Shown here in pieces: positions 1-64,000 of a DNA stretch of 64,000 bases (position 1 is the first letter of the stretch; the number at the start of each line of letters is the position of its first letter). Location: NCBI GenBank assembly GCA_902799045.1, contig CADBZH010000010.1, positions 186,001 through 250,000 of the forward strand, in the 5' to 3' direction. The position numbers and the translations under genes are program-made. This DNA is from an uncultured Eubacteriales bacterium (GTDB lineage: Bacteria; Bacillota; Clostridia; Christensenellales; Aristaeellaceae). A model generated the notes under the pieces. That model made no database searches. It saw only the letters and a program-made list of their open reading frames with translations, and was not told the origin of the DNA.

Positions 1-2
1 CC

Positions 3-191
3 ATCGACTACGCCAGGGAGCGCCTTGGCGCGCGAGGCTTCTACGCCCAGTGCGACAGCGAGAACGAGCCCTCCTACCGACTGATGGAGCGCCTGGGCAT
101 GCGCCGTGTCAGCTGCGTCGGCGGCCGAAAAAACCGCTCCATGGGGGACAAGGAGCGGATGGAATTGACCTATGAGATGAAGATTGACTAG
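3..191 (+). CDS. GNAT-family acetyltransferase, C-terminal part only
   Basis: This is an open frame entering from the left edge of the window and ending in TAG. The 62 visible residues contain the stretch FYAQCDSENEPSYRLMERLGM, the usual end of a GNAT fold in which an Asn and a following Tyr or Ser precede the 'LyeklGF' helix. GNAT enzymes transfer the acetyl group of acetyl-CoA to an amine; the substrate cannot be told from this fragment. The last two bases of the stop codon coincide with the end of the repeat that starts at 190. A second acetyltransferase faces it on the other side of that repeat. Confidence 0.7.
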   Translation: MDYARERLGARGFYAQCDSENEPSYRLMERLGMRRVSCVGGRKNRSMGDKERMELTYEMKID

Positions 192-315
192 AGTGTGTTT
201 CTAAAATTCCCGAAGCGCATTTTCGGCGGATTTGGCTGCATTTCTGCGTTGCTTTTCCTTGATTTACCGCCAGTAAACCTGCGGAAAACCGCCTTGAGAT
301 GCAGCCACACACTCT
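190..315 (-). repeat. MITE-like element, TA-bounded family 1, copy 1 (reverse, internally shortened)
   Basis: The element runs between outward ends AGAGTGTG and CACACTCT and is bracketed by TA on both sides. Read on the minus strand its interior matches the other copies (the ctgcat, ggtttactggcggtaaat and aaggaaaagcaa blocks), and the far end keeps TTTTAGAAACACACTCT. The other end has lost about 35 bp present in the copies at 26754 and 43660. It sits exactly between two convergent genes and contributes AG to the TAG stop of each. Confidence 0.75.
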
Positions 316-844
316 AGCTGTTTTCCGATACCCGCTTTTCCAGGCACACCAGCATCACGTCCGGGATGCCGTTGAACACCGTGGGAACGACGCCGCTTTC
401 GATGTAGCCATGCTTCGCGTACATGGCCCGGGCGGCGGCGTTTTTTGCGTTGGTGTCGATGCGCAGCACCGGACAGCCGTTTTCCAGGGCATGGCGCTCG
501 TAGAATTCGACGAACTGCCTGCCGTAGCCCTTACCGGCCATCGGCGGATCCACCGTCAGGGTGTGCAGCACCATCACCTCGCCGTCTGACGCGGGATACC
601 GCCAGTTCACCCGGGCGTACACGTCCACCTGCTCGCGGTTGATCCGCGCCGCAGCGACGATCGCGCCGCCGTCCTCCAGCACGAATAGGTCGCCTGCGGC
701 CAGTGCCGCCCGGGCGGTCTCCTCCGTGGGATAGACGCCCCGCAGCCAACCCGTGCGGATGGCCCCCGACGCCTCGGCGTCGTGGATCCGGTCGTAAATC
801 GCCGCGATGGCGGGCAGGTCGCGCGCAGTTGCTTTTCGAATCAT
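314..844 (-). CDS. GNAT-family N-acetyltransferase
   Basis: This 176-residue protein has the length of a single GNAT domain. The acetyl-CoA pyrophosphate loop is visible as MAGKGYGRQFVEFY (about residues 102-115), following the strand VLHTLTVDP. The end carries the expected helix (AARAMYAKHGYIESG). The first residues MIRKATARDLPAIAAIYDRI are typical of RimI-like GNATs. The acceptor amine is unknown. A GGAGAAG ribosome site lies 7 bases before the ATG, inside the end of the helicase gene, and only 3 bases separate the two genes, so translation is probably coupled to the helicase. The TAG stop is completed by the repeat at 190-315. Confidence 0.85.
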   Translation of the reverse strand: MIRKATARDLPAIAAIYDRIHDAEASGAIRTGWLRGVYPTEETARAALAAGDLFVLEDGGAIVAAARINREQVDVYARVNWRYPASDGEVMVLHTLTVDPPMAGKGYGRQFVEFYERHALENGCPVLRIDTNAKNAAARAMYAKHGYIESGVVPTVFNGIPDVMLVCLEKRVSENS

Positions 845-847
845 GGC

Positions 848-2740
848 CTATCTTCTCCGCTTTGAACCCCGGTCGCTGTTCTTTCCGCTGCCGCGGCGAT
901 CGCTCCGGCGGCTGTCCAGTCGTTCCCGGCGATTTCCGCGCTCCCGGCGGTCACCCTTCTTGTCGGACTTGAACTCAAAGCGGCTCAGGTCGCTGGTGTC
1001 CAGCAGCTTCTCGCGGGCGGCGGCGGAGAGCTTTACCCGGCCCTGGCGCTGGGGCTCGGGGCGGGGCCGCCTCTCAAAGCGCGCCCGGGGCGCTTCCCGA
1101 TGGCCGCCGGGCGCCTGCTGGCCCGGCCTCGACCGGGACGCCGGCTGCTCCGCGCTCAGCTTCACCTTCACCGGCACGCCGCAGATCATCGCCCCCTGCA
1201 TGGCCCGCTCGATGGCCTCGGCCTTCTCGGCCGGCACGCCCACCACGGTCCGCTCGTCATAGATTTCGATCTTGCCGATCTCGCTGCCGGGGATGTTCGC
1301 CCGGCCTGCCACGGCGCTGACGATGTGGTTTGGCGCGGCCTTCTGCCGCCTGCCGATGCCGATGAACAGCTTGCGGTACAGCCGCCGGTCGCTGGCCTTG
1401 CGGTCCGCCTCGATGTCCACCAGGCCCGCCTCGTCGTGTTCAAAGCACAGGCGAAGCGCTGCGGAGGCGATCAGCGCGGGCTCGTGTCCCTCGGCCATCA
1501 GCCGGCCCACCATCACCTGGAAGGGCATGGGGATCTCCTCGCCCAGCGTCGCGCGCACCTTCTCCAGGCTCTTCTCGTCCTGCTTCTGGCGAATCTGGGC
1601 CACGGTGGGGATCGGGATCTGCTCCACGTCGGACTTCACGGCCCGCTGGATATCCCGCATGGCGAAGAACTGCCGCCGCCCGCTGGCCAGCGTGATGGCG
1701 GTGCCGGTCTTCCCGGCGCGCCCCGTGCGGCCGATGCGATGCACGTAGATCTCGCTGTTCTGCGGCAGGTCGTAGTTGATGACGAAGTCGATGTCGCTGA
1801 CGTCAATGCCGCGTGCCGCCACGTCCGTCGCCACCAGGATCGGAATCCGTGCGGACTTGAAGCCCTCCATCACGCGGGTGCGCTGGCTCTGGTTCATGTC
1901 GCCGTGGATGCCCTCGCAGCCGAAGCCGTGGTGGTTCAGATAGCTCGACACCTCGTCCACCATCAGCTTGGTGTTGCAGAAGATCATGCAGCGCTCCGGC
2001 TCGCAGGCCCTCAGCAGCAGGTTCAGCGCGTCCAGCTTACGGCCCATGGGCACCTCCATGAACTGCTGGCGGATCTGATCCAGCGTCACCTTGGCCGCGT
2101 CGATCTCGATCAACTGGGGGTCGCGCATGAACTGGTCCGTCAGCTCAAGGATGGCGTCGGGCATCGTGGCGGAGAACAGCACGGTCTGGCGCTGCTCTGG
2201 CACGTCCCGGAGGATCGTCTCGATGTCCTCCCGGAAGCCCATGGACAGCATCTCGTCCGCCTCGTCCAGCACCACCAGCTTCACGTTGGAAAGGGAAAGC
2301 GTGCCCCTTCGCATGTGGTCCATCACGCGGCCCGGGGTGCCGATGACCAGGTTCGCCCGCTTCAGCCTCATGATCTGCCGGTCCATCGCCGCGCCGCCGT
2401 ACACGTCCACCGGCCACACGTTCAGCATGAAGCGGATCAGCTTCTTGATCTCCTCGCAGCCCTGCTGGGCCAACTCGCGGGTGGGGCATAGGATCAGCAC
2501 CTGCACGGTGGGCTCCGCCTCCGTGCGGTCGATCATCTCCACCGCGGGGATGGCGAAGGCCATGGTCTTGCCGGTGCCGGTCTGGCTGCGCCCGATCACG
2601 TCCGCGCCGCTTCGAAGCAGCGGGATGGCCTGGCGCTGGATGTCCGTGGGCTCGGAAAAGCCCATGGCCTCCACCGCCCGCTGAAGCTCCGGCAGCAGCG
2701 CCAGCGCCTCGAAGGTGTTCGCCTCCGGGGCTTCGTTCAT
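848..2740 (-). CDS. DEAD-box ATP-dependent RNA helicase with DbpA-type RNA-binding domain
   Basis: The product (630 residues from the chosen start) unwinds structured RNA, probably in ribosome assembly or RNA decay. All helicase motifs are visible in order: the F...EPTDIQ Q motif, SQTGTGKT (Walker A), PTRELA, GTPGR, DEADEM (DEAD box), SAT, then in the second RecA domain VATDVAARGIDV and HRIGRTGR. A DbpA-like RNA-binding domain follows (IPGSEIGKIEIYDERTVVGV region), then an Arg/Lys/Gly-rich tail. An upstream in-frame ATG at 2785 has no ribosome site and falls where transcription should begin from a TACAAT box at 2792-2797. The ATG at 2740 has AGGA 7 bases ahead and is preferred. The -35 is poor. 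Family: CshA/DeaD. Confidence 0.93.
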   Translation of the reverse strand: MNEAPEANTFEALALLPELQRAVEAMGFSEPTDIQRQAIPLLRSGADVIGRSQTGTGKTMAFAIPAVEMIDRTEAEPTVQVLILCPTRELAQQGCEEIKKLIRFMLNVWPVDVYGGAAMDRQIMRLKRANLVIGTPGRVMDHMRRGTLSLSNVKLVVLDEADEMLSMGFREDIETILRDVPEQRQTVLFSATMPDAILELTDQFMRDPQLIEIDAAKVTLDQIRQQFMEVPMGRKLDALNLLLRACEPERCMIFCNTKLMVDEVSSYLNHHGFGCEGIHGDMNQSQRTRVMEGFKSARIPILVATDVAARGIDVSDIDFVINYDLPQNSEIYVHRIGRTGRAGKTGTAITLASGRRQFFAMRDIQRAVKSDVEQIPIPTVAQIRQKQDEKSLEKVRATLGEEIPMPFQVMVGRLMAEGHEPALIASAALRLCFEHDEAGLVDIEADRKASDRRLYRKLFIGIGRRQKAAPNHIVSAVAGRANIPGSEIGKIEIYDERTVVGVPAEKAEAIERAMQGAMICGVPVKVKLSAEQPASRSRPGQQAPGGHREAPRARFERRPRPEPQRQGRVKLSAAAREKLLDTSDLSRFEFKSDKKGDRRERGNRRERLDSRRSDRRGSGKNSDRGSKRRR

Positions 2741-2802
2741 TTCATTTTCCTGCTCGCTCTCGCGAATCTCATCATAATCACACATACTGCCATTGTAGTA
2801 TC

Positions 2803-2833
2803 AAAACCCCCGCCTTGCCATGGGGCGGGGGTT
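2803..2833 (-). terminator. Intrinsic terminator after asd
   Basis: On the minus strand an 8-bp GC stem (CCCCCGCC / GGCGGGGG, arms 2807-2814 and 2824-2831) is followed by TTTTGA. It lies between the asd stop and the helicase start and closes the hom-asd transcript. Confidence 0.8.
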
Positions 2834-2909
2834 AAGATGGGGTTTTATTTGTGGAACTGTGGACAGCCGCCACAGGCCGGAATCAGCGGCCTGCAGGGGC
2901 GATGGAGTG

Positions 2910-3920
2910 TCAGTCGGCATTGGCGACCAGCAATTCCGCGATCTGGATGGCGTTGGTCGCCGCGCCCTTGCGGATCTGGTCGCCGCAGCACCAGAGGCTG
3001 AGGCCCTTTTCGTCGGTCAGGTCGTCGCGGATGCGGCCGACGAACACGATGTCCTGATCGCTGGTGTCCAGCGGCATCGGATAGCTCTTGTTGGCCAGGT
3101 CGTCCACCAAGCGGCAGCCGGGGGCCTTGGCGATGGCTGCGCGGGCCTCCTCGACGCTGATCTTGCGCTCGGTCTTCAGCGTGACGCTGATGGAGTGGCT
3201 GCGCAGCACCGGCACGCGCACACAGGTGCAGGTGACGTTCAGCGCCGGCAGGTGCATGATCTTCCGGCCCTCGTTCTGCATCTTCATCTCCTCGGAGGTG
3301 TAGCCGTTGCCGGTGTCGTCGCCGATCTGGGGAATCACGTTGAACGCGATCTGCCACGGGAACACGCTGCTTGCCAGCGGCTTGCCCTCGGCGTAGTCCT
3401 TCACCTGCTGCTCCAGCTCCTTCAGGCCGTTCGCACCCGCGCCGGACACGGCCTGATAGGTGCTGGCCACCATGGTTTGGATGGGGGAGAGGCGGTTCAG
3501 CGCCGAAACGGCCACGAGGGTGATGATCGTGGAGCAGTTGGGGTTGGAGATGATGCCCTTGTGCTTCTTCACGTCCTCCGGGTTGATCTCCGGCACCACC
3601 AGCGGCACGTCGTCCACCATGCGGAACGCGCTGGAGTTGTCCACGAAAACCGCGCCCGCCTTGACGATGGCGGGGGCCATCTGCTTGGCCAGCGCGTTGC
3701 TCGCCGCGCCCAGCACGATGTCCATGCCCTCGAAGCTGTTTTCGGTGGCCTCCTCCACGGTAATCGTGCCGCCCGCGAAGGGCAACTGCGTGCCCGCGCT
3801 GCGGGCGCTGGCCAGCGCCTTGATCTGGTTGATGGGGAAGTGGCGCTCCTGGAGCACCTTCAGCATTTCGCGTCCCACCGCGCCCGTCGCGCCGAGAACG
3901 GCGATATTGACCTTTTTCAT
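2910..3920 (-). CDS. asd: Aspartate-semialdehyde dehydrogenase
   Basis: The enzyme (336 residues) reduces aspartyl phosphate to aspartate semialdehyde with NADPH, the branch point to threonine, methionine, lysine and diaminopimelate. The N-terminal Rossmann loop GATGAVGREM and the active-site NPNCST (Cys129) are clear, as is the later HSISVT substrate-binding stretch. Length matches the bacterial family. A GTG at 3932 is in frame, but the ribosome site AAAGGTGG overlaps it. The ATG at 3920 lies 8 bases after that site and is the better start. The gene follows hom by 57 bases and should share its promoter at 5186-5214, so the order hom-asd is an amino-acid rather than a cell-wall arrangement. 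Confidence 0.95.
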   Translation of the reverse strand: MKKVNIAVLGATGAVGREMLKVLQERHFPINQIKALASARSAGTQLPFAGGTITVEEATENSFEGMDIVLGAASNALAKQMAPAIVKAGAVFVDNSSAFRMVDDVPLVVPEINPEDVKKHKGIISNPNCSTIITLVAVSALNRLSPIQTMVASTYQAVSGAGANGLKELEQQVKDYAEGKPLASSVFPWQIAFNVIPQIGDDTGNGYTSEEMKMQNEGRKIMHLPALNVTCTCVRVPVLRSHSISVTLKTERKISVEEARAAIAKAPGCRLVDDLANKSYPMPLDTSDQDIVFVGRIRDDLTDEKGLSLWCCGDQIRKGAATNAIQIAELLVANAD

Positions 3921-3977
3921 ATCGATTACCACCTTTTCAGTATTTGAACGCTGTACTTTTGCTCAGATTATATCGGC

Positions 3978-5129
3978 TCATTCGCTGATCCCGGCGAAGA
4001 AGAGCCTCGGGTCCTTCTCGCGCAGCCCGGCGGCCAGTGCGTGCATCTCCGCGGCGCTCATCGGCTCCAGCCGGTAGGCCGCGCCGTGCTCCGTCTCGCC
4101 CAGCTTTTCGGCGGGCACGCCCGGGTGCGCCGTGGTGCGCAGGTAGTAGGCGCGGCGGCCCTGGCGGTTGTCCACCCGGGCGTAGCCCTCGGGAATGGGG
4201 TTCAGCCGCGGCGAGACGCCGTCCAGGATGTCGCGCAGGCCCAGCTCCACGGCGAAGGCCGTCGGGTCCTTGCCCGCGCCCTGGCCCTGGAAGGTGTGCA
4301 GCCCGCAGTATTCTCCGACGACGGAGATGGTGTTCATGTTCATGTGCACCGCGGCCTCGGTGGAATCGGCGGTCACCAGCGTCGGCTCCACCACGGCGGA
4401 CAGGCTGCCGTCCGCGTTCGGGGCCGATCGGACGATCAGCCGGCAGACGCGGTCCATTTCCTTGAAATATATGATGTCCGCGGCCTGGATGTGCCGGATG
4501 CCCTCGGTGGCGATGTCGTCCGGGCGGACGTACTGCCCGAAGGCCACGGCGCTGGCGATGGCCAGCTTGCACTCGGCGTCGATGCCGTCGATGTCCGCGG
4601 CGGGGTTCGCCTCGGCATAGCCCAGCTTCTGGGCCTCGGCCAGCACGTCGTCAAAGTCGCGTCCCTCGCGCTGCATCACGTCCAGGATCAGGTTCGTGGT
4701 GCCGTTGACGATGCCGGAGAGCGAGAGCAGCCGGTCCGCGCCGCGATAGCGCATCAGATTATACAGGAAGGGGATGCTGCCGCCCACGCTGGCGTCATAG
4801 CGATAGTGCACGCCCATCTCCCGCGCCAGGGTGAGGATCTCCTCCATGTGGTGCGACAGCATCAGCTTGTTGGCGGAGACCACGTTCTTCCCGGCCTTCA
4901 GCGCCTGCACGGTGAAGGTGTGCGCGGGCTCCATGCCGCCGATCAGCTCGATCACGGTGTCGATATCCGGATCGTTCAGGATTTCGTTATAGTCGCTGGT
5001 CTCCAGATGCTCCAGCCCCGGATGCCTGAGCAGCTCCAATATGCGCACGACCTCGATGTCGTCCCGCTTTGCCAGATGCTCATAGATGCCGGAGCCGATG
5101 GTGCCAAGGCCCAACAGTCCGATCTTCAC
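3978..5129 (-). CDS. hom: Homoserine dehydrogenase, short form without ACT domain
   Basis: The enzyme reduces aspartate semialdehyde to homoserine. Visible features are the nucleotide loop GLGTIGSG, SANK (Lys88), GIVNGTTN and the catalytic DIDGIDAECKLAI with Lys188. The protein has 383 residues. Family members with a C-terminal regulatory ACT domain have about 430, and the end here (after the LNPIPEGYARVDNRQG stretch) shows no ACT-like fold, so threonine feedback through that domain is not expected. The AAAGGAG site sits directly against a TTG at 5138. The GTG at 5129 lies 9 bases after it and is taken as the start. It is the first gene of the hom-asd operon and divergent from thrC. Confidence 0.93.
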   Translation of the reverse strand: MKIGLLGLGTIGSGIYEHLAKRDDIEVVRILELLRHPGLEHLETSDYNEILNDPDIDTVIELIGGMEPAHTFTVQALKAGKNVVSANKLMLSHHMEEILTLAREMGVHYRYDASVGGSIPFLYNLMRYRGADRLLSLSGIVNGTTNLILDVMQREGRDFDDVLAEAQKLGYAEANPAADIDGIDAECKLAIASAVAFGQYVRPDDIATEGIRHIQAADIIYFKEMDRVCRLIVRSAPNADGSLSAVVEPTLVTADSTEAAVHMNMNTISVVGEYCGLHTFQGQGAGKDPTAFAVELGLRDILDGVSPRLNPIPEGYARVDNRQGRRAYYLRTTAHPGVPAEKLGETEHGAAYRLEPMSAAEMHALAAGLREKDPRLFFAGISE

Positions 5130-5185
5130 GGTCAACAACTCCTTTGTGTCTTCCCCTGAAAAACACGTGTTTTTATGATAAAGAC

Positions 5186-5214
5186 ACTATACCACAACCC
5201 GCCCGGTTTGTCAA
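5186..5214 (-). promoter_or_regulatory. Promoter of hom-asd
   Basis: TTGACA (complement at 5209-5214), a 17-base spacer and TATAGT (complement at 5186-5191) make a near-perfect vegetative promoter firing toward hom. It lies back to back with the thrC promoter. Confidence 0.85.
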
Positions 5215-5281
5215 AGGAATGGGGCAATAGTTTTCAGCCATTTAACGAAGCGTAAAATCCGGGACAAATTGCGCCGCCCTA

Positions 5282-5310
5282 TTGCTTTTTTTCCGAAAAA
5301 CCGCTATGAT
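5282..5310 (+). promoter_or_regulatory. Promoter of thrC
   Basis: TTGCTT at 5282-5287 and TATGAT at 5305-5310 are separated by 17 bases. The predicted transcript starts about 35 bases before the thrC start codon. Confidence 0.75.
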
Positions 5311-5350
5311 AATAGCAGATTTCAAGTTCTAAGACAAGGGGGACGCACCC

Positions 5351-6829
5351 ATGGTATTCTACAGCACGCGCTCCAGGGCCCACACAGCCGATTCCTATGA
5401 GGCCGTATTGAAGGGCATCGCGCCCGACGGCGGCCTCTATACGCCCGTGGACTTCAGCCAGATGCAGGTGGACGTGGGCGCGCTTTTGAACATGAGCGCC
5501 GTGGAGATTTCCGCCGAGGTCATCGGCAGGATCCTCAACGACTTCACCCCCCAGGAGATGCGCGCGCTGATCGAAGCGGCCTACGAGGGTAAGTTTGAGA
5601 CTGAGGATCTGACCCCGCTCGAGAAGGTGGGGGACGATTTCGTGCTGGAGCTGTTCCGCGGCCCCACCTCCGCGTTCAAGGACGTGGCGCTTTCGGTGCT
5701 GCCGCGGCTGATCACCGCCGCGAAGGACAAGCTGGGCGTTCAGGAGGAGATCGTGATTCTCACGGCCACCTCCGGCGATACCGGCAAGGCGGCCCTGGAG
5801 GGCTTCCACGACGTGCCCGGCACGCGGATCATCGTGTTCTATCCTGACGGCGGCGTCAGCGACGTGCAGAAGGCCCAGATGGTTACCCAGTCGGGCGACA
5901 ACGTGGGCGTCTGCGCCGTGCGGGGCAACTTCGACGACGCCCAGACCGGCGTGAAGAACATCTTCGCCGACGACACGGCAAATCACTGGGCGGCGGGCTG
6001 CGGCGCGCGCCTGTCCAGCGCCAATTCCATCAACATCGGCCGGCTCGCGCCCCAGGTGGCCTACTACTTCAAGGCCTATTGCGACCTGGTGCTCCGGGGC
6101 GAGATCCGCCTGGGCGACCCGGTGAACTTCGTGGTGCCCACGGGCAACTTCGGCGATATCCTCGCCGGGGAGTTCGCGCGCCGCATGGGCTTGCCGGTGG
6201 CAAAGCTGGTCTGCGCCTCCAACGCCAACAACGTGCTCACGGACTTCATCAACACCGGCGTCTACGACCGCCGCCGCGAATTCTATCGGACGGCCTCGCC
6301 CTCGATGGACATCCTCGTCTCCAGCAACCTGGAGCGCTATCTGTTCCTCGCCTCCGGCGGCGATTTCGAGCTGGTGGCGAAGCTGATGCGCGACTTGCGG
6401 GAGGACGGCGTCTACACCGCGCCGGATGGCCTGATGGCCGCCATGCGCGAGCACTTCAGCGCCGGCTGCGCGGACGATGAGCGGGCGCTGGACGCCATCG
6501 GCCGCGTCTGGCGGGAATACGGCTACCTCATGGATACCCACACCGCCGTGGGCTGGGCCGTGCTGGAGGACTTCAAGGCCCGCGAGGACAACGGCTGGGT
6601 GAACGTGGTGCTGTCCACGGCCTCGCCCTACAAGTTCAGCCGCGACGTGCTGTCCGCCATCTCCGACGCTCAGCCGGATTCTGGCTTCGGCGCGATGGAC
6701 AGGCTGAACGCCGAGACCGACGTGCCCGTGCCGGAGCGCCTGGCCGAGCTGCGCAGCCGGGAAGCGCGCTTCACCGACGTGGTGGACAAGGACCGGATGC
6801 TCGATTACGTCAGGAACGCGCTGAAATAG
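5351..6829 (+). CDS. thrC: Threonine synthase
   Basis: This pyridoxal-phosphate enzyme converts O-phosphohomoserine to threonine. The 492-residue protein has the thrC N-terminus (FYSTRSRAHTADSYEAVLKG), the cofactor lysine in GPTSAFKDVAL (Lys110), the phosphate-binding TATSGDTGKAAL and a C-terminal half with PTGNFGDILAGEFARRMGL. Length is that of the long, E. coli-like class. The ribosome site AAGGGGGA lies 8 bases before ATG. It is transcribed divergently from hom-asd with only about 220 bases between, so the window holds hom, asd and thrC but no homoserine kinase. Confidence 0.95.
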   Translation: MVFYSTRSRAHTADSYEAVLKGIAPDGGLYTPVDFSQMQVDVGALLNMSAVEISAEVIGRILNDFTPQEMRALIEAAYEGKFETEDLTPLEKVGDDFVLELFRGPTSAFKDVALSVLPRLITAAKDKLGVQEEIVILTATSGDTGKAALEGFHDVPGTRIIVFYPDGGVSDVQKAQMVTQSGDNVGVCAVRGNFDDAQTGVKNIFADDTANHWAAGCGARLSSANSINIGRLAPQVAYYFKAYCDLVLRGEIRLGDPVNFVVPTGNFGDILAGEFARRMGLPVAKLVCASNANNVLTDFINTGVYDRRREFYRTASPSMDILVSSNLERYLFLASGGDFELVAKLMRDLREDGVYTAPDGLMAAMREHFSAGCADDERALDAIGRVWREYGYLMDTHTAVGWAVLEDFKAREDNGWVNVVLSTASPYKFSRDVLSAISDAQPDSGFGAMDRLNAETDVPVPERLAELRSREARFTDVVDKDRMLDYVRNALK

Positions 6830-6926
6830 GTTTTTCCAAAGCCTTCTCATAGACAGGGCAGACATCATAAGATCCCCCTCCTTCCGCATATCATGCCATG
6901 ATTGAATGTGGACAGGAGGGGTTTTT

Positions 6927-8426
6927 ATGGCGCTGCAGACAGACCGGCAGACCCTTGAAGCGGAGAACCTGATCGGGGCGCGCACGGCGCAGGTGCTGGT
7001 GCGGGCGGAGGCGCTGGTGCCCGGCGCGGGGCGGGACGCGATCGAGCCGCTGCTGGCGGACGCCGCGCTCGTCATCGAAGCGGCAGATCTACAGGCGGAC
7101 CGGATCGTGCTGGAGGGCGGCGTGCAATGCCAGGTGGTCTATCGCCAGGGCGAGGAGAGCGTCGTCAAGGCGCTGACGGCGCGCACGACGCTGAACCACG
7201 TCATCGATCTGCCGGGCGCCCAGCCGGGCATGCTCTCGCGGGTGCGCGGCGAGGTTTCCCACGTGGACGCGGCCTATGAAAACGGCCACATGATCTTCCA
7301 GGTCACCTGCAACCTGACGGCCCAGGCGCTGCGGCTCAGCCCGGAGCAGGTCATCACCGCCGTCAGCGGCGCGGAGGGCCTACAGGAGACCTATCGCGAG
7401 CTGACCTCCGTCAAGCTGGCGGCGGAGGGCAGCGAGCTGGCGCTATTGAAGGATTCCGTGGCGCTTCCCGCGGCGCTGGATGCCCGCGCGGCGCTGATGG
7501 ATTGGGCGGCGGTGGAGATCGAGAGCGTCGCGCCGGACCTCGGCGGCGTGCGCGTGAAGGGGCGCCTGCAGGTGGAGACGCTGGTCTCCAGCGGCGTGAC
7601 GGGACGCCCATGCGTGGTGGTGCGCTATCCGCTGGCACTGGACCAGCTGGTGGAGCTTCCGGAGTGGCTGACGGGCGACACCTGGGCCGAGGTGGACGTG
7701 CGCAGCCTGCGCAGCGCCATCGAACCCGCGGCGGACGACGGCGACATGCGGCTGAACTGCGAGGCCGAGGTGCGCGTCCGGGTGCTGGCGAACGCCACCG
7801 ACCGGGTGAACGCCCTCACCGACATTTACGCCACCCGGGGCAACGCCCTCGACGTGGAGCGGGAGGCCCTGCGGCTGTGCGTCGCCGCGGAGCACCTTCG
7901 CGTGAACGAGCTGGCCCGCGGCACGGTGCTGATCGGCGAGAACGCGCCGGGGGTGGGCACGGTGCTGGCCACGCGGGCCAGGCCGGTGATCGGCGAATGG
8001 CGCTCGGAGAACGGCCAGGGCCGCGTCGAGGGCGTCGTCGAGGCACAGGTGCTCTACCTGCCCGGCGGCGCGGACATCCCCGCCTCCGCCGAGGCGGAAC
8101 TGCCCTTCTCCATCACGGTGCCGCAGGCGCTGAACGACGCCTCGCTGATCGACATCCAGGTGCTCTCCGCCGAGGCCAACGCGCTGATGAGCGACCGGCT
8201 GGAGCTGAAGCTGAGCCTCGCGGTGGCCTGCGACACCCGCCGGCGGGAGCGCGTGCAGATCGTCGAGGAGATCGAGGAGGAGGAGCCCCTCGTCCGCCGC
8301 CCCGGCATCGTCATCCGCTGGCCCGACTCCGGCGAATCCGCCTGGGACATCGCCAAGCGCTACGCCGTCCCTGTGGACAGCGTCGGCGAGGTCGAACCCG
8401 GCAAGCCGGTGGTGGTGAAGGTGTAG
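6927..8426 (+). CDS. SPOCS (DUF3794) plus LysM spore morphogenesis protein, SipL-like
   Basis: The 499-residue protein contains three DUF3794/SPOCS units (about residues 10-135, 165-300 and 310-440), an acidic linker (EEIEEEEP) and a C-terminal LysM-like domain (about 455-499, with ESAWDIAKRYAVPVDSV). This order matches SipL of Clostridioides difficile, which binds SpoIVA and is needed to lay the spore coat around the forespore. The upstream ATG at 6906 overlaps the ribosome site AGGAGGGG; the ATG at 6927 is correctly spaced. The gene therefore suggests a spore-forming Clostridium-type host. A sporulation sigma promoter could not be identified with confidence. A strong hairpin follows. Confidence 0.85.
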   Translation: MALQTDRQTLEAENLIGARTAQVLVRAEALVPGAGRDAIEPLLADAALVIEAADLQADRIVLEGGVQCQVVYRQGEESVVKALTARTTLNHVIDLPGAQPGMLSRVRGEVSHVDAAYENGHMIFQVTCNLTAQALRLSPEQVITAVSGAEGLQETYRELTSVKLAAEGSELALLKDSVALPAALDARAALMDWAAVEIESVAPDLGGVRVKGRLQVETLVSSGVTGRPCVVVRYPLALDQLVELPEWLTGDTWAEVDVRSLRSAIEPAADDGDMRLNCEAEVRVRVLANATDRVNALTDIYATRGNALDVEREALRLCVAAEHLRVNELARGTVLIGENAPGVGTVLATRARPVIGEWRSENGQGRVEGVVEAQVLYLPGGADIPASAEAELPFSITVPQALNDASLIDIQVLSAEANALMSDRLELKLSLAVACDTRRRERVQIVEEIEEEEPLVRRPGIVIRWPDSGESAWDIAKRYAVPVDSVGEVEPGKPVVVKV

Positions 8427-8427
8427 C

Positions 8428-8456
8428 AAAGAGAGGCGGCGCTGCCGCCTCTCTTT
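8428..8456 (+). terminator. Hairpin terminator after the spore protein gene
   Basis: A 13-bp perfect stem (arms 8428-8440 and 8444-8456) with a 3-base loop begins two bases after the stop codon. The right arm ends CTCTTT but no longer T tract follows. Confidence 0.65.
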
Positions 8457-8484
8457 GAGTGAGGAGTGAGGAGTGAGGAGTGAA
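8457..8484. repeat. Heptad array (gaggagt units)
   Basis: Three to four head-to-tail copies of GAGTGAG/GAGGAGT follow the terminator. Related arrays lie at 11950-11997 and 34711-34738, always in intergenic DNA next to palindromic repeats. Confidence 0.7.
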
Positions 8485-8500
8485 ACGCCGTCCCCCAAAA

Positions 8501-8550
8501 GCCTTCCCCTTTGGGGAAGGTGGCTGGCCGAAGGCCAGACGGATGAGGTC
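8501..8550 (+). repeat. Palindromic REP-like repeat, GCCTTCCCC family
   Basis: The unit starts GCCTTCCCCTTTGGGGAAGG, has a variable GC stem-loop (GGCTGGCC-GAA-GGCCAG) and ends GGATGAGGTC. Other copies are at 34519-34588, 34646-34698 and 43593-43636. The rest of 8551-8610 holds only the small hairpin at 8567. Confidence 0.75.
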
Positions 8551-8566
8551 ATTCCCCAAATAATAT

Positions 8567-8593
8567 ACAGGGGCGACGTATCGTCGCCCCTGT
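8567..8593. repeat. Perfect short palindrome
   Basis: A 12-bp perfect inverted repeat (ACAGGGGCGACG, 3-base loop). The GGGGCG core recurs in larger palindromes at 10147-10209 and 27799-27873. Confidence 0.6.
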
Positions 8594-8610
8594 GGCTTTA
8601 CGCATGCAGC

Positions 8611-8676
8611 TTACTTCCCGAAATACCGCTTCAGCAGGCCCTCGAAGCCCTTGCCGTGGCGGGCTTCGTCGCGGCC
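8611..8676 (-). pseudogene. Remnant of rubrerythrin, C-terminal 21 residues
   Basis: On the minus strand the last codons before the TAA at 8611 read GRDEARHGKGFEGLLKRYFG plus a final Lys. This resembles the C-terminal helix of clostridial (reverse) rubrerythrins, including the di-iron ligand pattern E-x-x-H in DEARH. Upstream of about 8677 the resemblance stops and the frame runs into unrelated sequence, so the front of the gene has been lost, presumably by a deletion or repeat-mediated rearrangement. No ribosome site or start is left that would express it. The match is from memory of the family. Confidence 0.55.
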
Positions 8677-8780
8677 GGGCTTTAGGGCTCTGTCACGCCG
8701 GGGCCTCCACGTCCCGGATGGGAAAGCGATTCCCGCATTGACAGGGTGAGGGCCGTGGCATGCGGCGTCGTAAAGGCGCT

Positions 8781-9803
8781 TTACGGCATAACCACCCATA
8801 CCGGGCAGTCCGTGAAATAAGGTTGGGTGATGACGGTGCCGGCCGGCATATCACGGGAAGTCAATTGTTCTACTTCCGCCTGGTCCGGGGTTCCGCCTTC
8901 CTCCAGAATGGCTTGTTCTTCCTCCGTCATTTGCGCAATGCGTTCAGCTTTTACAGCTTCCCTCTCTTCGTCGCTGAGTTTGCTGTCCTCAAGGAGGAAA
9001 TCAGTCATGCCCCGGGTCCAGAAGACCACGTCCACACTGCCCTCGGAAAGCGCCAGGGCGCGGCCAACGCTGTCCACCTGCACCAGTTCGATGTTCTTCT
9101 GCAGCCGGCGGCCGATCTCCGCCAGCACCGCGGTGTTGAATCCGGCGAAACTGCCGTCCGCAGCCACATAGTCCATCGGGGGCAGGGAACCGGTCACGGC
9201 GATTCGGATGGGATCCCCTTCGAACTGCTCGAAGGCAATGGCAGCCGGTTCTCCGCCCTCCGACACCTTGATGATATGCTCGTCGATCAGCTGCTGCAGG
9301 GCGCCGTCCTCCTTCATGGCGGTGATCTGCGCGTCAAACGCGTCCCGCAGTTCGACATTCTCTTCCTTCATCATGAAGGAGTAGCCGTCGCTGATCATGT
9401 TGATGGCCAATTCGGAGGCGCCCGCCGCCTCCTCTGGGTGGTACTCTTCCCGGAGAACCAGCCCGTCATTGGTGGCGCAGAGATACCGGGCCGTATAATA
9501 GGGCACCTCGATGCAGTTGACTTCACCCGCCTGGAGCCCCATCAGCATGGCGTTCAGCGTGTCATAATAGTGATAGGCCGGATCGCCGATCACCGCTGTT
9601 TCGCCGTCCTCCGTCCAGACGCCATGCATGAACAGGAACTGTTTCAAGGGCTGCTTCAAGGACAAACCGACCTTGTAGTTATCTTCCTCCGTCATGTTCA
9701 GGTAGGACAGTGTGCCGACTATAAAGTCATCCGCCATGGCAGGCGCAGCCAGGATACCCAGCAGCATCATCAGGGCCAGGGAAAGGGCGACAAGCTTTTT
9801 CAT
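8781..9803 (-). CDS. Exported periplasmic-binding-like protein (family 3 type), two half-domains
   Basis: The 340-residue product starts with a signal peptide (MKKLVALSLALMMLLG...APAMA, cut before DD) but has no lipobox cysteine. Residues 24-190 look like the end of an amino-acid-type binding fold (LQAGEVNCIEVPYYTARYL, ELAINMISDGYSFMMKEEN, LQQLIDEHI). Residues 205-340 restart as the front of another (DPIRIAVTGSLPPMDYVAADG, FAGFNTAVLAEIGRRL) and end abruptly at VWVVMP. It may therefore be a circularly arranged or truncated pair of domains. The ATG at 9803 has AAGGAGGAG 5 bases ahead; the longer frame from 9839 lacks a site. No transporter gene adjoins it. Confidence 0.7.
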   Translation of the reverse strand: MKKLVALSLALMMLLGILAAPAMADDFIVGTLSYLNMTEEDNYKVGLSLKQPLKQFLFMHGVWTEDGETAVIGDPAYHYYDTLNAMLMGLQAGEVNCIEVPYYTARYLCATNDGLVLREEYHPEEAAGASELAINMISDGYSFMMKEENVELRDAFDAQITAMKEDGALQQLIDEHIIKVSEGGEPAAIAFEQFEGDPIRIAVTGSLPPMDYVAADGSFAGFNTAVLAEIGRRLQKNIELVQVDSVGRALALSEGSVDVVFWTRGMTDFLLEDSKLSDEEREAVKAERIAQMTEEEQAILEEGGTPDQAEVEQLTSRDMPAGTVITQPYFTDCPVWVVMP

Positions 9804-9853
9804 GAGGCTCCTCCTTACATTTTGAATCAGTTTTTTCAAGGAATTCTTATACT

Positions 9854-10124
9854 AGAGTGTGTTTCTAATCCCGGAAGATGCAGCTTCGAGCGTATCGGGC
9901 TGCATTTCAAGGCGATTTCCGAAGGCTTACTGGCTGCATAGCAGTCGCGCCACTGCCTTTGGCAGGCGCGACCAGCCCGCGTTGGAATCCAAAGGATTCG
10001 CGCGGCGCTGCCGCCGCTTCCGCTTCGCGGAGTAGCGGCGGTGCGTTAAAGTCGAGGAAAAGCAACTCAGAAATGCAGCCTTAGACGCCGAAAATGCATG
10101 TTCAGGATTTTAGAAACACACTCT
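9854..10124 (+). repeat. MITE-like element family 1, copy 2 (long form)
   Basis: The 271-bp element has AGAGTGTGTTTCTAA at the left and TTTTAGAAACACACTCT at the right, flanked by TA on both sides. Outer blocks match the 162-bp copy at 26754. The centre carries about 100 extra bases, GC-rich and partly palindromic, which include a 21-base stretch (9987-10007) repeated exactly at 61351-61371. The element and the sequence to 10257 make a 454-base gap without a gene before the FucU terminator. Confidence 0.8.
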
Positions 10125-10146
10125 AATCGGAAGGTATGGTACTCCC

Positions 10147-10209
10147 CGTAGGGGCGGCGATGCGCCGCGCGCCCAAAACGAATCGTTGCGTTCAGGGCGG
10201 GCGGCGCAG
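10147..10209. repeat. GC-rich palindromic repeat, GGGGCGGCG type
   Basis: GTAGGGGCGGCGATGCGCCGC and a downstream GGGCGGGCGGCGCAGA resemble the convergent-gene palindrome at 27799-27873. Its arms are imperfect. Nothing else is seen between 10125 and 10257. Confidence 0.4.
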
Positions 10210-10257
10210 ACCAGAATCGCGCGCGCACCGCTTCCCGCACCGCGCACGACATAATAA

Positions 10258-10287
10258 CCCGGCCGAAGTGTCCCTGCTTCGGCCGGG
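10258..10287 (-). terminator. Terminator of the FucU operon
   Basis: On the minus strand, 11-bp perfect arms CCCGGCCGAAG / CTTCGGCCGGG (10277-10287 and 10258-10268) are followed by TTATTATG, about 30 bases after the fucU-like stop. Confidence 0.7.
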
Positions 10288-10319
10288 CGGAGGAGGAATG
10301 AAGAACCTGCAACGGGCCT

Positions 10320-10751
10320 CTACTTCACGACGCCCTTTTGCAGAATGATGTTGGCGTAGAGCGCGCCCTCGCCGGTGGCGACGATGGCATAGGCCTTTTT
10401 CGCCGCCTCATAGAACTGAAAGCGCTCGATATGGCCGATCTTCGTGCCGGGCTCGTGCGCTTCGACGATCCTGGCATACTCGTCCCAGATGGGCGTCTCC
10501 ACCGGGTCTCCGGGCACGACCTCCATCAGCGAGACCGGCGCCTCCACATAGGGGTCCAGCGGGAACAGCCTCAATATCGCGTCCAGCACCTCCGGCACGC
10601 CGTGGCCGTCCAGGCGCACCAGCCGGCTGTCTCTGGCCAGGGAGGCGGCTGGGAAATTGCCGTCGCCGATGACGAGGGTGTCGCCGTGGCCCATCTCCAT
10701 CAATACCTTCAAAAGCTCCGGGGTCAGGATACTCGGGATTCCCTTCAGCAT
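10320..10751 (-). CDS. RbsD/FucU family sugar mutarotase
   Basis: The 143-residue protein interconverts the anomers of a sugar. The family catalytic His is in MGHGD (His22), followed by TLVIGDGNFPA, and the end has the fucose-mutarotase-like GALYANIILQKG. FucU acts on fucose and RbsD on ribose; the sequence is more FucU-like, but the substrate is not proven. An in-frame GTG at 10760 is too close to the AAAGGA site, so the ATG at 10751 is chosen. It lies 35 bases after the aldo/keto reductase gene and is the last gene of the sugar locus that begins at 18351. Confidence 0.9.
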   Translation of the reverse strand: MLKGIPSILTPELLKVLMEMGHGDTLVIGDGNFPAASLARDSRLVRLDGHGVPEVLDAILRLFPLDPYVEAPVSLMEVVPGDPVETPIWDEYARIVEAHEPGTKIGHIERFQFYEAAKKAYAIVATGEGALYANIILQKGVVK

Positions 10752-10786
10752 TGCGCGCACATCCTTTCAATACAATGTCCCGGCGC

Positions 10787-11788
10787 TCAGCGCCCGCCGC
10801 CCACGATCACGCCATCCTCGTCCCACAGGTCGTGCCAGTCTCTGGCGCCGGGCCACAGGAACACCTGGCCCTTCACCAGGCGGTTGCCCCGCTCCAGCGT
10901 GGCAATGGTCGCCATCTCCGCGTCCGTCAGCGGCTCGGTGACGGCGGCTTCAAGGTTGGCCTCGTAATTGTGGATCGAGAACGGGATCGGCAGCTGGCCG
11001 CGCTGGATGGCCCACTTCAGGCAGACGATGGCCGGGTGGCAACGATGCGCCTTCGCGATTTCGACGAGCTCCGGCTGCTCCATGTCGGCGATATCCTCGG
11101 GCAGGATGTCCCGCTCCGGACGGCGCGGCGAGCCCAGGGGCATGTAGCCGATGGGCAGGATGTCGTGCTCCACCAGGTAGTCAAACAGCGCCTGCTGCTG
11201 GAAGCAGGGGTGCAGCTCCGATTCGCAGGCCGCGGGCTTGATGTGCAGCTTGCCCAGCACCGCCTCCAGCTTCGGGATCGTCATGTTGGAGATGCCGATG
11301 TGGCGCACCAGGCCCATGTGCACCAGCGCCTCGATCTGGCGATAGGTGTCGATGAACTCCTTCTCGGAGAAGGGCTTGGAGTCCGGGTTGCGGGAATCCA
11401 CGTCGCAGAAGGGCGCGTGGTAGTTCGGGAAGGGCCAGTGGATGAACAGCATATCCAGGTAGTCGCACTGCAGGTCCCGAATGGTCTTCCTGCAGGACTC
11501 CGCCACGTTGCGGTGCATGTCGTTCCACACCTTGGACATGATGAACAGCTCCTCGCGCCGCACCACGCCCTCGTCGAAGGCCCCCCTGAACGCCCGGCCG
11601 ATTTCCGCCTCGTTGCCATAGCAGGCCGCGCAGTCAAACAGCCGCCAGCCCGCGCGGATGCCTCCGGCCACCGCCCGGGCCACCTCGTCCGGCGTCACGC
11701 GGTCAGAGCCGAAGGTGCCCATGCCGATGCAGGGAATGCTGCCGCCGCGACTCAGTTTGAAGGACGGCACGGTTTTGGGATCGATCAC
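10787..11788 (-). CDS. Aldo/keto reductase
   Basis: An NAD(P)H-dependent carbonyl or sugar reductase of 333 residues, the usual length of the AKR barrel. The catalytic tetrad is complete: Asp52 and Tyr57 (LFDCAACYGNE), Lys86 (IMSKVWN) and His117 (LFIHWPF). The cofactor-binding C-terminal part contains LKWAIQRGQLPIP. Translation should start at GTG 11788, 7 bases after AGGAGGG. A TATAAT box (complement 11812-11817) lies just upstream without a good -35, so the gene may be expressed both with the upstream dehydrogenase and separately. Neighbours suggest that it reduces or oxidises a sugar freed by the GH31 enzyme; this is inference. Confidence 0.92.
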   Translation of the reverse strand: MIDPKTVPSFKLSRGGSIPCIGMGTFGSDRVTPDEVARAVAGGIRAGWRLFDCAACYGNEAEIGRAFRGAFDEGVVRREELFIMSKVWNDMHRNVAESCRKTIRDLQCDYLDMLFIHWPFPNYHAPFCDVDSRNPDSKPFSEKEFIDTYRQIEALVHMGLVRHIGISNMTIPKLEAVLGKLHIKPAACESELHPCFQQQALFDYLVEHDILPIGYMPLGSPRRPERDILPEDIADMEQPELVEIAKAHRCHPAIVCLKWAIQRGQLPIPFSIHNYEANLEAAVTEPLTDAEMATIATLERGNRLVKGQVFLWPGARDWHDLWDEDGVIVGGGR

Positions 11789-11859
11789 AGGGTATCCCTC
11801 CTGTCACATTTATTATATAGGAATCCGGAATCGGGTTCGGAGTCAGTCCGCCGGGGAAA

Positions 11860-11900
11860 CCGGATTGCCACGTCGGCCTGACGGCCTCCTCGCAATGACG
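11860..11900. repeat. Dispersed repeat, CGGATTGCCACGTCG family, copy 1
   Basis: The unit reads CCGGATTGCCACGTCG, a short variable hairpin (GGCCTGACGGCC), then TCCTCGCAATGACG. The same ends occur at 43484-43586, and a related form builds the terminator at 38380. Confidence 0.7.
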
Positions 11901-11949
11901 TTCATCGGCGTTTTGTCAAACCGCGGCAATCCAGCCCCCGGCCAACTCA

Positions 11950-11997
11950 AACTCCTGACTCCTCACTCCTGACTTTCTACACCTGACTCCTCACTCA
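11950..11997. repeat. Heptad array (actcctc/actcctg) running into a stop codon
   Basis: About six irregular copies of ACTCCTC or ACTCCTG end at 11997. The TGA stop of the dehydrogenase gene (11995-11997) is formed by the last repeat bases. Confidence 0.65.
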
Positions 11998-13056
11998 ATC
12001 GGGGTACACGATCGCGACCTTGCCGCACTTGCCGGAGGCCATCAGGCGATAGGCCTCGGCCACGTCCTTCAGCTCGAAGCGGTGGGTGATCAGCCTGTCG
12101 GGATGGATGCCCCAGCGCACCAGGTGCTCCACCAGCTCCTCCATGCGCCACAGCGAGGTGACCCAGCTGCCGTAGATGCTCTTCTGGCCGTGCATGATGT
12201 CCGGCGAGGGGTTGAAGGTCACGTCGTTGCCCTCGCCCACCATGGCCATCCTGCCCCACTCGCGGGTGCAGCGGATCGCCATGGCCCGGGCGGCGTTGTT
12301 GGCGGAGCAGTCGACGGCGCGCTCGCAGCCGTAGCCCTGGGTGACCTCCATGATCTTCTTTTCGCATTCCTCGACGTTGGCGGAATTGAACACGTAGTCC
12401 GCCAGGCCCAGATCCTTCGCCAGCTGCATGCGCTCCTCGTTGATGTCGCAGCCGATGGTGGTGTCGCAGCCCATGGCCTTCGCCAGCATCAGCGTCGCCA
12501 GGCCCACCGGGCCCAGGCCCGTCACCAGCACGCGGTCGTTGCCGGAGACGCCGATCTTCATCAGCGCCTCGTAGCAGGTGCCGAAGCCGCAGGCCACCTG
12601 CGCGCCGTCCTCATAGCTCAGCTCGTCCGGCAGGGCGATCAGGTCCTTCTCGTCGCAGAGCATGTAGGGGGCCATGCCGCCGTTGCGCTGCCAGCCGTAG
12701 GCCGCGCGATACTTGCTCTTGCAGGAGATGTAGTAGCCCCGGCGGCAGTCATAGCACACGCCGCAGCCGGAGATGTGGTACACGATCACGCGGTCGCCCT
12801 TTTTGAAGCGCTTCAGGCCCTCGCCCTCCTCCACGATGATGCCGCAGGGCTCGTGGCCGGCGATCATGCCGGGCTGGTAGCCCTCCGGGCCCTTGCCCAC
12901 GTGGGCGCGGTAGATGCAGCGGATGTCGCTGCCGCAGATGGTGGAGGCCTTGGTCTTGACGACCACCTGGCCGTGGCCCGGCTTCGGCATGTCGAATTCC
13001 TTCAGTTCCACAGTGCTGTTGCCCGGCAAAATCGCTCCGAGAATCTTCTTGTCCAT
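11995..13056 (-). CDS. Zinc-dependent medium-chain alcohol (polyol) dehydrogenase
   Basis: The 353-residue enzyme oxidises an alcohol or polyol with NAD(P). Catalytic zinc ligands are Cys41 (STICGSD) and His68-Glu69 (AGHEPCG). The four structural-zinc cysteines are Cys98, 101, 104 and 112. The Rossmann loop is VTGLGPVGLAT. Length is standard. It starts 6 bases after GAGGAGGG and follows the GH31 gene by 30 bases. Together with the aldo/keto reductase and the FucU-like mutarotase it may form an oxidative route for a monosaccharide. Sorbitol, threonine and other MDR substrates cannot be separated by sequence alone. Confidence 0.92.
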   Translation of the reverse strand: MDKKILGAILPGNSTVELKEFDMPKPGHGQVVVKTKASTICGSDIRCIYRAHVGKGPEGYQPGMIAGHEPCGIIVEEGEGLKRFKKGDRVIVYHISGCGVCYDCRRGYYISCKSKYRAAYGWQRNGGMAPYMLCDEKDLIALPDELSYEDGAQVACGFGTCYEALMKIGVSGNDRVLVTGLGPVGLATLMLAKAMGCDTTIGCDINEERMQLAKDLGLADYVFNSANVEECEKKIMEVTQGYGCERAVDCSANNAARAMAIRCTREWGRMAMVGEGNDVTFNPSPDIMHGQKSIYGSWVTSLWRMEELVEHLVRWGIHPDRLITHRFELKDVAEAYRLMASGKCGKVAIVYPD

Positions 13057-13086
13057 GGAGGTCCCTCCTCAAAATGATCTGTTCCT

Positions 13087-15255
13087 TCAGCGCCGCAGCG
13101 CGAGGCGCGTTTCCCTGCCGTCGTATTGGATTTCAAATTGCCCCTGGGCGCCGTCCTTTTGAACGAAGCGCACGGCCAGCGCGAGGTCGATGGCCCGCCG
13201 GCCCTCGATCGCGCCGATCGTCAGCGCACCGGAGGCTTCCTCATAGCGCAGGGGAACGCGCCACTCCCCGCCGACGCCGTCGCCGGCGTCGTCATAGAGC
13301 GTGAACGCGCCGTCCTGCCCCTCAAACACCCACAGCGCCTTCACCGACGCCTCCGCGGCGCACTGGGCGCCCTCCGCCGCCATCGGCAGGATGGCGCCGG
13401 CCCGGACGAGCAGCGGGAAGCGCGTCAGCGGCGTGGGCAGCTTCGCCGTTTCCCCGCCCTGCCGGTATTCCAGGGTGAACAGGTCGTACCAGCCGCCCGC
13501 GGGCAGGGCGATCTCCGTGCGGCTGCCGCCCGCGCTCAGCGGCTTCGTCACCGGCTTCACCAGCAGCGACCCGCCCAGCAGGTACTGGTCGTGCAGGCCG
13601 TGGAGCGCCTTCTCCTCCGGAAACGCCAGCAGCATGGCCCGCACCATCGGCAGGCCCTCCCGGCAGCTCAGGGCCGCCTCCGAATAGAGGTAGGGCAGCA
13701 GGCGGTAGCGCCATTCGATCATGCCTGTGATGGCCTGGTATTCCGGGCTGTCCGCGCCGCCGAAGCGCCAGGGCTCCCGGGGCGTGTCGGTGCCGTGGGA
13801 CCGGAACACCGGCAGCATCGCCCCGAACTGGAACCAGCGCGCGTACAGCTCGCGGTAGCCGGGGTCGTCCACGCCGTCCGGGTAGTCGCCGCGCCAGAAC
13901 CAGGGCTCCTTCCGGCCCACGAAGAACGCGCCGATGTCCAGCGTCCACCAGCACAGGCCACTGAGCGCCGCCTTGATGCCCTCGGTGACCTGCGCCCTAA
14001 GCACCGCCCAGGTCGCGGCCACGTCGCCGGACCAGAGGATCGCGCCCAGGGCGCTGGAATCGATGCCGCCACTGCGGCTCAGCAGCACGGGCCGCTTGCC
14101 GGGGAAATCGCGCCGCCAGTGCTCCGACAGCCCCCGCAGGTGATACGCGCCATAGTCGTTCATGCGCTCCGGGTCCATCCGAACGGCGGCTTCCCCGGTG
14201 ATGAGCCGCATGCGCTCGTCCTCGTCGCGCTTCGTCGCGCCGCACCAGTCCGGATCGGTGATGGGCTCGCAGCTGTCGCACCACAGGGCGTCCGCGCCGC
14301 CGTCCATCCAGTACCGGCGGCACTGCCGCCAGTACATCGCCCGGGCCTCCGGCGAGAAGGCGTCGTAGATGCGGCTGCCGGGCAGGAATTTGCCCGCGGC
14401 CTCGAACTCGTCGCAGTCGCTGCCCTTGGCGCAGTTGGGCCAGACGGACACCATGAAGTGCGCGTTCATGCCGTGCAGGCCGTCCACCAGCGCCTTCACG
14501 TCCGGGAAGCGGCTCGCGTCCGGGGTCTTGTCGCCCCAGCAGCCGTCGTTCCAGCTCATCCAGTCCAGCACGATGCAGTCCAGGCCGATCTTCTTCCCGC
14601 GGAACGTCCGGGCCACGTCCAGAAGCTCTTCGGAGCAGGTGTAGCGCTCCTTGGACTGGATGTAGCCGTAGGCCCACTTGGGCAGCAGCGCGGGCCGCCC
14701 CACCAGGCCCGACAGCTTCCTCAGCACCTCCGCGCAGCTTTCGCCGCGGATCACCACGTAGGACAGCTCCCGAACGGCGTCCAGCTCGAAGGTGAAGCCG
14801 CCCGGCCGGCCCCGGTAGCGCATGGCGCAGCCCGCCTCGATCAGCAGGCCCCAGCCCGCACCGGACAGCAGGAACGGGATGGCGATCTTCATGTTATGCT
14901 GGTAGAGGCGCTCCTCGCCGTCGGCGTAGTCGAACACGCCGCCCTCGTGCTGGCCCAGGCCCGTGAGGATCGCCCCCTCCGGGTAGGCAAAGCGCAGCGT
15001 GGCGGAGTGGCTCACGCGCAAAAGCGCCTGCTCGCCCTCGCCGAACACCACCACCTCGCCGTTGGCCGTGCGCTTCACCGCGCCGCCGTCTTCGGCGCTC
15101 TTCAGGCGGTACACCGGCCTCGGGGCGCAGGCAAAGCCCACCTGCCGCAGGTATTCGCCCGCTTCATCCGCAAAGGAGATATCCCGGAACAGAGCCGCGT
15201 CCTCCGACGCCAGCGTCACGCGCGTCACGCCCGATGAAAGCTCAGTTCGCCGCAT
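13087..15255 (-). CDS. Glycoside hydrolase family 31
   Basis: The 722-residue protein is a retaining alpha-glycosidase (alpha-glucosidase or alpha-xylosidase activity). The nucleophile aspartate lies in ALWCDSCEP (about residue 327) and the acid/base aspartate in ILWSGDVAATW. Other GH31 hallmarks are FTFELDAVRE in the N-terminal beta-domain, DCIVLDWMSW at the barrel entrance and a C-terminal beta-sandwich from about residue 590. There is no signal peptide, so it acts on imported oligosaccharides. AGAGGTGG lies 3 bases before ATG. It follows the permease gene by 19 bases. The second GH31 (55640-57604) has a different nucleophile motif, so they probably differ in substrate. Confidence 0.9.
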   Translation of the reverse strand: MRRTELSSGVTRVTLASEDAALFRDISFADEAGEYLRQVGFACAPRPVYRLKSAEDGGAVKRTANGEVVVFGEGEQALLRVSHSATLRFAYPEGAILTGLGQHEGGVFDYADGEERLYQHNMKIAIPFLLSGAGWGLLIEAGCAMRYRGRPGGFTFELDAVRELSYVVIRGESCAEVLRKLSGLVGRPALLPKWAYGYIQSKERYTCSEELLDVARTFRGKKIGLDCIVLDWMSWNDGCWGDKTPDASRFPDVKALVDGLHGMNAHFMVSVWPNCAKGSDCDEFEAAGKFLPGSRIYDAFSPEARAMYWRQCRRYWMDGGADALWCDSCEPITDPDWCGATKRDEDERMRLITGEAAVRMDPERMNDYGAYHLRGLSEHWRRDFPGKRPVLLSRSGGIDSSALGAILWSGDVAATWAVLRAQVTEGIKAALSGLCWWTLDIGAFFVGRKEPWFWRGDYPDGVDDPGYRELYARWFQFGAMLPVFRSHGTDTPREPWRFGGADSPEYQAITGMIEWRYRLLPYLYSEAALSCREGLPMVRAMLLAFPEEKALHGLHDQYLLGGSLLVKPVTKPLSAGGSRTEIALPAGGWYDLFTLEYRQGGETAKLPTPLTRFPLLVRAGAILPMAAEGAQCAAEASVKALWVFEGQDGAFTLYDDAGDGVGGEWRVPLRYEEASGALTIGAIEGRRAIDLALAVRFVQKDGAQGQFEIQYDGRETRLALRR

Positions 15256-15274
15256 AATCCACCTCTCGCACTCG

Positions 15275-16111
15275 CTATCCCTTGATCGCGCCTGCCGTCA
15301 TGCCGGCCACGATGTATTTCTGGCCCAGCAGGTACACCAGGATGACCGGCGCGCTGGTGAGCACGATGTCGGCGCAGACCAGGTTCCAATCCTTGAAGTA
15401 CATGCCGAAGAAGTTGTACACCGCCAGCGTCATGGGCCACTTCGTGGAGGAGCCCAGGAAGTACAGCGGCATCACGAATTCATTCCAGGTGTTCAAGAAC
15501 GTCAGCACCATCACCGTCACCAGCACCGGCTTCAACAGCGGCAGCACCACCCTCACGAACAGCCCCAGCGGCGTGGCGCCGTCGATAATCGCGGCCTCGT
15601 CGATCTCCTCGGGGATCTTGCTGACGAAGCTGTGGATCAGGAACACGTTGAAGGGGATCTGGGTGGCGGTGTAGAGCAGCACGATGCCCGTGCGCGTGTT
15701 CATCAGGCGCACGAACTGCATCACCTTCATCAGCGTGACGAAGTTGATGGGCATGGCGATGCCCAGCACGATGAACAGATACAGGAACCGGTGCAGCCTG
15801 CGCCCGTTGCGGCTCATCACGTAGGCCGCCATCGAGGACAGGAGCGTGCACAGCAGCACGCTGCCGATGGAATAGAGCATGCTGTTCAAAAACGTCGTGC
15901 CCAGCTTGCCCTTTTCGATGACCAGGGAGTAGTTGCTCCACTGGGGGTTCGCGGTCAGCGCCAGGTTCATGTCGCTGGCGGCGACGCTGTCCTTGAAGCT
16001 GTTCACCAGGATCAGCATCAGCGGCGCGATCAGGATCAGCGACAGCACCCAGGCCAGCGCGTTCACGCCGATGGCCTGCAGCTTCCTGCGGTTCTTCATC
16101 CGGCTGTTCAT
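15275..16111 (-). CDS. Carbohydrate ABC transporter permease (MalG type)
   Basis: This 278-residue inner-membrane protein has six predicted membrane segments. The first is LQAIGVNALAWVLSLILIAPLMLIL (cut here), and the EAA loop contacting the ATPase is EEIDEAAIIDGATPLGLFVRVVLP. It is the partner of the permease encoded immediately upstream, with which it overlaps in an ATGA. The ribosome site GGGAGGGGG lies 9 bases before ATG. No ATPase gene is present in the locus, so a shared MsmK-type ATPase encoded elsewhere is likely. Confidence 0.92.
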   Translation of the reverse strand: MNSRMKNRRKLQAIGVNALAWVLSLILIAPLMLILVNSFKDSVAASDMNLALTANPQWSNYSLVIEKGKLGTTFLNSMLYSIGSVLLCTLLSSMAAYVMSRNGRRLHRFLYLFIVLGIAMPINFVTLMKVMQFVRLMNTRTGIVLLYTATQIPFNVFLIHSFVSKIPEEIDEAAIIDGATPLGLFVRVVLPLLKPVLVTVMVLTFLNTWNEFVMPLYFLGSSTKWPMTLAVYNFFGMYFKDWNLVCADIVLTSAPVILVYLLGQKYIVAGMTAGAIKG

Positions 16112-16986
16112 GCCTCGCCGCCCCCTCCCTTAACCATGTGCTTGATCATGAAGTAGCCCACGACGAGCATCACCACCGTCATGATGGACGAGAGCGTGGT
16201 GCCCACGGCGTAGCGGCCCAGGCCGAACTCCTTGTAGACGCCGGTGTACAGCACCTCGGTGGCATAGCCGGGGCCGCCGTTGGTCAGCGCGTACACGGTG
16301 TCGAACACCTTCAGGCCATAGATCACGTTCAGCACGGTGGTCACCGTCAGCGTGGGCATCAAAAGCGGCAGCGTGATGTGGCGGAAGCACTGCCAGGCGC
16401 TGCCGCCGTCGATCTGGGCCGCCTCGTAGTAGGTGGGCGGGATGGACATGAGGCCGGCGATGAGTATGGTCATAATGTAGCCCATTCCCTTCCAGATATC
16501 AACCGCCATCACGGAATTAAAGGCGATCCTGGAGTCGGTGAGCCAGTTCATCGCCAGGGCGTCCAGGCCGATGGCCCGCAGCGCCGTGTTCAGAAGGCCG
16601 ATCTTCGGGTTCAGCACGGATTTGAAGATCATGCCCACGATCAGCGCCGACAGCACGCAGGGCAGGTACATCACGGCCCTGTGAAAGTTCAGCAGCTTCA
16701 CCCGCTTTGTCAGCAGCACCGCCAGCGCCAGGCCGATCACGTTCTTCGCCAGCGTGGTGACGAACGTGAACAGGAAGGTGTTGCCCAGGATGCGGGTGTA
16801 GTTGTAGTCGGTGGAGAACACCGTGGCGAAGTTCTGCCAGCCCACGAAGTGGATCTCCTGGGAATACACCGACCAGTCCGTGAAGGAATAGCCGATGCCC
16901 ATCACCGACGGCAGCACATACAGCACCGCATACAGCAGCAGCGCGCCGAATATGAACCAGGTCGGATACATTTTCTTCTTGATCAT
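16108..16986 (-). CDS. Carbohydrate ABC transporter permease (MalF type)
   Basis: The 292-residue membrane protein starts at the ATG 5 bases after GGGAGG; an upstream ATG at 17019 has no site. Six membrane segments are expected, beginning WFIFGALLLYAVLYVLPS. The EAA loop is YYEAAQIDGGSAWQCFRHIT. It forms the translocation channel with the 15275-16111 protein and receives sugar from the binding protein encoded at 17083-18351. The intergenic hairpin at 17021-17054 separates it from the binding-protein gene. Confidence 0.92.
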   Translation of the reverse strand: MIKKKMYPTWFIFGALLLYAVLYVLPSVMGIGYSFTDWSVYSQEIHFVGWQNFATVFSTDYNYTRILGNTFLFTFVTTLAKNVIGLALAVLLTKRVKLLNFHRAVMYLPCVLSALIVGMIFKSVLNPKIGLLNTALRAIGLDALAMNWLTDSRIAFNSVMAVDIWKGMGYIMTILIAGLMSIPPTYYEAAQIDGGSAWQCFRHITLPLLMPTLTVTTVLNVIYGLKVFDTVYALTNGGPGYATEVLYTGVYKEFGLGRYAVGTTLSSIMTVVMLVVGYFMIKHMVKGGGGEA

Positions 16987-17020
16987 GGCAGCCTCCCGAA
17001 GCAAGCGGGTATCATACAAA

Positions 17021-17054
17021 GCGGAGGGAACCGCGGATTGGCGGTCCCCTCCGC
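17021..17054 (-). promoter_or_regulatory. Intercistronic hairpin between binding protein and permease genes
   Basis: Fourteen-base arms (17021-17034 and 17041-17054) pair with one mismatch, and TTTG follows on the minus strand. Such hairpins commonly stabilise or partly terminate the message so that the binding protein is made in excess. Confidence 0.65.
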
Positions 17055-17082
17055 AGAGCGTCAGGTCAGTTCAGGGCGCCCG

Positions 17083-18351
17083 TCAGTTCCAGGCGGGGTC
17101 CTGGGCCGCGGCGGCCTGGTCGGCGCGGTTGCGGTCGATGTTCTTCAGCATCTGCTCGCTGGTCTCGTCGCCCAGGATCACGGCGGTCAGCTCCTTGCCG
17201 ATCTCCATCCACTGGGGATTGACATACTTCACGCTGGTCTGGTACACGGTGCCATGGTTCGGATAGGCCGCGTAGAAGGCGGAGATCTCATCGGAGTAGG
17301 CGTCGGGGGCGGTGGTGAAGGGCAGCGTGTTGAACTTCGGCACGTTCTCGATTTGATACTGCAGGTTCTCCGGATCGGCGATGAAGGCCAGATACTGCTT
17401 GGCCGCGTCGATGTTGGCGGAGCCGGAGTAGATGAAGCGGGTCGGGCCGACGGGGTTCATGTTCAGCACCTGGTTGTCGCACAGGGGCATCACGAAGAAG
17501 CCGATGTCCTCCGCGGGGAAATCCGGGTAGGCGTCGTGCAGCTCGGTGGGGAAGCCCTGGTTGGCCACGGTCATGGCGCACTCGCCCTCGGCGATGGCCT
17601 TGGCGGCGTCGGAGTAGGCGTTGGCCATGTAGTTGTCGCCCCAGTAGCCCAGGTCCACCATTTCCTTGATCTGGTCCACCAGCTGAAGCGCGGTGGCGCT
17701 GTCGGCAAAGCCCATCTCGTTGTTGTTCAGCTTCGCGGCGGTGCCGGGCTCGGCGTTCTCGATGGCCACGCCCATCTCGCAGAACCACAGCTGATGGTGC
17801 CAGCCGTCGGAAACGGCCTCGTAGATCGGGATCATGCCGTCGGCCTTGATGGCCTCGCAGACGGCCTTGAACTCCTCGTAGGTGGTGGGCACGGACAGGC
17901 CCAGCCTGTCAAACACCTGCTTGTTGTAGGCCACGGCCCACACGGCGGACACATCCTGCGCCGGCTGGCCGTAGAGCTTGCCGTCCACGCTGGTCTCGGC
18001 GGCCGCCAGCGGATCGACGGTCTCCGCCCAGGCCTCGCCGGACAGGTCCACGGCGTTCTTTTCCACGTTCAGCTGGGTCACGATGTCAAACTGGCCCGCC
18101 TGGGAGCCGAAGATGTCGGCGCACTCGCCGGCGTTCAGCTTGGTCATCAGCAAAGTCGTGTACTGGTCGGAGGGAATGATCTGGTAATCCACCTTGATGC
18201 CGGTCTGCTCGGTGAACTTCTCGCCCAGCTCCATCTCGGCGTCCTGTACCCAGTCCTGGCTGGCCATGTAGGTGATGGTCGTGCCCTCGGCCACGGCGGC
18301 CGTCCCCAGCAGCAGCAGCGCCGCCAGCAAGCAAGCAAGGATCCTCTTCAT
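17083..18351 (-). CDS. Extracellular sugar-binding protein (CUT1 ABC transporter)
   Basis: The 422-residue protein begins with a signal peptide MKRILACLLAALLLLGTAAVA, cut before EG, and lacks a lipobox cysteine at the cleavage site. The mature fold is a family 1 solute-binding protein: ITYMASQDWVQDAEMELGEKF near the start, the hinge VWAVAYNKQVFDRLGLSVPTT and conserved C-terminal PEWMEIGKEL-like end. AAAAGGAGG lies 7 bases before ATG 18351; the longer frame from 18402 has no site. It is the first gene of the sugar operon and diverges from the YesM-like kinase, whose product probably controls it. Confidence 0.92.
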   Translation of the reverse strand: MKRILACLLAALLLLGTAAVAEGTTITYMASQDWVQDAEMELGEKFTEQTGIKVDYQIIPSDQYTTLLMTKLNAGECADIFGSQAGQFDIVTQLNVEKNAVDLSGEAWAETVDPLAAAETSVDGKLYGQPAQDVSAVWAVAYNKQVFDRLGLSVPTTYEEFKAVCEAIKADGMIPIYEAVSDGWHHQLWFCEMGVAIENAEPGTAAKLNNNEMGFADSATALQLVDQIKEMVDLGYWGDNYMANAYSDAAKAIAEGECAMTVANQGFPTELHDAYPDFPAEDIGFFVMPLCDNQVLNMNPVGPTRFIYSGSANIDAAKQYLAFIADPENLQYQIENVPKFNTLPFTTAPDAYSDEISAFYAAYPNHGTVYQTSVKYVNPQWMEIGKELTAVILGDETSEQMLKNIDRNRADQAAAAQDPAWN

Positions 18352-18462
18352 GATAATGCCTCCTTTTGATGTTATTGACATTTCTTTACCCACCCTGTAC
18401 AATAGAGGTGCATTTGGTATGGTTCCATTATATATTTGAATGTTTTGAAATGGAATGGTTAA

Positions 18463-18494
18463 TTTTAACCGGTTCCATGTATATTTTTAACCGG
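18463..18494. promoter_or_regulatory. Candidate operator: two direct repeats 22 bp apart
   Basis: TTTTAACCGG occurs at 18463-18472 and again at 18485-18494, 22 bases centre to centre, so both face the same side of the helix. GGTTCCAT also repeats at 18421 and 18471. AraC-type regulators usually bind such direct repeats, and an AraC-type response regulator is encoded next door. A TATAAT box for the binding-protein operon (complement 18427-18432) lies beside them. Confidence 0.5.
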
Positions 18495-18508
18495 CGCGGA
18501 GGTTTGCC

Positions 18509-20272
18509 ATGAAGAAGAGAACCGTTCGCGGCACGCTGTTTGGCACCTATACCGTCATCATACTGGCCTCCTTCTTCGCCCTGGCCGCGGCGCTGATCGC
18601 GCTGCAGGCCGCCCGGACGCGCAGCCAGACGCTCACGGCCCTGCGCCAGCAGACCCGGGCCGCCGCGCTGAGCGTGGACCGGGAGATCGAGCAGATGCGC
18701 ACCATGGCCATGAGCATCAGCTATTCCGCCCGCATGCAGGACAAGCTGTTTCCCGGGCGCGCCGCCCACAACGCCGCCGACGAGGCGGAGAAGCTCTCGA
18801 CGATGCTTTCCATCATCATATTTCCCAACCGCCCCATCGACCAGATCAACCTCTACACCCGCGACGGCACGCGCATTTCCTCCGGCCTGGTGAACGAAAT
18901 CGCGGCGGGGGACGAAGAAAGCGCCGCCTGGCGCGAATGGTTCGCCTCGGGCGACGGCCGCCAGCGGGTGTTCTTCTCCGGGCCGGACGCGGCCCTCTCG
19001 AAGTTCGCCACCGACGCCTACGGGCGGCAGTTCATCTCGCTGGCCATGGAAAACTTCGACAACTTCGGCAATCCCAGCGGCTACATTGAAATCAAGCAGC
19101 GCGTCAGCCGCGTGGTGGCGGGCCTGGCCGCCTACGGCTCCGGCTTCGGCGAGCGGATGCTGTTCTTCGACGCCGACGGCCGGCTGATCTACCCGCTGGA
19201 CGGGGCGGACGAGGGCCTGTTCGAGGCGTTGCGGGATCGCGGCTTTCCCGAGGCCTTCGAGCGCCGGGGCGGCGATTTCGTCTGCTGCGCGCCCTCGGAC
19301 GGCGGCCGCTTCATCACCGTGACGGCCATCGGGGCCGGGAACCTGCTGCGCCCCGCGCTGCAGCAGATCGGCACCACGTTCCTGATCACGCTGGCGGTGC
19401 TGGCGCTGGCGATCCTGCTGTCGCACCTGGCGGCCCGGCGCATCACCGCGCCCATCGCCGAGATGTGCCAGCAGATCGAGCGCATCGACATCGAGCGCCC
19501 CACCGCCCTGCCGCCGCTGCAAACCGACCTGACGGAGATGCAGACGCTGCACGGCGCGTTCACCCGGATGCAGGCCACGCTGAACGAGCACGTGAACAAC
19601 CTGCTGGCGCTTCAGAACCAGGAGATGCAGTCGCGCATGCTGGCGCTGCAGGCCCAGATGAACCCCCACTTCCTCTACAACAGCCTCCAGGCGCTGCAAG
19701 CCATGGCCGACGAGGGCATGAACGAGGAGATCGCCGTGATGTGCCAGTCCATGGCGAACATCCTGCGCTACATCTCCTCGGACTCAGCCCAGAAGGTGCC
19801 GCTGGCGGACGAGCTGAGGCACACGCGGGACTATCTGCGCTGCATGGAGATCCGCTATCAGGGGGACCTCTCCTGCGCGATCGACGTGCCCGCGGCCCTG
19901 GACGGCGTGCAGGTGCCGAAGCTGTGCGTGCAGCTGCTGGCGGAAAACGCCATCAAGTTCACCACCACCCGCCGCCCGCCCTACAGAATCGCCATCCGCG
20001 GCGAGGCGGACAGCGACGGCTATACCCTGAAGATCCTGGACAACGGCCCGGGCTTCGAGGCGGAGACGCTGAGGCAGCTTGAGGCCCAGATGGACGAGAT
20101 CCGGCGCACCCACACGCTGCCCTCGCTGAAGATCAACGGCATGGGCATCCTGCACGTGTTCATCCGCTTCTGCCTGCTGTACGACAACCAATTCCTGTTC
20201 CGGCTGGAGAACAACCCCGGCGGCGGGGCCTGTGTGACGATAGGAGCGAGCCAACATGAGTCGGAGGTTTAA
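18509..20272 (+). CDS. Membrane sensor histidine kinase, YesM type
   Basis: This 587-residue kinase has a membrane segment at about residues 8-33, an extracellular sensing region of about 250 residues, a second segment (TTFLITLAVLALAILLSHLA, about 287-306), a HAMP domain with the ITAPIAEM start, and a His_kinase domain whose phospho-acceptor motif is QMNPHFLYNSLQAL near residue 390. A shortened ATPase domain follows (AENAIKF, ILDNGPGF, GMGILHV). GGAGG lies 6 bases before ATG. The family senses sugars or sugar-loaded binding proteins and controls adjacent glycan genes. It overlaps the response-regulator gene by 17 bases. Confidence 0.92.
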   Translation: MKKRTVRGTLFGTYTVIILASFFALAAALIALQAARTRSQTLTALRQQTRAAALSVDREIEQMRTMAMSISYSARMQDKLFPGRAAHNAADEAEKLSTMLSIIIFPNRPIDQINLYTRDGTRISSGLVNEIAAGDEESAAWREWFASGDGRQRVFFSGPDAALSKFATDAYGRQFISLAMENFDNFGNPSGYIEIKQRVSRVVAGLAAYGSGFGERMLFFDADGRLIYPLDGADEGLFEALRDRGFPEAFERRGGDFVCCAPSDGGRFITVTAIGAGNLLRPALQQIGTTFLITLAVLALAILLSHLAARRITAPIAEMCQQIERIDIERPTALPPLQTDLTEMQTLHGAFTRMQATLNEHVNNLLALQNQEMQSRMLALQAQMNPHFLYNSLQALQAMADEGMNEEIAVMCQSMANILRYISSDSAQKVPLADELRHTRDYLRCMEIRYQGDLSCAIDVPAALDGVQVPKLCVQLLAENAIKFTTTRRPPYRIAIRGEADSDGYTLKILDNGPGFEAETLRQLEAQMDEIRRTHTLPSLKINGMGILHVFIRFCLLYDNQFLFRLENNPGGGACVTIGASQHESEV

Positions 20273-21005
20273 GGTCATCGTGGCGGACGACGAAAAGCTG
20301 ATCGCCCGCAACATCGCCCGCCGCGTGGAGGCGGCCGGCGCGGCGTTCGAGGTCGTGGCCCAGGCGGGCACCGGGCTGGAGGCGCTGGAGCTGGCCGGGC
20401 AGCTGATGCCGGACGTGGTGTTCAGCGACATCAAGATGCCGGAGATGGACGGCCTCGAGCTGATCGCCCGCCTGCGCCGCCAGAATCCCTCGGCGCTGTG
20501 CGTGATCATCAGCGGCTACAGCGACTTTGAATACGCCCGCGCCGCCATCCAGAACCACGCCGTGGACTACCTGCTCAAGCCGGTCAACCCGGAGGAGCTT
20601 TCCGCCCTGCTGACCCGGCTGGAGGCCACACTGCTGGCCCGGGAGCAGGCCCTCGCCCCCCGCCGGGAGGCCAGCGCCGCCGAGGTGGTGGAGAACGTGA
20701 TGCTCTACCTGCAGGAGAATTACGACCGGCAGATCGACTTTGCCGCCGTGGCCGGGGCCCAGGCCGTGTCCGCGCCCTACCTGAGCAAGCTGTTCCACGA
20801 CCACGCCGGCACCAGCCCCAGCCGCTACCTTTCGGACCTGCGGATGCAGAAGGCGAAGAAGCTGCTGCTGGATTCCCAGCTGTCCATCAAGGAGATCGCC
20901 GTCCGGGTGGGCTATCCCGATCCCTTCCACTTCAGCAAGAGCTTCAAGAACGCCGTGGGCATGAGCCCCGCCCAGTATCGCGAGCAGCGCGGCGAGGCGC
21001 GGTAG
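20256..21005 (+). CDS. Response regulator with AraC-type DNA-binding domain, YesN type (short)
   Basis: The 249-residue protein has a receiver domain (residues 1-125) with acidic pair DDE (11-13), phospho-acceptor Asp58 in FSDIKMPEMDG and Lys in YLLKPVN. The AraC HTH domain covers about 145-249 (YLSDLRMQKAKKLLLDSQ and VGYPDPFHFSKSFKNAVGMS). Typical YesN proteins have a long linker and about 500 residues; here it is absent. It probably activates the divergent sugar operon through the direct repeats at 18463-18494. The stop TAG is the first base set of a fragment of the family 1 repeat. Confidence 0.92.
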   Translation: MSRRFKVIVADDEKLIARNIARRVEAAGAAFEVVAQAGTGLEALELAGQLMPDVVFSDIKMPEMDGLELIARLRRQNPSALCVIISGYSDFEYARAAIQNHAVDYLLKPVNPEELSALLTRLEATLLAREQALAPRREASAAEVVENVMLYLQENYDRQIDFAAVAGAQAVSAPYLSKLFHDHAGTSPSRYLSDLRMQKAKKLLLDSQLSIKEIAVRVGYPDPFHFSKSFKNAVGMSPAQYREQRGEAR

Positions 21006-21048
21006 ACGCCGAAACTGCGGCGGAGCGGCGATTTGGGAAACACACTCT
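21003..21048 (+). repeat. Family 1 MITE-like element, right-end fragment
   Basis: TAGACGCCGAAA followed after a diverged stretch by GGGAAACACACTCT matches the right end of the copies at 9854 and 26754. The left part is missing. The sequence 21049-21160 holds only a decayed AGATCCTTCGC-type repeat (21112-21125). Confidence 0.6.
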
Positions 21049-21180
21049 GGGGCAAGCCGTGGGATCAAACGAGATGATTCACATTCTTTCATTGCCGTTC
21101 GCCGGCGAAATGGACAGATCCTTCGCCGCGCCGATCCCGCAGGCTTCCGTGAACCGGCACACTTCGGGGAGGGTACAGCC

Positions 21181-22368
21181 ATGAAATTCGTGTTTGCGTC
21201 GGATTCCTTCAAGGGCACGCTGACCAGCGTGCAGACCGTCGGGCTGCTGACCCGGGCCGCCCGGGAGGTGTTCGGCGAGGTGGAAACCTTCGGCGTGCCG
21301 GTGGCCGACGGCGGCGAGGGCACCGCGGAGGCGGTGGTGGCCGCGGAGCGCGGCTCGTGGATCGCCTGCGAGGTCTGCGGCCCGATGATGGACAGGGTCG
21401 TCGCCCGCTACGGCAGGCTGGACGAGCGCCGCGCCGTGATCGAGATGGCCCAGGCCTCCGGGCTGACGCGGGTGCCCGTCGGGGCGCGCGACCCCCTGAA
21501 GGCCACCAGCTTCGGCACCGGCGAGCTGATCCGCCACGCGCTGGATCAGGGCTTCACCGACCTCTCCGTCGCCATCGGCGGCAGCGCCACCAACGACGGC
21601 GGCATGGGCTGCGCCCGGGCGCTGGGCGCGCGCTTTCTGGACGATCGCGGAGGGGAGCTGGCAGGCCGGGGCGAGGACTTGGAGAAGGTTTGCGCCATCG
21701 ACCTTGCCGGCCTGGACCCGCGCGTTTTGAGCGCGAGGATCACGGTGATGTGCGACGTGACCAACCCCCTTTGCGGCGAGAACGGCGCGACATGCACCTT
21801 CTCGGCCCAAAAAGGCGCCACGCCCGAGGCGCAGGCGCGGCTCGAGCGCGGGATGATGAACTATCGCGATGTAATCCGCCGCCAGTTCGGCGTCGATCCG
21901 GACGCCATGCCGGGCGCCGGCGCGGCGGGCGGCCTGGGCGCGGCGCTGGGGATATTCCTGGGCGGCGAGATGAAGTCCGGCATCGACGCGGTGCTGGACC
22001 TGATCGGCTTCGACGAGCGCCTGGAGGGCGCGGACCTGGTGGTCACCGGCGAAGGCCGCACCGACTGGCAGAGCTGCTTCGGCAAGGTGATGCGGGGCGT
22101 GGGCGAGCGCGCCGCCAGGAAGGGCGTCGTCGCCGTGGGCCTCAGCGGCTCGCTGGGCCGGGACGCCGACAAAATCTATGGCCACGGCATCGCGTCTCTG
22201 ATGCCCACCGTGGACGCGCCGATGCCCCTCGAGGCGGCGCTGGAGGACGCCGAAGCCCTCTACTACCGGGGCGCGGTGCGCATGTTCCGCTTCCTCAGGG
22301 CCGGCATGGCGATGAAGGCCGGTGCGCGCACCCCAGCGGACGACCGGCAGGAAGCCCGCCGCGAGTGA
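21181..22368 (+). CDS. Glycerate kinase (GK-I type)
   Basis: The 395-residue enzyme phosphorylates D-glycerate to 2- or 3-phosphoglycerate with ATP. Signature stretches are FASDSFKGTLTS at the start, VADGGEGT, the family motif IGGSATNDGGMGCARALG, GAGAAGGLGAALGIFLG and DLVVTGEGRTDWQSCFGK. Length is typical (about 380). A GGGAGGG site lies 7 bases before ATG. No glyoxylate or tartronate genes are adjacent, so the source of glycerate is unknown. The last 25 residues (AGMAMKAGARTPADDRQEA region) extend beyond the usual end. Confidence 0.94.
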   Translation: MKFVFASDSFKGTLTSVQTVGLLTRAAREVFGEVETFGVPVADGGEGTAEAVVAAERGSWIACEVCGPMMDRVVARYGRLDERRAVIEMAQASGLTRVPVGARDPLKATSFGTGELIRHALDQGFTDLSVAIGGSATNDGGMGCARALGARFLDDRGGELAGRGEDLEKVCAIDLAGLDPRVLSARITVMCDVTNPLCGENGATCTFSAQKGATPEAQARLERGMMNYRDVIRRQFGVDPDAMPGAGAAGGLGAALGIFLGGEMKSGIDAVLDLIGFDERLEGADLVVTGEGRTDWQSCFGKVMRGVGERAARKGVVAVGLSGSLGRDADKIYGHGIASLMPTVDAPMPLEAALEDAEALYYRGAVRMFRFLRAGMAMKAGARTPADDRQEARRE

Positions 22369-22401
22369 AGGAGCCCGCCCCTTACGGCGCCGCTTCCCTC
22401 C

Positions 22402-22587
22402 TCACATCCGCTCTTCCCTGTAGAACACCCCCACCATGGCGCCGACGCCGTCGTCGGGCGTGGTGATCTCCTGCAGCGTCCAGCCGTCGGAGACGTATTC
22501 GTTGATGATCCTCTCCGCCTGCTCCAGGTCCTTCTCCCGGGAGGCCTTGAAGCCCTTGTTCAGATAGACCAGCTTGTACACCTTCAT
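22402..22587 (-). CDS. DUF4177-like small protein
   Basis: A 61-residue protein, MKVYKLVYLNKGFKASREKD at its start, followed by a helix (LEQAERIINEYVSDGW) and a strand pair (TLQEITTPDDGVG ... VGVFYREE). This beta-alpha-beta layout with the W-T-L-x-E-I motif is that of DUF4177, whose function is unknown. GAGGAGG lies 9 bases before ATG 22587; the in-frame ATG at 22605 overlaps that site. It converges on the glycerate kinase gene with 33 bases between. Confidence 0.75.
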   Translation of the reverse strand: MKVYKLVYLNKGFKASREKDLEQAERIINEYVSDGWTLQEITTPDDGVGAMVGVFYREERM

Positions 22588-22641
22588 GTCTCGTTTCCTC
22601 CTCATTTCCGTCTCTAGATGGAAAACCTGATGAAGCCAGGT

Positions 22642-22688
22642 ACAGATCCTTCGCTGCGCTGTCCTCCCGGGCGCAGCGAAGGATCTGT
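22642..22688. repeat. Palindromic repeat, AGATCCTTCGCTGCGC family
   Basis: Perfect 18-base arms (22642-22659 and 22671-22688) surround an 11-base loop. The arms are the same as the outer arms at 57773-57844. Confidence 0.8.
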
Positions 22689-22717
22689 CCGCAGCGCCAG
22701 CAGACCGCGCCGCACAG

Positions 22718-24667
22718 CTATTCCCAGGTGTCTCCGGCCAGCGCCTCCAGCACGCAGCCGCAGGCCCAGGGCATCAGCGCGAACCAGGTGCTCGCGGGCG
22801 AACCGTCGGGATAGTGCTCCGTCAGCAGGCCCTGGCAGTGGCAGAAGCGCTCGCTCATCCAGCCCCGCCTGCCATAGTCGTATTCGCCGTCATAGGTGCT
22901 GGACACCTGGCGGCTCCAGCGCACGGTGTCCTCCAGGCGGCTGCGCACATACCCGTCCCCGGTCCGCTCCACATAGTAGGCCAGCTCGTCCACGATGGTC
23001 GAGGACATCGGGTGGATGTGGGGATTGGTGACGGACGTGATGCTGCCGCCGCAGCTGCTCCAGCCCACCTTGCTCAGCGGCGGCACCTTAATGGGCGAAT
23101 TGTAGCAGAATTTGAACGTGAATTCGTACCCGATCGCCTCGCCCATGCGCGCAAGCAGCCCCGCGTCGCCCGTCATCGCGTGCAGCCAGCGCGCGGCGCG
23201 GATGTAGGCCAGCACGCCCTCGGAATCCACCTGCTTGTCGATGTCCAGCGGCCCGCCGTAGCAGGTCATCGGCACGATGTAGGCGGCATGGTAGTGCGCC
23301 TCGCTGGCGAGCAGGTCGGAAAGCCGCGTGCGCTCGCCGGTCAGGAACGCGAAATACGCCGCCGCGGCCAGGCACCACGCGCCGGACATGGCGTCGTAGC
23401 ACAGCCCCGCGCCGGAGTTCTCCGAAAAGATATAGGGATACTCCCCGTCGCCGTTGCGCGAGCGCTCGGTCACGTCCAGGACCCGCGCCACATAATCCAG
23501 CCATTCCGGGTGATCGAAGCCCCTGGCCCGCTCCAGCGCATACGCCTTCAGGATGTAATAGAGCGCCTGGCCCACCAGGTACCCGGCGTGGCCGGGCACG
23601 GGCTGCTTGTCATACCACCAGCCCCGGTTGCCCCAGGCGCCGTCCACCTCCGCGGTGAAGGGCAGGCCGTTCTTCGGGTTGATCGAGGTTTCGACGATGT
23701 GGTCGATGCAGTCCAGCGCCTGGGCGCGCATGGCCTCCCGGCCCAGCCGGTGGGCGGCCTGGAGCATCGGAACGGCCACGGCCAGCCCGTTCGTCCAGGT
23801 GATGGACGGCAGGCTGCGCACCTCGTTTTCGTGCTGCCAGTCGAACACGAACCCGGCGTAGGCGCGGCTGTCCGCCAGCCAGGCCTCGCCGGACACCGCT
23901 TCGGCGATGTCCGACACCGCCGTCTTCACCGGCAGGCCCTCCCGGGGCGGCTCGTGAAAGCGCCCGTACACCCAGCGGATCGCGCCGTCGATGGCCCGCG
24001 CGTCCTCGGCCGGGTAGTCGAACACGGCCACGTCGCATTCGAACGCCTCCCCCGCTTCCAGGCAAAAGGCGTTTTCGCCCAGCGCCGCGCGGGGGCTGTA
24101 GTTGTGGGAATCCAGGAAGAACCAGGGCGCGTTCTCATAGCCCAGCGTGTAGCAGACCTCGCGCCGTTCAATATCGCAGCCGAAGCCCGCGTACTGGTCG
24201 AAATCCCCGGAAGCGCCCGGCGTCCAGGCCAGCCGCCTCCCGTCCTTTTTCAGGAAATACGGCGACGCGCACAGCCCCGTCACCTTCCCGCCGGTGAAGG
24301 CCAGCGCCACGGGATGCGACAGCCGGTCCGCCCGGACGAGCCACCAGGGCGACGCCGGGAATTCCGTCGGCGCAGGCCGCAGCCGGGGCGTCCGGCTGTC
24401 CGTCACCAGCGGGGCCTCGCCCCGGTTCGTGCCAACCATGAACCCCGGCAGGAAGAAGCGCGGCTCCTCCGACTCAAAGGGCAGCGAGATCCGCACGACG
24501 CCCCGGAAGGCCCCGTCGCCGTCGTTGCGAACGCGGACGCGAACGATCCGCGGGTCGTCCGCCGCGCCGCCGCCGGAAACCGCCGTCCATTCGGCGCTCA
24601 GTCCCAGCCGCGCCAGCGGCAGGTATGCCTCGCCCTGATCCCGGGCCGCAAGGTGGATCGTATTCAC
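22718..24667 (-). CDS. Uncharacterised protein, probable alpha/alpha-barrel carbohydrate enzyme
   Basis: I do not recognise a named family. The 649-residue protein has an N-terminal beta-rich region (1-240) and a helical C-terminal region (about 270-649) with repeated helix pairs and Trp/Tyr-rich loops such as GAWGNRGWWYD, GHAGYLVGQALYYILKAYAL, EYPYIFSENSGAGLCYD and VGWSSCGGSIT. This resembles six-hairpin glycosidase or polysaccharide-lyase-associated folds. There is no signal peptide. The start is GTG 24667, 7 bases after AAAGGAGG. It is the last gene of an operon with an alpha/beta hydrolase and a DUF819 carrier, which suggests uptake and cleavage of an esterified or glycosylated compound. 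Confidence 0.55.
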   Translation of the reverse strand: MNTIHLAARDQGEAYLPLARLGLSAEWTAVSGGGAADDPRIVRVRVRNDGDGAFRGVVRISLPFESEEPRFFLPGFMVGTNRGEAPLVTDSRTPRLRPAPTEFPASPWWLVRADRLSHPVALAFTGGKVTGLCASPYFLKKDGRRLAWTPGASGDFDQYAGFGCDIERREVCYTLGYENAPWFFLDSHNYSPRAALGENAFCLEAGEAFECDVAVFDYPAEDARAIDGAIRWVYGRFHEPPREGLPVKTAVSDIAEAVSGEAWLADSRAYAGFVFDWQHENEVRSLPSITWTNGLAVAVPMLQAAHRLGREAMRAQALDCIDHIVETSINPKNGLPFTAEVDGAWGNRGWWYDKQPVPGHAGYLVGQALYYILKAYALERARGFDHPEWLDYVARVLDVTERSRNGDGEYPYIFSENSGAGLCYDAMSGAWCLAAAAYFAFLTGERTRLSDLLASEAHYHAAYIVPMTCYGGPLDIDKQVDSEGVLAYIRAARWLHAMTGDAGLLARMGEAIGYEFTFKFCYNSPIKVPPLSKVGWSSCGGSITSVTNPHIHPMSSTIVDELAYYVERTGDGYVRSRLEDTVRWSRQVSSTYDGEYDYGRRGWMSERFCHCQGLLTEHYPDGSPASTWFALMPWACGCVLEALAGDTWE

Positions 24668-24694
24668 CCGGACGCCTCCTTTATTCCTCGTCGA

Positions 24695-25435
24695 TCAATC
24701 TGCCAACCCGTGCGCCAGCAGGAAATCGGCCTCCCGCCGCATCGCCTCCGCCCGGGCCGCGCCCATGAAGCCGTGGCCCTGCCCCGGCAGGATCACCAGC
24801 TCCGCGGCGCGGTAAACCGCCGCCGCCCGCCGGGAATAGTCCGGCGGCACGATCTCATCCCGGTCGCCGTGCAGGATCAGCACGTCCCCGGTATAGCCGC
24901 CGATCACCCCGTAGATGTCGAAGGACACGGCGTCCTCGCCGTACCTGCGCCCGATGCGCTGGCCCATCACGGTCTCCGTCTCCGGAAAAGTCCCGTCCGG
25001 CCGGGCGCGCCTTCGGGCGTCGTCCTGCAGCACGAACGCCGGGAATTCCAGCATCAGCGCGGCCACGTCTCCCGGCCGGTGGGCGGCCACATACGCGGAA
25101 ACGAAGCCGCCCTGGCTGGCGCCCCAGAGCATGAGGCGGCCGAAGCGCCCTTCCCGGCGGAAGTGGTCCACCACGGCGCCCAGGTCCTCCGCCTCCGTCA
25201 GCACCGACATCTCCGTCATCGCGCCGTCACTCCGGGAGCCGGGCCCGCCGCCGCAGAAGTCAAAGCTGAAGGTCGCCAGGCCCCGTTCGTTGAAGTACTC
25301 CGCGTAATCCGCATGGCCCTCCAGGGTGCCGCCGAAGCCGTGGCTCAGGATCACCAGCGGCCCGCCTTCCGACCCGGGCAGGCGCAGCTCGCCGCGAAGA
25401 TTGCCCAGGCTGCCTCGAATGTTCACGATCTCCAT
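24695..25435 (-). CDS. Alpha/beta hydrolase (esterase-like)
   Basis: A 246-residue serine hydrolase. The oxyanion strand is VILSHGFGGT, the nucleophile elbow GASQGG, the acid Asp in ILHGDRDEIVP and the His in GQGHGF, so the catalytic triad is complete. It is of the cinnamoyl or acyl-sugar esterase kind, without signal peptide, hence cytoplasmic. GGGAGG lies 9 bases before ATG. Gaps of 15 bases to the carrier gene and 27 to the unknown enzyme mark an operon. A feruloyl-type ester of a plant sugar would fit the neighbourhood but is not shown. Confidence 0.9.
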   Translation of the reverse strand: MEIVNIRGSLGNLRGELRLPGSEGGPLVILSHGFGGTLEGHADYAEYFNERGLATFSFDFCGGGPGSRSDGAMTEMSVLTEAEDLGAVVDHFRREGRFGRLMLWGASQGGFVSAYVAAHRPGDVAALMLEFPAFVLQDDARRRARPDGTFPETETVMGQRIGRRYGEDAVSFDIYGVIGGYTGDVLILHGDRDEIVPPDYSRRAAAVYRAAELVILPGQGHGFMGAARAEAMRREADFLLAHGLAD

Positions 25436-25450
25436 GGTTCCGTTCCTCCC

Positions 25451-26626
25451 TTATGCCGCCAGCAGCTTCATGATGTTGGCACAGAGCGTGGCCAGCGGCG
25501 TGCCCACCACGTAGCCCATCAGCGCCATCAGGATGCCCACGGGCACCAGCGAGCCGGAGTAGGAGCCGGCCAGCACCGGCGCGGAGGCCGTGCCGCCGAT
25601 GTTCGCCAGCGAGGCGACCCCCGCGGTGAACAGGTCCAGCTTCAGCAGCTTGCAGAGCAGCAGCATCAGCGCCGCGTGAATGATAAGCACGATGAACCCG
25701 GTGATGATCCAGGCCGGCGCGTCGCCCAGCTCCAGAAGGCTGGCGCGGGACGCCAGCAGCCCGATCACCGCGTACAGCAGCAGGTTGGACACCTCATTGG
25801 ACCCCGCCACCTTCCCCAGCGGCGTCAGTGCGCACACCAGCGCCACGGCCGTGACGAACAGCACCGTCCAGGTGGCCTTGTCGGAGAAGCCCGTCAGTTC
25901 AAACAGCTTCGCGCCCACGCCCGTGGCGACGGCGCTGACCAGGAAGGCGCAGCCGATGAGCAGCATCAGGCTCTGCAGCGTCACCGGCTTCGCGTTCAGC
26001 TTCGCCTCGTCCGTAAGCCTCACGGAGACCTCGTCCAGGCGGGTGGTATCGGCCCCGGTCCATTTGTTGAAGCGGGGCGCCAGCTGGATGGCCCAGAGCA
26101 GGAACATCACCCACAGGGAATAGTCGATGGAATCGATCACCAGCGCGTAGCCCATGTCCGCCTCGGCGATATCCAGCGCCGCCTGCACGGCCACCATGTT
26201 GCCGCTGCCGCCGATCCACGAGCCGCAAAGCGCGCCCAGGCCCATCCAGGCGTCGCTGCCGATGAAGCGCTTCATGATCAAAAACGCGGCGATGAAGCCG
26301 ATCATGATCGTCAGCGTGGCGGAAAAGAAGCCCAGCAGCATCTTCGGCCCCAGGCGCAGCACCTTGCGGATGTCGCACCGCAGCAGCATCGCGAAGATCA
26401 TCGCGTAGGTCAGGTTGTTCTTCAGCGCGCTGTAGGCGGCCTTCGTCTCCCCCAGGTCCCACACCTTCAGCGTGCACAGCAGCATCGCGATCAGATAGCA
26501 CAGCACCACGGCGGGCACGTACTTGAAGAACTTCGCGAGCGCCCCCTTCGCCGCCTTCTCCAGCGTGACCAGCACGCCGGCCATGAACAGCAGCACGGCC
26601 ACATAGGTAAATCCGTCGGTGATCAT
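25451..26626 (-). CDS. DUF819 family membrane protein (YjcL-like carrier)
   Basis: The 391-residue protein has about ten hydrophobic segments, starting VAVLLFMAGVLVTL. The conserved half-repeats are visible as GSWIGGSGNMVAVQAALDI and ANIGGTASAPVLAGSYSG, as in DUF819/YjcL proteins, which resemble sodium-coupled secondary carriers. The ATG at 26626 lies 7 bases after AGGGAGGG; the upstream in-frame ATG at 26665 has no site. It is the first gene of the 26626-22718 operon and has its own promoter at 26677-26706. The transported compound is unknown. Confidence 0.85.
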   Translation of the reverse strand: MITDGFTYVAVLLFMAGVLVTLEKAAKGALAKFFKYVPAVVLCYLIAMLLCTLKVWDLGETKAAYSALKNNLTYAMIFAMLLRCDIRKVLRLGPKMLLGFFSATLTIMIGFIAAFLIMKRFIGSDAWMGLGALCGSWIGGSGNMVAVQAALDIAEADMGYALVIDSIDYSLWVMFLLWAIQLAPRFNKWTGADTTRLDEVSVRLTDEAKLNAKPVTLQSLMLLIGCAFLVSAVATGVGAKLFELTGFSDKATWTVLFVTAVALVCALTPLGKVAGSNEVSNLLLYAVIGLLASRASLLELGDAPAWIITGFIVLIIHAALMLLLCKLLKLDLFTAGVASLANIGGTASAPVLAGSYSGSLVPVGILMALMGYVVGTPLATLCANIMKLLAA

Positions 26627-26676
26627 CGCCTGTCCCTCCCTCTGCCGGCGAGCGTATCCCGGCATTCCTCGATACC

Positions 26677-26706
26677 ATTATAGCAGGTCGGATCACCCGT
26701 TGTCCA
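26677..26706 (-). promoter_or_regulatory. Promoter of the DUF819 operon
   Basis: TGCTATAAT, an extended -10 (TATAAT complement 26677-26682), with TGGACA (complement 26701-26706) 18 bases upstream. Confidence 0.7.
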
Positions 26707-26753
26707 CCGTCGCGGGACAGAAATCCACGGCACCCGCACGAATGACAAATACC

Positions 26754-26915
26754 AGAGTGTGTTTCTAAAGTCGAGGATGTGCAGTTTCGAGGGTATCAGG
26801 CTGCGTTTCAAGGCGATTCTCCGCAGGCTTAGTGGGGCTAAGTCAAGGAAAAGCAACACGGAAATGCAGCCTGAGACGCCGAAAATGCACTTCGGGGATT
26901 TTAGAAACACACTCT
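26754..26915 (+). repeat. MITE-like element family 1, copy 3 (most complete, 162 bp)
   Basis: The ends AGAGTGTGTTTCTAAA and TTTTAGAAACACACTCT are perfect inverted repeats over 16 bases. Inside are GCAGTTTCGAG, a ctgc-paired stem, cgcaggctta and aaggaaaagcaac blocks shared with the other copies. It has TA on the right and CA on the left. Confidence 0.8.
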
Positions 26916-26932
26916 AGAGTGTGTTTCTAAAA
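26916..26932 (+). repeat. Second left end of family 1 abutting copy 3
   Basis: AGAGTGTGTTTCTAAAA begins exactly where copy 3 ends, sharing the TA. The rest of this second element is missing. 26933-26975 shows nothing recognisable. Confidence 0.7.
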
Positions 26933-26975
26933 CAGGCGGTTCAAACCGGACTTACGCGCACCGCGCCCGTCGGGC

Positions 26976-27004
26976 TTGAAAACCGCCGCCGGTTATGGTA
27001 TGCT
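26976..27004 (+). promoter_or_regulatory. Promoter predicting a leaderless mRNA
   Basis: TTGAAA (26976-26981), 17 bases, TATGCT (26999-27004). With the usual 6-base gap to the start point, transcription begins at 27011, the A of the ATG. Confidence 0.6.
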
Positions 27005-27010
27005 GGGCCC

Positions 27011-27781
27011 ATGAAGACAGCAACCACCCGCGACCGGGAGCGCCTGGTCTGCGCCGCGATCTGCCAGGCAAACGGCCTGAAGGCCCGGGAGATCGCGCGG
27101 CAACTGAATCTTGACCGCAGCGTCGTCAACCGCGTCCTGTACGCCTCGCCGCTGCTGAAGGAGCTGTGCTGGCAGGACCGGGACAGCCGGTGGCACGGCA
27201 TCATCCGTCAGGAGCGCCCCCACGCGGGCCTGTTTGAGTTCTGCGGCTACTACAGCCGGGTGGACGAATTCATGGACCTCCCGGAGGGCGAATGGCTGAA
27301 GCGGCTGCTGGAGGGCTGCGAGCGGATCGGGCGCAGCACCAGCGACGCCCGCGGCCTGCTGCACTCCTTCCGCGACTGCCGGACCCAGATGGCGCGGCTG
27401 TTCACGGACCTTATGGACATGGCCGGCGAAGGCTGCCTGAAGTGGGAGATCGCCTTCGAATTCCGCCTGAAGCGCTCGCGCCGGGTGCGCATCTACGCGG
27501 ACGTGCTGGTCATCACGGAGGACAAGGTGTTCTCACTGGAATTCAAGATGAAGGACGCCGTCGAGGGCGAGGACGTCTCCCAGGCGGCGAAGTACGCGCC
27601 GTATCTGGAGATCGTGTTCGGCCCGGACTACGAGGTGCTGCCCGCGCTGGTTCTCACCGGCGCAAAGGAGCTTTTCGATTTCTCCCCCATCGGCGCCAGC
27701 GACTTCCTCCTGCCGGTCTGCTCCGGGGATATGCTGTTCAACGTGTTCGACGAATACCTGGGCTTCCTGAGCGGGAAGTGA
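27011..27781 (+). CDS. Predicted HTH plus PD-(D/E)XK nuclease-like protein
   Basis: The 256-residue protein has an N-terminal helix-turn-helix (about residues 14-45: AAICQANGLKAREIARQLNL followed by DRSVVNRVLY). The C-terminal half (about 135-256) reads as a restriction-endonuclease fold: a Glu in KWEIAFEFRL, then YADVLVI with the catalytic Asp, then VFSLEFKMKD giving the E-x-K pair, then a helix SQAAKYAPYLE. D...E-x-K with a preceding Glu is the PD-(D/E)XK signature. I do not know a named family for this pairing. There is no ribosome site before ATG 27011, which matches the leaderless promoter. It stands alone, next to two repeat ends, which is typical of accessory genes. Confidence 0.6.
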   Translation: MKTATTRDRERLVCAAICQANGLKAREIARQLNLDRSVVNRVLYASPLLKELCWQDRDSRWHGIIRQERPHAGLFEFCGYYSRVDEFMDLPEGEWLKRLLEGCERIGRSTSDARGLLHSFRDCRTQMARLFTDLMDMAGEGCLKWEIAFEFRLKRSRRVRIYADVLVITEDKVFSLEFKMKDAVEGEDVSQAAKYAPYLEIVFGPDYEVLPALVLTGAKELFDFSPIGASDFLLPVCSGDMLFNVFDEYLGFLSGK

Positions 27782-27798
27782 GCGCCCGCAATGGAAAG

Positions 27799-27873
27799 AG
27801 GGGCGGCGTTGCGCCGCCTGCCGGGCAGAACGATGCGATTCGTACCCGGACGGGCGCCGCAACGCCGCCCCTG
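27799..27873. repeat. Palindromic repeat between convergent genes
   Basis: Fourteen-base perfect arms (GGGGCGGCGTTGCG at 27800-27813 and its complement at 27858-27871) flank a smaller imperfect stem. It lies between the convergent nuclease-like and GH2 genes and may terminate both. Confidence 0.65.
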
Positions 27874-27895
27874 TATTGATGTCCTTTCCGTTCGT

Positions 27896-30397
27896 TCAGC
27901 CCTTCACCGGCAGGGAAAGCTCAGCCATGCCGAGGCCCTCGGCGCTCACGCGCAGCGTCGACTCGCCGGCGTCTTCGCCCGGGCGAAGCACGGCCAGCGC
28001 CCGGCCGTGATAGCTGGTGAACTCGCCGCGGGTGTAGTTCTCATCGGTGATGGGGTTGGCCGAGCCGAAGCCCAGCAGCATGGCCGCGCCGGTGACGCTG
28101 GCGGTCAGCGGCACCGCGGCGTCGGGCACCACGCTGCCCGCGGCGTCCACGACCTCCACCCGCACGTAGCCCAGGGTCCCGTCGCCCGGGCGCAGCGCGT
28201 CGCTCTCCGGCACGAGGCGCAGCCCCGCCGCCGGGCCGGTGGTGGCCAGCGCGGCGCGGGAGACCTCCCTGCCGCCGCTGTAGCTCACCGCCTCCAGCGT
28301 GCCGGGGGCGTAGGCGGCGTGGAAAAGGAAGCTCTTCGGCATGTCGTGGGACAGCGACTCTCCGGCGCGCAGCCGGCCCAGGCTCTCGCCGTTCAGCCGG
28401 AGCTCCACCTCCTCGGCCCCGCTGAAGACGAGCACGTCCACGGGCCTGCCCTCGGCGCCGGGCCAGTTCCAGCAGGCGCGAACCCCCGGGAAGCCCCAGG
28501 GCGACAGCGCCTCCTTCTTGCCGAACACCGCCGGATCGTAGCTGTAAAGGCCCGTCTCGGCGCTGCCGAAGACGATGCGCCGATAGACGCCCTGGGGCAG
28601 GATGCCGCCGGTGAGGTCGATATCGGCGTCGTTGGCGGCCCGCCAGGGGAAGGGCGCGCCCACCTCCCACACGCTGGGGATGTGGGTGACGTCCGGCTCA
28701 AAGATCATCGACCGGCCGATGCCCGCCTCGCCGATGTAGTCCCAGGCGGTCCAGGTGAATTCACCGATCACCCAGGGGGTGGCCTCGATCATCGGCCAGT
28801 GCCTGCCCACCTGCACGGGATAGTTTTCGGAGCCGAGGATCACGCGCTCGGGGAACATCTCGTGATCCTGCTCGTACTTGTCCTCCAGGTAGTTGTAGCC
28901 CACCACGTCCAGGCCGTTGGCGAAGGCCTCGGTGACATGCTCCCACAGCAGGTCCTTCCTGCCGCCCAGATCGGCGTTCTGCAGGGTCGCGCCCTCCTCC
29001 CACTTGCGCAGCTGCTCCGTCATCAGCACGTCGTCCAGGCCGTTCCAGAACGAGCAGATGCCGTTGGACACCGGGCGGCTGGGGTCGTGGGCGCGCACGG
29101 CCTCGGCCAGCTTCGTCGCCCGGACGTAGCCGTCGTTCAGGCCCGCGCGCTCGGTGATCTCGTTGCCGATGGACCAGAGGATCACGCTGGGATGGCAGCG
29201 ATCGCGCCGCACGAAGTTCGCCAGGTCCGCCTGCCAGTCGGCGTCGAAGAACTGGTTGTAGTCGCCGGGCTGCTTGCCCATGCCCCAGGCGTCGAAGGCC
29301 TCGTCGAACACGTACATGCCCAGCCGGTCGCAGGCCTCGATCAGCGCCGCGGAGGGCGGGTTGTGGGTGGTGCGGATGGCGTTGAAGCCCACCTCCTTGA
29401 GGATGCGCACCTTCCGCGCCTCGGCGTCGTAGAGGCTCACCGCGCCGATGACGCCGTTGTCGTGGTGCAGGCAGCCGCCCTTCAGCTTCACGATCCTGCC
29501 GTTGATCCGCAGGCCGTGCTTCACGTCCGCCTCCACGGTGCGGATGCCGAACAGCACGTCCTCCTCGTCCGTCGTCGCGCGCTCCACGGGGAAGGCGCGG
29601 GTCCGGTAGGTTCCCGCCTCCGTCACCCGGGCCGACAGCCGGTATAGGCGCGGCGTCTCGGCGCTCCACAGCTTCGGGGCGTCCACGGTCAGCGTCATGT
29701 AGGCCGTGGCCTCGCCCATCGGCGGCACCTGCGCCATCGTCCGGCTCGCGCACACGGCCTCGCCGGTCTCGTCGTCCACCAGCGTGAATTCCACCGCCGC
29801 CAGCCGGTTCTCCGCTAGGTCGTTTCGCACCTGGGCGGATACCTTCAGGTACGCGGTCTCGGCGCGGCCGTCCGCGGCGTATTCGATCCTGTCCGTCCAG
29901 CCGGAGAGCCCGCCGAACGCCACGTGCAGCTTCGGCATGTGGCACAGCGTCACGCCCCGGAACAGCCCCGCGCCGGAATACCAGCGGGAATTGGGCTGCA
30001 TGCTGGGGTTCACGGTGATGACCAGCGTGTTCACCTGGCCGGGATAGACCAGCTGGGTGATGTCCGTCTCGAAGGGCGAATAGCCGTAGTGGTGCAGCGC
30101 CGCCTTCGCGCCGTTGACCTCGATGGTGGCGTTCATCATCGCGCCGTCCAGCCGCAGGGCCACGCGCTCCCCCGCCCACGCCGCGGGGATCTCCAGCACC
30201 TTGATGTAGTGGGCGACGCCCGCGTTGTAATAGCCGCTGGCCTGGCCCGCGGGCGCCTCCGGAGAGACGTCGTTCTCGATCATGTAGTCGTGGGGCAGGT
30301 CCACGGTCCGCTCGTTCAGCTCGCCCCGCAGGCGGCGCGTGTGGTCCGCCAGGCCCGGGCCGAAGCGCCAGCCCCGGTTGATGCTCATCGTTCTCAT
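27896..30397 (-). CDS. Glycoside hydrolase family 2 (beta-galactosidase-like)
   Basis: The 833-residue protein is a retaining beta-glycosidase, most likely a beta-galactosidase. Domain order is a sugar-binding jelly roll (1-165), an Ig-like domain (165-275), the TIM barrel (275-580) and C-terminal Ig-like domains (600-833). The acid/base Glu413 lies in ILWSIGNEITE, and Glu524 in ILGSENYPV is the candidate nucleophile. DLPHDYMIEND and SGYYNAGVAHYIK are typical N-terminal stretches. There is no signal peptide, so the enzyme is cytoplasmic. GGGAGGGG lies 7 bases before ATG 30397; the in-frame ATG at 30481 lies upstream of the promoter. It follows a transporter operon but has its own promoter. 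Confidence 0.92.
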   Translation of the reverse strand: MRTMSINRGWRFGPGLADHTRRLRGELNERTVDLPHDYMIENDVSPEAPAGQASGYYNAGVAHYIKVLEIPAAWAGERVALRLDGAMMNATIEVNGAKAALHHYGYSPFETDITQLVYPGQVNTLVITVNPSMQPNSRWYSGAGLFRGVTLCHMPKLHVAFGGLSGWTDRIEYAADGRAETAYLKVSAQVRNDLAENRLAAVEFTLVDDETGEAVCASRTMAQVPPMGEATAYMTLTVDAPKLWSAETPRLYRLSARVTEAGTYRTRAFPVERATTDEEDVLFGIRTVEADVKHGLRINGRIVKLKGGCLHHDNGVIGAVSLYDAEARKVRILKEVGFNAIRTTHNPPSAALIEACDRLGMYVFDEAFDAWGMGKQPGDYNQFFDADWQADLANFVRRDRCHPSVILWSIGNEITERAGLNDGYVRATKLAEAVRAHDPSRPVSNGICSFWNGLDDVLMTEQLRKWEEGATLQNADLGGRKDLLWEHVTEAFANGLDVVGYNYLEDKYEQDHEMFPERVILGSENYPVQVGRHWPMIEATPWVIGEFTWTAWDYIGEAGIGRSMIFEPDVTHIPSVWEVGAPFPWRAANDADIDLTGGILPQGVYRRIVFGSAETGLYSYDPAVFGKKEALSPWGFPGVRACWNWPGAEGRPVDVLVFSGAEEVELRLNGESLGRLRAGESLSHDMPKSFLFHAAYAPGTLEAVSYSGGREVSRAALATTGPAAGLRLVPESDALRPGDGTLGYVRVEVVDAAGSVVPDAAVPLTASVTGAAMLLGFGSANPITDENYTRGEFTSYHGRALAVLRPGEDAGESTLRVSAEGLGMAELSLPVKG

Positions 30398-30434
30398 ATG
30401 GCTTCCCCTCCCGTATGTACTGTTGCCATCCCCT

Positions 30435-30440
30435 ATTATA
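30435..30440 (-). promoter_or_regulatory. Extended -10 promoter of the GH2 gene
   Basis: TGCTATAAT on the minus strand (TATAAT complement 30435-30440), no good -35. It lies between the upstream terminator and the GH2 start. Confidence 0.6.
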
Positions 30441-30482
30441 GCACACCCGCTCCGCTTTGGCACGAAAAAAAGGCGCTTCACG

Positions 30483-30537
30483 AAAAAAGCAGGGCTGCCT
30501 CAAAGCGCCCGGAAAGGGTCGGTTTTGAGGCAGCCCC
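30483..30537 (-). terminator. Terminator after the sugar-binding protein gene
   Basis: Perfect 13-bp arms (30524-30536 and 30492-30504) are followed on the minus strand by TGC and six T (A tract 30483-30488). Confidence 0.85.
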
Positions 30538-30567
30538 AAGCAAGTGCTTGTGATGCTTAAACGGGTG

Positions 30568-32244
30568 TTATTCCGCGGTGACCGCGATCTTGGCGTCCAC
30601 TTCGGGCTGATAGGTCTCGCAGTCGTAGGCGTAGAGCTGTTCATAGCCGAAGCCGTTCAGCTGCTCGATCATCTCGTCCCACATGGCCTCGAAGTCCTCG
30701 TCGGTCTCGCAGAAGATCAGGTTCCAGGTGTAGGAGCACAGCTGGGTGTTCACGTCCACGCGCAGGGCGGCGATGTCGTTGTCGTCGGCGCGGGGGGTGA
30801 AGTCCACGCTGGGGCTGGCCAGCAGCTGGTTATGCTTCTTCATGTAGTCCACGGAATCCTCGGCGTCGAAGGTCTCCTGCCATTCCTTCTTCATCTCGGT
30901 CATGGTCATGTCCTTGTAGGACTGCCAGTACTTCTGGGCGAAGCGCTCGCCGGTGATGTCGTTGACGCACAGGGAGGAGACGATCCACTGGTTGATCTGG
31001 TTGTTGCCGTCGTTGTAGCCGCCCTCGCCATACTCCTCGGGCACGGGCAGGTTGTCCATCAGGGCGTTGTCCTTATAGGGCACGAACTTGCCATCGTCGC
31101 CGACGACGTAGTTCAGGCCCTCGATGCCGCAGTGCTGGAAGGTGGCGCCTTCGGGGCTGGCGTACCAGTCGAGGAACTCCATGAGGCGGTCATACTTCTC
31201 GCCTTCCACCTGGGAGCCGATGCCGAACATGCGGTCAGAGCCGAAGTAGCGGTCGGCGTCGGCGTAGAAGTTCATGTCCTCCACGGGGATGAAGATGAAG
31301 CCGGTGCCGGCGTTCAGACGATCCACGCTGTTCCAGAAGCCGGTCTGCCAGCTGTACCACATCAAATCGGCGCGGCCGGTGGACAGCTTGTTGGCCACGT
31401 CGTCCCAGGGCTGCTCGCCGGACTCGGGGTCGACAATGCCCATCTGATAGGCCTTGTTCAGGAACTTGGTGATCTTGTAGTAGGCGGCGTCGCGGTCATA
31501 GACCGTGGTGAAGGTGTTGTCGGGCTTCAGAATGGCGCTCTGCTTCAGCTTCTCGCCGTACCAGGTGGTCAGCTGCACGACATTCGCGATGCCGATCATG
31601 TTGTCGTTGCCGTCCCAGTCACGCCACAGGGTGAAGGGATAGGCGGGGTCGCCGTCCTCGTTGGTGGGATGGATCTCATGGATGGCGGCCAGGCAATCCA
31701 GCAGGTCGTCCAGGTTCTTCAGCTGGGGACGGCCCACCTCGGTGTACAGATCCCAGCGGATCATCGGGGAGGAATAGATCACGTCGTCGGTGATGGACGT
31801 GGGAGAGGTGTCGGTCATCTCAGAGGGGATGCCGTAATACACGCCGTCCTCGCCGGTCAGGCCCTTGTTGTAGGCGTCGATCTGGACCTTGAACTTCATG
31901 ATGTTCTCGCACTCGGGCAGCTTGTCGCTGATATCGCGAACCAGGCCGGCGTCCAGCAGGTCGGACATATCCTTCTTGTCCACGACGATCAGGTCGCCCA
32001 GATTGCCGCTCTGGGCGCGGGTGGCAAACACCTCGTTGCCCACCACCTGGGGCGCGATGATGTTCAGCTCGATGTTGAAGCGATCCTTGATGACCTTGGC
32101 AAACCAGCCGGACTGGGTGCCGTTGTAGTTGGCCGCGGCGTCATACACGTCGATGACCAGGGGCGCTTCCTCAGCCAGCGCGCTGAACAGGCCCATGGAC
32201 AGAACCATGGCGCATACCAGCAGGACAGACAGTAAACGTTTCAT
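30568..32244 (-). CDS. Extracellular solute-binding protein of an Lpl-type ABC transporter
   Basis: The 558-residue protein begins with a signal peptide (MKRLLSVLLVCAMVLSMGLF-SALA, cut before EE). The cysteine inside the hydrophobic stretch is not in a lipobox position, so secretion rather than lipid anchoring is predicted. Length, the early NGTQSGWFAKVIKDRFNIEL and later WYSWQTGFWNSVDRLNAG fit the long LplA-like binding proteins for complex oligosaccharides. AAAAAGGAGGG lies 5 bases before ATG 32244. It is the third gene after two permeases, which is the usual LplB-LplC-LplA order. 32245-32402 holds no gene, only a weak hairpin on GAAATCC and a stray gagtgaggagt unit near 32300. Confidence 0.9.
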   Translation of the reverse strand: MKRLLSVLLVCAMVLSMGLFSALAEEAPLVIDVYDAAANYNGTQSGWFAKVIKDRFNIELNIIAPQVVGNEVFATRAQSGNLGDLIVVDKKDMSDLLDAGLVRDISDKLPECENIMKFKVQIDAYNKGLTGEDGVYYGIPSEMTDTSPTSITDDVIYSSPMIRWDLYTEVGRPQLKNLDDLLDCLAAIHEIHPTNEDGDPAYPFTLWRDWDGNDNMIGIANVVQLTTWYGEKLKQSAILKPDNTFTTVYDRDAAYYKITKFLNKAYQMGIVDPESGEQPWDDVANKLSTGRADLMWYSWQTGFWNSVDRLNAGTGFIFIPVEDMNFYADADRYFGSDRMFGIGSQVEGEKYDRLMEFLDWYASPEGATFQHCGIEGLNYVVGDDGKFVPYKDNALMDNLPVPEEYGEGGYNDGNNQINQWIVSSLCVNDITGERFAQKYWQSYKDMTMTEMKKEWQETFDAEDSVDYMKKHNQLLASPSVDFTPRADDNDIAALRVDVNTQLCSYTWNLIFCETDEDFEAMWDEMIEQLNGFGYEQLYAYDCETYQPEVDAKIAVTAE

Positions 32245-32402
32245 AGTAACCCTCCTTTTTGTGTATGATAAAAGGCGCAAGGCCTTATATCCCTTGTTGA
32301 GTGAGGAGTTGAAGGATGCCGGTTTGGTTCATCCGTATACAGTCAATGGAGCTTATGAAAGAATCCATGAAATCCGAAGGATTTCTTCCTTCACGCCACA
32401 CT

Positions 32403-33335
32403 CTAGCCCTTCACCGCTCCGATCATGATGCCCTTGGTGAAGAAGCGCTGGAAGAACGGATAGATCATCATCACGGGCAGCACCACCACGACGGTGACCG
32501 TCATGCGCACGGAGGTGGCGGTGGCGGCGCGGGCCAGGGTGGCGGCCAGCTGGTTGGAGGACGTGGTGCTGCTGATCAGCGCCTTCAGGCTGTTGGCCTG
32601 GTTGATGTACTGGAACAACACGTATTGCAGCGTGTTCAGCTTGTCGGTATTCGTCATCAAAAGCAGCGTGTCCTGGAAGGAGTTCCACTGGTTCACCGCC
32701 GCGAAGATGGCGATGGTGGCCAGTATTGGCTTGATGACCGGCAGCATGATGCTGAAGAAGATGCGCAGCGTGCCCGCACCGTCGATCTCGCCCGCGTCCT
32801 GCAGCTCCCGGGGCACCGATTCGCAGAAGGTCTTGCACAGGATGATGTAGAACGGCTGGACGATGGTCGGGAAGATGTAGCCCCAGAAGTTGTTGGTCAT
32901 GCCCAGCTTGTCCATGGTCAGGTACCAGGGAATGATGCCGGCGTTGAAATACATCGTCACCACCACGAAGCGATACCAGAAGCGGCGCTTCCACAGCGTC
33001 TGCCGGGTGAACATGTAGCCCAGGAAGCCGGCCACGATCACCGTCAGCACCGTGCCGATCACGGTCCTCAGCACGGAGATCTTCGCCGCGTCCAGAAGGC
33101 CCGGGATCTTCGCTACGTTGATGTAGTTCTGGAAGTGGATCTCCATCGGGTAGAAAATGACCTTGCCGCGCTCGGACAGGTTGTTGGCGCTGATGGAATT
33201 GATGAAGATATAGTAAAACGGATAGACGCACACGAAGGCGAAGATCGCGTAGACCACATAGGTGATCACGCTGATCACACGATCGCCGAAGCTCTTGTCA
33301 AGCTGTACGCCGCCCAGATTCTTCTCTTTGGTCAT
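32403..33335 (-). CDS. ABC transporter permease, LplC type
   Basis: The 310-residue membrane protein has an N-terminal segment VISVITYVVYAIFAFVCVYP and five more. The EAA loop is RELQDAGEIDGAGTLRIFF, and the start of the periplasmic loop carries the conserved FINSISANNLSERG. It pairs with the LplB-like permease encoded upstream (33375-34292), with 39 bases between. GGGAGGG lies 9 bases before ATG. No ATPase gene lies in this operon either, so both transporters of the window may share one encoded elsewhere. Confidence 0.92.
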   Translation of the reverse strand: MTKEKNLGGVQLDKSFGDRVISVITYVVYAIFAFVCVYPFYYIFINSISANNLSERGKVIFYPMEIHFQNYINVAKIPGLLDAAKISVLRTVIGTVLTVIVAGFLGYMFTRQTLWKRRFWYRFVVVTMYFNAGIIPWYLTMDKLGMTNNFWGYIFPTIVQPFYIILCKTFCESVPRELQDAGEIDGAGTLRIFFSIMLPVIKPILATIAIFAAVNQWNSFQDTLLLMTNTDKLNTLQYVLFQYINQANSLKALISSTTSSNQLAATLARAATATSVRMTVTVVVVLPVMMIYPFFQRFFTKGIMIGAVKG

Positions 33336-33374
33336 AATCGCTATCCCTCCCGTCTGTCACGCTTCGCCCGTCCG

Positions 33375-34292
33375 TCAGATGAAGCCCTCGCCGCGGATCA
33401 GCTTGGAGACCGTGTTGGAGCCGGCCAGCAGGGCCACGCTGACGATGCTCTTGAGCATGCTGATGGCCGTGGACAGCGGATAGTTCTTGATGCTGCTGCG
33501 GGCGTAGTTGTACACGTACAAATCCAGCACTTCTATGTATTTTCGGTTGAAGTCGTTCTGGAACACGTAGTACTGCTCCATGCCGTTGTTCAGGAAGCTG
33601 GCGATGTTCAGCATGACGATGACGAAGTAGGTGGGCAGGATGCTGGGGATGATGATGTGGCGGATGATCTGCATCCTTGTCGCGCCGTCCACTCGCGCGG
33701 CCTCGATCATCTGCTCGTCGATGCCGGTGATGGCCGCCAGATACATGATGGCCGCCCAGCCGGCGTTTTTCCACGTGAGCCACAGCCACATCTTGAACCA
33801 GAGGTGCTCCTTGGATTTCAGGAACGAGATGGGCTTGTCGATCAGCCCCGCGTCCAACAGCACCGAGTTCACCGCGCCGTTGGAGCCGAACACGTTGAAG
33901 GCGATGGAGAACACCAGCACCCAGCTGATGAAGTTCGGCAGCGTGGTGACGGTCTGGACGAACTTTTGGTAGGGGCGGCACTTGATCTCATTGAGGAACA
34001 CGGCGAAGATCATCGGGAACCACGAGAACAGCAGCGATATGCCGCTCATGGCAAAGGTGTTGCGCAGCACGCGCAGCACGTCCGCCGTGCGCACGGGGTT
34101 GGAGACGATGTACTGGAACCACTTCAGTCCCACGAACGTCTCCGGGCCGATGGGCTTCGGCGGCTGATAGTCGTGGAAGGCATACACCCAGCCGTACAGC
34201 GGGAAATAGGAAAACACCGCCACCAGCAGGATGAAGGGCAGTATATAGAGGAACTCCTGATAGGAGCGCCGCTTTTTCGGATCGATCTGCAT
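33375..34292 (-). CDS. ABC transporter permease, LplB type
   Basis: This 305-residue membrane permease begins MQIDPKKRRSYQEFLYILPF, with the family stretch FHDYQPPKPI and FVGLKWFQYIV in the first external loop and an EAA loop EQMIEAARVDGATRMQIIRH. AGGAGG lies 7 bases before ATG 34292; the longer frame to 34379 begins upstream of the predicted transcript start. It is the first gene of the operon 34292-30568, behind the promoter at 34375-34403. Confidence 0.92.
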   Translation of the reverse strand: MQIDPKKRRSYQEFLYILPFILLVAVFSYFPLYGWVYAFHDYQPPKPIGPETFVGLKWFQYIVSNPVRTADVLRVLRNTFAMSGISLLFSWFPMIFAVFLNEIKCRPYQKFVQTVTTLPNFISWVLVFSIAFNVFGSNGAVNSVLLDAGLIDKPISFLKSKEHLWFKMWLWLTWKNAGWAAIMYLAAITGIDEQMIEAARVDGATRMQIIRHIIIPSILPTYFVIVMLNIASFLNNGMEQYYVFQNDFNRKYIEVLDLYVYNYARSSIKNYPLSTAISMLKSIVSVALLAGSNTVSKLIRGEGFI

Positions 34293-34374
34293 GGACACGC
34301 CTCCTGTCTGCGCCACATCCGCCCGCCGGGGAACGGAATCCGTGACAAATCCGCATGTAACCCCACTTACTGTA

Positions 34375-34403
34375 ATCATAGTATTTAAACGTCATCTTAA
34401 CAA
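34375..34403 (-). promoter_or_regulatory. Promoter of the Lpl-type transporter operon
   Basis: TTGTTA (complement 34398-34403), 17 bases, TATGAT (complement 34375-34380). The 5' leader is about 75 bases. 34404-34518 is AT-rich with nothing recognisable. Confidence 0.7.
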
Positions 34404-34518
34404 TACCATTTGCACCTCATTTTGGGGACAAAAAACGCCCTTTTTCTTTTCCAAGATTTTACAGAGACAAAACATATAAATGTCAGGGACATTATATGCA
34501 TTTTGCCGTCCGCCCAAA

Positions 34519-34588
34519 GCCTTCCCCCGATGGGGAAGGTGGATTCCGGCGAAATCGCTTGCGATTTTGTCGGAAGACGGATGAGGTC
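34519..34588 (+). repeat. GCCTTCCCC-family palindromic repeat, forward copy of a pair
   Basis: GCCTTCCCCCGATGGGGAAGG, an inner hairpin on GCGAAATCGC/GCGATTTTGT and the end GGATGAGGTCC. It forms an inverted pair with 34646-34698. Confidence 0.75.
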
Positions 34589-34645
34589 CTCTAAGGCTGG
34601 GGACTGCGCCTAGATCGCGGGAGAGGCGCGGAGCAGAATGTGAGG

Positions 34646-34698
34646 GGACCTCATCCGACCTCGCTTCGCTCGGCCACCTTCCCCATAGGGGAAGGCTT
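34646..34698 (-). repeat. GCCTTCCCC-family palindromic repeat, reverse copy of a pair
   Basis: GGACCTCATCCG, an inner hairpin CGAGCGAAGCGAG type and CCTTCCCCATAGGGGAAGGC, the reverse complement of the family unit. The 57 bases between the two copies show nothing. Confidence 0.75.
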
Positions 34699-34710
34699 TA
34701 AAGCACTATT

Positions 34711-34738
34711 CCTACTCCCTACTCCCTGCTCCCTCAAC
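34711..34738. repeat. Heptad array (actccct units)
   Basis: Four copies of CTACTCC/CTGCTCC immediately before the -35 box of the GH43 gene. Confidence 0.6.
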
Positions 34739-34767
34739 TTGATCGCGGGCGCGGAAAATGGTATACT
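34739..34767 (+). promoter_or_regulatory. Promoter of the GH43 gene
   Basis: TTGATC (34739-34744), 17 bases, TATACT (34762-34767), about 25 bases before the start codon's ribosome site region. Confidence 0.75.
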
Positions 34768-34798
34768 GTTGAAAACTTGTTCGCGGGAGGGCCATGCC

Positions 34799-36430
34799 AT
34801 GAACAGCCAGGCGATTCTCATCTCCGTATACACCCGCCCGGTGGACCCGGACGCCTACCCGGCGGGACTGGCCAACGCCGTGCACTTCGCCTTTCAGCGC
34901 CCGGGCGAGGCGGCGCGGCCGCTGAACCGCAACTACGGCATGCTCTTTGCCGAGGGCTATGTCTCCGACGAGGACACGATCGTCCCCCTGGGCGTCCGGA
35001 AACCGACCCTCTTCGCCATGGAGGACGGCTGGATCGGCGTCGACGGACAGCTGGTCGATGAGCGCGGCGACCCGGCCCCGCGCCCCGCGGGCGACCGCTT
35101 CCTCTGGAAGACCCGCGACCTGATCCGCTTCGAGGCGGTCGGCCCGGTGGACGGGACGTCGCTGGCGCGCTACGCCCCCGCCGAAGCCCTGGCCGTGCCG
35201 GCGGCCGTCGCCGAATTGGCCGTGGCCTACTGGAGCCCGATCCGCAGCGGGAAGGTCCTGCTGCCGGAGGCCGTCGACGCCGAACGCCCGTCCGACCTGG
35301 AAACGGTCCGCGCCGAGGTGGTGTACAGCGACGGCTCCCGGGCGCTCAAGGGCGTCGACTGGGACTTTGGCGCGGTGGATTTCACCGTCCCCGGCGAATA
35401 CGCCGTCCGGGGGCGCGTCCGCCGGCAGGCCTTCCCCTTCCCGCTGGCCAGGGGCTACGGCGACCCGGTGCTCTTCCGCTGGGAGGGCAAGTGGCACTTC
35501 CTGGGCACCAATGACAACCTGGACGACATCGGCCTGTACATCCGCGAGGCGGACACCGTTCAGGGGCTCTTCGCGCCGGACGCCGTGGAGCACCTGATCC
35601 TCCCCTTCGACCCGGCCCGCGGCTTCGAGCAGACCTTCTGGGCCCCGGAATGGCACATCATCGGCGGCCAGCCGTATATCCTCTTCGCCGTCAGCGGGCA
35701 CGCCTGGGGCCCCCAGTGCCACCTGATGAAGCTGAAGCCGGGCGGCAGCGTCATCCGCGCGGAGGACTGGGAGGACCCCGTTCCCGTCGCCCGGCGGGAC
35801 GGCAGCCCCCTCTCCACGGACGGCATCACGCTGGACATGACCTGCATCCAGGCGCAAAGCGGCGCCTACATGGTCTGGTCCTACCGGCGGCACATCGGAA
35901 CGCCGATGGACACCGGCTCCATGCTCTACATCGCCACGGTGGACCCGGCTTCGCCCTGGCGGCTGACCAGCGAGCCGGTGCTGCTCACCCGGCCCCTGTA
36001 CGGCTGGGAGAACGTGGCCGGCACCATCAACAACGAGGGGCCCCACGCCCTCATCCGGGACGGAAGGGTGTACCTGGCCTATTCCGGCGGCTCCGCCAAC
36101 GCCTACACCTACGCCCTCGGCCTGCTGACCGCCGACGGCCGGGACGACCTGCTCCGGCCCGCCAGCTGGGACAAGGCCATCGCCCCGGCGCTGACCTTCT
36201 ACAGCGTGCCCGGCGAATACGGCCCGGGCCATAATTCCTTCTATCAGGACGAATCCGGCGAATGGATGATCGCCTATCACGGGGAAACCGGCCTGCGCGA
36301 GCACCTGCGCTGCGACGGCATCCGCCGGGTCCATTTCCGAGCGGACGGAGCCCCCTATTTCCAGATGAGCCCGGAGGAGGACCTGCCCGAGGCCGAACGC
36401 GAGGTATGCCTGCGCGTGCGCGTGAAGTGA
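34799..36430 (+). CDS. Glycoside hydrolase family 43 with inserted Ig-like domain
   Basis: The 543-residue protein is probably an alpha-L-arabinofuranosidase or beta-xylosidase. After an N-terminal 120 residues that themselves look like one beta-propeller blade (VRKPTLFAMEDGWIGVD), residues 165-210 resemble a bacterial Ig-like (Big_4) domain (VVYSDGSRALKGVDWDF ... GEYAVRGRVR). The GH43 propeller follows, with base Asp222 in GYGDPVLFRW, an Asp in the middle and the acid Glu in TINNEGPHAL. There is no signal peptide. GGGAGGG lies 7 bases before ATG 34799. It is followed after 22 bases by a membrane protein gene. Confidence 0.85.
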   Translation: MNSQAILISVYTRPVDPDAYPAGLANAVHFAFQRPGEAARPLNRNYGMLFAEGYVSDEDTIVPLGVRKPTLFAMEDGWIGVDGQLVDERGDPAPRPAGDRFLWKTRDLIRFEAVGPVDGTSLARYAPAEALAVPAAVAELAVAYWSPIRSGKVLLPEAVDAERPSDLETVRAEVVYSDGSRALKGVDWDFGAVDFTVPGEYAVRGRVRRQAFPFPLARGYGDPVLFRWEGKWHFLGTNDNLDDIGLYIREADTVQGLFAPDAVEHLILPFDPARGFEQTFWAPEWHIIGGQPYILFAVSGHAWGPQCHLMKLKPGGSVIRAEDWEDPVPVARRDGSPLSTDGITLDMTCIQAQSGAYMVWSYRRHIGTPMDTGSMLYIATVDPASPWRLTSEPVLLTRPLYGWENVAGTINNEGPHALIRDGRVYLAYSGGSANAYTYALGLLTADGRDDLLRPASWDKAIAPALTFYSVPGEYGPGHNSFYQDESGEWMIAYHGETGLREHLRCDGIRRVHFRADGAPYFQMSPEEDLPEAEREVCLRVRVK

Positions 36431-36452
36431 CGGGCCGGGAGGTGAGTGTTCC

Positions 36453-37112
36453 ATGAAGCGCATCCTTTTGCAGTGGCTGCAGATCGCGGCGGGGCTGCTG
36501 GTGTTTGCCTTCGGCGTGCACCTGACCATCTTCTCGAACATCGGCCTGGCCCCCTGGGACTGCCTGGGCATGGGCGTCGCCCGGCACACGCCGCTGAACT
36601 ACGGCCTCTCGATGACCGCCATCGCCCTGGCCGTGCTGGGGATCGACCTGCTGCTCCGCGAGCGCATCGGCTTCGGCACGATCATCGACGCGCTGCTGAC
36701 CGGCAACTTCGTGCAGATGTTCAACGACCTGAACCCCCTCCCCGCCAACGAAAGCCTGTGGGCGGGCATCGCCATCATGCCGGTCGGCTTCGCCTTCATG
36801 GCGCTGGGCATGTGGATCTACATGAGCGCCGGCCAGTGCTGCGGGCCGCGCGACGCGATGCTGGTGGGGCTGGGCAAGCGCATGCCCCGCGTTCCCATCG
36901 GCGTGGTGGAGATCCTGCTCTGGGGCGCGGTGCTGCTGGCGGGCTGGCTGCTGGGCGGGCCCGTGGGCATCGGCACCCTCATCAGCACCTTCGGCGCAGG
37001 CCTGGTGATGCAGCTGGTCTACAGCGCCCTGCGCTTCGAGCCCCGAAGCGTCGTTCACCGGGACGCGGCCAGCGTCCTCCGGGAGCTGGCGAGGGCGCGG
37101 CGGGGTGGATAA
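36453..37112 (+). CDS. YczE/YitT-like integral membrane protein
   Basis: A 219-residue protein with five to six hydrophobic segments. The family stretch FGVHLTIFSNIGLAPWDCLG and FGTIIDALLTGNFVQMF, then YMSAGQCCGPRDAMLVGL, match the YczE group of membrane proteins of unknown function. GGGAGG lies 10 bases before ATG. It probably shares the GH43 transcript. The role is not known; transport is a guess. Confidence 0.8.
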   Translation: MKRILLQWLQIAAGLLVFAFGVHLTIFSNIGLAPWDCLGMGVARHTPLNYGLSMTAIALAVLGIDLLLRERIGFGTIIDALLTGNFVQMFNDLNPLPANESLWAGIAIMPVGFAFMALGMWIYMSAGQCCGPRDAMLVGLGKRMPRVPIGVVEILLWGAVLLAGWLLGGPVGIGTLISTFGAGLVMQLVYSALRFEPRSVVHRDAASVLRELARARRGG

Positions 37113-37144
37113 ATGAGTTCTTCACGGAAAGCCGGGGAATGGCA

Positions 37145-37192
37145 ACTCCCTCCGTCAGCCCTTCGGGCTGCCACCTCCCTCGGAGAGGGAGG
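37145..37192 (-). repeat. GAGGGAGG-type palindromic repeat, copy A
   Basis: ACTCCCTCCGTCAGCCCTTCGGGCT... ending CCTCGGAGAGGGAGGC: an analogue of the GCCTTCCCC family with different arms. It faces copy B at 37215. Together they fill most of 37113-37263. Confidence 0.65.
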
Positions 37193-37214
37193 CTTTTGGA
37201 GAGGCTCCCGTTTT

Positions 37215-37263
37215 GGCTCCCTCTCTGAGGGAGCTGGCTGGCCGGTGGCCAGACTGAGGGAGT
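37215..37263 (+). repeat. GAGGGAGG-type palindromic repeat, copy B
   Basis: GGCTCCCTCTCTGAGGGAGC, then GGCTGGCCGGTGGCCAGAC and TGAGGGAG. The inner GGCTGGCC hairpin is the same as in the repeat at 8501. Confidence 0.65.
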
Positions 37264-37292
37264 TCCCGGTACATCCCCCCACTCTCCGCAAC

Positions 37293-37315
37293 AAAAAAAC
37301 CGTCCCTCGGGACGG
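37293..37315 (-). terminator. Terminator-like hairpin facing away from the next gene
   Basis: CCGTCC-CTCG-GGACGG (37300-37315) preceded on the plus strand by seven A, so that on the minus strand the stem is followed by seven T. No minus-strand gene lies upstream of it in that direction. Confidence 0.6.
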
Positions 37316-37334
37316 AAGGGAAAGGTGAAGTCAT

Positions 37335-38213
37335 ATGAGAAGAATGTGGACGATCACGCTCTGCCTGGCGCTGATCCTGCTGCCGTCGGCGTGGGCGGAG
37401 GCCCGCGTCAGCTACCTGGGCCCGGAGGGTACCTACACCGAGGAAGCCGCGCGATACTGGTTCTCCGGGGACGATCATCTGGAGCCGCGCGAGACCGTGG
37501 CCGACGCCATCGCGGACGTGCTGGCCGGGGAGGCGGACTGCGCCGTGATCCCCCAGGAGAACACCGTGGGCGGCGCCGTGGTGAACTATGTGGACGCGCT
37601 GATCGCCGCGGAGGAGACGTTCGTGGTCGGCGAGGTGGTGCTGCCGATCAGCCAGACGCTGATGGGGGTGCCCGGCGCGACGCTGGAGGACATCAGGACC
37701 GTCTGCTCCCACGCCCAGGGCCTGACCCAGAGCGCCGCCTGGCGCGCGGAGCACCTGCCCGACGCCGAGGCCGTGGAGATGGCCAGCACCGCCGCCGCGG
37801 CCAGTCACGTGGCCGAAACGGGAGATGCGTCCATCGCCGCCGTGGCCGCGCCCGGGGCCGCCGCGCTCTACGGCCTGGAGGTGCTGGCGGAGAACGTGCA
37901 GATCACCGACGCCAACAAGACCCGCTTCTACGTCCTCTCCCGAACGGCGCTGGACGGCGAGGGGCTGACCCGCGCCGTGTTCGTGGCGACCTGCGAGGCC
38001 AGCCGGATCGACGACATCATCGTGGCGCTGCGCGACTCGGGCCTGGAGCTGGTGGCGCTGCACGACCGCCCCGAGGGCAGCCGGTTGGGCCGGTATCACT
38101 ATGTGATCGAGGCGGAGAGCGCCGAAGGCGTCACCGACGCGCAGGTCGAGGCGGCCCGCGCCCTGGAGGGCGTGCGCTTCGCCGGGCGCTTCAACGCCGT
38201 CGAAAAGCGCTAA
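37335..38213 (+). CDS. Prephenate dehydratase with N-terminal signal peptide
   Basis: The 292-residue protein converts prephenate to phenylpyruvate. The dehydratase domain starts SYLGPEGTYTEEAA (residues 25-210), with PQENTVGGAV and the catalytic DANKTRFYVL (the T-R-F motif). A C-terminal ACT domain covers about 215-290. Its phenylalanine site motif is diverged (GLELVALHDRPEGSRLG in place of ESRP). Unlike cytoplasmic PheA, it begins MRRMWTITLCLALILLPSAWA, a complete signal peptide cut before EA, so export is predicted. AAAGGTG lies 7 bases before ATG. The stop TAA touches the repeat at 38214. No chorismate mutase domain is present. Confidence 0.85.
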   Translation: MRRMWTITLCLALILLPSAWAEARVSYLGPEGTYTEEAARYWFSGDDHLEPRETVADAIADVLAGEADCAVIPQENTVGGAVVNYVDALIAAEETFVVGEVVLPISQTLMGVPGATLEDIRTVCSHAQGLTQSAAWRAEHLPDAEAVEMASTAAAASHVAETGDASIAAVAAPGAAALYGLEVLAENVQITDANKTRFYVLSRTALDGEGLTRAVFVATCEASRIDDIIVALRDSGLELVALHDRPEGSRLGRYHYVIEAESAEGVTDAQVEAARALEGVRFAGRFNAVEKR

Positions 38214-38359
38214 TACTAAATTCCATCTAATCCATGCACATCTGCGGGTGCCTTTTTTGCCCTGGCTGTGCTTCGCTTCGGTCAACGATGCGCTGCATCG
38301 CCTCCCTCAGAACCAAAAATCCACTCCGCATTTGTACATGTTTTAGAAGGAATTTAGTA
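38214..38359. repeat. MITE-like element family 2, TA-bounded (146 bp)
   Basis: Seventeen-base ends TACTAAATTCCATCTAA and TTAGAAGGAATTTAGTA are inverted with one mismatch (38214-38230 and 38343-38359). TAA flanks both sides. No coding sequence lies inside. Only this copy is in the window. Confidence 0.75.
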
Positions 38360-38379
38360 TAAAGCGGGAATCACTGATA

Positions 38380-38436
38380 AAGGCGCCGGATCGCCACGTC
38401 GGCCCAAGTCCCGACGTGGCCATCCGGTGCCTTTTT
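38380..38436 (+). terminator. Terminator built from a dispersed repeat
   Basis: A long interrupted stem (AAGGC, CCGGAT, CCACGTCGG on the left and their complements on the right) ends in GCCTTTTT. The inner part is the CGGATTGCCACGTCG-type repeat seen at 11860 and 43484. 38437-38530 holds only an imperfect AGATCC palindrome near 38485. Confidence 0.8.
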
Positions 38437-38530
38437 GGGTTCATCACGGAAAGATGGGAAAATCAAGAGCCCGCTTTTGTTCACGCCGCGCACAGATCCT
38501 GCGCTTCGCGGGCCTTTCTGTGCCTCCGCG

Positions 38531-40453
38531 TCACTCATGCCGGGGAAACTCGACGATGATGGCCTCGAAGGGGCGGAGGGAGTAGGTGAGCATGTGGGTG
38601 TAGCCGTCGCAGTCGTACCACTGGGCCGTCAGCGGCGGGGTGTCGCCGGAATAGCCCTGGTCGGGCAGGCTGTCATAGGTGGAGAACACGCGCTTGTAGA
38701 AGCCCTCCATGGGCACGCCCACGGTGTAATCATGATACTCCATCGGCGAGAAGTTGCACACCACCAGCACCGCGCCCTCGTAATTCCAGGGGTTGCGGCG
38801 ATAGTAGGCCACGATGTTGCGGTCCGCGTCGCCCCGGTTCACCCACTCGAAGGTGGTGGGGTTTTTGCTGTCCATGTACAGCACCGGATAGCGCTTGTAC
38901 ACCTCCAGCAGGTTCTTCACGCACTGCATCACGTCCCGGTGGCCGAAGTCGTCCGCCAGGTGCCAGTCGATGGACTCCTTCACGTTCCACTCCCGCTCCT
39001 GGGCAAACTCCTGGCCCATGAACAGCAGCTTCTTGCCCGGGAAGGTGAACTGCCAGGTGTACAGCGTCTTCAGCTCGCCCAGCTTGTCCATGATGGCGCC
39101 GGGGGCCTTGTTCACCATCGTCCCCTTGCCGTACACCACCTCGTCGTGGCTCAGCACCAGCACGTAATTCTCGCTGAAGGCATAGTCCGCGATGTGGGTC
39201 AGGTTGCCGTGGTGCCACTTGCGATACACCGGGTCCAGGTTCATGTAGCGGATGGTGTCGTTCATCCAGCCCATGTTCCACTTGAAGGTGAAGCCCAGCC
39301 CGCCGTGGTCCACCGGCTCGGTGATGCCCCACTCGGCGGAGGAATCCTCGGCGATCAAAAAGCCGGTGGTCTTGCCGCAGACCTCGAAGTTCAGCTGGCG
39401 CAGGAAATCCATGCTCTCCAGGTTCATGCGGCCGCCGAACATGTTGGGCCGCCACTCGGAGCGGTCGTAGTCGTTGTAGAGCATCGAGGCCACGGCGTCC
39501 ACCCGCAGGGCGTCGATGTGGAACTCGCGGATCCAGTAGAAGGCGTTGGCGATCAGGAACGAGCGCACCTCCGGCTTGGCATGGTCGAAGGCCAGCGTGC
39601 CCCACACCGGGAACTCGCGGCGCAGCGGGTCGCTGTTTTCATAGAGCGGCGTGCCGTCGAACCAGCCCATGGCGAAGTCGTCCTTGGGGAAGTGGGCCGG
39701 CACCCAGTCCAGGATCACGCCGATGCCCGCCTGGTGCATGCGGTCCACGAAGCGGCGGAAGTCGTCCGGCGTGCCGTAGCGGGAGGTGGGCGCGTAGTAG
39801 CCCGTCACCTGGTAGCCCCAGGACAGGTCGAAGGGATATTCGCAGATGCCCATCAGCTCCACGTGGGTGTAGCCCATGTAGGTCATGTAGTTCACCAGGT
39901 CGTCCGCCAGCTGGGTGTAGTTCAGAAAGCCGTCCTCGTCCCAGTCGCCCTGGTAGCCCTTCTTCCAGCTGCCCAGGTGCACCTCGTAGATGGACATGGG
40001 CCGCTCCAGCACCTTGGTGTTGTCCCGCTGGGCCTGGTGGATGTCGTCGCCCCACTGGTAGTTGTCCAACCCCCAGACGATGGAGGCGCTGTTGGGCCGC
40101 TTCTCCGTCCAGAAGCCGTAGGGATCGCTCTTGTAGCGCTTCACGCCGTCCGCGCCGGTGATGACGTAGCGGTAGGCGTCGCCGGGGCCCACGTCGGGCA
40201 GGAAGCACTCCCACACGCCGCCGTCCCACTGGCTGCGGTGCATCCACTTCTCGTCCTCCCAGCCGGTCCTGGCCGTGATGACGGACACGTACTGGGCGTT
40301 GGGGGCCCAGAGGTTGAACCGGGTGCCCAGCACGCCGTTTTCAATGTCGACGTGGGCGCCCAGCTTGCGGTAGACCTCGTAGTTCGTTCCCTGGTGAAAC
40401 AAAAAGCTGTCATAATCGGTAAAAACGGCGCTGCGCTCCGTGATTTCTGCCAT
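38531..40453 (-). CDS. glgB: 1,4-alpha-glucan branching enzyme
   Basis: The 640-residue GH13 enzyme makes alpha-1,6 branches in glycogen. An N-terminal CBM48 (about residues 15-120, with GTRFNLWAPNAQYVSV) precedes the barrel. Catalytic residues are Asp319 (DALRVDAVASM), Glu369 (LIAEDSS) and Asp437 (LSHDEVV). The characteristic GlgB stretch GYTHVELMGICEYPFDLSWGYQ (shortened here) and the C-terminal beta domain are present. AGGGAGG lies 7 bases before ATG. It follows the GH13 gene by 22 bases and shares its promoters. glgA and glgC are not in the window. Confidence 0.95.
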   Translation of the reverse strand: MAEITERSAVFTDYDSFLFHQGTNYEVYRKLGAHVDIENGVLGTRFNLWAPNAQYVSVITARTGWEDEKWMHRSQWDGGVWECFLPDVGPGDAYRYVITGADGVKRYKSDPYGFWTEKRPNSASIVWGLDNYQWGDDIHQAQRDNTKVLERPMSIYEVHLGSWKKGYQGDWDEDGFLNYTQLADDLVNYMTYMGYTHVELMGICEYPFDLSWGYQVTGYYAPTSRYGTPDDFRRFVDRMHQAGIGVILDWVPAHFPKDDFAMGWFDGTPLYENSDPLRREFPVWGTLAFDHAKPEVRSFLIANAFYWIREFHIDALRVDAVASMLYNDYDRSEWRPNMFGGRMNLESMDFLRQLNFEVCGKTTGFLIAEDSSAEWGITEPVDHGGLGFTFKWNMGWMNDTIRYMNLDPVYRKWHHGNLTHIADYAFSENYVLVLSHDEVVYGKGTMVNKAPGAIMDKLGELKTLYTWQFTFPGKKLLFMGQEFAQEREWNVKESIDWHLADDFGHRDVMQCVKNLLEVYKRYPVLYMDSKNPTTFEWVNRGDADRNIVAYYRRNPWNYEGAVLVVCNFSPMEYHDYTVGVPMEGFYKRVFSTYDSLPDQGYSGDTPPLTAQWYDCDGYTHMLTYSLRPFEAIIVEFPRHE

Positions 40454-40475
40454 GAAATATCCTCCCTCTCGCGTA

Positions 40476-42533
40476 TCACGCAGTTTGCGGTGTGAGTATC
40501 GTGGCGCTGTGGGCGGGCGCGGTCAGGCGAAGCACGCCGTCCGATACGGCGCCCGCGGGTATGTCGGTCGTGTCAAAGCCCTGTTCGGTCGTGGTAAAGC
40601 GGGTCGCCAGCGTCGTTCCGTCGGGAATGCCCAGGTCGCGCAGGGGCAGGTCGAGCAGCATGGGCCGCCCGGTGTTGTTGCAGGTCACGATCGCGGCGGC
40701 CCCGGCGTCAAACCGCGCGTAGGCGATGTAGCCGTAGCCGGCGCACAGCGGCTTCACGCTGCCCTTGCGCAGCACCGGCAGCTCCGCGCGCGCCTTCGCC
40801 AGCGCCCGGAAGAACGCGATCATCGCCTCGTCCTCCCGGCCCCAGGGATAGGTGCGCCGGTTGTCCGGGTCGGTCCAGCCGGTCAGGCCCGCCTCGTCGC
40901 CGTAGTAGAGCGTCGGCGCGCCGGGCCAGGTCATCAGGATCACCGCCGCCTCCCGGAACACCTCCGGGTGGATGTCGGCGTCCGCCGCCTCGCGGCCCAC
41001 GGTGTTCAGCCGTCCGACGCGGCCGTTGGTGCGGGTCAGGAAGCGGCTGTGGTCGTGGTTGTCCAGCTCGTCCATGGCGCAGTAGACCGACGGCGTGGGC
41101 ATGTGCGACATGGCCTCGAAGATCGTGCCGAAAAAGGCCATGCCATTCTGGTACAGGTCGTCCCGGCGGTAGTCCGAGTGCTTCTCCACGCCGGTGAGGA
41201 AGAAGGACAGCGGGTCCATGAAGGCGTCGTAGTTCATCACCGAGTCCCACTCGTCGCCGCCCAGCCAGCCGGCCGGGTTGCCGTAGTGCTCCGCGATGAT
41301 CAGCGCGTTGGGGTTCACCGCCTTCACCCGGCGGCGGAACTCCTTCCAGAACAGGTGGTTGAACTGGGGCGTCAGGCCCAGGTCCGCCGCCACGTCCAGC
41401 CGCCAGCCGTCCACGCTGTAGGGCGGGGAGACCCACTTCTCCGCCACGCGGAAGATCTCGTCGCAGAGCCGGTTGGAATGCTCATAGTAGAGCTTCGGCA
41501 GGGTCTCGATGTCCCACCAGCAGTGATAGTTCTGGGCGACGCGGAAGTTGAAGTAGCTGCGATAGGGGCTCTTGGGGTCCATGTAGGCGCCCTCGTGCCC
41601 GCCATAGATGCCCTCGCGGTTCATCCAGCGGCTGAAGGAGCCGCAGTGGTTGAACACGCCGTCGAGTATGATCTTCATGCCCCGCCGGTGCGCCTCCTGG
41701 CAGAAGGCCGCGAACCAGGCGTTGCTGGCCTCCAGGTTCGTCAGGTTGGTCGTGCGCGTGCGATAGCGCGTGGCGTGGGCGTTGTCCGTGTCCCCCGGCT
41801 CCAGCACGTCGCCGAAGTCCTGGGGGATCACCGTCAGGTGGGGATCGATGTAATCGTAGTCCTGGGTATCGTAGCGATGGGGCGACGGGGAGACGAAGAT
41901 CGGATTGAAGTAGATGACCTCGACGCCCAGCGACTGCAGATAGTCCAGCTTTTCCAGCACGCCCACCAGGTCGCCGCCGTAGTGGCAGCGGTAGTCGTCC
42001 ACCGCCGGCGGGGCCTCCCAGCAGGGGGCGTGGCGGATGTACTCCCGGGCGTACCAGTATTCCCGGTCCAGCACGTCGTTGTTGGGGTTGCCATTGCGGA
42101 ACCGGTCCGGCAGGATCTGATACTGCACCGCGCCCTTGGCCCACTCGGGCACGTGAAACCCGGGGATCACCTGGAACGCGCCGACGGGGTTCGCCGAGGG
42201 CACGGAATCCACCCAGTGGGGACCCATCCGGTCGTAGTGTATGTATCGCTCCTCCCACTTGATCAGGAAGGAATAGAACACCGGCTGCGTCCGGCAGTAG
42301 ATCTTCGCCTCATACCAGTCGAAGGCGTCGTCGGACTTGTAGCGCGACATGTGCGCCAGGACCGACGGAAAGCCCTTGAGCAGCGAGATCCTGACCGGGG
42401 CCCCCTTCTGGATCCTCAGCCGGATGGCGACGTAATCGCCCGGCTCGGGCTCGGCGGGCTGCCGGAACATCGGCGTGCCGTCGCTGAAGATGGAGGAGAG
42501 GAGCCTGTCCTGTTCGTTGTAGGGTTGGTTCAT
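40476..42533 (-). CDS. GH13 alpha-amylase family enzyme (neopullulanase/cyclomaltodextrinase-like)
   Basis: The 685-residue protein has an N-terminal beta domain (1-125) of the neopullulanase kind, then the barrel from YQILPDRFRNGNP. The catalytic residues are Asp380 (GWRLDVAADLG), Glu415 (IIAEHYG) and Asp494 (LDNHDHSRF). No signal peptide is present, so it acts on imported maltodextrins or glycogen. GGAGG lies 5 bases before ATG. It is the first gene of a GH13-glgB operon with two tandem promoter copies upstream at 42624 and 42705. Confidence 0.92.
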   Translation of the reverse strand: MNQPYNEQDRLLSSIFSDGTPMFRQPAEPEPGDYVAIRLRIQKGAPVRISLLKGFPSVLAHMSRYKSDDAFDWYEAKIYCRTQPVFYSFLIKWEERYIHYDRMGPHWVDSVPSANPVGAFQVIPGFHVPEWAKGAVQYQILPDRFRNGNPNNDVLDREYWYAREYIRHAPCWEAPPAVDDYRCHYGGDLVGVLEKLDYLQSLGVEVIYFNPIFVSPSPHRYDTQDYDYIDPHLTVIPQDFGDVLEPGDTDNAHATRYRTRTTNLTNLEASNAWFAAFCQEAHRRGMKIILDGVFNHCGSFSRWMNREGIYGGHEGAYMDPKSPYRSYFNFRVAQNYHCWWDIETLPKLYYEHSNRLCDEIFRVAEKWVSPPYSVDGWRLDVAADLGLTPQFNHLFWKEFRRRVKAVNPNALIIAEHYGNPAGWLGGDEWDSVMNYDAFMDPLSFFLTGVEKHSDYRRDDLYQNGMAFFGTIFEAMSHMPTPSVYCAMDELDNHDHSRFLTRTNGRVGRLNTVGREAADADIHPEVFREAAVILMTWPGAPTLYYGDEAGLTGWTDPDNRRTYPWGREDEAMIAFFRALAKARAELPVLRKGSVKPLCAGYGYIAYARFDAGAAAIVTCNNTGRPMLLDLPLRDLGIPDGTTLATRFTTTEQGFDTTDIPAGAVSDGVLRLTAPAHSATILTPQTA

Positions 42534-42589
42534 GAAAAACCTCCGTGGATGGATATCTGGGGGCGAAGGGGCGTCGATGGCGCTCCCCT

Positions 42590-42642
42590 GCCCGCCGACC
42601 CGGAAAAACGCGGTTTCCTGATCATTATATCACGATTGTCGG
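42590..42642. repeat. Tandem direct repeat, unit 1 (carries a promoter)
   Basis: The 53 bases 42590-42642 are identical to 42671-42723, 81 bases apart. The unit contains the -10 region of the GH13 promoter. The 28-base spacer is not repeated. Confidence 0.9.
42624..42629 (-). promoter_or_regulatory. Proximal promoter copy of the GH13-glgB operon
   Basis: TGATATAAT, an extended -10 (TATAAT complement 42624-42629). The -35 was not copied with the repeat; the nearest candidate TTGCGC is 19 bases away. Confidence 0.55.
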
Positions 42643-42670
42643 CGTGCTGCGCAACTCGCTTCGCTCCCTT

Positions 42671-42723
42671 GCCCGCCGACCCGGAAAAACGCGGTTTCCT
42701 GATCATTATATCACGATTGTCGG
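42671..42723. repeat. Tandem direct repeat, unit 2 (carries a promoter)
   Basis: Identical to 42590-42642. This unit retains a good -35 outside the repeated segment, so it is likely the original. Confidence 0.9.
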
Positions 42724-42733
42724 TTTCGGGCAA
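42705..42733 (-). promoter_or_regulatory. Distal promoter of the GH13-glgB operon
   Basis: TTGCCC (complement 42728-42733), 17 bases, extended TGATATAAT (TATAAT complement 42705-42710). Confidence 0.75.
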
Positions 42734-42786
42734 TGCGGAATGCGCCTTCCATCATCATTTTCTAATGGAACCCTAATCCATTTTCC

Positions 42787-42814
42787 TTGTCATCTCATGT
42801 TCGGCTGCTATAAT
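42787..42814 (+). promoter_or_regulatory. Promoter of the UBA-like protein gene
   Basis: TTGTCA (42787-42792), 16 bases, extended TGCTATAAT (42809-42814). It diverges from the GH13 promoter. Confidence 0.75.
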
Positions 42815-42846
42815 GAGCCCATCAAATCGAACGGAGGAATCCAAAA

Positions 42847-43428
42847 ATGACGCAGTATGAAATGACCGAAAACCTCTCCAAGAAGTGTGACGTGACCCTG
42901 GAGGAAGCCCGGAGCGCCCTCGAGGCGGGCGACTGGAACACGCTGACGGCGACCCACCTGCTGGAGCAGGAGCAGTTCCGCAGGATGCGGGAGCTGAACG
43001 AATTTGCCGAGGGCGGCGAGGCCGCGGCGGTCCAGGCCGCCCCGGAGGCGGAAGCGGCGGAGGCGGAAGCGCCGGAAGCGCCGACCGTCGAAGGGGTGCG
43101 GCCGGAGCGCGTCGAAAAGGCCAGGCGCTGCCACGGCCAGGGCTTCAAGAACCTGGGCGAGCACCTGCGCCGCCTGGTGGCCTGCGGCAATCGCAACCGC
43201 TTCGCCGTTCGCAAGGGCGGGGAATCGCTGCTGGAGATGCCGGTCACCGCGCTGGCCGTGCTCCTGCTGTGCGCCTTCTGGGTGTGCGTGCCGCTTCTGG
43301 TGATCGGGCTGTTCGCGGGCTGCCGCTACAGCTTCGCCGGCAAGGAGCTGGGCCGGGACGACGTCAACGGCGTCCTGGGCAAGGCCGCCGACGCCGCCGA
43401 CCGCGTGAAGCAGGCCGCCCGCGCCTGA
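42847..43428 (+). CDS. Small membrane protein with UBA-like N-terminus (DUF4342-like)
   Basis: The 193-residue protein begins with a UBA/TS-N-like three-helix motif (TENLSKKCDVTLEEARSALE, then AGDWNTLTATHLLEQ), as in elongation factor Ts N-termini. A charged Glu/Ala linker follows (about residues 55-85), then a conserved stretch before one or two membrane segments (LEMPVTALAVLLLCAFWVCV and on, about 133-160) and a short tail. The layout matches DUF4342 proteins, whose role is not known. CGGAGGA lies 9 bases before ATG. Confidence 0.65.
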   Translation: MTQYEMTENLSKKCDVTLEEARSALEAGDWNTLTATHLLEQEQFRRMRELNEFAEGGEAAAVQAAPEAEAAEAEAPEAPTVEGVRPERVEKARRCHGQGFKNLGEHLRRLVACGNRNRFAVRKGGESLLEMPVTALAVLLLCAFWVCVPLLVIGLFAGCRYSFAGKELGRDDVNGVLGKAADAADRVKQAARA

Positions 43429-43483
43429 CGCAGCGCAAAATGATCTTTGCTGCCTCTGTCGCGGCTTCCCATCAAAGAAAAGA

Positions 43484-43586
43484 CCGGATTGCCACGTCGA
43501 ACCCTTCGGGTCCTCCTCGCAATGACGTACAGCAAGTAATTGTCGAACAACGTCATTGCGAGGAGCGAAGCGACGTGGCAATCCGG
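43484..43586. repeat. Inverted pair of CGGATTGCCACGTCG-family repeats
   Basis: The left unit (43484-43527) and right unit (43550-43586) are inverted copies ending in CCGGATTGCCACGTCG and its complement. Inside are TCCTCGCAATGACGT and ACGTCATTGCGAGGA. They could fold into one long hairpin. Confidence 0.8.
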
Positions 43587-43592
43587 GTCCTT

Positions 43593-43636
43593 GCCTTCCC
43601 CTTTGGGGAAGGTGGCGCGAAGCGCCGGATGAGGTC
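43593..43636 (+). repeat. GCCTTCCCC-family palindromic repeat, copy 4
   Basis: GCCTTCCCCTTTGGGGAAGG, a short inner hairpin GGCGCGAAGCGCC and GGATGAGGTC, directly after the inverted pair. Confidence 0.75.
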
Positions 43637-43659
43637 GTCACCCGCAAGCGCTTTGTTTT

Positions 43660-43756
43660 AGAGTGTGTTTCTAAATCCCAGGAGATGCAGTTTCGAGCGT
43701 AGTTGGCTGCATCTCAAGGCGGTTTTCCGCAGGTTTACTGGCGGTAAATCAAGGAA
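43660..43756 (+). repeat. MITE-like element family 1, copy 4 (right end lost)
   Basis: AGAGTGTGTTTCTAAATCCC with TA on the left, GATGCAGTTTCGAGCGTA, CTGCATCTCAAGGCGG, GCAGGTTTACTGGCGG and AAATCAAGGA match the other copies; then the match stops. No right end is present before the gene ending at 43786. Confidence 0.75.
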
Positions 43757-43785
43757 TCTTTGGGCGGCCAGGTACCAAATCCCCT

Positions 43786-44973
43786 TTATTCTCCCTTTTC
43801 CTTCAGCTTCCGCGCCGCCTCTTCCCGCTGGCGGCACAACTCCTCCCAGCTGGGCGCATTCGCCAGCATATCGGCCAGCTCCGCCAGCGCCCCGGGAATA
43901 TCGATGCTCTGGGGGCAGATGGCGGCGCAGGCGCCGCAGGCCACGCAGGCGGAGGGCCGCTTGTTCTCCGGCAGGGCGTCGAACTGCATGGGCACCGTCA
44001 TGGATTGGGCGAACCGGAAGTCGTTGTAGGCGTGGATCATCATCGGGATATCCAGCCCCATCGGGCAGCCGGCGGTACAATAGCGGCAGCGGGTGCAGGG
44101 CAGCGCGTCCTTCATGCCCTCAGCGATGCTCTCCAGCAGGGCCGCCTCCTCGACGGACTGGGGCGCGCCGCCGGAGAACGTGTTCACGTTGTCCACCATC
44201 TGGTCGAGGGACGACATGCCGGACAACACCATCTTCACGTTGGGCAGGTTTTGCAGCCACCGGAAGCTCCAGGCGGCGACGCTCTCCTCCGGGCGCAGGG
44301 CCTTCAGCCGGGCCTCCTCCGCCCCGTCCAGCGCCGCCAGCCTGCCGCCGCGCAGCGGCTCCATCACCCAGACGGGAATATCCCGCGCGGTGAGCAGCTC
44401 ATACTTGCCCTTCGCGTCCTGCAGCGACCAGTCCAGATAGTTCAGCTGGATCTGGCAGAAAGCCACCCGGTCCCCGGCGTAATCCAGAAACCGCTCCAGC
44501 GTGTCCGGGCGGGCGTGGCTGGAAAAGCCCAGATGCCGGATGCGGCCCCGGCGCACCTGCCCGGCAAAGTAGTCCAGGATCCCCCACTTCGGGTCGGTAT
44601 ACACGCCGTAGGAATTCTCATAGACGTTGTGCAGCAGGTAGAAATCGAAGTATTCCACGCCGCACTTCTCCAGCTGCTCCTCGAAGATCCGTGCCGGGTT
44701 GTAGGTCGAGGCGATCTGGTGGCCCGGGTACTTGCTGGCCAGGTACCAGGCGTCCCGGGGATGCCGCTTCAGCGCCCTGCCGATGGCGATCTCGCTGAGG
44801 CCGCCGTGGTAGGGATACGCGGTGTCAAAGTAGTTCACGCCGTTTTCGATGGCATAGTCCACCATCCGGCCCAGCTCCGCCTCGTCGATGGCCTTGTCCG
44901 CCGTCAGCGGCAGCCGCATGCAGCCGAACCCCAGCCGGGACAGCTTTTCGCCGCAGGCTTCATTGTACAGCAT
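43786..44973 (-). CDS. Aldo/keto reductase with C-terminal two-cluster ferredoxin domain
   Basis: The 395-residue protein has an AKR barrel (residues 1-285; YFDTAYPYHGG with catalytic Asp and Tyr, LASKYPG with Lys, YLLHNVYE with His) fused to a bacterial ferredoxin-like domain. Two sets of cysteines, CTRCRYCTAGCP and CVACGACAAICP, would bind two [4Fe-4S] clusters. This is the COG1453 class of Clostridia. It may pass electrons between ferredoxin and a carbonyl or sugar substrate. GGAGGGG lies 6 bases before ATG 44973. The long frame continuing to 45843 is a shadow of the next gene. Confidence 0.92.
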   Translation of the reverse strand: MLYNEACGEKLSRLGFGCMRLPLTADKAIDEAELGRMVDYAIENGVNYFDTAYPYHGGLSEIAIGRALKRHPRDAWYLASKYPGHQIASTYNPARIFEEQLEKCGVEYFDFYLLHNVYENSYGVYTDPKWGILDYFAGQVRRGRIRHLGFSSHARPDTLERFLDYAGDRVAFCQIQLNYLDWSLQDAKGKYELLTARDIPVWVMEPLRGGRLAALDGAEEARLKALRPEESVAAWSFRWLQNLPNVKMVLSGMSSLDQMVDNVNTFSGGAPQSVEEAALLESIAEGMKDALPCTRCRYCTAGCPMGLDIPMMIHAYNDFRFAQSMTVPMQFDALPENKRPSACVACGACAAICPQSIDIPGALAELADMLANAPSWEELCRQREEAARKLKEKGE

Positions 44974-45023
44974 GGAATTCCCCTCCTTTTCTGTTTCGTC
45001 GTCGCCCGACGCCCGGCCGGGCG

Positions 45024-45854
45024 TCAGAAATCCGTCCGCGCGGAGCTGTCGGCCCAGGCGTCCAGCTCGCGGATGCGCGCCTCCAGCGTGCCGCGTACGG
45101 CCCGCACGGCGTCGCTGCCCAGCAGCAGGCGCATCGGCGGGTTTTCGCTCTCCAGCGCGTCGATCAGCACGTCGCCCGCCTTTTCGGGGTCGCCGGGCTG
45201 ATTCATCGGGTTCGCGGCGTTCTCCGGCGAGCGCTTCCACGCGGTGTCGGCGTAGTCGCCGATGGTCATCGCCGCGCCCTTCAGCGAGGAATCGTAGAAG
45301 TGGGTGCGGAACGCGCCCGGCTCCACGATCATCACCCGGATGCCCAGGGGCTTCACCTCCGCGGCCAGGCCCTCGCTCATCAGCTCGATGGCCGCCTTCG
45401 TAGCTGCGTAATAGCCGGAAGCCGCGCCCGTGCGCACCGCGCCGATGGAGCTGACGTTCACGATCGCGCCGCCGCGGCGCTCGCGCATGCCCGGCAGCAC
45501 CGCCTGGATCAGCGCCACGGGGCCGAAGAAGTTCGTCTCGAACATGCGGTCCACGCCCGCGCGGTCGGCCTCCTCCACCGAAGAGCGATAGCAGTACCCG
45601 GCGTTGTTCACCAGCACGTCGATCGCGCCGAACCGTGCCGTCGCGGCCTCCACCGCCGCGCGGATGCTCGCCCCGTCGGTCACGTCCAGCGCCAGGGCCA
45701 GCGCCGTGTCGGGATAGTCCCTCACGATGCTCTCCACCTTCGACAGGCTGCGCGCCGTCACCACGGCGTTGTATCCCCGGCGCAGCACCGCCCGGGCGAT
45801 GCCCGCGCCGATGCCGCCCTCGCTGCAGCCCGTGATCAACCATGTCTTGCTCAT
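45024..45854 (-). CDS. Short-chain dehydrogenase/reductase
   Basis: This 276-residue NAD(P)-dependent oxidoreductase has the Rossmann motif ITGCSEGGIGAGIA, NNAG (VLVNNAGYCYRSS), the catalytic Ser in NVSSIGAV and the Y-x-x-x-K pair in GYYAATKAA. The ATG at 45854 is chosen because MSKTWLITG matches the usual start; its ribosome site is weak (AGAGTGG, 4 bases before). It lies 49 bases before the AKR-ferredoxin gene's end of transcript and 49 bases after the MATE gene, so co-transcription is likely. Substrate unknown. Confidence 0.9.
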   Translation of the reverse strand: MSKTWLITGCSEGGIGAGIARAVLRRGYNAVVTARSLSKVESIVRDYPDTALALALDVTDGASIRAAVEAATARFGAIDVLVNNAGYCYRSSVEEADRAGVDRMFETNFFGPVALIQAVLPGMRERRGGAIVNVSSIGAVRTGAASGYYAATKAAIELMSEGLAAEVKPLGIRVMIVEPGAFRTHFYDSSLKGAAMTIGDYADTAWKRSPENAANPMNQPGDPEKAGDVLIDALESENPPMRLLLGSDAVRAVRGTLEARIRELDAWADSSARTDF

Positions 45855-45903
45855 ATTTCCACTCTCTTTCTGTCGTCCATGAAACCCGGGGGCCAGCGCC
45901 CGG

Positions 45904-47244
45904 TCACGCCCCGACGGCCTCCCGCTTGCCAAACGCTCCCCGGTAGAGCGCCAGTGCCAGCGCCGCGCTGAGCGCGTCGGCGATCACCTGGCAGGCCAGG
46001 AAGCCGCCGTAGCCCGCGATCGCCGTGGCCGCGGCGAACACCGCCAGGAAGATCAGCCCCTGGCGGCTGAGGGACAGCGCCAGCGCCTGCAGCGCCTTGC
46101 CGCTGGCCTGGAACAGGCACGTGTACAGCAGCACCACGGCGCTGAACGCCATTCCGGCGATCTGCCAGCGCAGCATGACGGACCCGTCCGCGATGATGGC
46201 CGCGTCGTCGATGAACACGCGCATCAGCGGCTCCGCCAGCAGGAACACCGCCAGCGACTCCGCCAGCGCCAGCCAGCACAGGAACAGCGTGCCAAAGTGC
46301 AGGAGCCGCCGCAGCTTCTCCCGGTCCCCGGCCCCGTACAGGTAGCCGAACAGCGGCACCCCGCCGAAGGAGAAGCCCACCAGCATCAGCTGCACCACCA
46401 TCGTCACCTTCAGCACGATGCCCAGCGCGGCGATCTTCTCGTCACCGTAGGGCAGCAGGAACTGGTTCATAAACACGACGCACACGCTGGTGGCGATGTT
46501 GGTGATCGCCGCCGTGATGCCCACGCTGAAGATCTGACCCAGCTCGCCCCGGCTGACGCGGGCCTTGCGCACATCCACCGACAGGGACGCGCTCTTTTTC
46601 ATCACGAAGAACAGGGTAAGCAGGTCCGTCAGGGTATAGCCCAGCACCGTCGCCAGCGCCGCGCCCCGGGCGCCCCAGCCCAGCACGCTGATGAACAGGG
46701 GGTCCAGCGCGATGTTCAGAAGTGACCCGGACACCGTGCCGACCATCGACAGCGTGGACATGCCCTCGCTGCGGATCAGGTTGGTGTGGATGAAGCTGAG
46801 GATCACCAGCGGCGCGCCGGCCACGATGACGGAATAGTAGGCCTCGGCATGCGCGGCGGTGTTCTCGCTGGCGCCCAGCAGCCCCAGCACCGGGCGGCGC
46901 AGCGCGTACAGCGCGACCGCGACGACCACGCCCGTGAGCATCGCCAGGTAAAAGCAGAAGGCGCTCACCCGCTGCACGCTCCGGCGGTCGCCGGCACCCA
47001 GCAGCCGCGAGATCAGCGAATTGCCGCCCTGGCCGAAGATGTTGCCCAGGGCCATCAGCGCGGTGAACACCGGCGCGCACAGCGAGACCCCCGCCACCAG
47101 CATGGCGTCGCCGGTCCTGGCGATGAACCAGGTGTCCGCCAGGCTGTAGATCAGCGTGATCACCATGCTGAACACCACGGGCAGCGCCAGCTTGAAATAG
47201 GCGGGCACCAGCCGGTCCGTGTCGAACAGGCGCTTTTCTGTCAT
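45904..47244 (-). CDS. MATE-family multidrug exporter 1
   Basis: The 446-residue protein has twelve predicted membrane segments in two homologous halves (LVPAYFKLALPVVFSMVIT starts the first; GELGQIFSVGITAAITNIA the second), as in MATE cation- or proton-coupled exporters. The conserved early PVVFSMVITLIYSLADTWF and QGGNSLISRLLGAGD are visible. GGGAGGAG lies 7 bases before ATG. It ends 49 bases before the SDR gene. Drug or metabolite efflux is inferred from the family only. Confidence 0.92.
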   Translation of the reverse strand: MTEKRLFDTDRLVPAYFKLALPVVFSMVITLIYSLADTWFIARTGDAMLVAGVSLCAPVFTALMALGNIFGQGGNSLISRLLGAGDRRSVQRVSAFCFYLAMLTGVVVAVALYALRRPVLGLLGASENTAAHAEAYYSVIVAGAPLVILSFIHTNLIRSEGMSTLSMVGTVSGSLLNIALDPLFISVLGWGARGAALATVLGYTLTDLLTLFFVMKKSASLSVDVRKARVSRGELGQIFSVGITAAITNIATSVCVVFMNQFLLPYGDEKIAALGIVLKVTMVVQLMLVGFSFGGVPLFGYLYGAGDREKLRRLLHFGTLFLCWLALAESLAVFLLAEPLMRVFIDDAAIIADGSVMLRWQIAGMAFSAVVLLYTCLFQASGKALQALALSLSRQGLIFLAVFAAATAIAGYGGFLACQVIADALSAALALALYRGAFGKREAVGA

Positions 47245-47286
47245 GTCCCTTCTCCTCCCGATTCCCCCGCCCGCCGGCCGTCCCCC

Positions 47287-48192
47287 TCAGAACAGGTCCA
47301 GTGAGCTGTCCAGATAGATTTCCTCCCGCACCTTCAGCCGGCACTCCGGCCGGGTCATGTAATAGAGCAAAAACTCCAGTACGACGGCGCTGCCCAGGCC
47401 GCGGCCCTCGAGCTTGAAGTGGGAAAAGCCGTTCGGCAGATAGGTGTCCAGGATGTCCTCCACGCCGATGAAGCCGGGGTTTTCCATGGCGTCGGAGAAG
47501 CGATAGCCCCTCTGCGCCGTCGGGGAGCAGCACACGTGGTCGGCACAGGCCTCCCCCAGGTTCTTCCGGCTGACGTTCTCATAGCAGGCCTTCCGCTCGG
47601 GGCAGGCGAACCAGCAGCACTCGTTGCACAGGAACTCCACCTTGGCCCTCTGCGCGGCGGTCAGCGCGTCCAGCTTATCCAGCGCCCGGTTCAGCCGGAA
47701 GTCCGGCACCACGAAGCGGAACTCCGGGCGATCCAGCTCGGCGCGGAACGCGGCGAAATCCGTGAGCACCTTCGTGGTGGAGGACACGAAATAGAAGCCC
47801 GGATAGCGCCTGCGCAGATAGTCCAGCAGCAGCTCCGAATGGACGATCACGCCGCTTGCCGCCGGGCCGTTGCGCTCAAAGAGCGCGCACAGGGCGTTGC
47901 ACCTTCTGTCCGAAAGGTGCTCCTCCCTCAGGAGGGAATTGCTGAGCGTCAGCCGCGCGGAGACGCCGTATTCCCGCGTCAGCGCCGCCGCGTCCGCCGC
48001 CCAGGCCTCGCCGAAGCCCACCCGGCCGCCGCCCCACAGGCAGTCCGCCGGAGCGCCGTAGATCGAGCCGATCTCGCACCAGTCGTAGAACCAGTCCCGA
48101 TGCTCCCGGAACAGCGGCAGGAATGCCCGGTACAGCTCGTAAAACTCAAACAGCCCCGGCAGGTGGAAGCGCGCCTTCATCGTCTCGCCCAT
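47287..48192 (-). CDS. U32-peptidase-like protein with cysteine cluster
   Basis: The 301-residue protein is not one I can name. It begins like a TIM barrel (IGSIYGAPADCLWGGGRVGF, LTLSNSLLREEHL) and carries a cysteine group LCNECCWFACPERKACYENV near residue 205-220, followed by CADHVCCSP. U32 peptidases and UbiU/UbiV-like proteins have similar barrels ending in Cys residues that bind iron-sulfur clusters, so this is the nearest comparison. The start is uncertain: ATG 48192 or ATG 48180, neither with a clear site. The gene begins 8 bases after the serine hydrolase stop, so coupling is probable. Confidence 0.6.
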   Translation of the reverse strand: MGETMKARFHLPGLFEFYELYRAFLPLFREHRDWFYDWCEIGSIYGAPADCLWGGGRVGFGEAWAADAAALTREYGVSARLTLSNSLLREEHLSDRRCNALCALFERNGPAASGVIVHSELLLDYLRRRYPGFYFVSSTTKVLTDFAAFRAELDRPEFRFVVPDFRLNRALDKLDALTAAQRAKVEFLCNECCWFACPERKACYENVSRKNLGEACADHVCCSPTAQRGYRFSDAMENPGFIGVEDILDTYLPNGFSHFKLEGRGLGSAVVLEFLLYYMTRPECRLKVREEIYLDSSLDLF

Positions 48193-48200
48193 GCCGGCCG

Positions 48201-49349
48201 TCAATCCAGCTCCGCGTACATCGAGGCCATGAGCTTCGGGATGAAGCGATAGTGGTCCCCGGGCAGGTTCGTGGTCAGGTACACGCAAGTGAGGTTTTCC
48301 TTCGGGTCCACGCAGAACCAGTTGCCGAAGGCGCCGTCCCAGCCCCATTCGCCCACGGAGCCGTTGATGCCCGCGACCTCCGGGTGCGTCATCACCCGCA
48401 CGCCCAGGCCGTAGCCGTAGCCGCGCTGGGTGTCCCAGCTGTGGGTGGCCTGCTGCCGGGGCGTCAGGTGGTCCGTGGCGATCAGGTCCACGGTCTTTCT
48501 GCCCAGGATGCGCTCGCCGTCCAGCGTGCCGCCGTGCAGCAGCATCTGGGCGAAGCGGGAATAGTCCGACACGGTGGAGAACAGCCCGCCGCCGCCGCTC
48601 TCGAAGGGGGGCTTTTCGGTGGGATAGTCGCGCTCCGCCGGCTTCATGCCCTCGTGCAGCTGATAGAGCGTGGCGATCCGCGCCTGCTTCTGCGGGGGCA
48701 CGAAGAAGCCGGTGTCCGCCATGCCCAGCGGGTCGAAGATATTCGCCTTCAGGTAGGCTCCCAGGCTCTGCCCGCTGAGCACCTCGATCACGCCGCCCAG
48801 CACGTCGATGGAGAAGCCGTACATCCAGCGCTCGCCCGGCTCGAAGGCCAGCGGCAGCTCGCCCACCCGGTTGCAGTAGGTGCGGGTGTCCGGCATGACG
48901 CCGCCGTGCGCGGCCAGGTATTCGTCGCCCTTCTCGTTCTGGATGCGGGCGGCGGCGGTGTCGCTTCCGGCATAGGGCACGCCGCTGGTCATCGTGAACA
49001 GCTGGCGCATCGTCACCTCGCCCCTGGCGGGCACGATCTCATAGCCGCCGTCCGGCTTCTCCAGCGCGATGGTGGGATTCTTGAAGCCGGGCAGGTATTC
49101 GCTGACCGGGTCCCACATCTTGAACAGGCCCTGTTCGTACAGCCGCATGATGCCGGCCACCGTGATCACCTTGGACATCGACGCGATGGGAAAGATGGTG
49201 TCCGCGTCCATCGGCGTTCCCTTCTCCCGGTTCGCATAGCCGAAGCAGCCCTCGAAGCAGGTCGCGTCGTTGCGGACCACCTTCGCGGCACAGCCCGCGA
49301 TCTGGCCGGATTCCACAAAGCGGTTCAGCGTGTTCTTCAGCAATTCCAT
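48201..49349 (-). CDS. Serine hydrolase, beta-lactamase/DD-peptidase (class C) fold
   Basis: The 382-residue protein contains the S-x-x-K nucleophile motif (PIASMSKVITVAG, near residue 57), the second motif as YGFSIDVLG (YxS in place of YxN) and a third motif region GEWGWDGAFG. No signal peptide is present, so it is probably a cytoplasmic esterase-like member (EstB or LACTB kind) rather than a beta-lactamase. AAAGGAGG lies 9 bases before ATG. It starts 38 bases after the NUDIX gene and is followed by the U32-like gene. Confidence 0.88.
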   Translation of the reverse strand: MELLKNTLNRFVESGQIAGCAAKVVRNDATCFEGCFGYANREKGTPMDADTIFPIASMSKVITVAGIMRLYEQGLFKMWDPVSEYLPGFKNPTIALEKPDGGYEIVPARGEVTMRQLFTMTSGVPYAGSDTAAARIQNEKGDEYLAAHGGVMPDTRTYCNRVGELPLAFEPGERWMYGFSIDVLGGVIEVLSGQSLGAYLKANIFDPLGMADTGFFVPPQKQARIATLYQLHEGMKPAERDYPTEKPPFESGGGGLFSTVSDYSRFAQMLLHGGTLDGERILGRKTVDLIATDHLTPRQQATHSWDTQRGYGYGLGVRVMTHPEVAGINGSVGEWGWDGAFGNWFCVDPKENLTCVYLTTNLPGDHYRFIPKLMASMYAELD

Positions 49350-49387
49350 GGATGCCCGCCTCCTTTATCAATCCTGTTGGGGCATAT

Positions 49388-49918
49388 CTAATCCCCGTCC
49401 ATCCATTCCCCCGCCCGCCGCAGTATGGGCAGCTCGCGGTTGGCGACGAGCCGGCCCAGCGGCGTGCAGGCGCGGCGCTCGTACTCCGCCACCGCCGCGT
49501 CAAAGCCCAGCTTCAGCGTGGAGAGGTGAAACTGCTCCCGCTCGTCCTCGGTCAGGCGCCTGTCCCCGAAGGAGAGCGCCCGGCAGAGGAAATAGTGGTT
49601 GATGTTGTGCCGGTGGATCAGGTTGTAGTAGTCGCTGACCACGCCGAGCCTGCCCAGGATCTCCACCTCCGCGCCCAGCTCCTCGCGCAGCTCCCGGCGG
49701 ATCGCCGCGTCCGGGGCCTCGCCCGACTCCACGCCGCCCCCGGAGGTCTCGATCAGCGTCGCCGCGCCAAAGTCGTCGTCCCGCACGGCGCGAACGAAGT
49801 AATAGTTTCCGTTGCCGTCCACCACGATGGCCCGCGCGATTTGTCGGTCGTGGTCGATCCCGGTCATCGGCCATTCGTTGTCCTGCAATTCGAGGGTGAT
49901 CTCCGGCAATGCTTTCAT
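49388..49918 (-). CDS. NUDIX hydrolase
   Basis: The 176-residue protein hydrolyses a nucleoside diphosphate linked to another group. The NUDIX box is complete: GGGVESGE near residue 60 and the following R-E-L-x-E-E-L-G (REL REEL GAE). The ADP-ribose-type strand order fits, but the substrate is not determined. TTG at 49939 is in frame, but the GGAGG site is properly placed (10 bases) for ATG 49918. A promoter with a large hairpin lies upstream at 49963-49992. Confidence 0.9.
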   Translation of the reverse strand: MKALPEITLELQDNEWPMTGIDHDRQIARAIVVDGNGNYYFVRAVRDDDFGAATLIETSGGGVESGEAPDAAIRRELREELGAEVEILGRLGVVSDYYNLIHRHNINHYFLCRALSFGDRRLTEDEREQFHLSTLKLGFDAAVAEYERRACTPLGRLVANRELPILRRAGEWMDGD

Positions 49919-49962
49919 GCTCTCATTTCCTCCGCGCAAGTCATCTGTAACGGTTTTTGGGT

Positions 49963-49992
49963 ATTATAACACAACCGCTCCGCGTTTGTCAC
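49963..49992 (-). promoter_or_regulatory. Promoter of the NUDIX operon, overlapped by an inverted repeat
   Basis: GTGACA (complement 49987-49992), 18 bases, TATAAT (complement 49963-49968). Arms of 17 bases with two mismatches (about 49968-49984 and 49995-50013) surround the -35 box. Confidence 0.65.
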
Positions 49993-50079
49993 CGTCGCGA
50001 AGCGGTTGTGTGAAAAAGATTCCTGGAATCCGCGCGTTAAGAACGCCGCCCGGATTCGCGCCCAGATACGCCGTGATGT

Positions 50080-51474
50080 TCATGTCCGATCCCGCCTCCC
50101 GCTCGCCTGCAATGTCCCGCCGTCCTCCCTGGGCAGCTTCCGGAAGAAGCGCGCCGCGAAGAGGGCGAACACCGGCACGGAGAGCAGCAGGGACACCGGC
50201 TGGGCCTCCTGGATGCCCGCCAGGCCCCGCCATTGGGAGAGGATCAGCAGGGCGGGGATGAAGAACAGCCCGCTCCTCAGCGCCGACAGCAGGCTCGCGC
50301 CCATGCGCCGGCCCGTGCTCTGGTAGAGCATCTCCACCACCATGCACGGCGGCAGCACCATCGTCGCCAGCGCCTGCAGGCGAAGGGCGCGCGTGCCGAT
50401 TTCGATGACCGCCGGGTCGTCCCGGAACAGCCCGATCAGGCTGCCGGAGAACGCGATCAGCCCCCCGCAGCTGACGAGTATGAACGCCTCGGAGGCCAGG
50501 CAGGCGAACCGGAAGCCCTGGCGCAGCCGGGAATACTTTCCCGCGCCGTAGTTGAACGCGGACACGGGCTGAAACCCCTGCCCAACGCCCAGCGCGACGG
50601 AAAACGCGAAGAATACGATCCGCGACACGATGCTCATCGCCGCCACGGCCGCATCCCCGTACACCGCGCAGCGCGTGTTCAAAAGCACGGTGGTGACGCT
50701 GTTCAGCGCCTGCCGGAGCAGGCTGGGAAACCCGGTCGCCGCGATGTTGCCGACGATCCCCGGCGTGGCCCGGGCCGCGCGCTTCAGGCTGAGCTTCGTC
50801 TCGGTCCGCCCGGAGACGAACATCCCCACCAGGATGCCCCAGCTGACGATCTGGCTGAGGGCCGTGGAAAGCCCCGCGCCGGCGATGTCCATCTTCAGGC
50901 CGAACATCAGGATCGGGTCGCCGGCCATGTTCAGAAACGCGCCGGACATCAGCCCGATCATGCCCAGGAAGGCCTTGCCCTCATAGCGCAGCAGATTGTT
51001 CAGCGTCAGGCACGAGCACATGAACGGCGCCGAGACCAGGATGTAGGAGATGTAGGACCGGGCGTAGGGCGCGATGGTCTCGGTGCTGCCCAGCCAGAAC
51101 ACGATGTCGTCCAGAAACACAAAGCCCAGCGCGCCAATGACCGCGCCGCAGAGGAACGACGCGAAGAAGCCCACGGAGGCGTGCAGGGAGGCGCTCTCCC
51201 GATCCTTCGCGCCCAGGGCGCGGGACAGGATGCTGCCCGCGCCCTGGCCAAACAGGAAGCCGAACGCCTGGATGATCGACATGAAGCCGAACACGATCCC
51301 CACCGCGCCGCTGGCGCTGGTGCCGAGGCGTCCGACGAACGCCGTGTCCACCAGATTGTAGATGTTGGTGACCAGCATCGAGATCACGGCGGGGACGGAA
51401 AGCCCCAGAACCAGCCGCGGGATCGGCGTGAGGGTCATCTTCTCATAGTGCGTGATGCCGTATTTGCGCCGCAT
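50080..51474 (-). CDS. MATE-family multidrug exporter 2
   Basis: A 464-residue protein with twelve membrane segments of the MepA-like branch: LTLTPIPRLVLGLSVPAVIS begins the first half, LVTNIYNLVDTAFVGRLGTS is the family signature, FGQGAGSILSRALGAKD follows, and the second half begins RATPGIVGNIAATGFPSLLR. It starts at ATG 51474 (GGAG 5 bases before); the frame that reads on to 52425 is a shadow of abfA. It is separated from abfA by 38 bases and may share its message. Confidence 0.92.
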   Translation of the reverse strand: MRRKYGITHYEKMTLTPIPRLVLGLSVPAVISMLVTNIYNLVDTAFVGRLGTSASGAVGIVFGFMSIIQAFGFLFGQGAGSILSRALGAKDRESASLHASVGFFASFLCGAVIGALGFVFLDDIVFWLGSTETIAPYARSYISYILVSAPFMCSCLTLNNLLRYEGKAFLGMIGLMSGAFLNMAGDPILMFGLKMDIAGAGLSTALSQIVSWGILVGMFVSGRTETKLSLKRAARATPGIVGNIAATGFPSLLRQALNSVTTVLLNTRCAVYGDAAVAAMSIVSRIVFFAFSVALGVGQGFQPVSAFNYGAGKYSRLRQGFRFACLASEAFILVSCGGLIAFSGSLIGLFRDDPAVIEIGTRALRLQALATMVLPPCMVVEMLYQSTGRRMGASLLSALRSGLFFIPALLILSQWRGLAGIQEAQPVSLLLSVPVFALFAARFFRKLPREDGGTLQASGRRDRT

Positions 51475-51512
51475 ATTCACTCCAACCTTCGCCTGCTGCG
51501 CTTTGCGCGCGA

Positions 51513-53048
<1,536 letters not shown>

Positions 53049-53077
53049 TTATTGCATCAAACCGGCTGCGGGGGCGG

Positions 53078-53554
53078 TCAATCCGCGCGGACCCAGCCCA
53101 CCGCGCCCCGCAGGCTGACGAGGAGCCAGTTCCCCTCCTGCGCCAGGATGGGCAGGGTGGTGTCCCCGTTCAGCAGGGCGACCTTCGGCGCATGGGCGTC
53201 GTCCCAGGCGTATACAGGCGTCCGTCCCTCCGTCACATACCAGGCGGGGTCGACGGCGATGTAGTCCGCGTTCACCCAGCCCTCCGGGCTGTCCTCTTCG
53301 TCCGAGGTGAAGCAATGGGCCCATCCGTCCTCCTGCCGGTCCACGATGACGCGGTCCCCGTACTCGAGCTTCATCACGGTCTTGGCGCCGGTATCGGGCT
53401 TTTTGCGCAGGGTCAGCTCCTCGCACAGCACCACCGATATCAGGCCGATCTGGCCCTCGCCGTAGGGCCGGATGATCTCCGCGCGAACCGCCCCGATGCT
53501 TCCCAGCGCCAGAATCAGCGCCAGCACAACCGTCAACCAGGCAAACCTCTTCAT
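53078..53554 (-). CDS. Secreted protein with two SH3-like domains
   Basis: The 158-residue product has a signal peptide (MKRFAWLTVVLALILALG...AVRA, cut before EI). Two bacterial SH3-like repeats follow (about 35-95 with LTLRKKPDTGAKTVMKLEYG, and 97-158 ending RGAVGWVRAD). Such domains bind cell-wall peptides or glycans. AGGAGG is 8 bases before ATG 53554 and only 2 before the preceding ATG, so 53554 is used. It lies between the HD hydrolase and abfA genes. No catalytic domain is present. Confidence 0.8.
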   Translation of the reverse strand: MKRFAWLTVVLALILALGSIGAVRAEIIRPYGEGQIGLISVVLCEELTLRKKPDTGAKTVMKLEYGDRVIVDRQEDGWAHCFTSDEEDSPEGWVNADYIAVDPAWYVTEGRTPVYAWDDAHAPKVALLNGDTTLPILAQEGNWLLVSLRGAVGWVRAD

Positions 53555-53625
53555 GTTCATATCCTCCTGTCTGTTCTCTGAAAATACCGTATCGATTGTA
53601 TCCCATTCCCGGCCGGCGCCGCCCG

Positions 53626-54114
53626 TCACAGGCGGAATACGCCCCGGATCAGCCGCTTGCCCGCGTCGGTCCGGACGATCCTGTCCAGAAAGCGCTCGAT
53701 GTTCTTTGCGTCGTATCCGTTCTCCGAGGCGTTGGCGATGTAGTCCGCCTCCAGCAGGATCTGATAGTCCGGGCCGTCGACGCCGGTGAAGGTGTGATGG
53801 TGCCCGACGAGGAACTTCACCCGCTCGAGCTGCCCCGCGGTCAGGCCCGCGTCCGCCAGGAACGCCTCCACCATCGGCGCGCCCTCCTCCTCCTGGCGCT
53901 TGCCGTTGGCGTTGCCGTACTTCTCGCGGCAGAGGGGGCAGGCGATGTCGTGGGTGATGGCCGCGACCTCCAGGATGAACTGCGTCTGCCCGTCCAGGCC
54001 CTCCAGCTTTCCGATCGTCCTGGCGTAGGTCCAGACCCGAATGAAATGGTCGATGTCGTGAATGTTGCCCTCGGAGAAAGCGATCATCTTCTCCATGATC
54101 TGTGCGATGGTCAT
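53626..54114 (-). CDS. HD-domain phosphohydrolase
   Basis: The 162-residue protein has the HD metal site: His19/His23 near the start (GNIHDIDHFIRVW), the HD pair His55-Asp56 (ITHDIACP), GHHHT (His105-107) and Asp124 (LLEADYIAN). Members hydrolyse phosphate esters of nucleotides. GGAGG lies 8 bases before ATG. It follows the GH4 gene by 21 bases and is probably in its operon. Its place among glycosidases is unexplained; it could act on a sugar or nucleotide phosphate. Confidence 0.9.
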   Translation of the reverse strand: MTIAQIMEKMIAFSEGNIHDIDHFIRVWTYARTIGKLEGLDGQTQFILEVAAITHDIACPLCREKYGNANGKRQEEEGAPMVEAFLADAGLTAGQLERVKFLVGHHHTFTGVDGPDYQILLEADYIANASENGYDAKNIERFLDRIVRTDAGKRLIRGVFRL

Positions 54115-54135
54115 GTTCTCATCCTCCGTCGCGCG

Positions 54136-55614
54136 CTACTCGCGCTTGTGGCGCTCCTCGCGCTCGCGCCGCTCGGCGGAAACCTCCCCGGGGGTCTTGA
54201 CCCGCTGGCGCACCGCGCCGCGATAGCCCTCGTTGGTGGGAATGAGATTGCCCGCGGCAAACCGCGCCTTCGCGGCGGCGATGGCCTCGCCGTACTGGGG
54301 CAGCCACGCCTCCTGGGCGATCAGCATCTCGTCCACCATCTGCCACACCTGGGGTGGGTCGCACACCGCGCCGGTCAGCGGGTCCATCAGCGCCGCCTGC
54401 TTCAAAAGCGCCGCGTCGCCGGACACCGCCGCCTCCACGGCAAGCCGCTGCACCCACGCGGACTGGCTGCACACCGCCGCGCAGCCCAGGGGCAGCTCGC
54501 CCACCTTCGGAACGCTGACGCCATTGCCGTCCACATAGCAGGGCACCTCCACCACGCACTCGTCCGGCAGGTTGGCGATCGCGCCATGGTTCATCACGTT
54601 GAAGTGGCCGCGGTAGGTGCGCCCCGTCTCCAGCGCCTCGATGATGTAGCTGCCGTGCTCGCTGCTGCGCTCGCTGCCGTCGTACCGCTTCGGCGGCTCG
54701 GCCATCAGCTTCGGGAACTCCGTCTCGAACCAGTCGCGGTTCTCGCGGGTCTCGCGCAGGTAGCCGCCGGTCTCGCCGTTGATCCAGCTGGACAGGTCGA
54801 TCCACCTTTCGATCTCATCCGGCCGCTTGCGATACCAGGCCACGTACTCGGAAAGATGCCCGTTGGACTCGGTGGAATAGTAGCCGAAGCGGCGCAGCAC
54901 GTCGATGCGCACCTTCTCGGTACGGCTGTACTCCGGGTGCCTCTCGAAGCCCTCCAGCAGCCTTCCGATCATCTCCTCGCCGTTGTGCTTGACGGACAGG
55001 TACCAGGTCTGGTGGTTCAGACCCGCGCAGGTCACGTCCAGCTCCTTCCGGTCCCTGACTCCCAGCACCTCCGCGATCTGCATCTCCCCGTGGATCTCGC
55101 CGTGGCACAGGCCCAGCGTGCGCACCCCGCCGTACTTGATGCAGGCCCAGGTGAGCATGGCCATCGGGTTGGAATAGTTCAGAAGCAGCGCGTTCGGCTC
55201 GGCCACCTCGCGGATGTCCCTGCAGAAATCCAGCACGGCGGCGATGCCCCGCTGGCCGTACATGATGCCGCCGACGCACAGCGTGTCGCCCACGCACTGG
55301 TCCACGCCGTATTTCAGCGGGATGTCGATGTCCGTTTCAAAGGCCTCCAGCCCGCCGATGCGCACGCAATTCACGATGTAGCGCGCGCCCTTCAGCGCCT
55401 CCCGCCGGTCGGTGGTGGCAAATATGCGGGTGGGGATGCCGTTCGCGTCCAGGTCCCGCTGGCAGAGCCGGGTCACCCGGTCCAGGTTGTCCGGGTTGAT
55501 GTCGGTGAAAGCCACCTCGATGCTCCGCAGCTCCGGCACCGAGAGGATGTCGGTGAACAGGGTGCGCGCGAACGTCAGGCTGCCCGCGCCGATGATCGTC
55601 AGCTTGAATGCCAT
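54136..55614 (-). CDS. Glycoside hydrolase family 4 (alpha-galactosidase or alpha-galacturonidase type)
   Basis: The 492-residue enzyme uses NAD and a divalent metal to cleave glycosides by transient oxidation. The Rossmann start TIIGAGSLTFARTL, the metal-site LCHGEIHGE (Cys-His) and VTCAGLNHQTWYL are visible. The family includes MelA (alpha-galactosidase) and LplD (alpha-galacturonidase); the sequence does not settle which. GH4 6-phospho-glycosidases seem less likely since no PTS genes are near. AAGGAGG lies 8 bases before ATG, 25 bases after the GH31 gene. Confidence 0.9.
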   Translation of the reverse strand: MAFKLTIIGAGSLTFARTLFTDILSVPELRSIEVAFTDINPDNLDRVTRLCQRDLDANGIPTRIFATTDRREALKGARYIVNCVRIGGLEAFETDIDIPLKYGVDQCVGDTLCVGGIMYGQRGIAAVLDFCRDIREVAEPNALLLNYSNPMAMLTWACIKYGGVRTLGLCHGEIHGEMQIAEVLGVRDRKELDVTCAGLNHQTWYLSVKHNGEEMIGRLLEGFERHPEYSRTEKVRIDVLRRFGYYSTESNGHLSEYVAWYRKRPDEIERWIDLSSWINGETGGYLRETRENRDWFETEFPKLMAEPPKRYDGSERSSEHGSYIIEALETGRTYRGHFNVMNHGAIANLPDECVVEVPCYVDGNGVSVPKVGELPLGCAAVCSQSAWVQRLAVEAAVSGDAALLKQAALMDPLTGAVCDPPQVWQMVDEMLIAQEAWLPQYGEAIAAAKARFAAGNLIPTNEGYRGAVRQRVKTPGEVSAERREREERHKRE

Positions 55615-55639
55615 GTCCCTCGCCTCCTTGGCGTCTCAA

Positions 55640-57604
55640 TCAAATGCGCTCGAACACCGGGATGCGCTCCAGCGGCGCGTCCGCCTCCACGGTCTCGCCG
55701 CCGGTGTACACCGCGCCGGTGTCCACTTCCCGCCAGGCGCCCTCCGGCAGGTAGACCAGCTTTTTCCGGGCGCCGGCTTCAAGCACCGGGGCCACCAGGT
55801 ATCTGTCGCCGAACATGTACTGGTCCTTCATGTCCGCGCAGGCGGGGTCCTCCGGGAAGGCGTAGAACATGGCCCGCATCACGGGCGTGCCCCGCTCGTG
55901 CGCCTGGCGCATCGCCTCGCGGATGTAGTCGCGCAATTCCTCCCGCCGCTTCATGTACTTCACCAGGATCGGATAGGCCTCCTCGCCGTAGCTCCACACC
56001 TCATTGTCCGCGCCGGAGGGCAGCACCGCCGTGCCGTCCCTGCGATAAACGTTCTCCACGGGCTTGCGGTCGCCGTGCAGGCGCATCACCGGGCAGTAGC
56101 AGCCCCACTCGAACCAGCGGATGAACAGCTCGCGGAACTCCGGCTTCTCCGGCCAGCCGTCGTGGAAGCCGCCGATGTCGGTGGTCCACCAGGGAATGCC
56201 GGCGACGCCCATGCTCAGCCCCGCGCAGATCTGGCGGCGGAAGTCCTCCCAGCGGCTCATGATGTCGCCGGACCACACCAGCGCGCCGTAGCGCTGGCTG
56301 CCCGCCCAGGCGCAGCGCAGCAGGTTCACCGGGTTTTCCTGGCCGGCCTCCGCCATGCCCTCGTAGAAGCCCCGGGCGTACATCTGCGGATAAATGTTGC
56401 CCACCTGCTGGTTGCTGCCCAGGTAATAGCGATAGTTCTTGTATTCGTAGGTGCCGTACTCCGGCTCGGCCTCGTCCAGCCAGAAGATGCGGATGCCCGC
56501 GTCGTAGTAGTTCTTTTTGATCTTCTGCCACACGTACTTCCGCGCCCGGGGGTTCGTGGCGTCGTAGAACATGCTGTCCTCCACGAAGCGCATGCCGATC
56601 TGCTCGCCGTACTCCGCCCGCACCAGCAGCCCCTGCTGCTGCATCTCGGCGTAGTTCTCGCTGGTCAGGGCCACCTGCGGCCAGACGGACACCATCAGCT
56701 CGATGCCCATGGCCTTCAGTTCCTTCACCATGGCCGCCGGGTCCGGGAAGAACTCCGGGTCAAAGCGATAGTCGCCCATCCTCGGCCAGTGGAAGAAGTC
56801 GCAGACGATCACGTCGATCTTCAGCCCCCGCCGCACGTACTCCCGCGCCACCTGAAGCAGCTGCTCCTGGTTCCAGTAGCGCAGCTTGCACTGCCAGAAG
56901 CCCAGGCCGTACTCCGGCATCATCGGCGCGAAGCCCGTGGCGCGGGCATAGTTCAGGCTGATCCCCTCGGGGGTGTCCGCACAGGTGACCCAGTAGTCCA
57001 GCTGCCTGGTGCTCTCGGCGTGCCAGGTGGTGCGGTTTGCGCCGAAGGACACGCTGCCGATGGCGGGGTTGTGCCACAAAAAGCCGTAGCCCCGGCTGGA
57101 CATCACGAAGGGCACGCTGGCCTGACTGTTGCGATGGGCCAGCTCCAGCGTGCAGCCCTTCCAGTCCAGGATCTCCTCCTGGTACTGGCCCATGCCGTAG
57201 AGGCGCTCGCCCTCCTGGCCGTCGAAGGTGGCGGTCAGGGCGAAGTCGCCGCCCAGGTGCGGCTCGAACTTCCGCGATTTCAGCGCCAGGGCGTTGGCCG
57301 GGGCGGTCTCCCGCAGCAGCAGCTCGCCCCGCTGGTTGAAGAAGCTGATCCGGGCATAGCGGTGCCAGCCGTCCATGTCGATCCTCGCGGTCAGGCGGCC
57401 GTTGGTGATAGCGGCGCTGTCGCCGTCGATGGCGACGACGCTCTCCGTCCCTTCCGGCTCCAGCAGCGCCCAGCGCGCGTCCGTCACGTCGCCCTGCAGC
57501 GTGGCGCGCACCCGCAGGCTGTCCTCGCCCCAGGGGGTGATCACCAGGGTCTCGCCCCGGTTGCGCCAGATCAGCCCGCCTCCGGATTGCTCAAAGTAAT
57601 TCAT
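55640..57604 (-). CDS. Glycoside hydrolase family 31 (alpha-xylosidase-like)
   Basis: The 654-residue protein has an N-terminal beta domain, a GH31 barrel and two C-terminal beta domains. The nucleophile is Asp377 in IFWLDEAEPEY, as in alpha-xylosidases, and the acid/base is Asp447 in LVWSGDIMSR. TWHAESTRQLDYW and FHWPRMGDYRFD are characteristic. There is no signal peptide. An in-frame GTG at 57613 lies too near the TGAGGAG site; ATG 57604 is 8 bases after it. It heads an operon with GH4 and HD genes. A possible -10 TATGAT (complement 57679-57684) lacks a good -35. Confidence 0.92.
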   Translation of the reverse strand: MNYFEQSGGGLIWRNRGETLVITPWGEDSLRVRATLQGDVTDARWALLEPEGTESVVAIDGDSAAITNGRLTARIDMDGWHRYARISFFNQRGELLLRETAPANALALKSRKFEPHLGGDFALTATFDGQEGERLYGMGQYQEEILDWKGCTLELAHRNSQASVPFVMSSRGYGFLWHNPAIGSVSFGANRTTWHAESTRQLDYWVTCADTPEGISLNYARATGFAPMMPEYGLGFWQCKLRYWNQEQLLQVAREYVRRGLKIDVIVCDFFHWPRMGDYRFDPEFFPDPAAMVKELKAMGIELMVSVWPQVALTSENYAEMQQQGLLVRAEYGEQIGMRFVEDSMFYDATNPRARKYVWQKIKKNYYDAGIRIFWLDEAEPEYGTYEYKNYRYYLGSNQQVGNIYPQMYARGFYEGMAEAGQENPVNLLRCAWAGSQRYGALVWSGDIMSRWEDFRRQICAGLSMGVAGIPWWTTDIGGFHDGWPEKPEFRELFIRWFEWGCYCPVMRLHGDRKPVENVYRRDGTAVLPSGADNEVWSYGEEAYPILVKYMKRREELRDYIREAMRQAHERGTPVMRAMFYAFPEDPACADMKDQYMFGDRYLVAPVLEAGARKKLVYLPEGAWREVDTGAVYTGGETVEADAPLERIPVFERI

Positions 57605-57772
57605 GGCCTTCACTCCTCACGGTGGATTTCCGGTCCCCTGCCGTCGGTCGGATCGACCGCACGGCTCCGATCCCCTCTATCATAACACAAAAACGCCGGC
57701 CGCGAAACCCGTCCCGCGCCCCCGCGGCAAATTTTGGGGTTTCTCCTTCCATGCGGTTCGCCAACGGAACGC

Positions 57773-57844
57773 ACAGATCCTTCGCTGCGCCCGGGATGAC
57801 AGCGAATCGAAGCCCTGTCATCCCGGGCGCAGCGAAGGATCTGT
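57773..57844. repeat. Long perfect palindrome, AGATCCTTCGCTGCGC family
   Basis: Two perfectly complementary 30-base arms (57773-57802 and 57815-57844) with a 12-base loop. The outer 18 bases equal the arms at 22642-22688. Between 57605 and 57772 nothing but the weak -10 at 57679 is seen. Confidence 0.85.
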
Positions 57845-57859
57845 AAAAGCGCGTGACTG

Positions 57860-57907
57860 GCCTCCCTCGCCGAGGGAGGTGGCAGCCCGAAGGGCCGTCG
57901 GAGGGAG
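57860..57907. repeat. GAGGGAGG-type palindromic repeat, copy C
   Basis: GCCTCCCTCGCCGAGGGAGG, a hairpin GCAGCCCGAAGGGCCG and TCGGAGGGAG, like the copies at 37145 and 37215. Confidence 0.65.
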
Positions 57908-57947
57908 TCGTCGAACCCTGCGGGTTCTCTCGGTCCCCGGGGGCCGC

Positions 57948-60900
57948 TCAGCGGACGTGAAGGACCAGCCGCTTCGACGCGCCCTCCTTTTCCCCGCGCT
58001 TGTCGCAGGCCGCGATCCGAACGGCAAGGTCCTTCCCCTTCAGCGACGGGTCGATCGTGAACAGGTTGTAGAACTCATAGACCGACGTGCCGATGGGGTG
58101 GATGTCGATGCGCTCCATCATCAGCTTCCGCGTCTCCGTGCGAACGGTCTCGCCGTCGTCCAGCTCGTAGCGCAGCGCGCAGACGCTGTCGCCGATCTCG
58201 TAGGTGTTGTCGCGGCGCAGGCGGAAGTCGGCCGGGTCCAGCTGCCAGGGCTTCACCACCCCGGTGAACGCGATGGTATCGCCGGCGTCGACCGTCAGCC
58301 AGTCCATGTCGAAAAGCATCCTGTCCACGGCTTCCTCGTTCAGGTTGAAGCGGTTCTCCGTCGCTTTGTCGTTGACGATGTCCACGCGGCACAGCGCCAG
58401 ATAGTCGCCCTCGGGGAATTCGACGATCCTGCCGCGGCGCTCCTGAGAGCGCCCGCTGCGCACCAGCGCCTCGCCGATGTCATAGTGGTAGGCGTGGAAC
58501 CGCTTCGGATCGCCGACGATCCCGCGCGACTGGAGGTAGGCCAGCTCGGTCTCATAGGACGTGCTGGTGGGGTCCGTCAGATAGACGAACATGTGAATGA
58601 CGAGCCCCTGATACAGGGCGATGTCGTTGGCGCGGTACATCGGCAGCAGGCCCATGTGATAGAGCCAGGTGCCGGTGTAGGGCTCCAGGTATCCCGGCAG
58701 CAGGTCGTTGATGATGCCAAAGTTCATGTCCTGGCACCACTTGGTCATGTTCAGGCGGTGCTCCCACGGGTTGAAGCGCACGATGGCCTGCGTGGCGCGG
58801 CGGCCGATGCGCATCTCCTTCGCCGCCCGGGCCAGGGTCCTGCCGTCGGCGGTCGCCAGCTCCACCTCGATCCGGTAATCGCCCATCTCCAGCATCGGAT
58901 ACGGCGCGCCGTTTTCATCCACGAAGCCGACGCCGTCGTCAAAGATGCGCCCCTGCTCCACGCCGGTGGCGCTGACGATCACGGCCTTGTAGCGGTCGTC
59001 GGAGTACCAGCACTTGATCGTGGCGTCGCGCAGCGATTCCATCGGGCGCCCGACGTCCCTCACCAGCAGCTCCGGGAAGCCGAAATCGATCATGCCCTCG
59101 CGGCCGGGGTCCATCTCCTCCGGATAGGCGGTCACGTCGGGGTGATACGCATACACGTTCCGGTTGTTCTTCCGGTCCTGCCGGGCGTAGCGCAGCACCT
59201 GGCCCTGGCTGCTCAGCAGCCGCACGGTCAGCACAGCGTCGTCCGGCAGCTCCGCCTCGTGCTCGATGGCGCCGTGGACGTTGAAGTGCCGCCCATACTC
59301 CACGAGCGGCCTTTCCCCCGAAGGAAGCGTGATCGTCAGCCTGATGGATTCCCCGTTCATCTTCTCCTCCTGTTCCGCCTTTTCGGCCTGTTCGTGCAAT
59401 CGGATGATGTCGCGCAGCGTTTCGACCTGAAGGATCTGCGCCTCCTCAAAGGAATTTTCCTGCCACCAGAATCGCTCGTGATCCCAGACCAGCCAGGTCC
59501 TCGCGCCGGGCACGGCCCGGAACAGCGCCACGCGCCGGTCGCCCGGGCAGAGGGTGTCCGCCTTCCGGCGCAGGTCCTCCCGGTCCGCCTCATAGGGGCC
59601 CGTCATGATCGTCATGCCGGGAAAGGACACGTCCGTGTGAAACAGCGAGACCGTGATGTTCTCGCGGCTGCACAGGTAGAAGCGGTTGTGATCCTCCGTC
59701 CGCCTCATCAGCCGCTCCAGCGGCTGCGCGTCCAGCGGCTCCGAGTGGGTTTGCGGCGCCTCGTTCCAGCGGGTATAGCCGTTTTCCGCCAGGCTGAGCA
59801 GCATCGATATCGTGCTCTCGTCCCGCAAGGTCATTTCGTCCGGCAGCTCAAACAGCGTCTGGAAGGCATTTTCGATCCGGATGATCTTCCAAAGGGCCTC
59901 CGTGTCGTAGTCCAGCTGCCTCTTCAGCGCGCAGCCCCGCCCCGACGCGAGCACCGCGCCGCGCGCGTCCAGGATCTGAAAGCGAACCTTGCGCGCCGAG
60001 CGGTCCTTCAGCCATTCCTGGCAGTTGCGGAACCGGAGCAGGTCCTCGACCATGCGCTTCTTGCGGTCGGGCAGCGACAGGCTGACCGGCTCGCCCCGCG
60101 CCCAGGAGACCAGGAACGGGCTCATGATGTCCATGCGGTTGTCCATGGCTTCCCGGCCCTGGCCGGAGGCGAAGCGAAACTGCCCCAGCGGGATCGGGAA
60201 GTATTCCCCCTCCGCCTCCAGCAGCAGCTCCCCGCCGTAGAGCATCCTGGCCTCCGGCAGCTCCCTCTGCCTGAGGGCAGGCCTCAGGCTCTCCTCGGCG
60301 TAGTCGTATTCCTTCCAGCCGTTGTCGTAGACGTAGGGCAGGATCGCCATCGCCTTCCTGGCCTCGGACACATAGATCAGCGCGAACGAATTGGCGTGCG
60401 TGTCGCTGTAATACGCCGCCCCCGCGGAAAAGACGCTGCCGCCGCCGCTCTGCTTCATCAGCCGCGGCTTGCCCGCGCTCTCGGTGTGGCCGCACAGAAG
60501 CAGGTCCGCGCAGGAGCCCAGCAGCGCCAGCGTCGCCGGCCTTCCGTCATAGGAGCTGGTCTCGTTGGGGTGCAGGAACCGGCTCGAGTGGTGGAACAGG
60601 GCCACCGTGTACCAGGTGTCGTCCGTCGGGGGCAGGATGCCGTTTTGGATCAGGGTCTTGATCTGCGGCTGCCCCAGCCACATCTTGTCCTCGGAAAGGC
60701 CGGAGCCCAGCAGCAGCGACGTGTTGAAGCTCGCCAGCCGGAGCTTCTTTCCGGACCGGGAGAGGATATCCTTCCAGCCCACGCTGTAGCTGTATTCCTC
60801 CCTGTCGCCCAGCGGGTAGGCGTAGGGCTCCGCGCCCATCTCGCTGCAAAACCGGTTGTAGGCGTAGAGGGGCGGCTCGGAGATCATCAGGTTTTCATAT

Positions 60901-61256
60901 TGATACAGCGCGTCGATCCGCTGGATCATGCCGTTGTCCAGCCGCTCCCGGCGGCATTTCCGGGACAGGTCGACGTCGTGGTTGCCCACACAAAAGGAGA
61001 TGTCCTTTCCGGACAACCCCGTGATGCGCAGCAGCTTTTTGAACCAGTCCTTCGCCTCGTCAAACTCGCTTTTCTTCCCGTGCCAGGCAATATCGCCCGT
61101 CACGACGATGTGCTCCGGCATGAAATCCCCGTCCAGCCCCGCGATGACCTCCAGCAGGCCGTTCAGGATCTCATCGTGCTTTTCAAATGAATCGCGTATC
61201 CCATATTGAGGATCATTCCTTCCAAAATGGATATCGGACAGATGCAGAATGATCAT
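57948..61256 (-). CDS. Large metallophosphoesterase fusion protein of unknown function
   Basis: A 1102-residue protein. Residues 1-275 form a calcineurin-like metallophosphoesterase with its usual motifs in order: HLSDIHFG (Asp8, His10), VVTGDIAW (Asp55), VGNHDVD (Asn92, His93), ALFHHSS (His222/223) and LLCGHTES (His257), where the normal G-H-x-H ends in Glu instead of His. Residues about 280-1102 have no motif I recognise. They look beta-rich with repeated strands, including SVSLSLPDRKKRMVEDLLRF and several RFNPWEHR or YELDDGETV-like stretches, plus a charged coil near 645. GGAGG lies 6 bases before ATG. It is transcribed alone from a strong promoter and diverges from the P-type ATPase gene. 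Confidence 0.75.
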   Translation of the reverse strand: MIILHLSDIHFGRNDPQYGIRDSFEKHDEILNGLLEVIAGLDGDFMPEHIVVTGDIAWHGKKSEFDEAKDWFKKLLRITGLSGKDISFCVGNHDVDLSRKCRRERLDNGMIQRIDALYQYENLMISEPPLYAYNRFCSEMGAEPYAYPLGDREEYSYSVGWKDILSRSGKKLRLASFNTSLLLGSGLSEDKMWLGQPQIKTLIQNGILPPTDDTWYTVALFHHSSRFLHPNETSSYDGRPATLALLGSCADLLLCGHTESAGKPRLMKQSGGGSVFSAGAAYYSDTHANSFALIYVSEARKAMAILPYVYDNGWKEYDYAEESLRPALRQRELPEARMLYGGELLLEAEGEYFPIPLGQFRFASGQGREAMDNRMDIMSPFLVSWARGEPVSLSLPDRKKRMVEDLLRFRNCQEWLKDRSARKVRFQILDARGAVLASGRGCALKRQLDYDTEALWKIIRIENAFQTLFELPDEMTLRDESTISMLLSLAENGYTRWNEAPQTHSEPLDAQPLERLMRRTEDHNRFYLCSRENITVSLFHTDVSFPGMTIMTGPYEADREDLRRKADTLCPGDRRVALFRAVPGARTWLVWDHERFWWQENSFEEAQILQVETLRDIIRLHEQAEKAEQEEKMNGESIRLTITLPSGERPLVEYGRHFNVHGAIEHEAELPDDAVLTVRLLSSQGQVLRYARQDRKNNRNVYAYHPDVTAYPEEMDPGREGMIDFGFPELLVRDVGRPMESLRDATIKCWYSDDRYKAVIVSATGVEQGRIFDDGVGFVDENGAPYPMLEMGDYRIEVELATADGRTLARAAKEMRIGRRATQAIVRFNPWEHRLNMTKWCQDMNFGIINDLLPGYLEPYTGTWLYHMGLLPMYRANDIALYQGLVIHMFVYLTDPTSTSYETELAYLQSRGIVGDPKRFHAYHYDIGEALVRSGRSQERRGRIVEFPEGDYLALCRVDIVNDKATENRFNLNEEAVDRMLFDMDWLTVDAGDTIAFTGVVKPWQLDPADFRLRRDNTYEIGDSVCALRYELDDGETVRTETRKLMMERIDIHPIGTSVYEFYNLFTIDPSLKGKDLAVRIAACDKRGEKEGASKRLVLHVR

Positions 61257-61288
61257 CGCTTACCTCCGTATCGCTTCGCGCAACGTCT

Positions 61289-61317
61289 ATTGTAACACAA
61301 ATCCGCGCCCGTTTCAA
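61289..61317 (-). promoter_or_regulatory. Promoter of the metallophosphoesterase fusion gene
   Basis: TTGAAA (complement 61312-61317), 17 bases, TACAAT (complement 61289-61294). Confidence 0.75.
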
Positions 61318-61373
61318 GAAAAGCAATCCCATGGTATCACTCGCACCTGGATCCAAAGGATTCGCGCGGCGGA

Positions 61374-61402
61374 TTGACAATCCCCGGGGCGGACCCTATA
61401 AT
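61374..61402 (+). promoter_or_regulatory. Consensus promoter of the P-type ATPase gene
   Basis: TTGACA (61374-61379), 17 bases, TATAAT (61397-61402): a perfect match to the vegetative consensus. The 21 bases just before it (61351-61371) are identical to 9987-10007. Confidence 0.85.
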
Positions 61403-61430
61403 TGACTTACCATAGAAGAGGTAAAAGCAG

Positions 61431-63779
61431 ATGAGCGAAAACGAACAACTGACCCTCCCCACCGGCGCGCCGGAGACCCTGACCGACCCTGCCGGGCTGA
61501 CGGAGGCCGAGGCGGCGCGGCGGCTGGCCGCGGGCCAGGGCAACGCGGCGGCGAAGGACGACGGGCGCACGCCGCTTCAGATCGTGGCGAAGAACCTGTT
61601 CACGTGGTTCAACCTGTTGAACGTGCTGCTGGCGCTGGCCCTGGCGCTGGTGGGCGCGTGGCGGAACATGCTATTCATGGGCGTGGTGGTGTCCAACACG
61701 CTGATCGGCACCGTCCAGGAGCTTCGCGCCCGGAGGACCGTGGCGAAACTGAAGCTGCTGGCCCAGACCCCGGCGGCGGTGCGGCGCGACGGCGCGGTGA
61801 AGCGCGTGTCGCCGGACGCCCTGGTCCGGGGCGATCTGATCGTGCTGCGCGCCGGCGACCAGGTGCCCGCGGACGCCGTGGTGCGCGAGGGCGCGGGCAG
61901 CGCCGACGAGAGCCTGCTCACCGGCGAGAGCGACCCCGTCTCCAAGGCGGAGGGCGACTGGCTCTACAGCGGCAGCGCCGTGGTGTCCGGCGGCTTCACC
62001 GCCCAGCTGGTGCACGTGGGCGAGGCCAGCTACGCCAACCGGCTCACCCGCCAGGCCCGCAGGATCCGCCAGCCCAAATCGGCGCTGATGGCCGACCTGA
62101 ACAGGCTGGTGCGCTTCGTGTCCATCGCGCTGGTGCCGATCGGGCTGATGCTGCTGGGCAAGCAGCTCTGGATGCAGCACCTCCCCGTGCGGGAGGCCGT
62201 GCCCGGCGCGGTGGCCGCCATGGTGGGCATGATCCCCGAGGGGCTGATCCTGCTGACCAGCGTGGCGCTGGCCGTGGGCGTCGTGCGCCTGGGGCGGCGC
62301 AACACGCTGGTGCAGGAGCTGTACGGCATCGAGACCCTGGCCCGGGTGGACGTGCTGTGCCTGGACAAGACCGGCACCATCACCACCGGCGAGATGTCCC
62401 TGGAGCGGATCATCCCGCTGGGAGGCGCCGAAGAGGGCGAGTGCCGCGCGGCGCTGGCCCGCTTCCTGGGCGCGGACGAGCGGCTGAGCCCCACGATGCG
62501 GGCCCTGGCCGCCGCCGTGGCGCCGGCGGAGGAGGCCCCCGCGGCGGCGCTGCCCTTCGATTCCACTGCGAAGCGCTCGGCCTACACGTTCCGGGACGGC
62601 ACGACCTATGTGCTCGGCGCGCCGTCCTTCGTGCTGCCGGAGGACGAAATCTGGCAGGCCCCGGCCCGCGAGGCCGCCGGGGAGGGGCTGCGGGTGCTCA
62701 TGCTGTGCCAGTGCGCCGGCGCGATCGAGTCCGACCGCCTGCCGCCCGTCGCCCGGCCGCTGTGCCTGTTGGCGCTGAGCGACACGCTGCGCCCCAACGC
62801 CGAACGGACCCTGCGCTACTTCTCGGACCAGGGCGTTCAGGTCAAGCTGATCAGCGGCGACGACCCGCGCACCGTGTCGGCCATCGCCGGGCGGGTGGGG
62901 CTTCCGGGCGCGGACAAGTGGGTGGACGTCTCCACCCTGGAGGACGACGGGCTGGCCGCGGCCGCCGAGGATTGCGCGGTGCTGGGTCGGGTGACGCCCC
63001 AGCGCAAGCGGGCGCTGGTGGAGGCGCTGAAGGCCGCCGGGCACACCGTGGCCATGACCGGCGACGGCGTGAACGACATCCCCGCGCTGAAGGCGGCGGA
63101 CTGCTCCGTGGCCATGCCGGGCGGCTCGGACGCGGCGCGGCACGCGGCCCAGCTTCTGCTGCTGGACGCCGACTTCGCCGCCCTGCCCGCCGTGGTGGAC
63201 GAGGGCCGGCGCGTCATCAACAACATCACCCGCGCCGCCTCGCTGTTCCTGGTCAAGACGCTCTACTCCTTCGCGCTGGCGGGGCTTGTGCTGTTCCTGC
63301 CGACCCGCTATCCGTTCCAGCCGATCCAGCTGACACTGATCTCCGCGCTGACCATCGGCGCGCCCTCGTTCTTCCTGGCGCTGGAGCCCAACCGGGAGCG
63401 CGTGCGGGGCAACTTCCTGCGCACGGTGCTCACCCGGGCCATCCCCGGGGCGCTGGCCGTGACGGTCTGCGCGCTGGCCGCCTGCTTCCTGGAGAAGCTG
63501 GGCTGGAGCCGGGAGGCCTGCTCCACGCTGGCCACCCTCTCCGCCGCCGCGGCGGGGCTGGTGACGCTGCTGGTCACCTGCCTGCCCTTCAGCCGCCTCA
63601 GGGCGCTGGTGTTCGCCGCCATGTGCGCCGGCATGGCCCTGGCCGTCACGCTGATCCCCGGCGTGTTCTTCCTCGTCCCCCTGACCGGCGAACAGTGGCT
63701 GACCCAGCTGGGCCTCGCCTGCGCTGCCGCGACGATCATCCTGGCCACGCGAAGGATCGTGGCGAAGCGGGGGCTGTAG
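61431..63779 (+). CDS. P-type cation-transporting ATPase (CtpE-like)
   Basis: The 782-residue membrane pump has the actuator motif LTGESDPV, the phosphorylated Asp312 in DKTGTITTGE, ATP-site residues and the hinge TGDGVNDIPALK. Membrane-helix motif MIPEGLILLTSVAL resembles CtpE-type calcium-ATPases of actinobacteria, and the N-terminus (TEAEAARRLAAGQGN) fits that branch. No heavy-metal binding domain (CxxC) occurs at the start, so copper or zinc export is unlikely. AGAGGT lies 8 bases before ATG. The ion is not proven. It is a single-gene transcript with a strong terminator. Confidence 0.93.
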   Translation: MSENEQLTLPTGAPETLTDPAGLTEAEAARRLAAGQGNAAAKDDGRTPLQIVAKNLFTWFNLLNVLLALALALVGAWRNMLFMGVVVSNTLIGTVQELRARRTVAKLKLLAQTPAAVRRDGAVKRVSPDALVRGDLIVLRAGDQVPADAVVREGAGSADESLLTGESDPVSKAEGDWLYSGSAVVSGGFTAQLVHVGEASYANRLTRQARRIRQPKSALMADLNRLVRFVSIALVPIGLMLLGKQLWMQHLPVREAVPGAVAAMVGMIPEGLILLTSVALAVGVVRLGRRNTLVQELYGIETLARVDVLCLDKTGTITTGEMSLERIIPLGGAEEGECRAALARFLGADERLSPTMRALAAAVAPAEEAPAAALPFDSTAKRSAYTFRDGTTYVLGAPSFVLPEDEIWQAPAREAAGEGLRVLMLCQCAGAIESDRLPPVARPLCLLALSDTLRPNAERTLRYFSDQGVQVKLISGDDPRTVSAIAGRVGLPGADKWVDVSTLEDDGLAAAAEDCAVLGRVTPQRKRALVEALKAAGHTVAMTGDGVNDIPALKAADCSVAMPGGSDAARHAAQLLLLDADFAALPAVVDEGRRVINNITRAASLFLVKTLYSFALAGLVLFLPTRYPFQPIQLTLISALTIGAPSFFLALEPNRERVRGNFLRTVLTRAIPGALAVTVCALAACFLEKLGWSREACSTLATLSAAAAGLVTLLVTCLPFSRLRALVFAAMCAGMALAVTLIPGVFFLVPLTGEQWLTQLGLACAAATIILATRRIVAKRGL

Positions 63780-63787
63780 CCTCGTCC

Positions 63788-63816
63788 GGGGCGCACCGGT
63801 CCTTCCGGTGCGCCCC
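63788..63816 (+). terminator. Terminator of the P-type ATPase gene
   Basis: Perfect 12-bp arms GGGGCGCACCGG / CCGGTGCGCCCC (63788-63799 and 63805-63816) begin 9 bases after the stop and are followed by GTTCCTGT. Confidence 0.75.
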
Positions 63817-63904
63817 GTTCCTGTCACGGCCGCGTCGCTTCGCCCGCGGGCGCATGAACAATCCTCTCGATTTTTTGATCTATTCTCACAACTCCCCGTT
63901 CGCC

Positions 63905-63933
63905 TTGTGTTCCCGTCCCATCCGAATTATAAT
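63905..63933 (+). promoter_or_regulatory. Promoter of the gene at the right edge
   Basis: TTGTGT (63905-63910), 17 bases, TATAAT (63928-63933). Confidence 0.7.
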
Positions 63934-63985
63934 AAAACCAACGCATTTCAGGTGCGACCCAACCACAACCATCGGGAGGTACCAA

Positions 63986-64000
63986 ATGAACAATTTCAAT
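63986..64000 (+). CDS. Start of a gene cut by the window edge
   Basis: ATG at 63986 follows GGGAGG by 6 bases and the promoter at 63905-63933. Only MNNFN is visible, so no product can be named. Confidence 0.6.

Follow-up and report, generated by a model that had tools for sequence, protein, structure and literature searches.

The gene at positions 27011-27781 of the window, by which we mean the whole 64,000-nucleotide stretch of gut-bacterial DNA analysed here, raises a simple question: what does a protein do that joins an N-terminal helix-turn-helix to a nuclease-like core in one short chain? The features on which our answer draws are collected in Table 1.

Table 1. Features of the gene and its surroundings, in window coordinates
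Feature	Position	Strand	Basis
DUF819 membrane-protein gene, divergent from the nuclease gene	25451-26665	-	Pfam
MITE-like repeat, upstream of and outside the gene	26754-26931		terminal repeats and BLAST copies in the genome
Promoter-like TTGAAA-17-TATGCT, 6 bases before the ATG	26976-27004	+	same arrangement in L008 and L009, not general
Gene of the two-module protein, 256 aa	27011-27781	+	translation, homologues, dN/dS, residue conservation
Za-like winged helix-turn-helix, residues 7-66	27029-27208	+	PDB profile search; module found separately on SF1 helicases
N40-R-V-L43-Y44, at the place of ADAR1 N173..Y177	27128-27142	+	N40 100/122, L43 117/122, Y44 79/122
W61, at the place of ADAR1 W195	27191-27193	+	122/122
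Nuclease module, residues 68-256, collinear with the SLFN-g3 helicase N-terminus	27212-27778	+	alignment A5; PDC-S41 E 2.1e-7
E150, candidate catalytic acid	27458-27460	+	122/122
D164, D of PD-(D/E)XK	27500-27502	+	122/122
E177-F-K179-M-K181, E-x-K motif and following Lys	27539-27553	+	E177, K179 and K181 each 122/122
Q191-xxx-Y195, QxxxY motif	27581-27595	+	both 122/122
G+C-rich palindrome, downstream	27799-27872		third related copy at 10151-10169
Glycoside hydrolase family 2 gene, convergent with the nuclease gene	27896-30481	-	Pfam

Location, distribution and surroundings of the gene

The open reading frame lies on the forward strand and translates into 256 amino acids followed by a stop codon; the motifs KWEIAFEF, YADVLVI and SLEFKMK, quoted in an earlier note on this DNA, are all present in the translation. 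Since homologues occur in the window's family and are under purifying selection, we regard the frame as a gene and not as a chance open reading frame. The homologue set comprised 122 distinct sequences from 147 loci, with the window's own protein left out. Median dN/dS was 0.24 (Nei-Gojobori; range 0.03-0.51) over 1174 pairs, all taken outside the g4 set (38 sequences of genus g4 and one of genus g50) and with a synonymous difference of 0.1-0.6. None of the 122 homologues contains a premature stop; the nine stops seen in the alignments are natural ones, placed a single residue short of the query's end. Its own genome, assembled into 54 contigs totalling 2.9 Mb, has a single copy of the gene. 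Two copies on different contigs were seen in the MAGs RUG109 (L045 and L051) and RUG14036 (L071 and L077), where mixing in the assembly is possible.

Two start codons are candidates, the ATG at 27011 and an upstream GTG at 26921. We favour the ATG, because the promoter-like sequence ends 6 bases 5' of it and this arrangement recurs in L008 and L009. The expected transcription start would lie at or near the ATG (window 26976-27013), pointing to a possible leaderless mRNA, and likewise in L008 and L009. A conserved leaderless promoter was rejected: any such match was found in 13 of the 147 scanned sequences, the window included, and the arrangement itself in the window and in L008 and L009, which are L034 and L037 again.

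The description of the gene as isolated is borne out, as it is divergent from the DUF819 gene and convergent with the glycoside hydrolase gene. It had also been placed between two repeat ends and a palindrome. The repeats and the palindrome exist, but the bracketing does not: the repeat ends (26754-26769 and 26900-26931) both lie on the upstream side of the gene and so do not enclose it, and the palindrome, possibly a terminator or a dispersed palindromic repeat, lies downstream. BLAST with the MITE-like element gave 84 matches in the genome. The 41 strongest lie at distinct places, and many weaker matches are those copies found again on the other strand. Its terminal repeat, AGAGTGTGTTTCTAAA, has 8 matches in the window at two mismatches or fewer. 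The suggestion of a mobile or defence gene, drawn from these nearby repeats, is not upheld, as the repeats are dispersed MITE-like copies and no relative of the gene was found in phage records or in two viral-contig scans. Cargo of a repeat-bounded mobile element is likewise rejected, given the dispersed nature of the repeat family and the position of both ends. A plasmid search gave one match, a 42-residue piece of a transposase (E 0.2), and on this and the phage and viral-contig searches we reject a phage or plasmid gene.

A search at E 0.001 matched 62 of the 308 genomes of the window's family, with one match per genome; in one of the 62 (G170) the match is limited to the N-terminal domain and lies on a 1108-aa frame. 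The gene is present in 15 of the 28 genomes of the window's genus, its own included, and in 38 of at least 43 genomes of genus g4. The order draw gave matches in 12 of 396 genomes (2 of the 12 outside the family), the class draw in 4 of 391 and the phylum draw in 5 of 299. In the class and phylum draws, the full-length match was confined to the window's own genome, all others being single-module matches. A scan of genome contigs found 151 relatives, and the best 80 of the 151 lie in records titled as Clostridia or its subgroups, many of them naming the rumen or gut.

The survey of homologue neighbourhoods that the earlier note called for was run on 80 loci and revealed neither a recurrent partner gene nor a defence island. 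The gene finder recovered the family's open reading frame in 67 of these loci. The most widespread neighbour cluster occurs in 16 loci at scattered distances and the next in 7; two small clusters hold a fixed place, in 4 loci each. With no cluster in more than 16 of the 80 loci, and that one at scattered distances, a conserved operon or defence island is rejected. No cognate methyltransferase, as sought for a restriction-modification system, was found: the window neighbours are the DUF819 and glycoside hydrolase genes, and none is recurrent in the 80 loci. In three genomes of the window's genus (G230, G235 and G246), the gene is still surrounded by rearranged parts of the window's region; in the surroundings shared by these and the window's genome, part of which was searched with profiles, no recombinase was recognised by eye. 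In three genomes of the genus that lack a match to the gene, the DUF819 gene stands in other company. Among 20 further loci (18 of genus g4 and 2 of family f10), the gene holds a fixed place in 7, among apparent translation and house-keeping genes.

Elsewhere in the window, a 1102-aa protein (57948-61256, reverse strand) has an N-terminal calcineurin-like phosphoesterase domain (Pfam Metallophos, E 2e-9). Its first 182 residues resemble the PADLOC candidate PDC-S60 (E 1.2e-11), a resemblance that makes it a possible defence gene.

The nuclease module and its helicase-bearing relatives

The proposed pairing of a helix-turn-helix with a PD-(D/E)XK-like nuclease holds at the sequence level. W145, E150, R160, D164, E177, K179, K181, Q191 and Y195 are each found in 122 of 122 homologues, and E146 in 118. 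Loss of the Asp and the E-x-K among homologues had been named beforehand as the observation that would speak against a nuclease; both are kept throughout. The conserved D and E-x-K of PD-(D/E)XK are joined by QxxxY, which we take to be the motif of the RecB-type, or RecB-like, group of these enzymes. The order of the motifs fits a PD-(D/E)XK core, and the nuclease is apparently intact rather than degenerate. Because the Asp and the E-x-K are kept in all homologues, a regulator with a dead nuclease, the other role raised for this gene, is disfavoured, and on the same residues we reject a dead nuclease.

The suspicion that no named family has just this pairing also stands, as no Pfam or NCBIfam model reaches its cut-off on the 256-aa sequence. 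The libraries gave one notable match, to the PADLOC candidate PDC-S41 (residues 138-201, E 2.1e-7), and 29 of 29 family members match this model too. Among nuclease models, Pfam NERD alone appears, weakly and in 2 of 10 sequences (best E 0.0025). No solved relative of the module was found in the PDB by sequence; the one match is a 26-residue piece of a flap endonuclease (E 0.63).

Two matches in the phylum search cover profile positions 62-212 and 71-212 only. They form the N-terminus of proteins of 609 and 619 residues, the remainder of which is Pfam SLFN-g3_helicase (E 4.2e-66 and 1.4e-60), and these proteins match PDC-S41 with E 1.7e-133 and 2.4e-105. In alignment A5, the nuclease module is collinear end to end with both, from the D122-C123 segment through F-E150, D164 and E177-x-K179 to QxxxY. 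No SLFN-g3 helicase domain is present in the window protein, which ends after the nuclease and has no Pfam helicase match.

A Za-like domain at the N-terminus

The class and phylum searches gave five other single-module matches, to the winged helix-turn-helix (wHTH; about profile positions 2-63). Four of them lie at the beginning of frames roughly 1100 codons long, of which L123 has an internal stop codon; the frame of the fifth (L122) is shortened by a masked stretch. AAA_11, AAA_12 and a C-terminal MTES_1575 domain scored above cut-off in all four helicases scanned, and the G170 frame is among the helicases found. The nearest PADLOC models of these wHTH-bearing helicases are MkoC, MkoA, PDC-S37 and Hhe. 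One SF1 helicase with the N-terminal wHTH (L131:3089-9553) is followed, some 400 bases further on, by a restriction-modification gene of MmeI type.

Za domains are the Z-DNA and Z-RNA readers of animals and some viruses. A PDB search with the window protein alone gave four matches, three of them Za (E 0.0062, 0.2 and 0.23), and the family profile gave eight, all Za (E 0.11-1.4). With a domain profile of 15 sequences, helicases included, 65 matches were returned; ranks 1-18 are all Za (E 2.4e-6 to 0.023), and the first non-Za match follows at E 0.033. Some of the 18 are Za chains under other titles: the output gives 4hob and 2l4m as uncharacterised, and others by protein names such as eIF-2 kinase or E3. 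The alignments span mainly the three helices, with one of the 18 chains (7c0i) reaching the Trp of the wing. Neither this likeness nor the separate occurrence of the two modules in two helicase families had been noticed in the earlier note.

Rank alone does not show Z-binding, since the N-domain of L139, a sigma-54 activator by Pfam, also ranks Za first in the PDB (E 0.0023). Bacterial sigma-54 regulators are described, in a passage of PMC11298590, as Za-like domains that neither bind nor induce the Z-form and that have Ser and Asn at the N173 and Y177 positions. Pfam z-alpha was rejected as a specific detector: at E 0.01 it matches 14 of 249 phylum genomes, 7 above cut-off, and Pfam identified two of these matches, one as a sigma-54 activator and the other as a DsrD-like protein. 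It matches none of 29 family members at E 0.1, and one helicase relative reaches 18.9 bits against its cut-off of 21. The generic models HTH_24 and HTH_23 match more family members than z-alpha does.

We therefore compared individual residues, numbered after ADAR1 N173, Y177 and W195 as in excerpts of PMC11293857 and PMC11298590; an N, L, Y, W tetrad is described as characteristic of Za in the former. The tetrad is present in the window protein (N40, L43, Y44 and W61) and in 77 of the 122 homologues, and is absent from the other 45, most of which belong to the g4 set. Among the helicases, L132 and L138 have it in full, and L131, L134 and L137 are each one residue short. It occurs in none of 40 background HTH domains, made up of 27 other HTH matches of the class search (27 of 45 places had loci among the matches listed) and 13 Pfam z-alpha matches of the phylum search (13 of 14 loci could be aligned). 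Because a single one of the 40 alignments covers the full set of four columns, this control rests mainly on N, which is present in 3 of the 40. A looser pattern, N..[LIMV]Y followed after 13-21 residues by W, was likewise found in none of the open frames around the same 40 matches; it occurs in 16 of 968 unrelated neighbour proteins and is thus uncommon but not unique.

The g4 set departs from the tetrad. N, Y and W are all kept in 2 of its 39 sequences, and N and/or Y are lost in 37, with S and/or V or F instead. Canonical Z-recognition therefore cannot be essential in the g4 set, where the nuclease is intact. For Za, a portion of PMC11293857 reports that Y to F lowers specific binding and that Y to I abolishes it. 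Z-binding, if it matters at all, would do so in part of the family. The wing prolines (ADAR1 P192 and P193) have no counterpart, with Pro at residue 58 or 59 in 0 of 122 homologues; the second ZBP1 domain likewise lacks them, as stated in an excerpt of PMC11293857. A link of G+C content to the tetrad was rejected, as the distributions overlap (medians 0.59 and 0.56).

The C-terminal segment of PADLOC ZorC1 resembles the same wHTH, which suggests that ZorC may carry a Za-like domain. At E 0.1, 27 of the 29 family members match the segment (lowest E 3.4e-5; window protein 0.0074), and the helicase L137 (L137:122-325) matches it at E 2.1e-4. We do not assign the gene to Zorya: the match is confined to model positions 627-668, and no ZorA, ZorB or ZorD partner was recognised by eye in the window's gene list.

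Proposed function and relation to known systems

We favour, with somewhat better than even confidence, a single-chain and probably active metal-dependent nuclease, in which the Za-like wHTH (residues 7-66) targets the PD-(D/E)XK-type module (residues 68-256), encoded by a gene that is resident in the chromosome and acts with no fixed partner gene. Its observed basis is the domain make-up, the conservation of the active site, the purifying selection and the lack of a recurrent neighbour. From these we infer a fold, a catalytic activity, a kind of nucleic acid and a biological role. The Za-like domain would dock the protein on a structural feature of a nucleic acid, such as a junction, an end, or a duplex that is strongly twisted or not in B-form. 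Docking by the wHTH would replace the targeting that the helicase provides in the relatives, and the nuclease of the docked protein would then cut or trim the nucleic acid. Such an enzyme could act in genome maintenance or in cell-autonomous defence.

How literally the likeness to Za should be taken divides the readings of the N-terminal domain. A true Z-form-binding domain and an active PD-(D/E)XK nuclease in one polypeptide would recognise and cut left-handed DNA or RNA, one source of which would be foreign DNA that is over-twisted, replicating rapidly or being transcribed; we consider this unlikely, and Z-form recognition is no more likely than the binding of ordinary duplex, of junctions or of ends. 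Nearly an even chance goes to an ordinary wHTH that binds B-form DNA or simply anchors the protein, its likeness to Za reflecting a common fold, in an orphan repair or restriction-like DNase. This fits the sigma-54 domain that also ranks Za first, although its class reportedly does not bind the Z-form (in the cited passage of PMC11298590), as well as the wing prolines missing in 122 of 122 homologues, the 2 of 39 g4-set sequences that keep N, Y and W, and the better showing of HTH_24 and HTH_23 over z-alpha (0 of 29 at E 0.1). It sits less well with a tetrad found in 77 of 122 homologues, and W61 in all of them, against none of 40 background HTH domains.

Either reading of the wHTH can be combined with defence. 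That the protein is an anti-phage or anti-plasmid effector, a single-gene defence attacking incoming DNA or aborting infection, is possible but falls clearly short of an even chance. The nuclease module belongs to the defence candidate PDC-S41, the helicases that share the wHTH are nearest to MkoC, MkoA, PDC-S37 and Hhe, helicase L131 precedes a restriction-modification gene of MmeI type, and the gene is distributed patchily over the window's genus (15 of 28 genomes); yet it has no recurrent neighbour in 80 loci, is near-universal in genus g4 (38 of at least 43), holds a fixed place among seemingly house-keeping genes in 7 of 20 loci, and has no relative in phage records or viral contigs. Defence is plausible by analogy with the relatives, but genome maintenance would account just as well for the near-universality in g4 and for a gene that has no recurrent neighbour. 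Very improbable, in our view, are two further readings: a transcription regulator whose nuclease fold is dead, and mobile-element cargo bounded by the repeats. The N-terminal HTH and the nearby repeats would suit them, but the active-site residues are kept in 122 of 122 homologues, both repeat ends of a dispersed MITE-like family lie on one side, and parts of the same surroundings are shared by four genus members, counting the window's genome.

Since most members combine the N-L-Y-W tetrad with an intact nuclease, bacterial reading of left-handed nucleic acid becomes directly testable. If bacteria do sense such nucleic acid, this would bear on whether the sensing predates animal immunity. Were the domain of the nuclease a true Z-binder, the SF1 helicases with the same domain would form part of a wider bacterial set that handles Z-nucleic acid, and animal and viral Za domains may descend from it. 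If the domain does not bind the Z-form, the favoured reading still leaves an unnamed nuclease family in which a wHTH replaces the helicase of its relatives and which is near-universal in one gut Clostridia genus. Among the matches listed in our literature searches, none was seen to describe a Za-like domain of bacteria that has the whole tetrad, or its fusion to a nuclease, an absence that is weak evidence; we found no paper on PDC-S41, and none with DUF2075 or Zalpha/Zalpha domain among the matches listed.

Compared with known systems, the nuclease module is closest to the SLFN-g3 helicases (Pfam PF09848; PADLOC PDC-S41), with which it shares D122, F149-E150, R160, D164-V165, L176-E177, K179, K181, Q191 and Y195 at 24-28% identity; unlike them, the window protein has no helicase domain and bears an N-terminal Za-like wHTH. 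The wHTH is held in common with the SF1 helicases (AAA_11/AAA_12) at 28-40% identity (alignment A4), but those are proteins of about 1100 residues with a helicase motor and another nuclease domain (MTES_1575), neither of which the window protein has. The likeness to ZorC of type I Zorya is restricted to the C-terminal segment 627-668 of 687, the rest of ZorC being unmatched. With the Za domains of ADAR1, ZBP1, PKZ and viral proteins, the N-terminal domain shares profile similarity (best E 2.4e-6) and the tetrad in 77 of 122 homologues; it differs in being bacterial, fused to a nuclease and without wing prolines, and its Z-binding is putative. The published bacterial Za-like domains, those of sigma-54 regulators, a subset of arsR (with R in place of N, in an excerpt of PMC11293857) and DsrD, are also wHTH domains resembling Za. 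In contrast to the sigma-54 and arsR domains, most members of the present family keep all four residues and have a nuclease attached.
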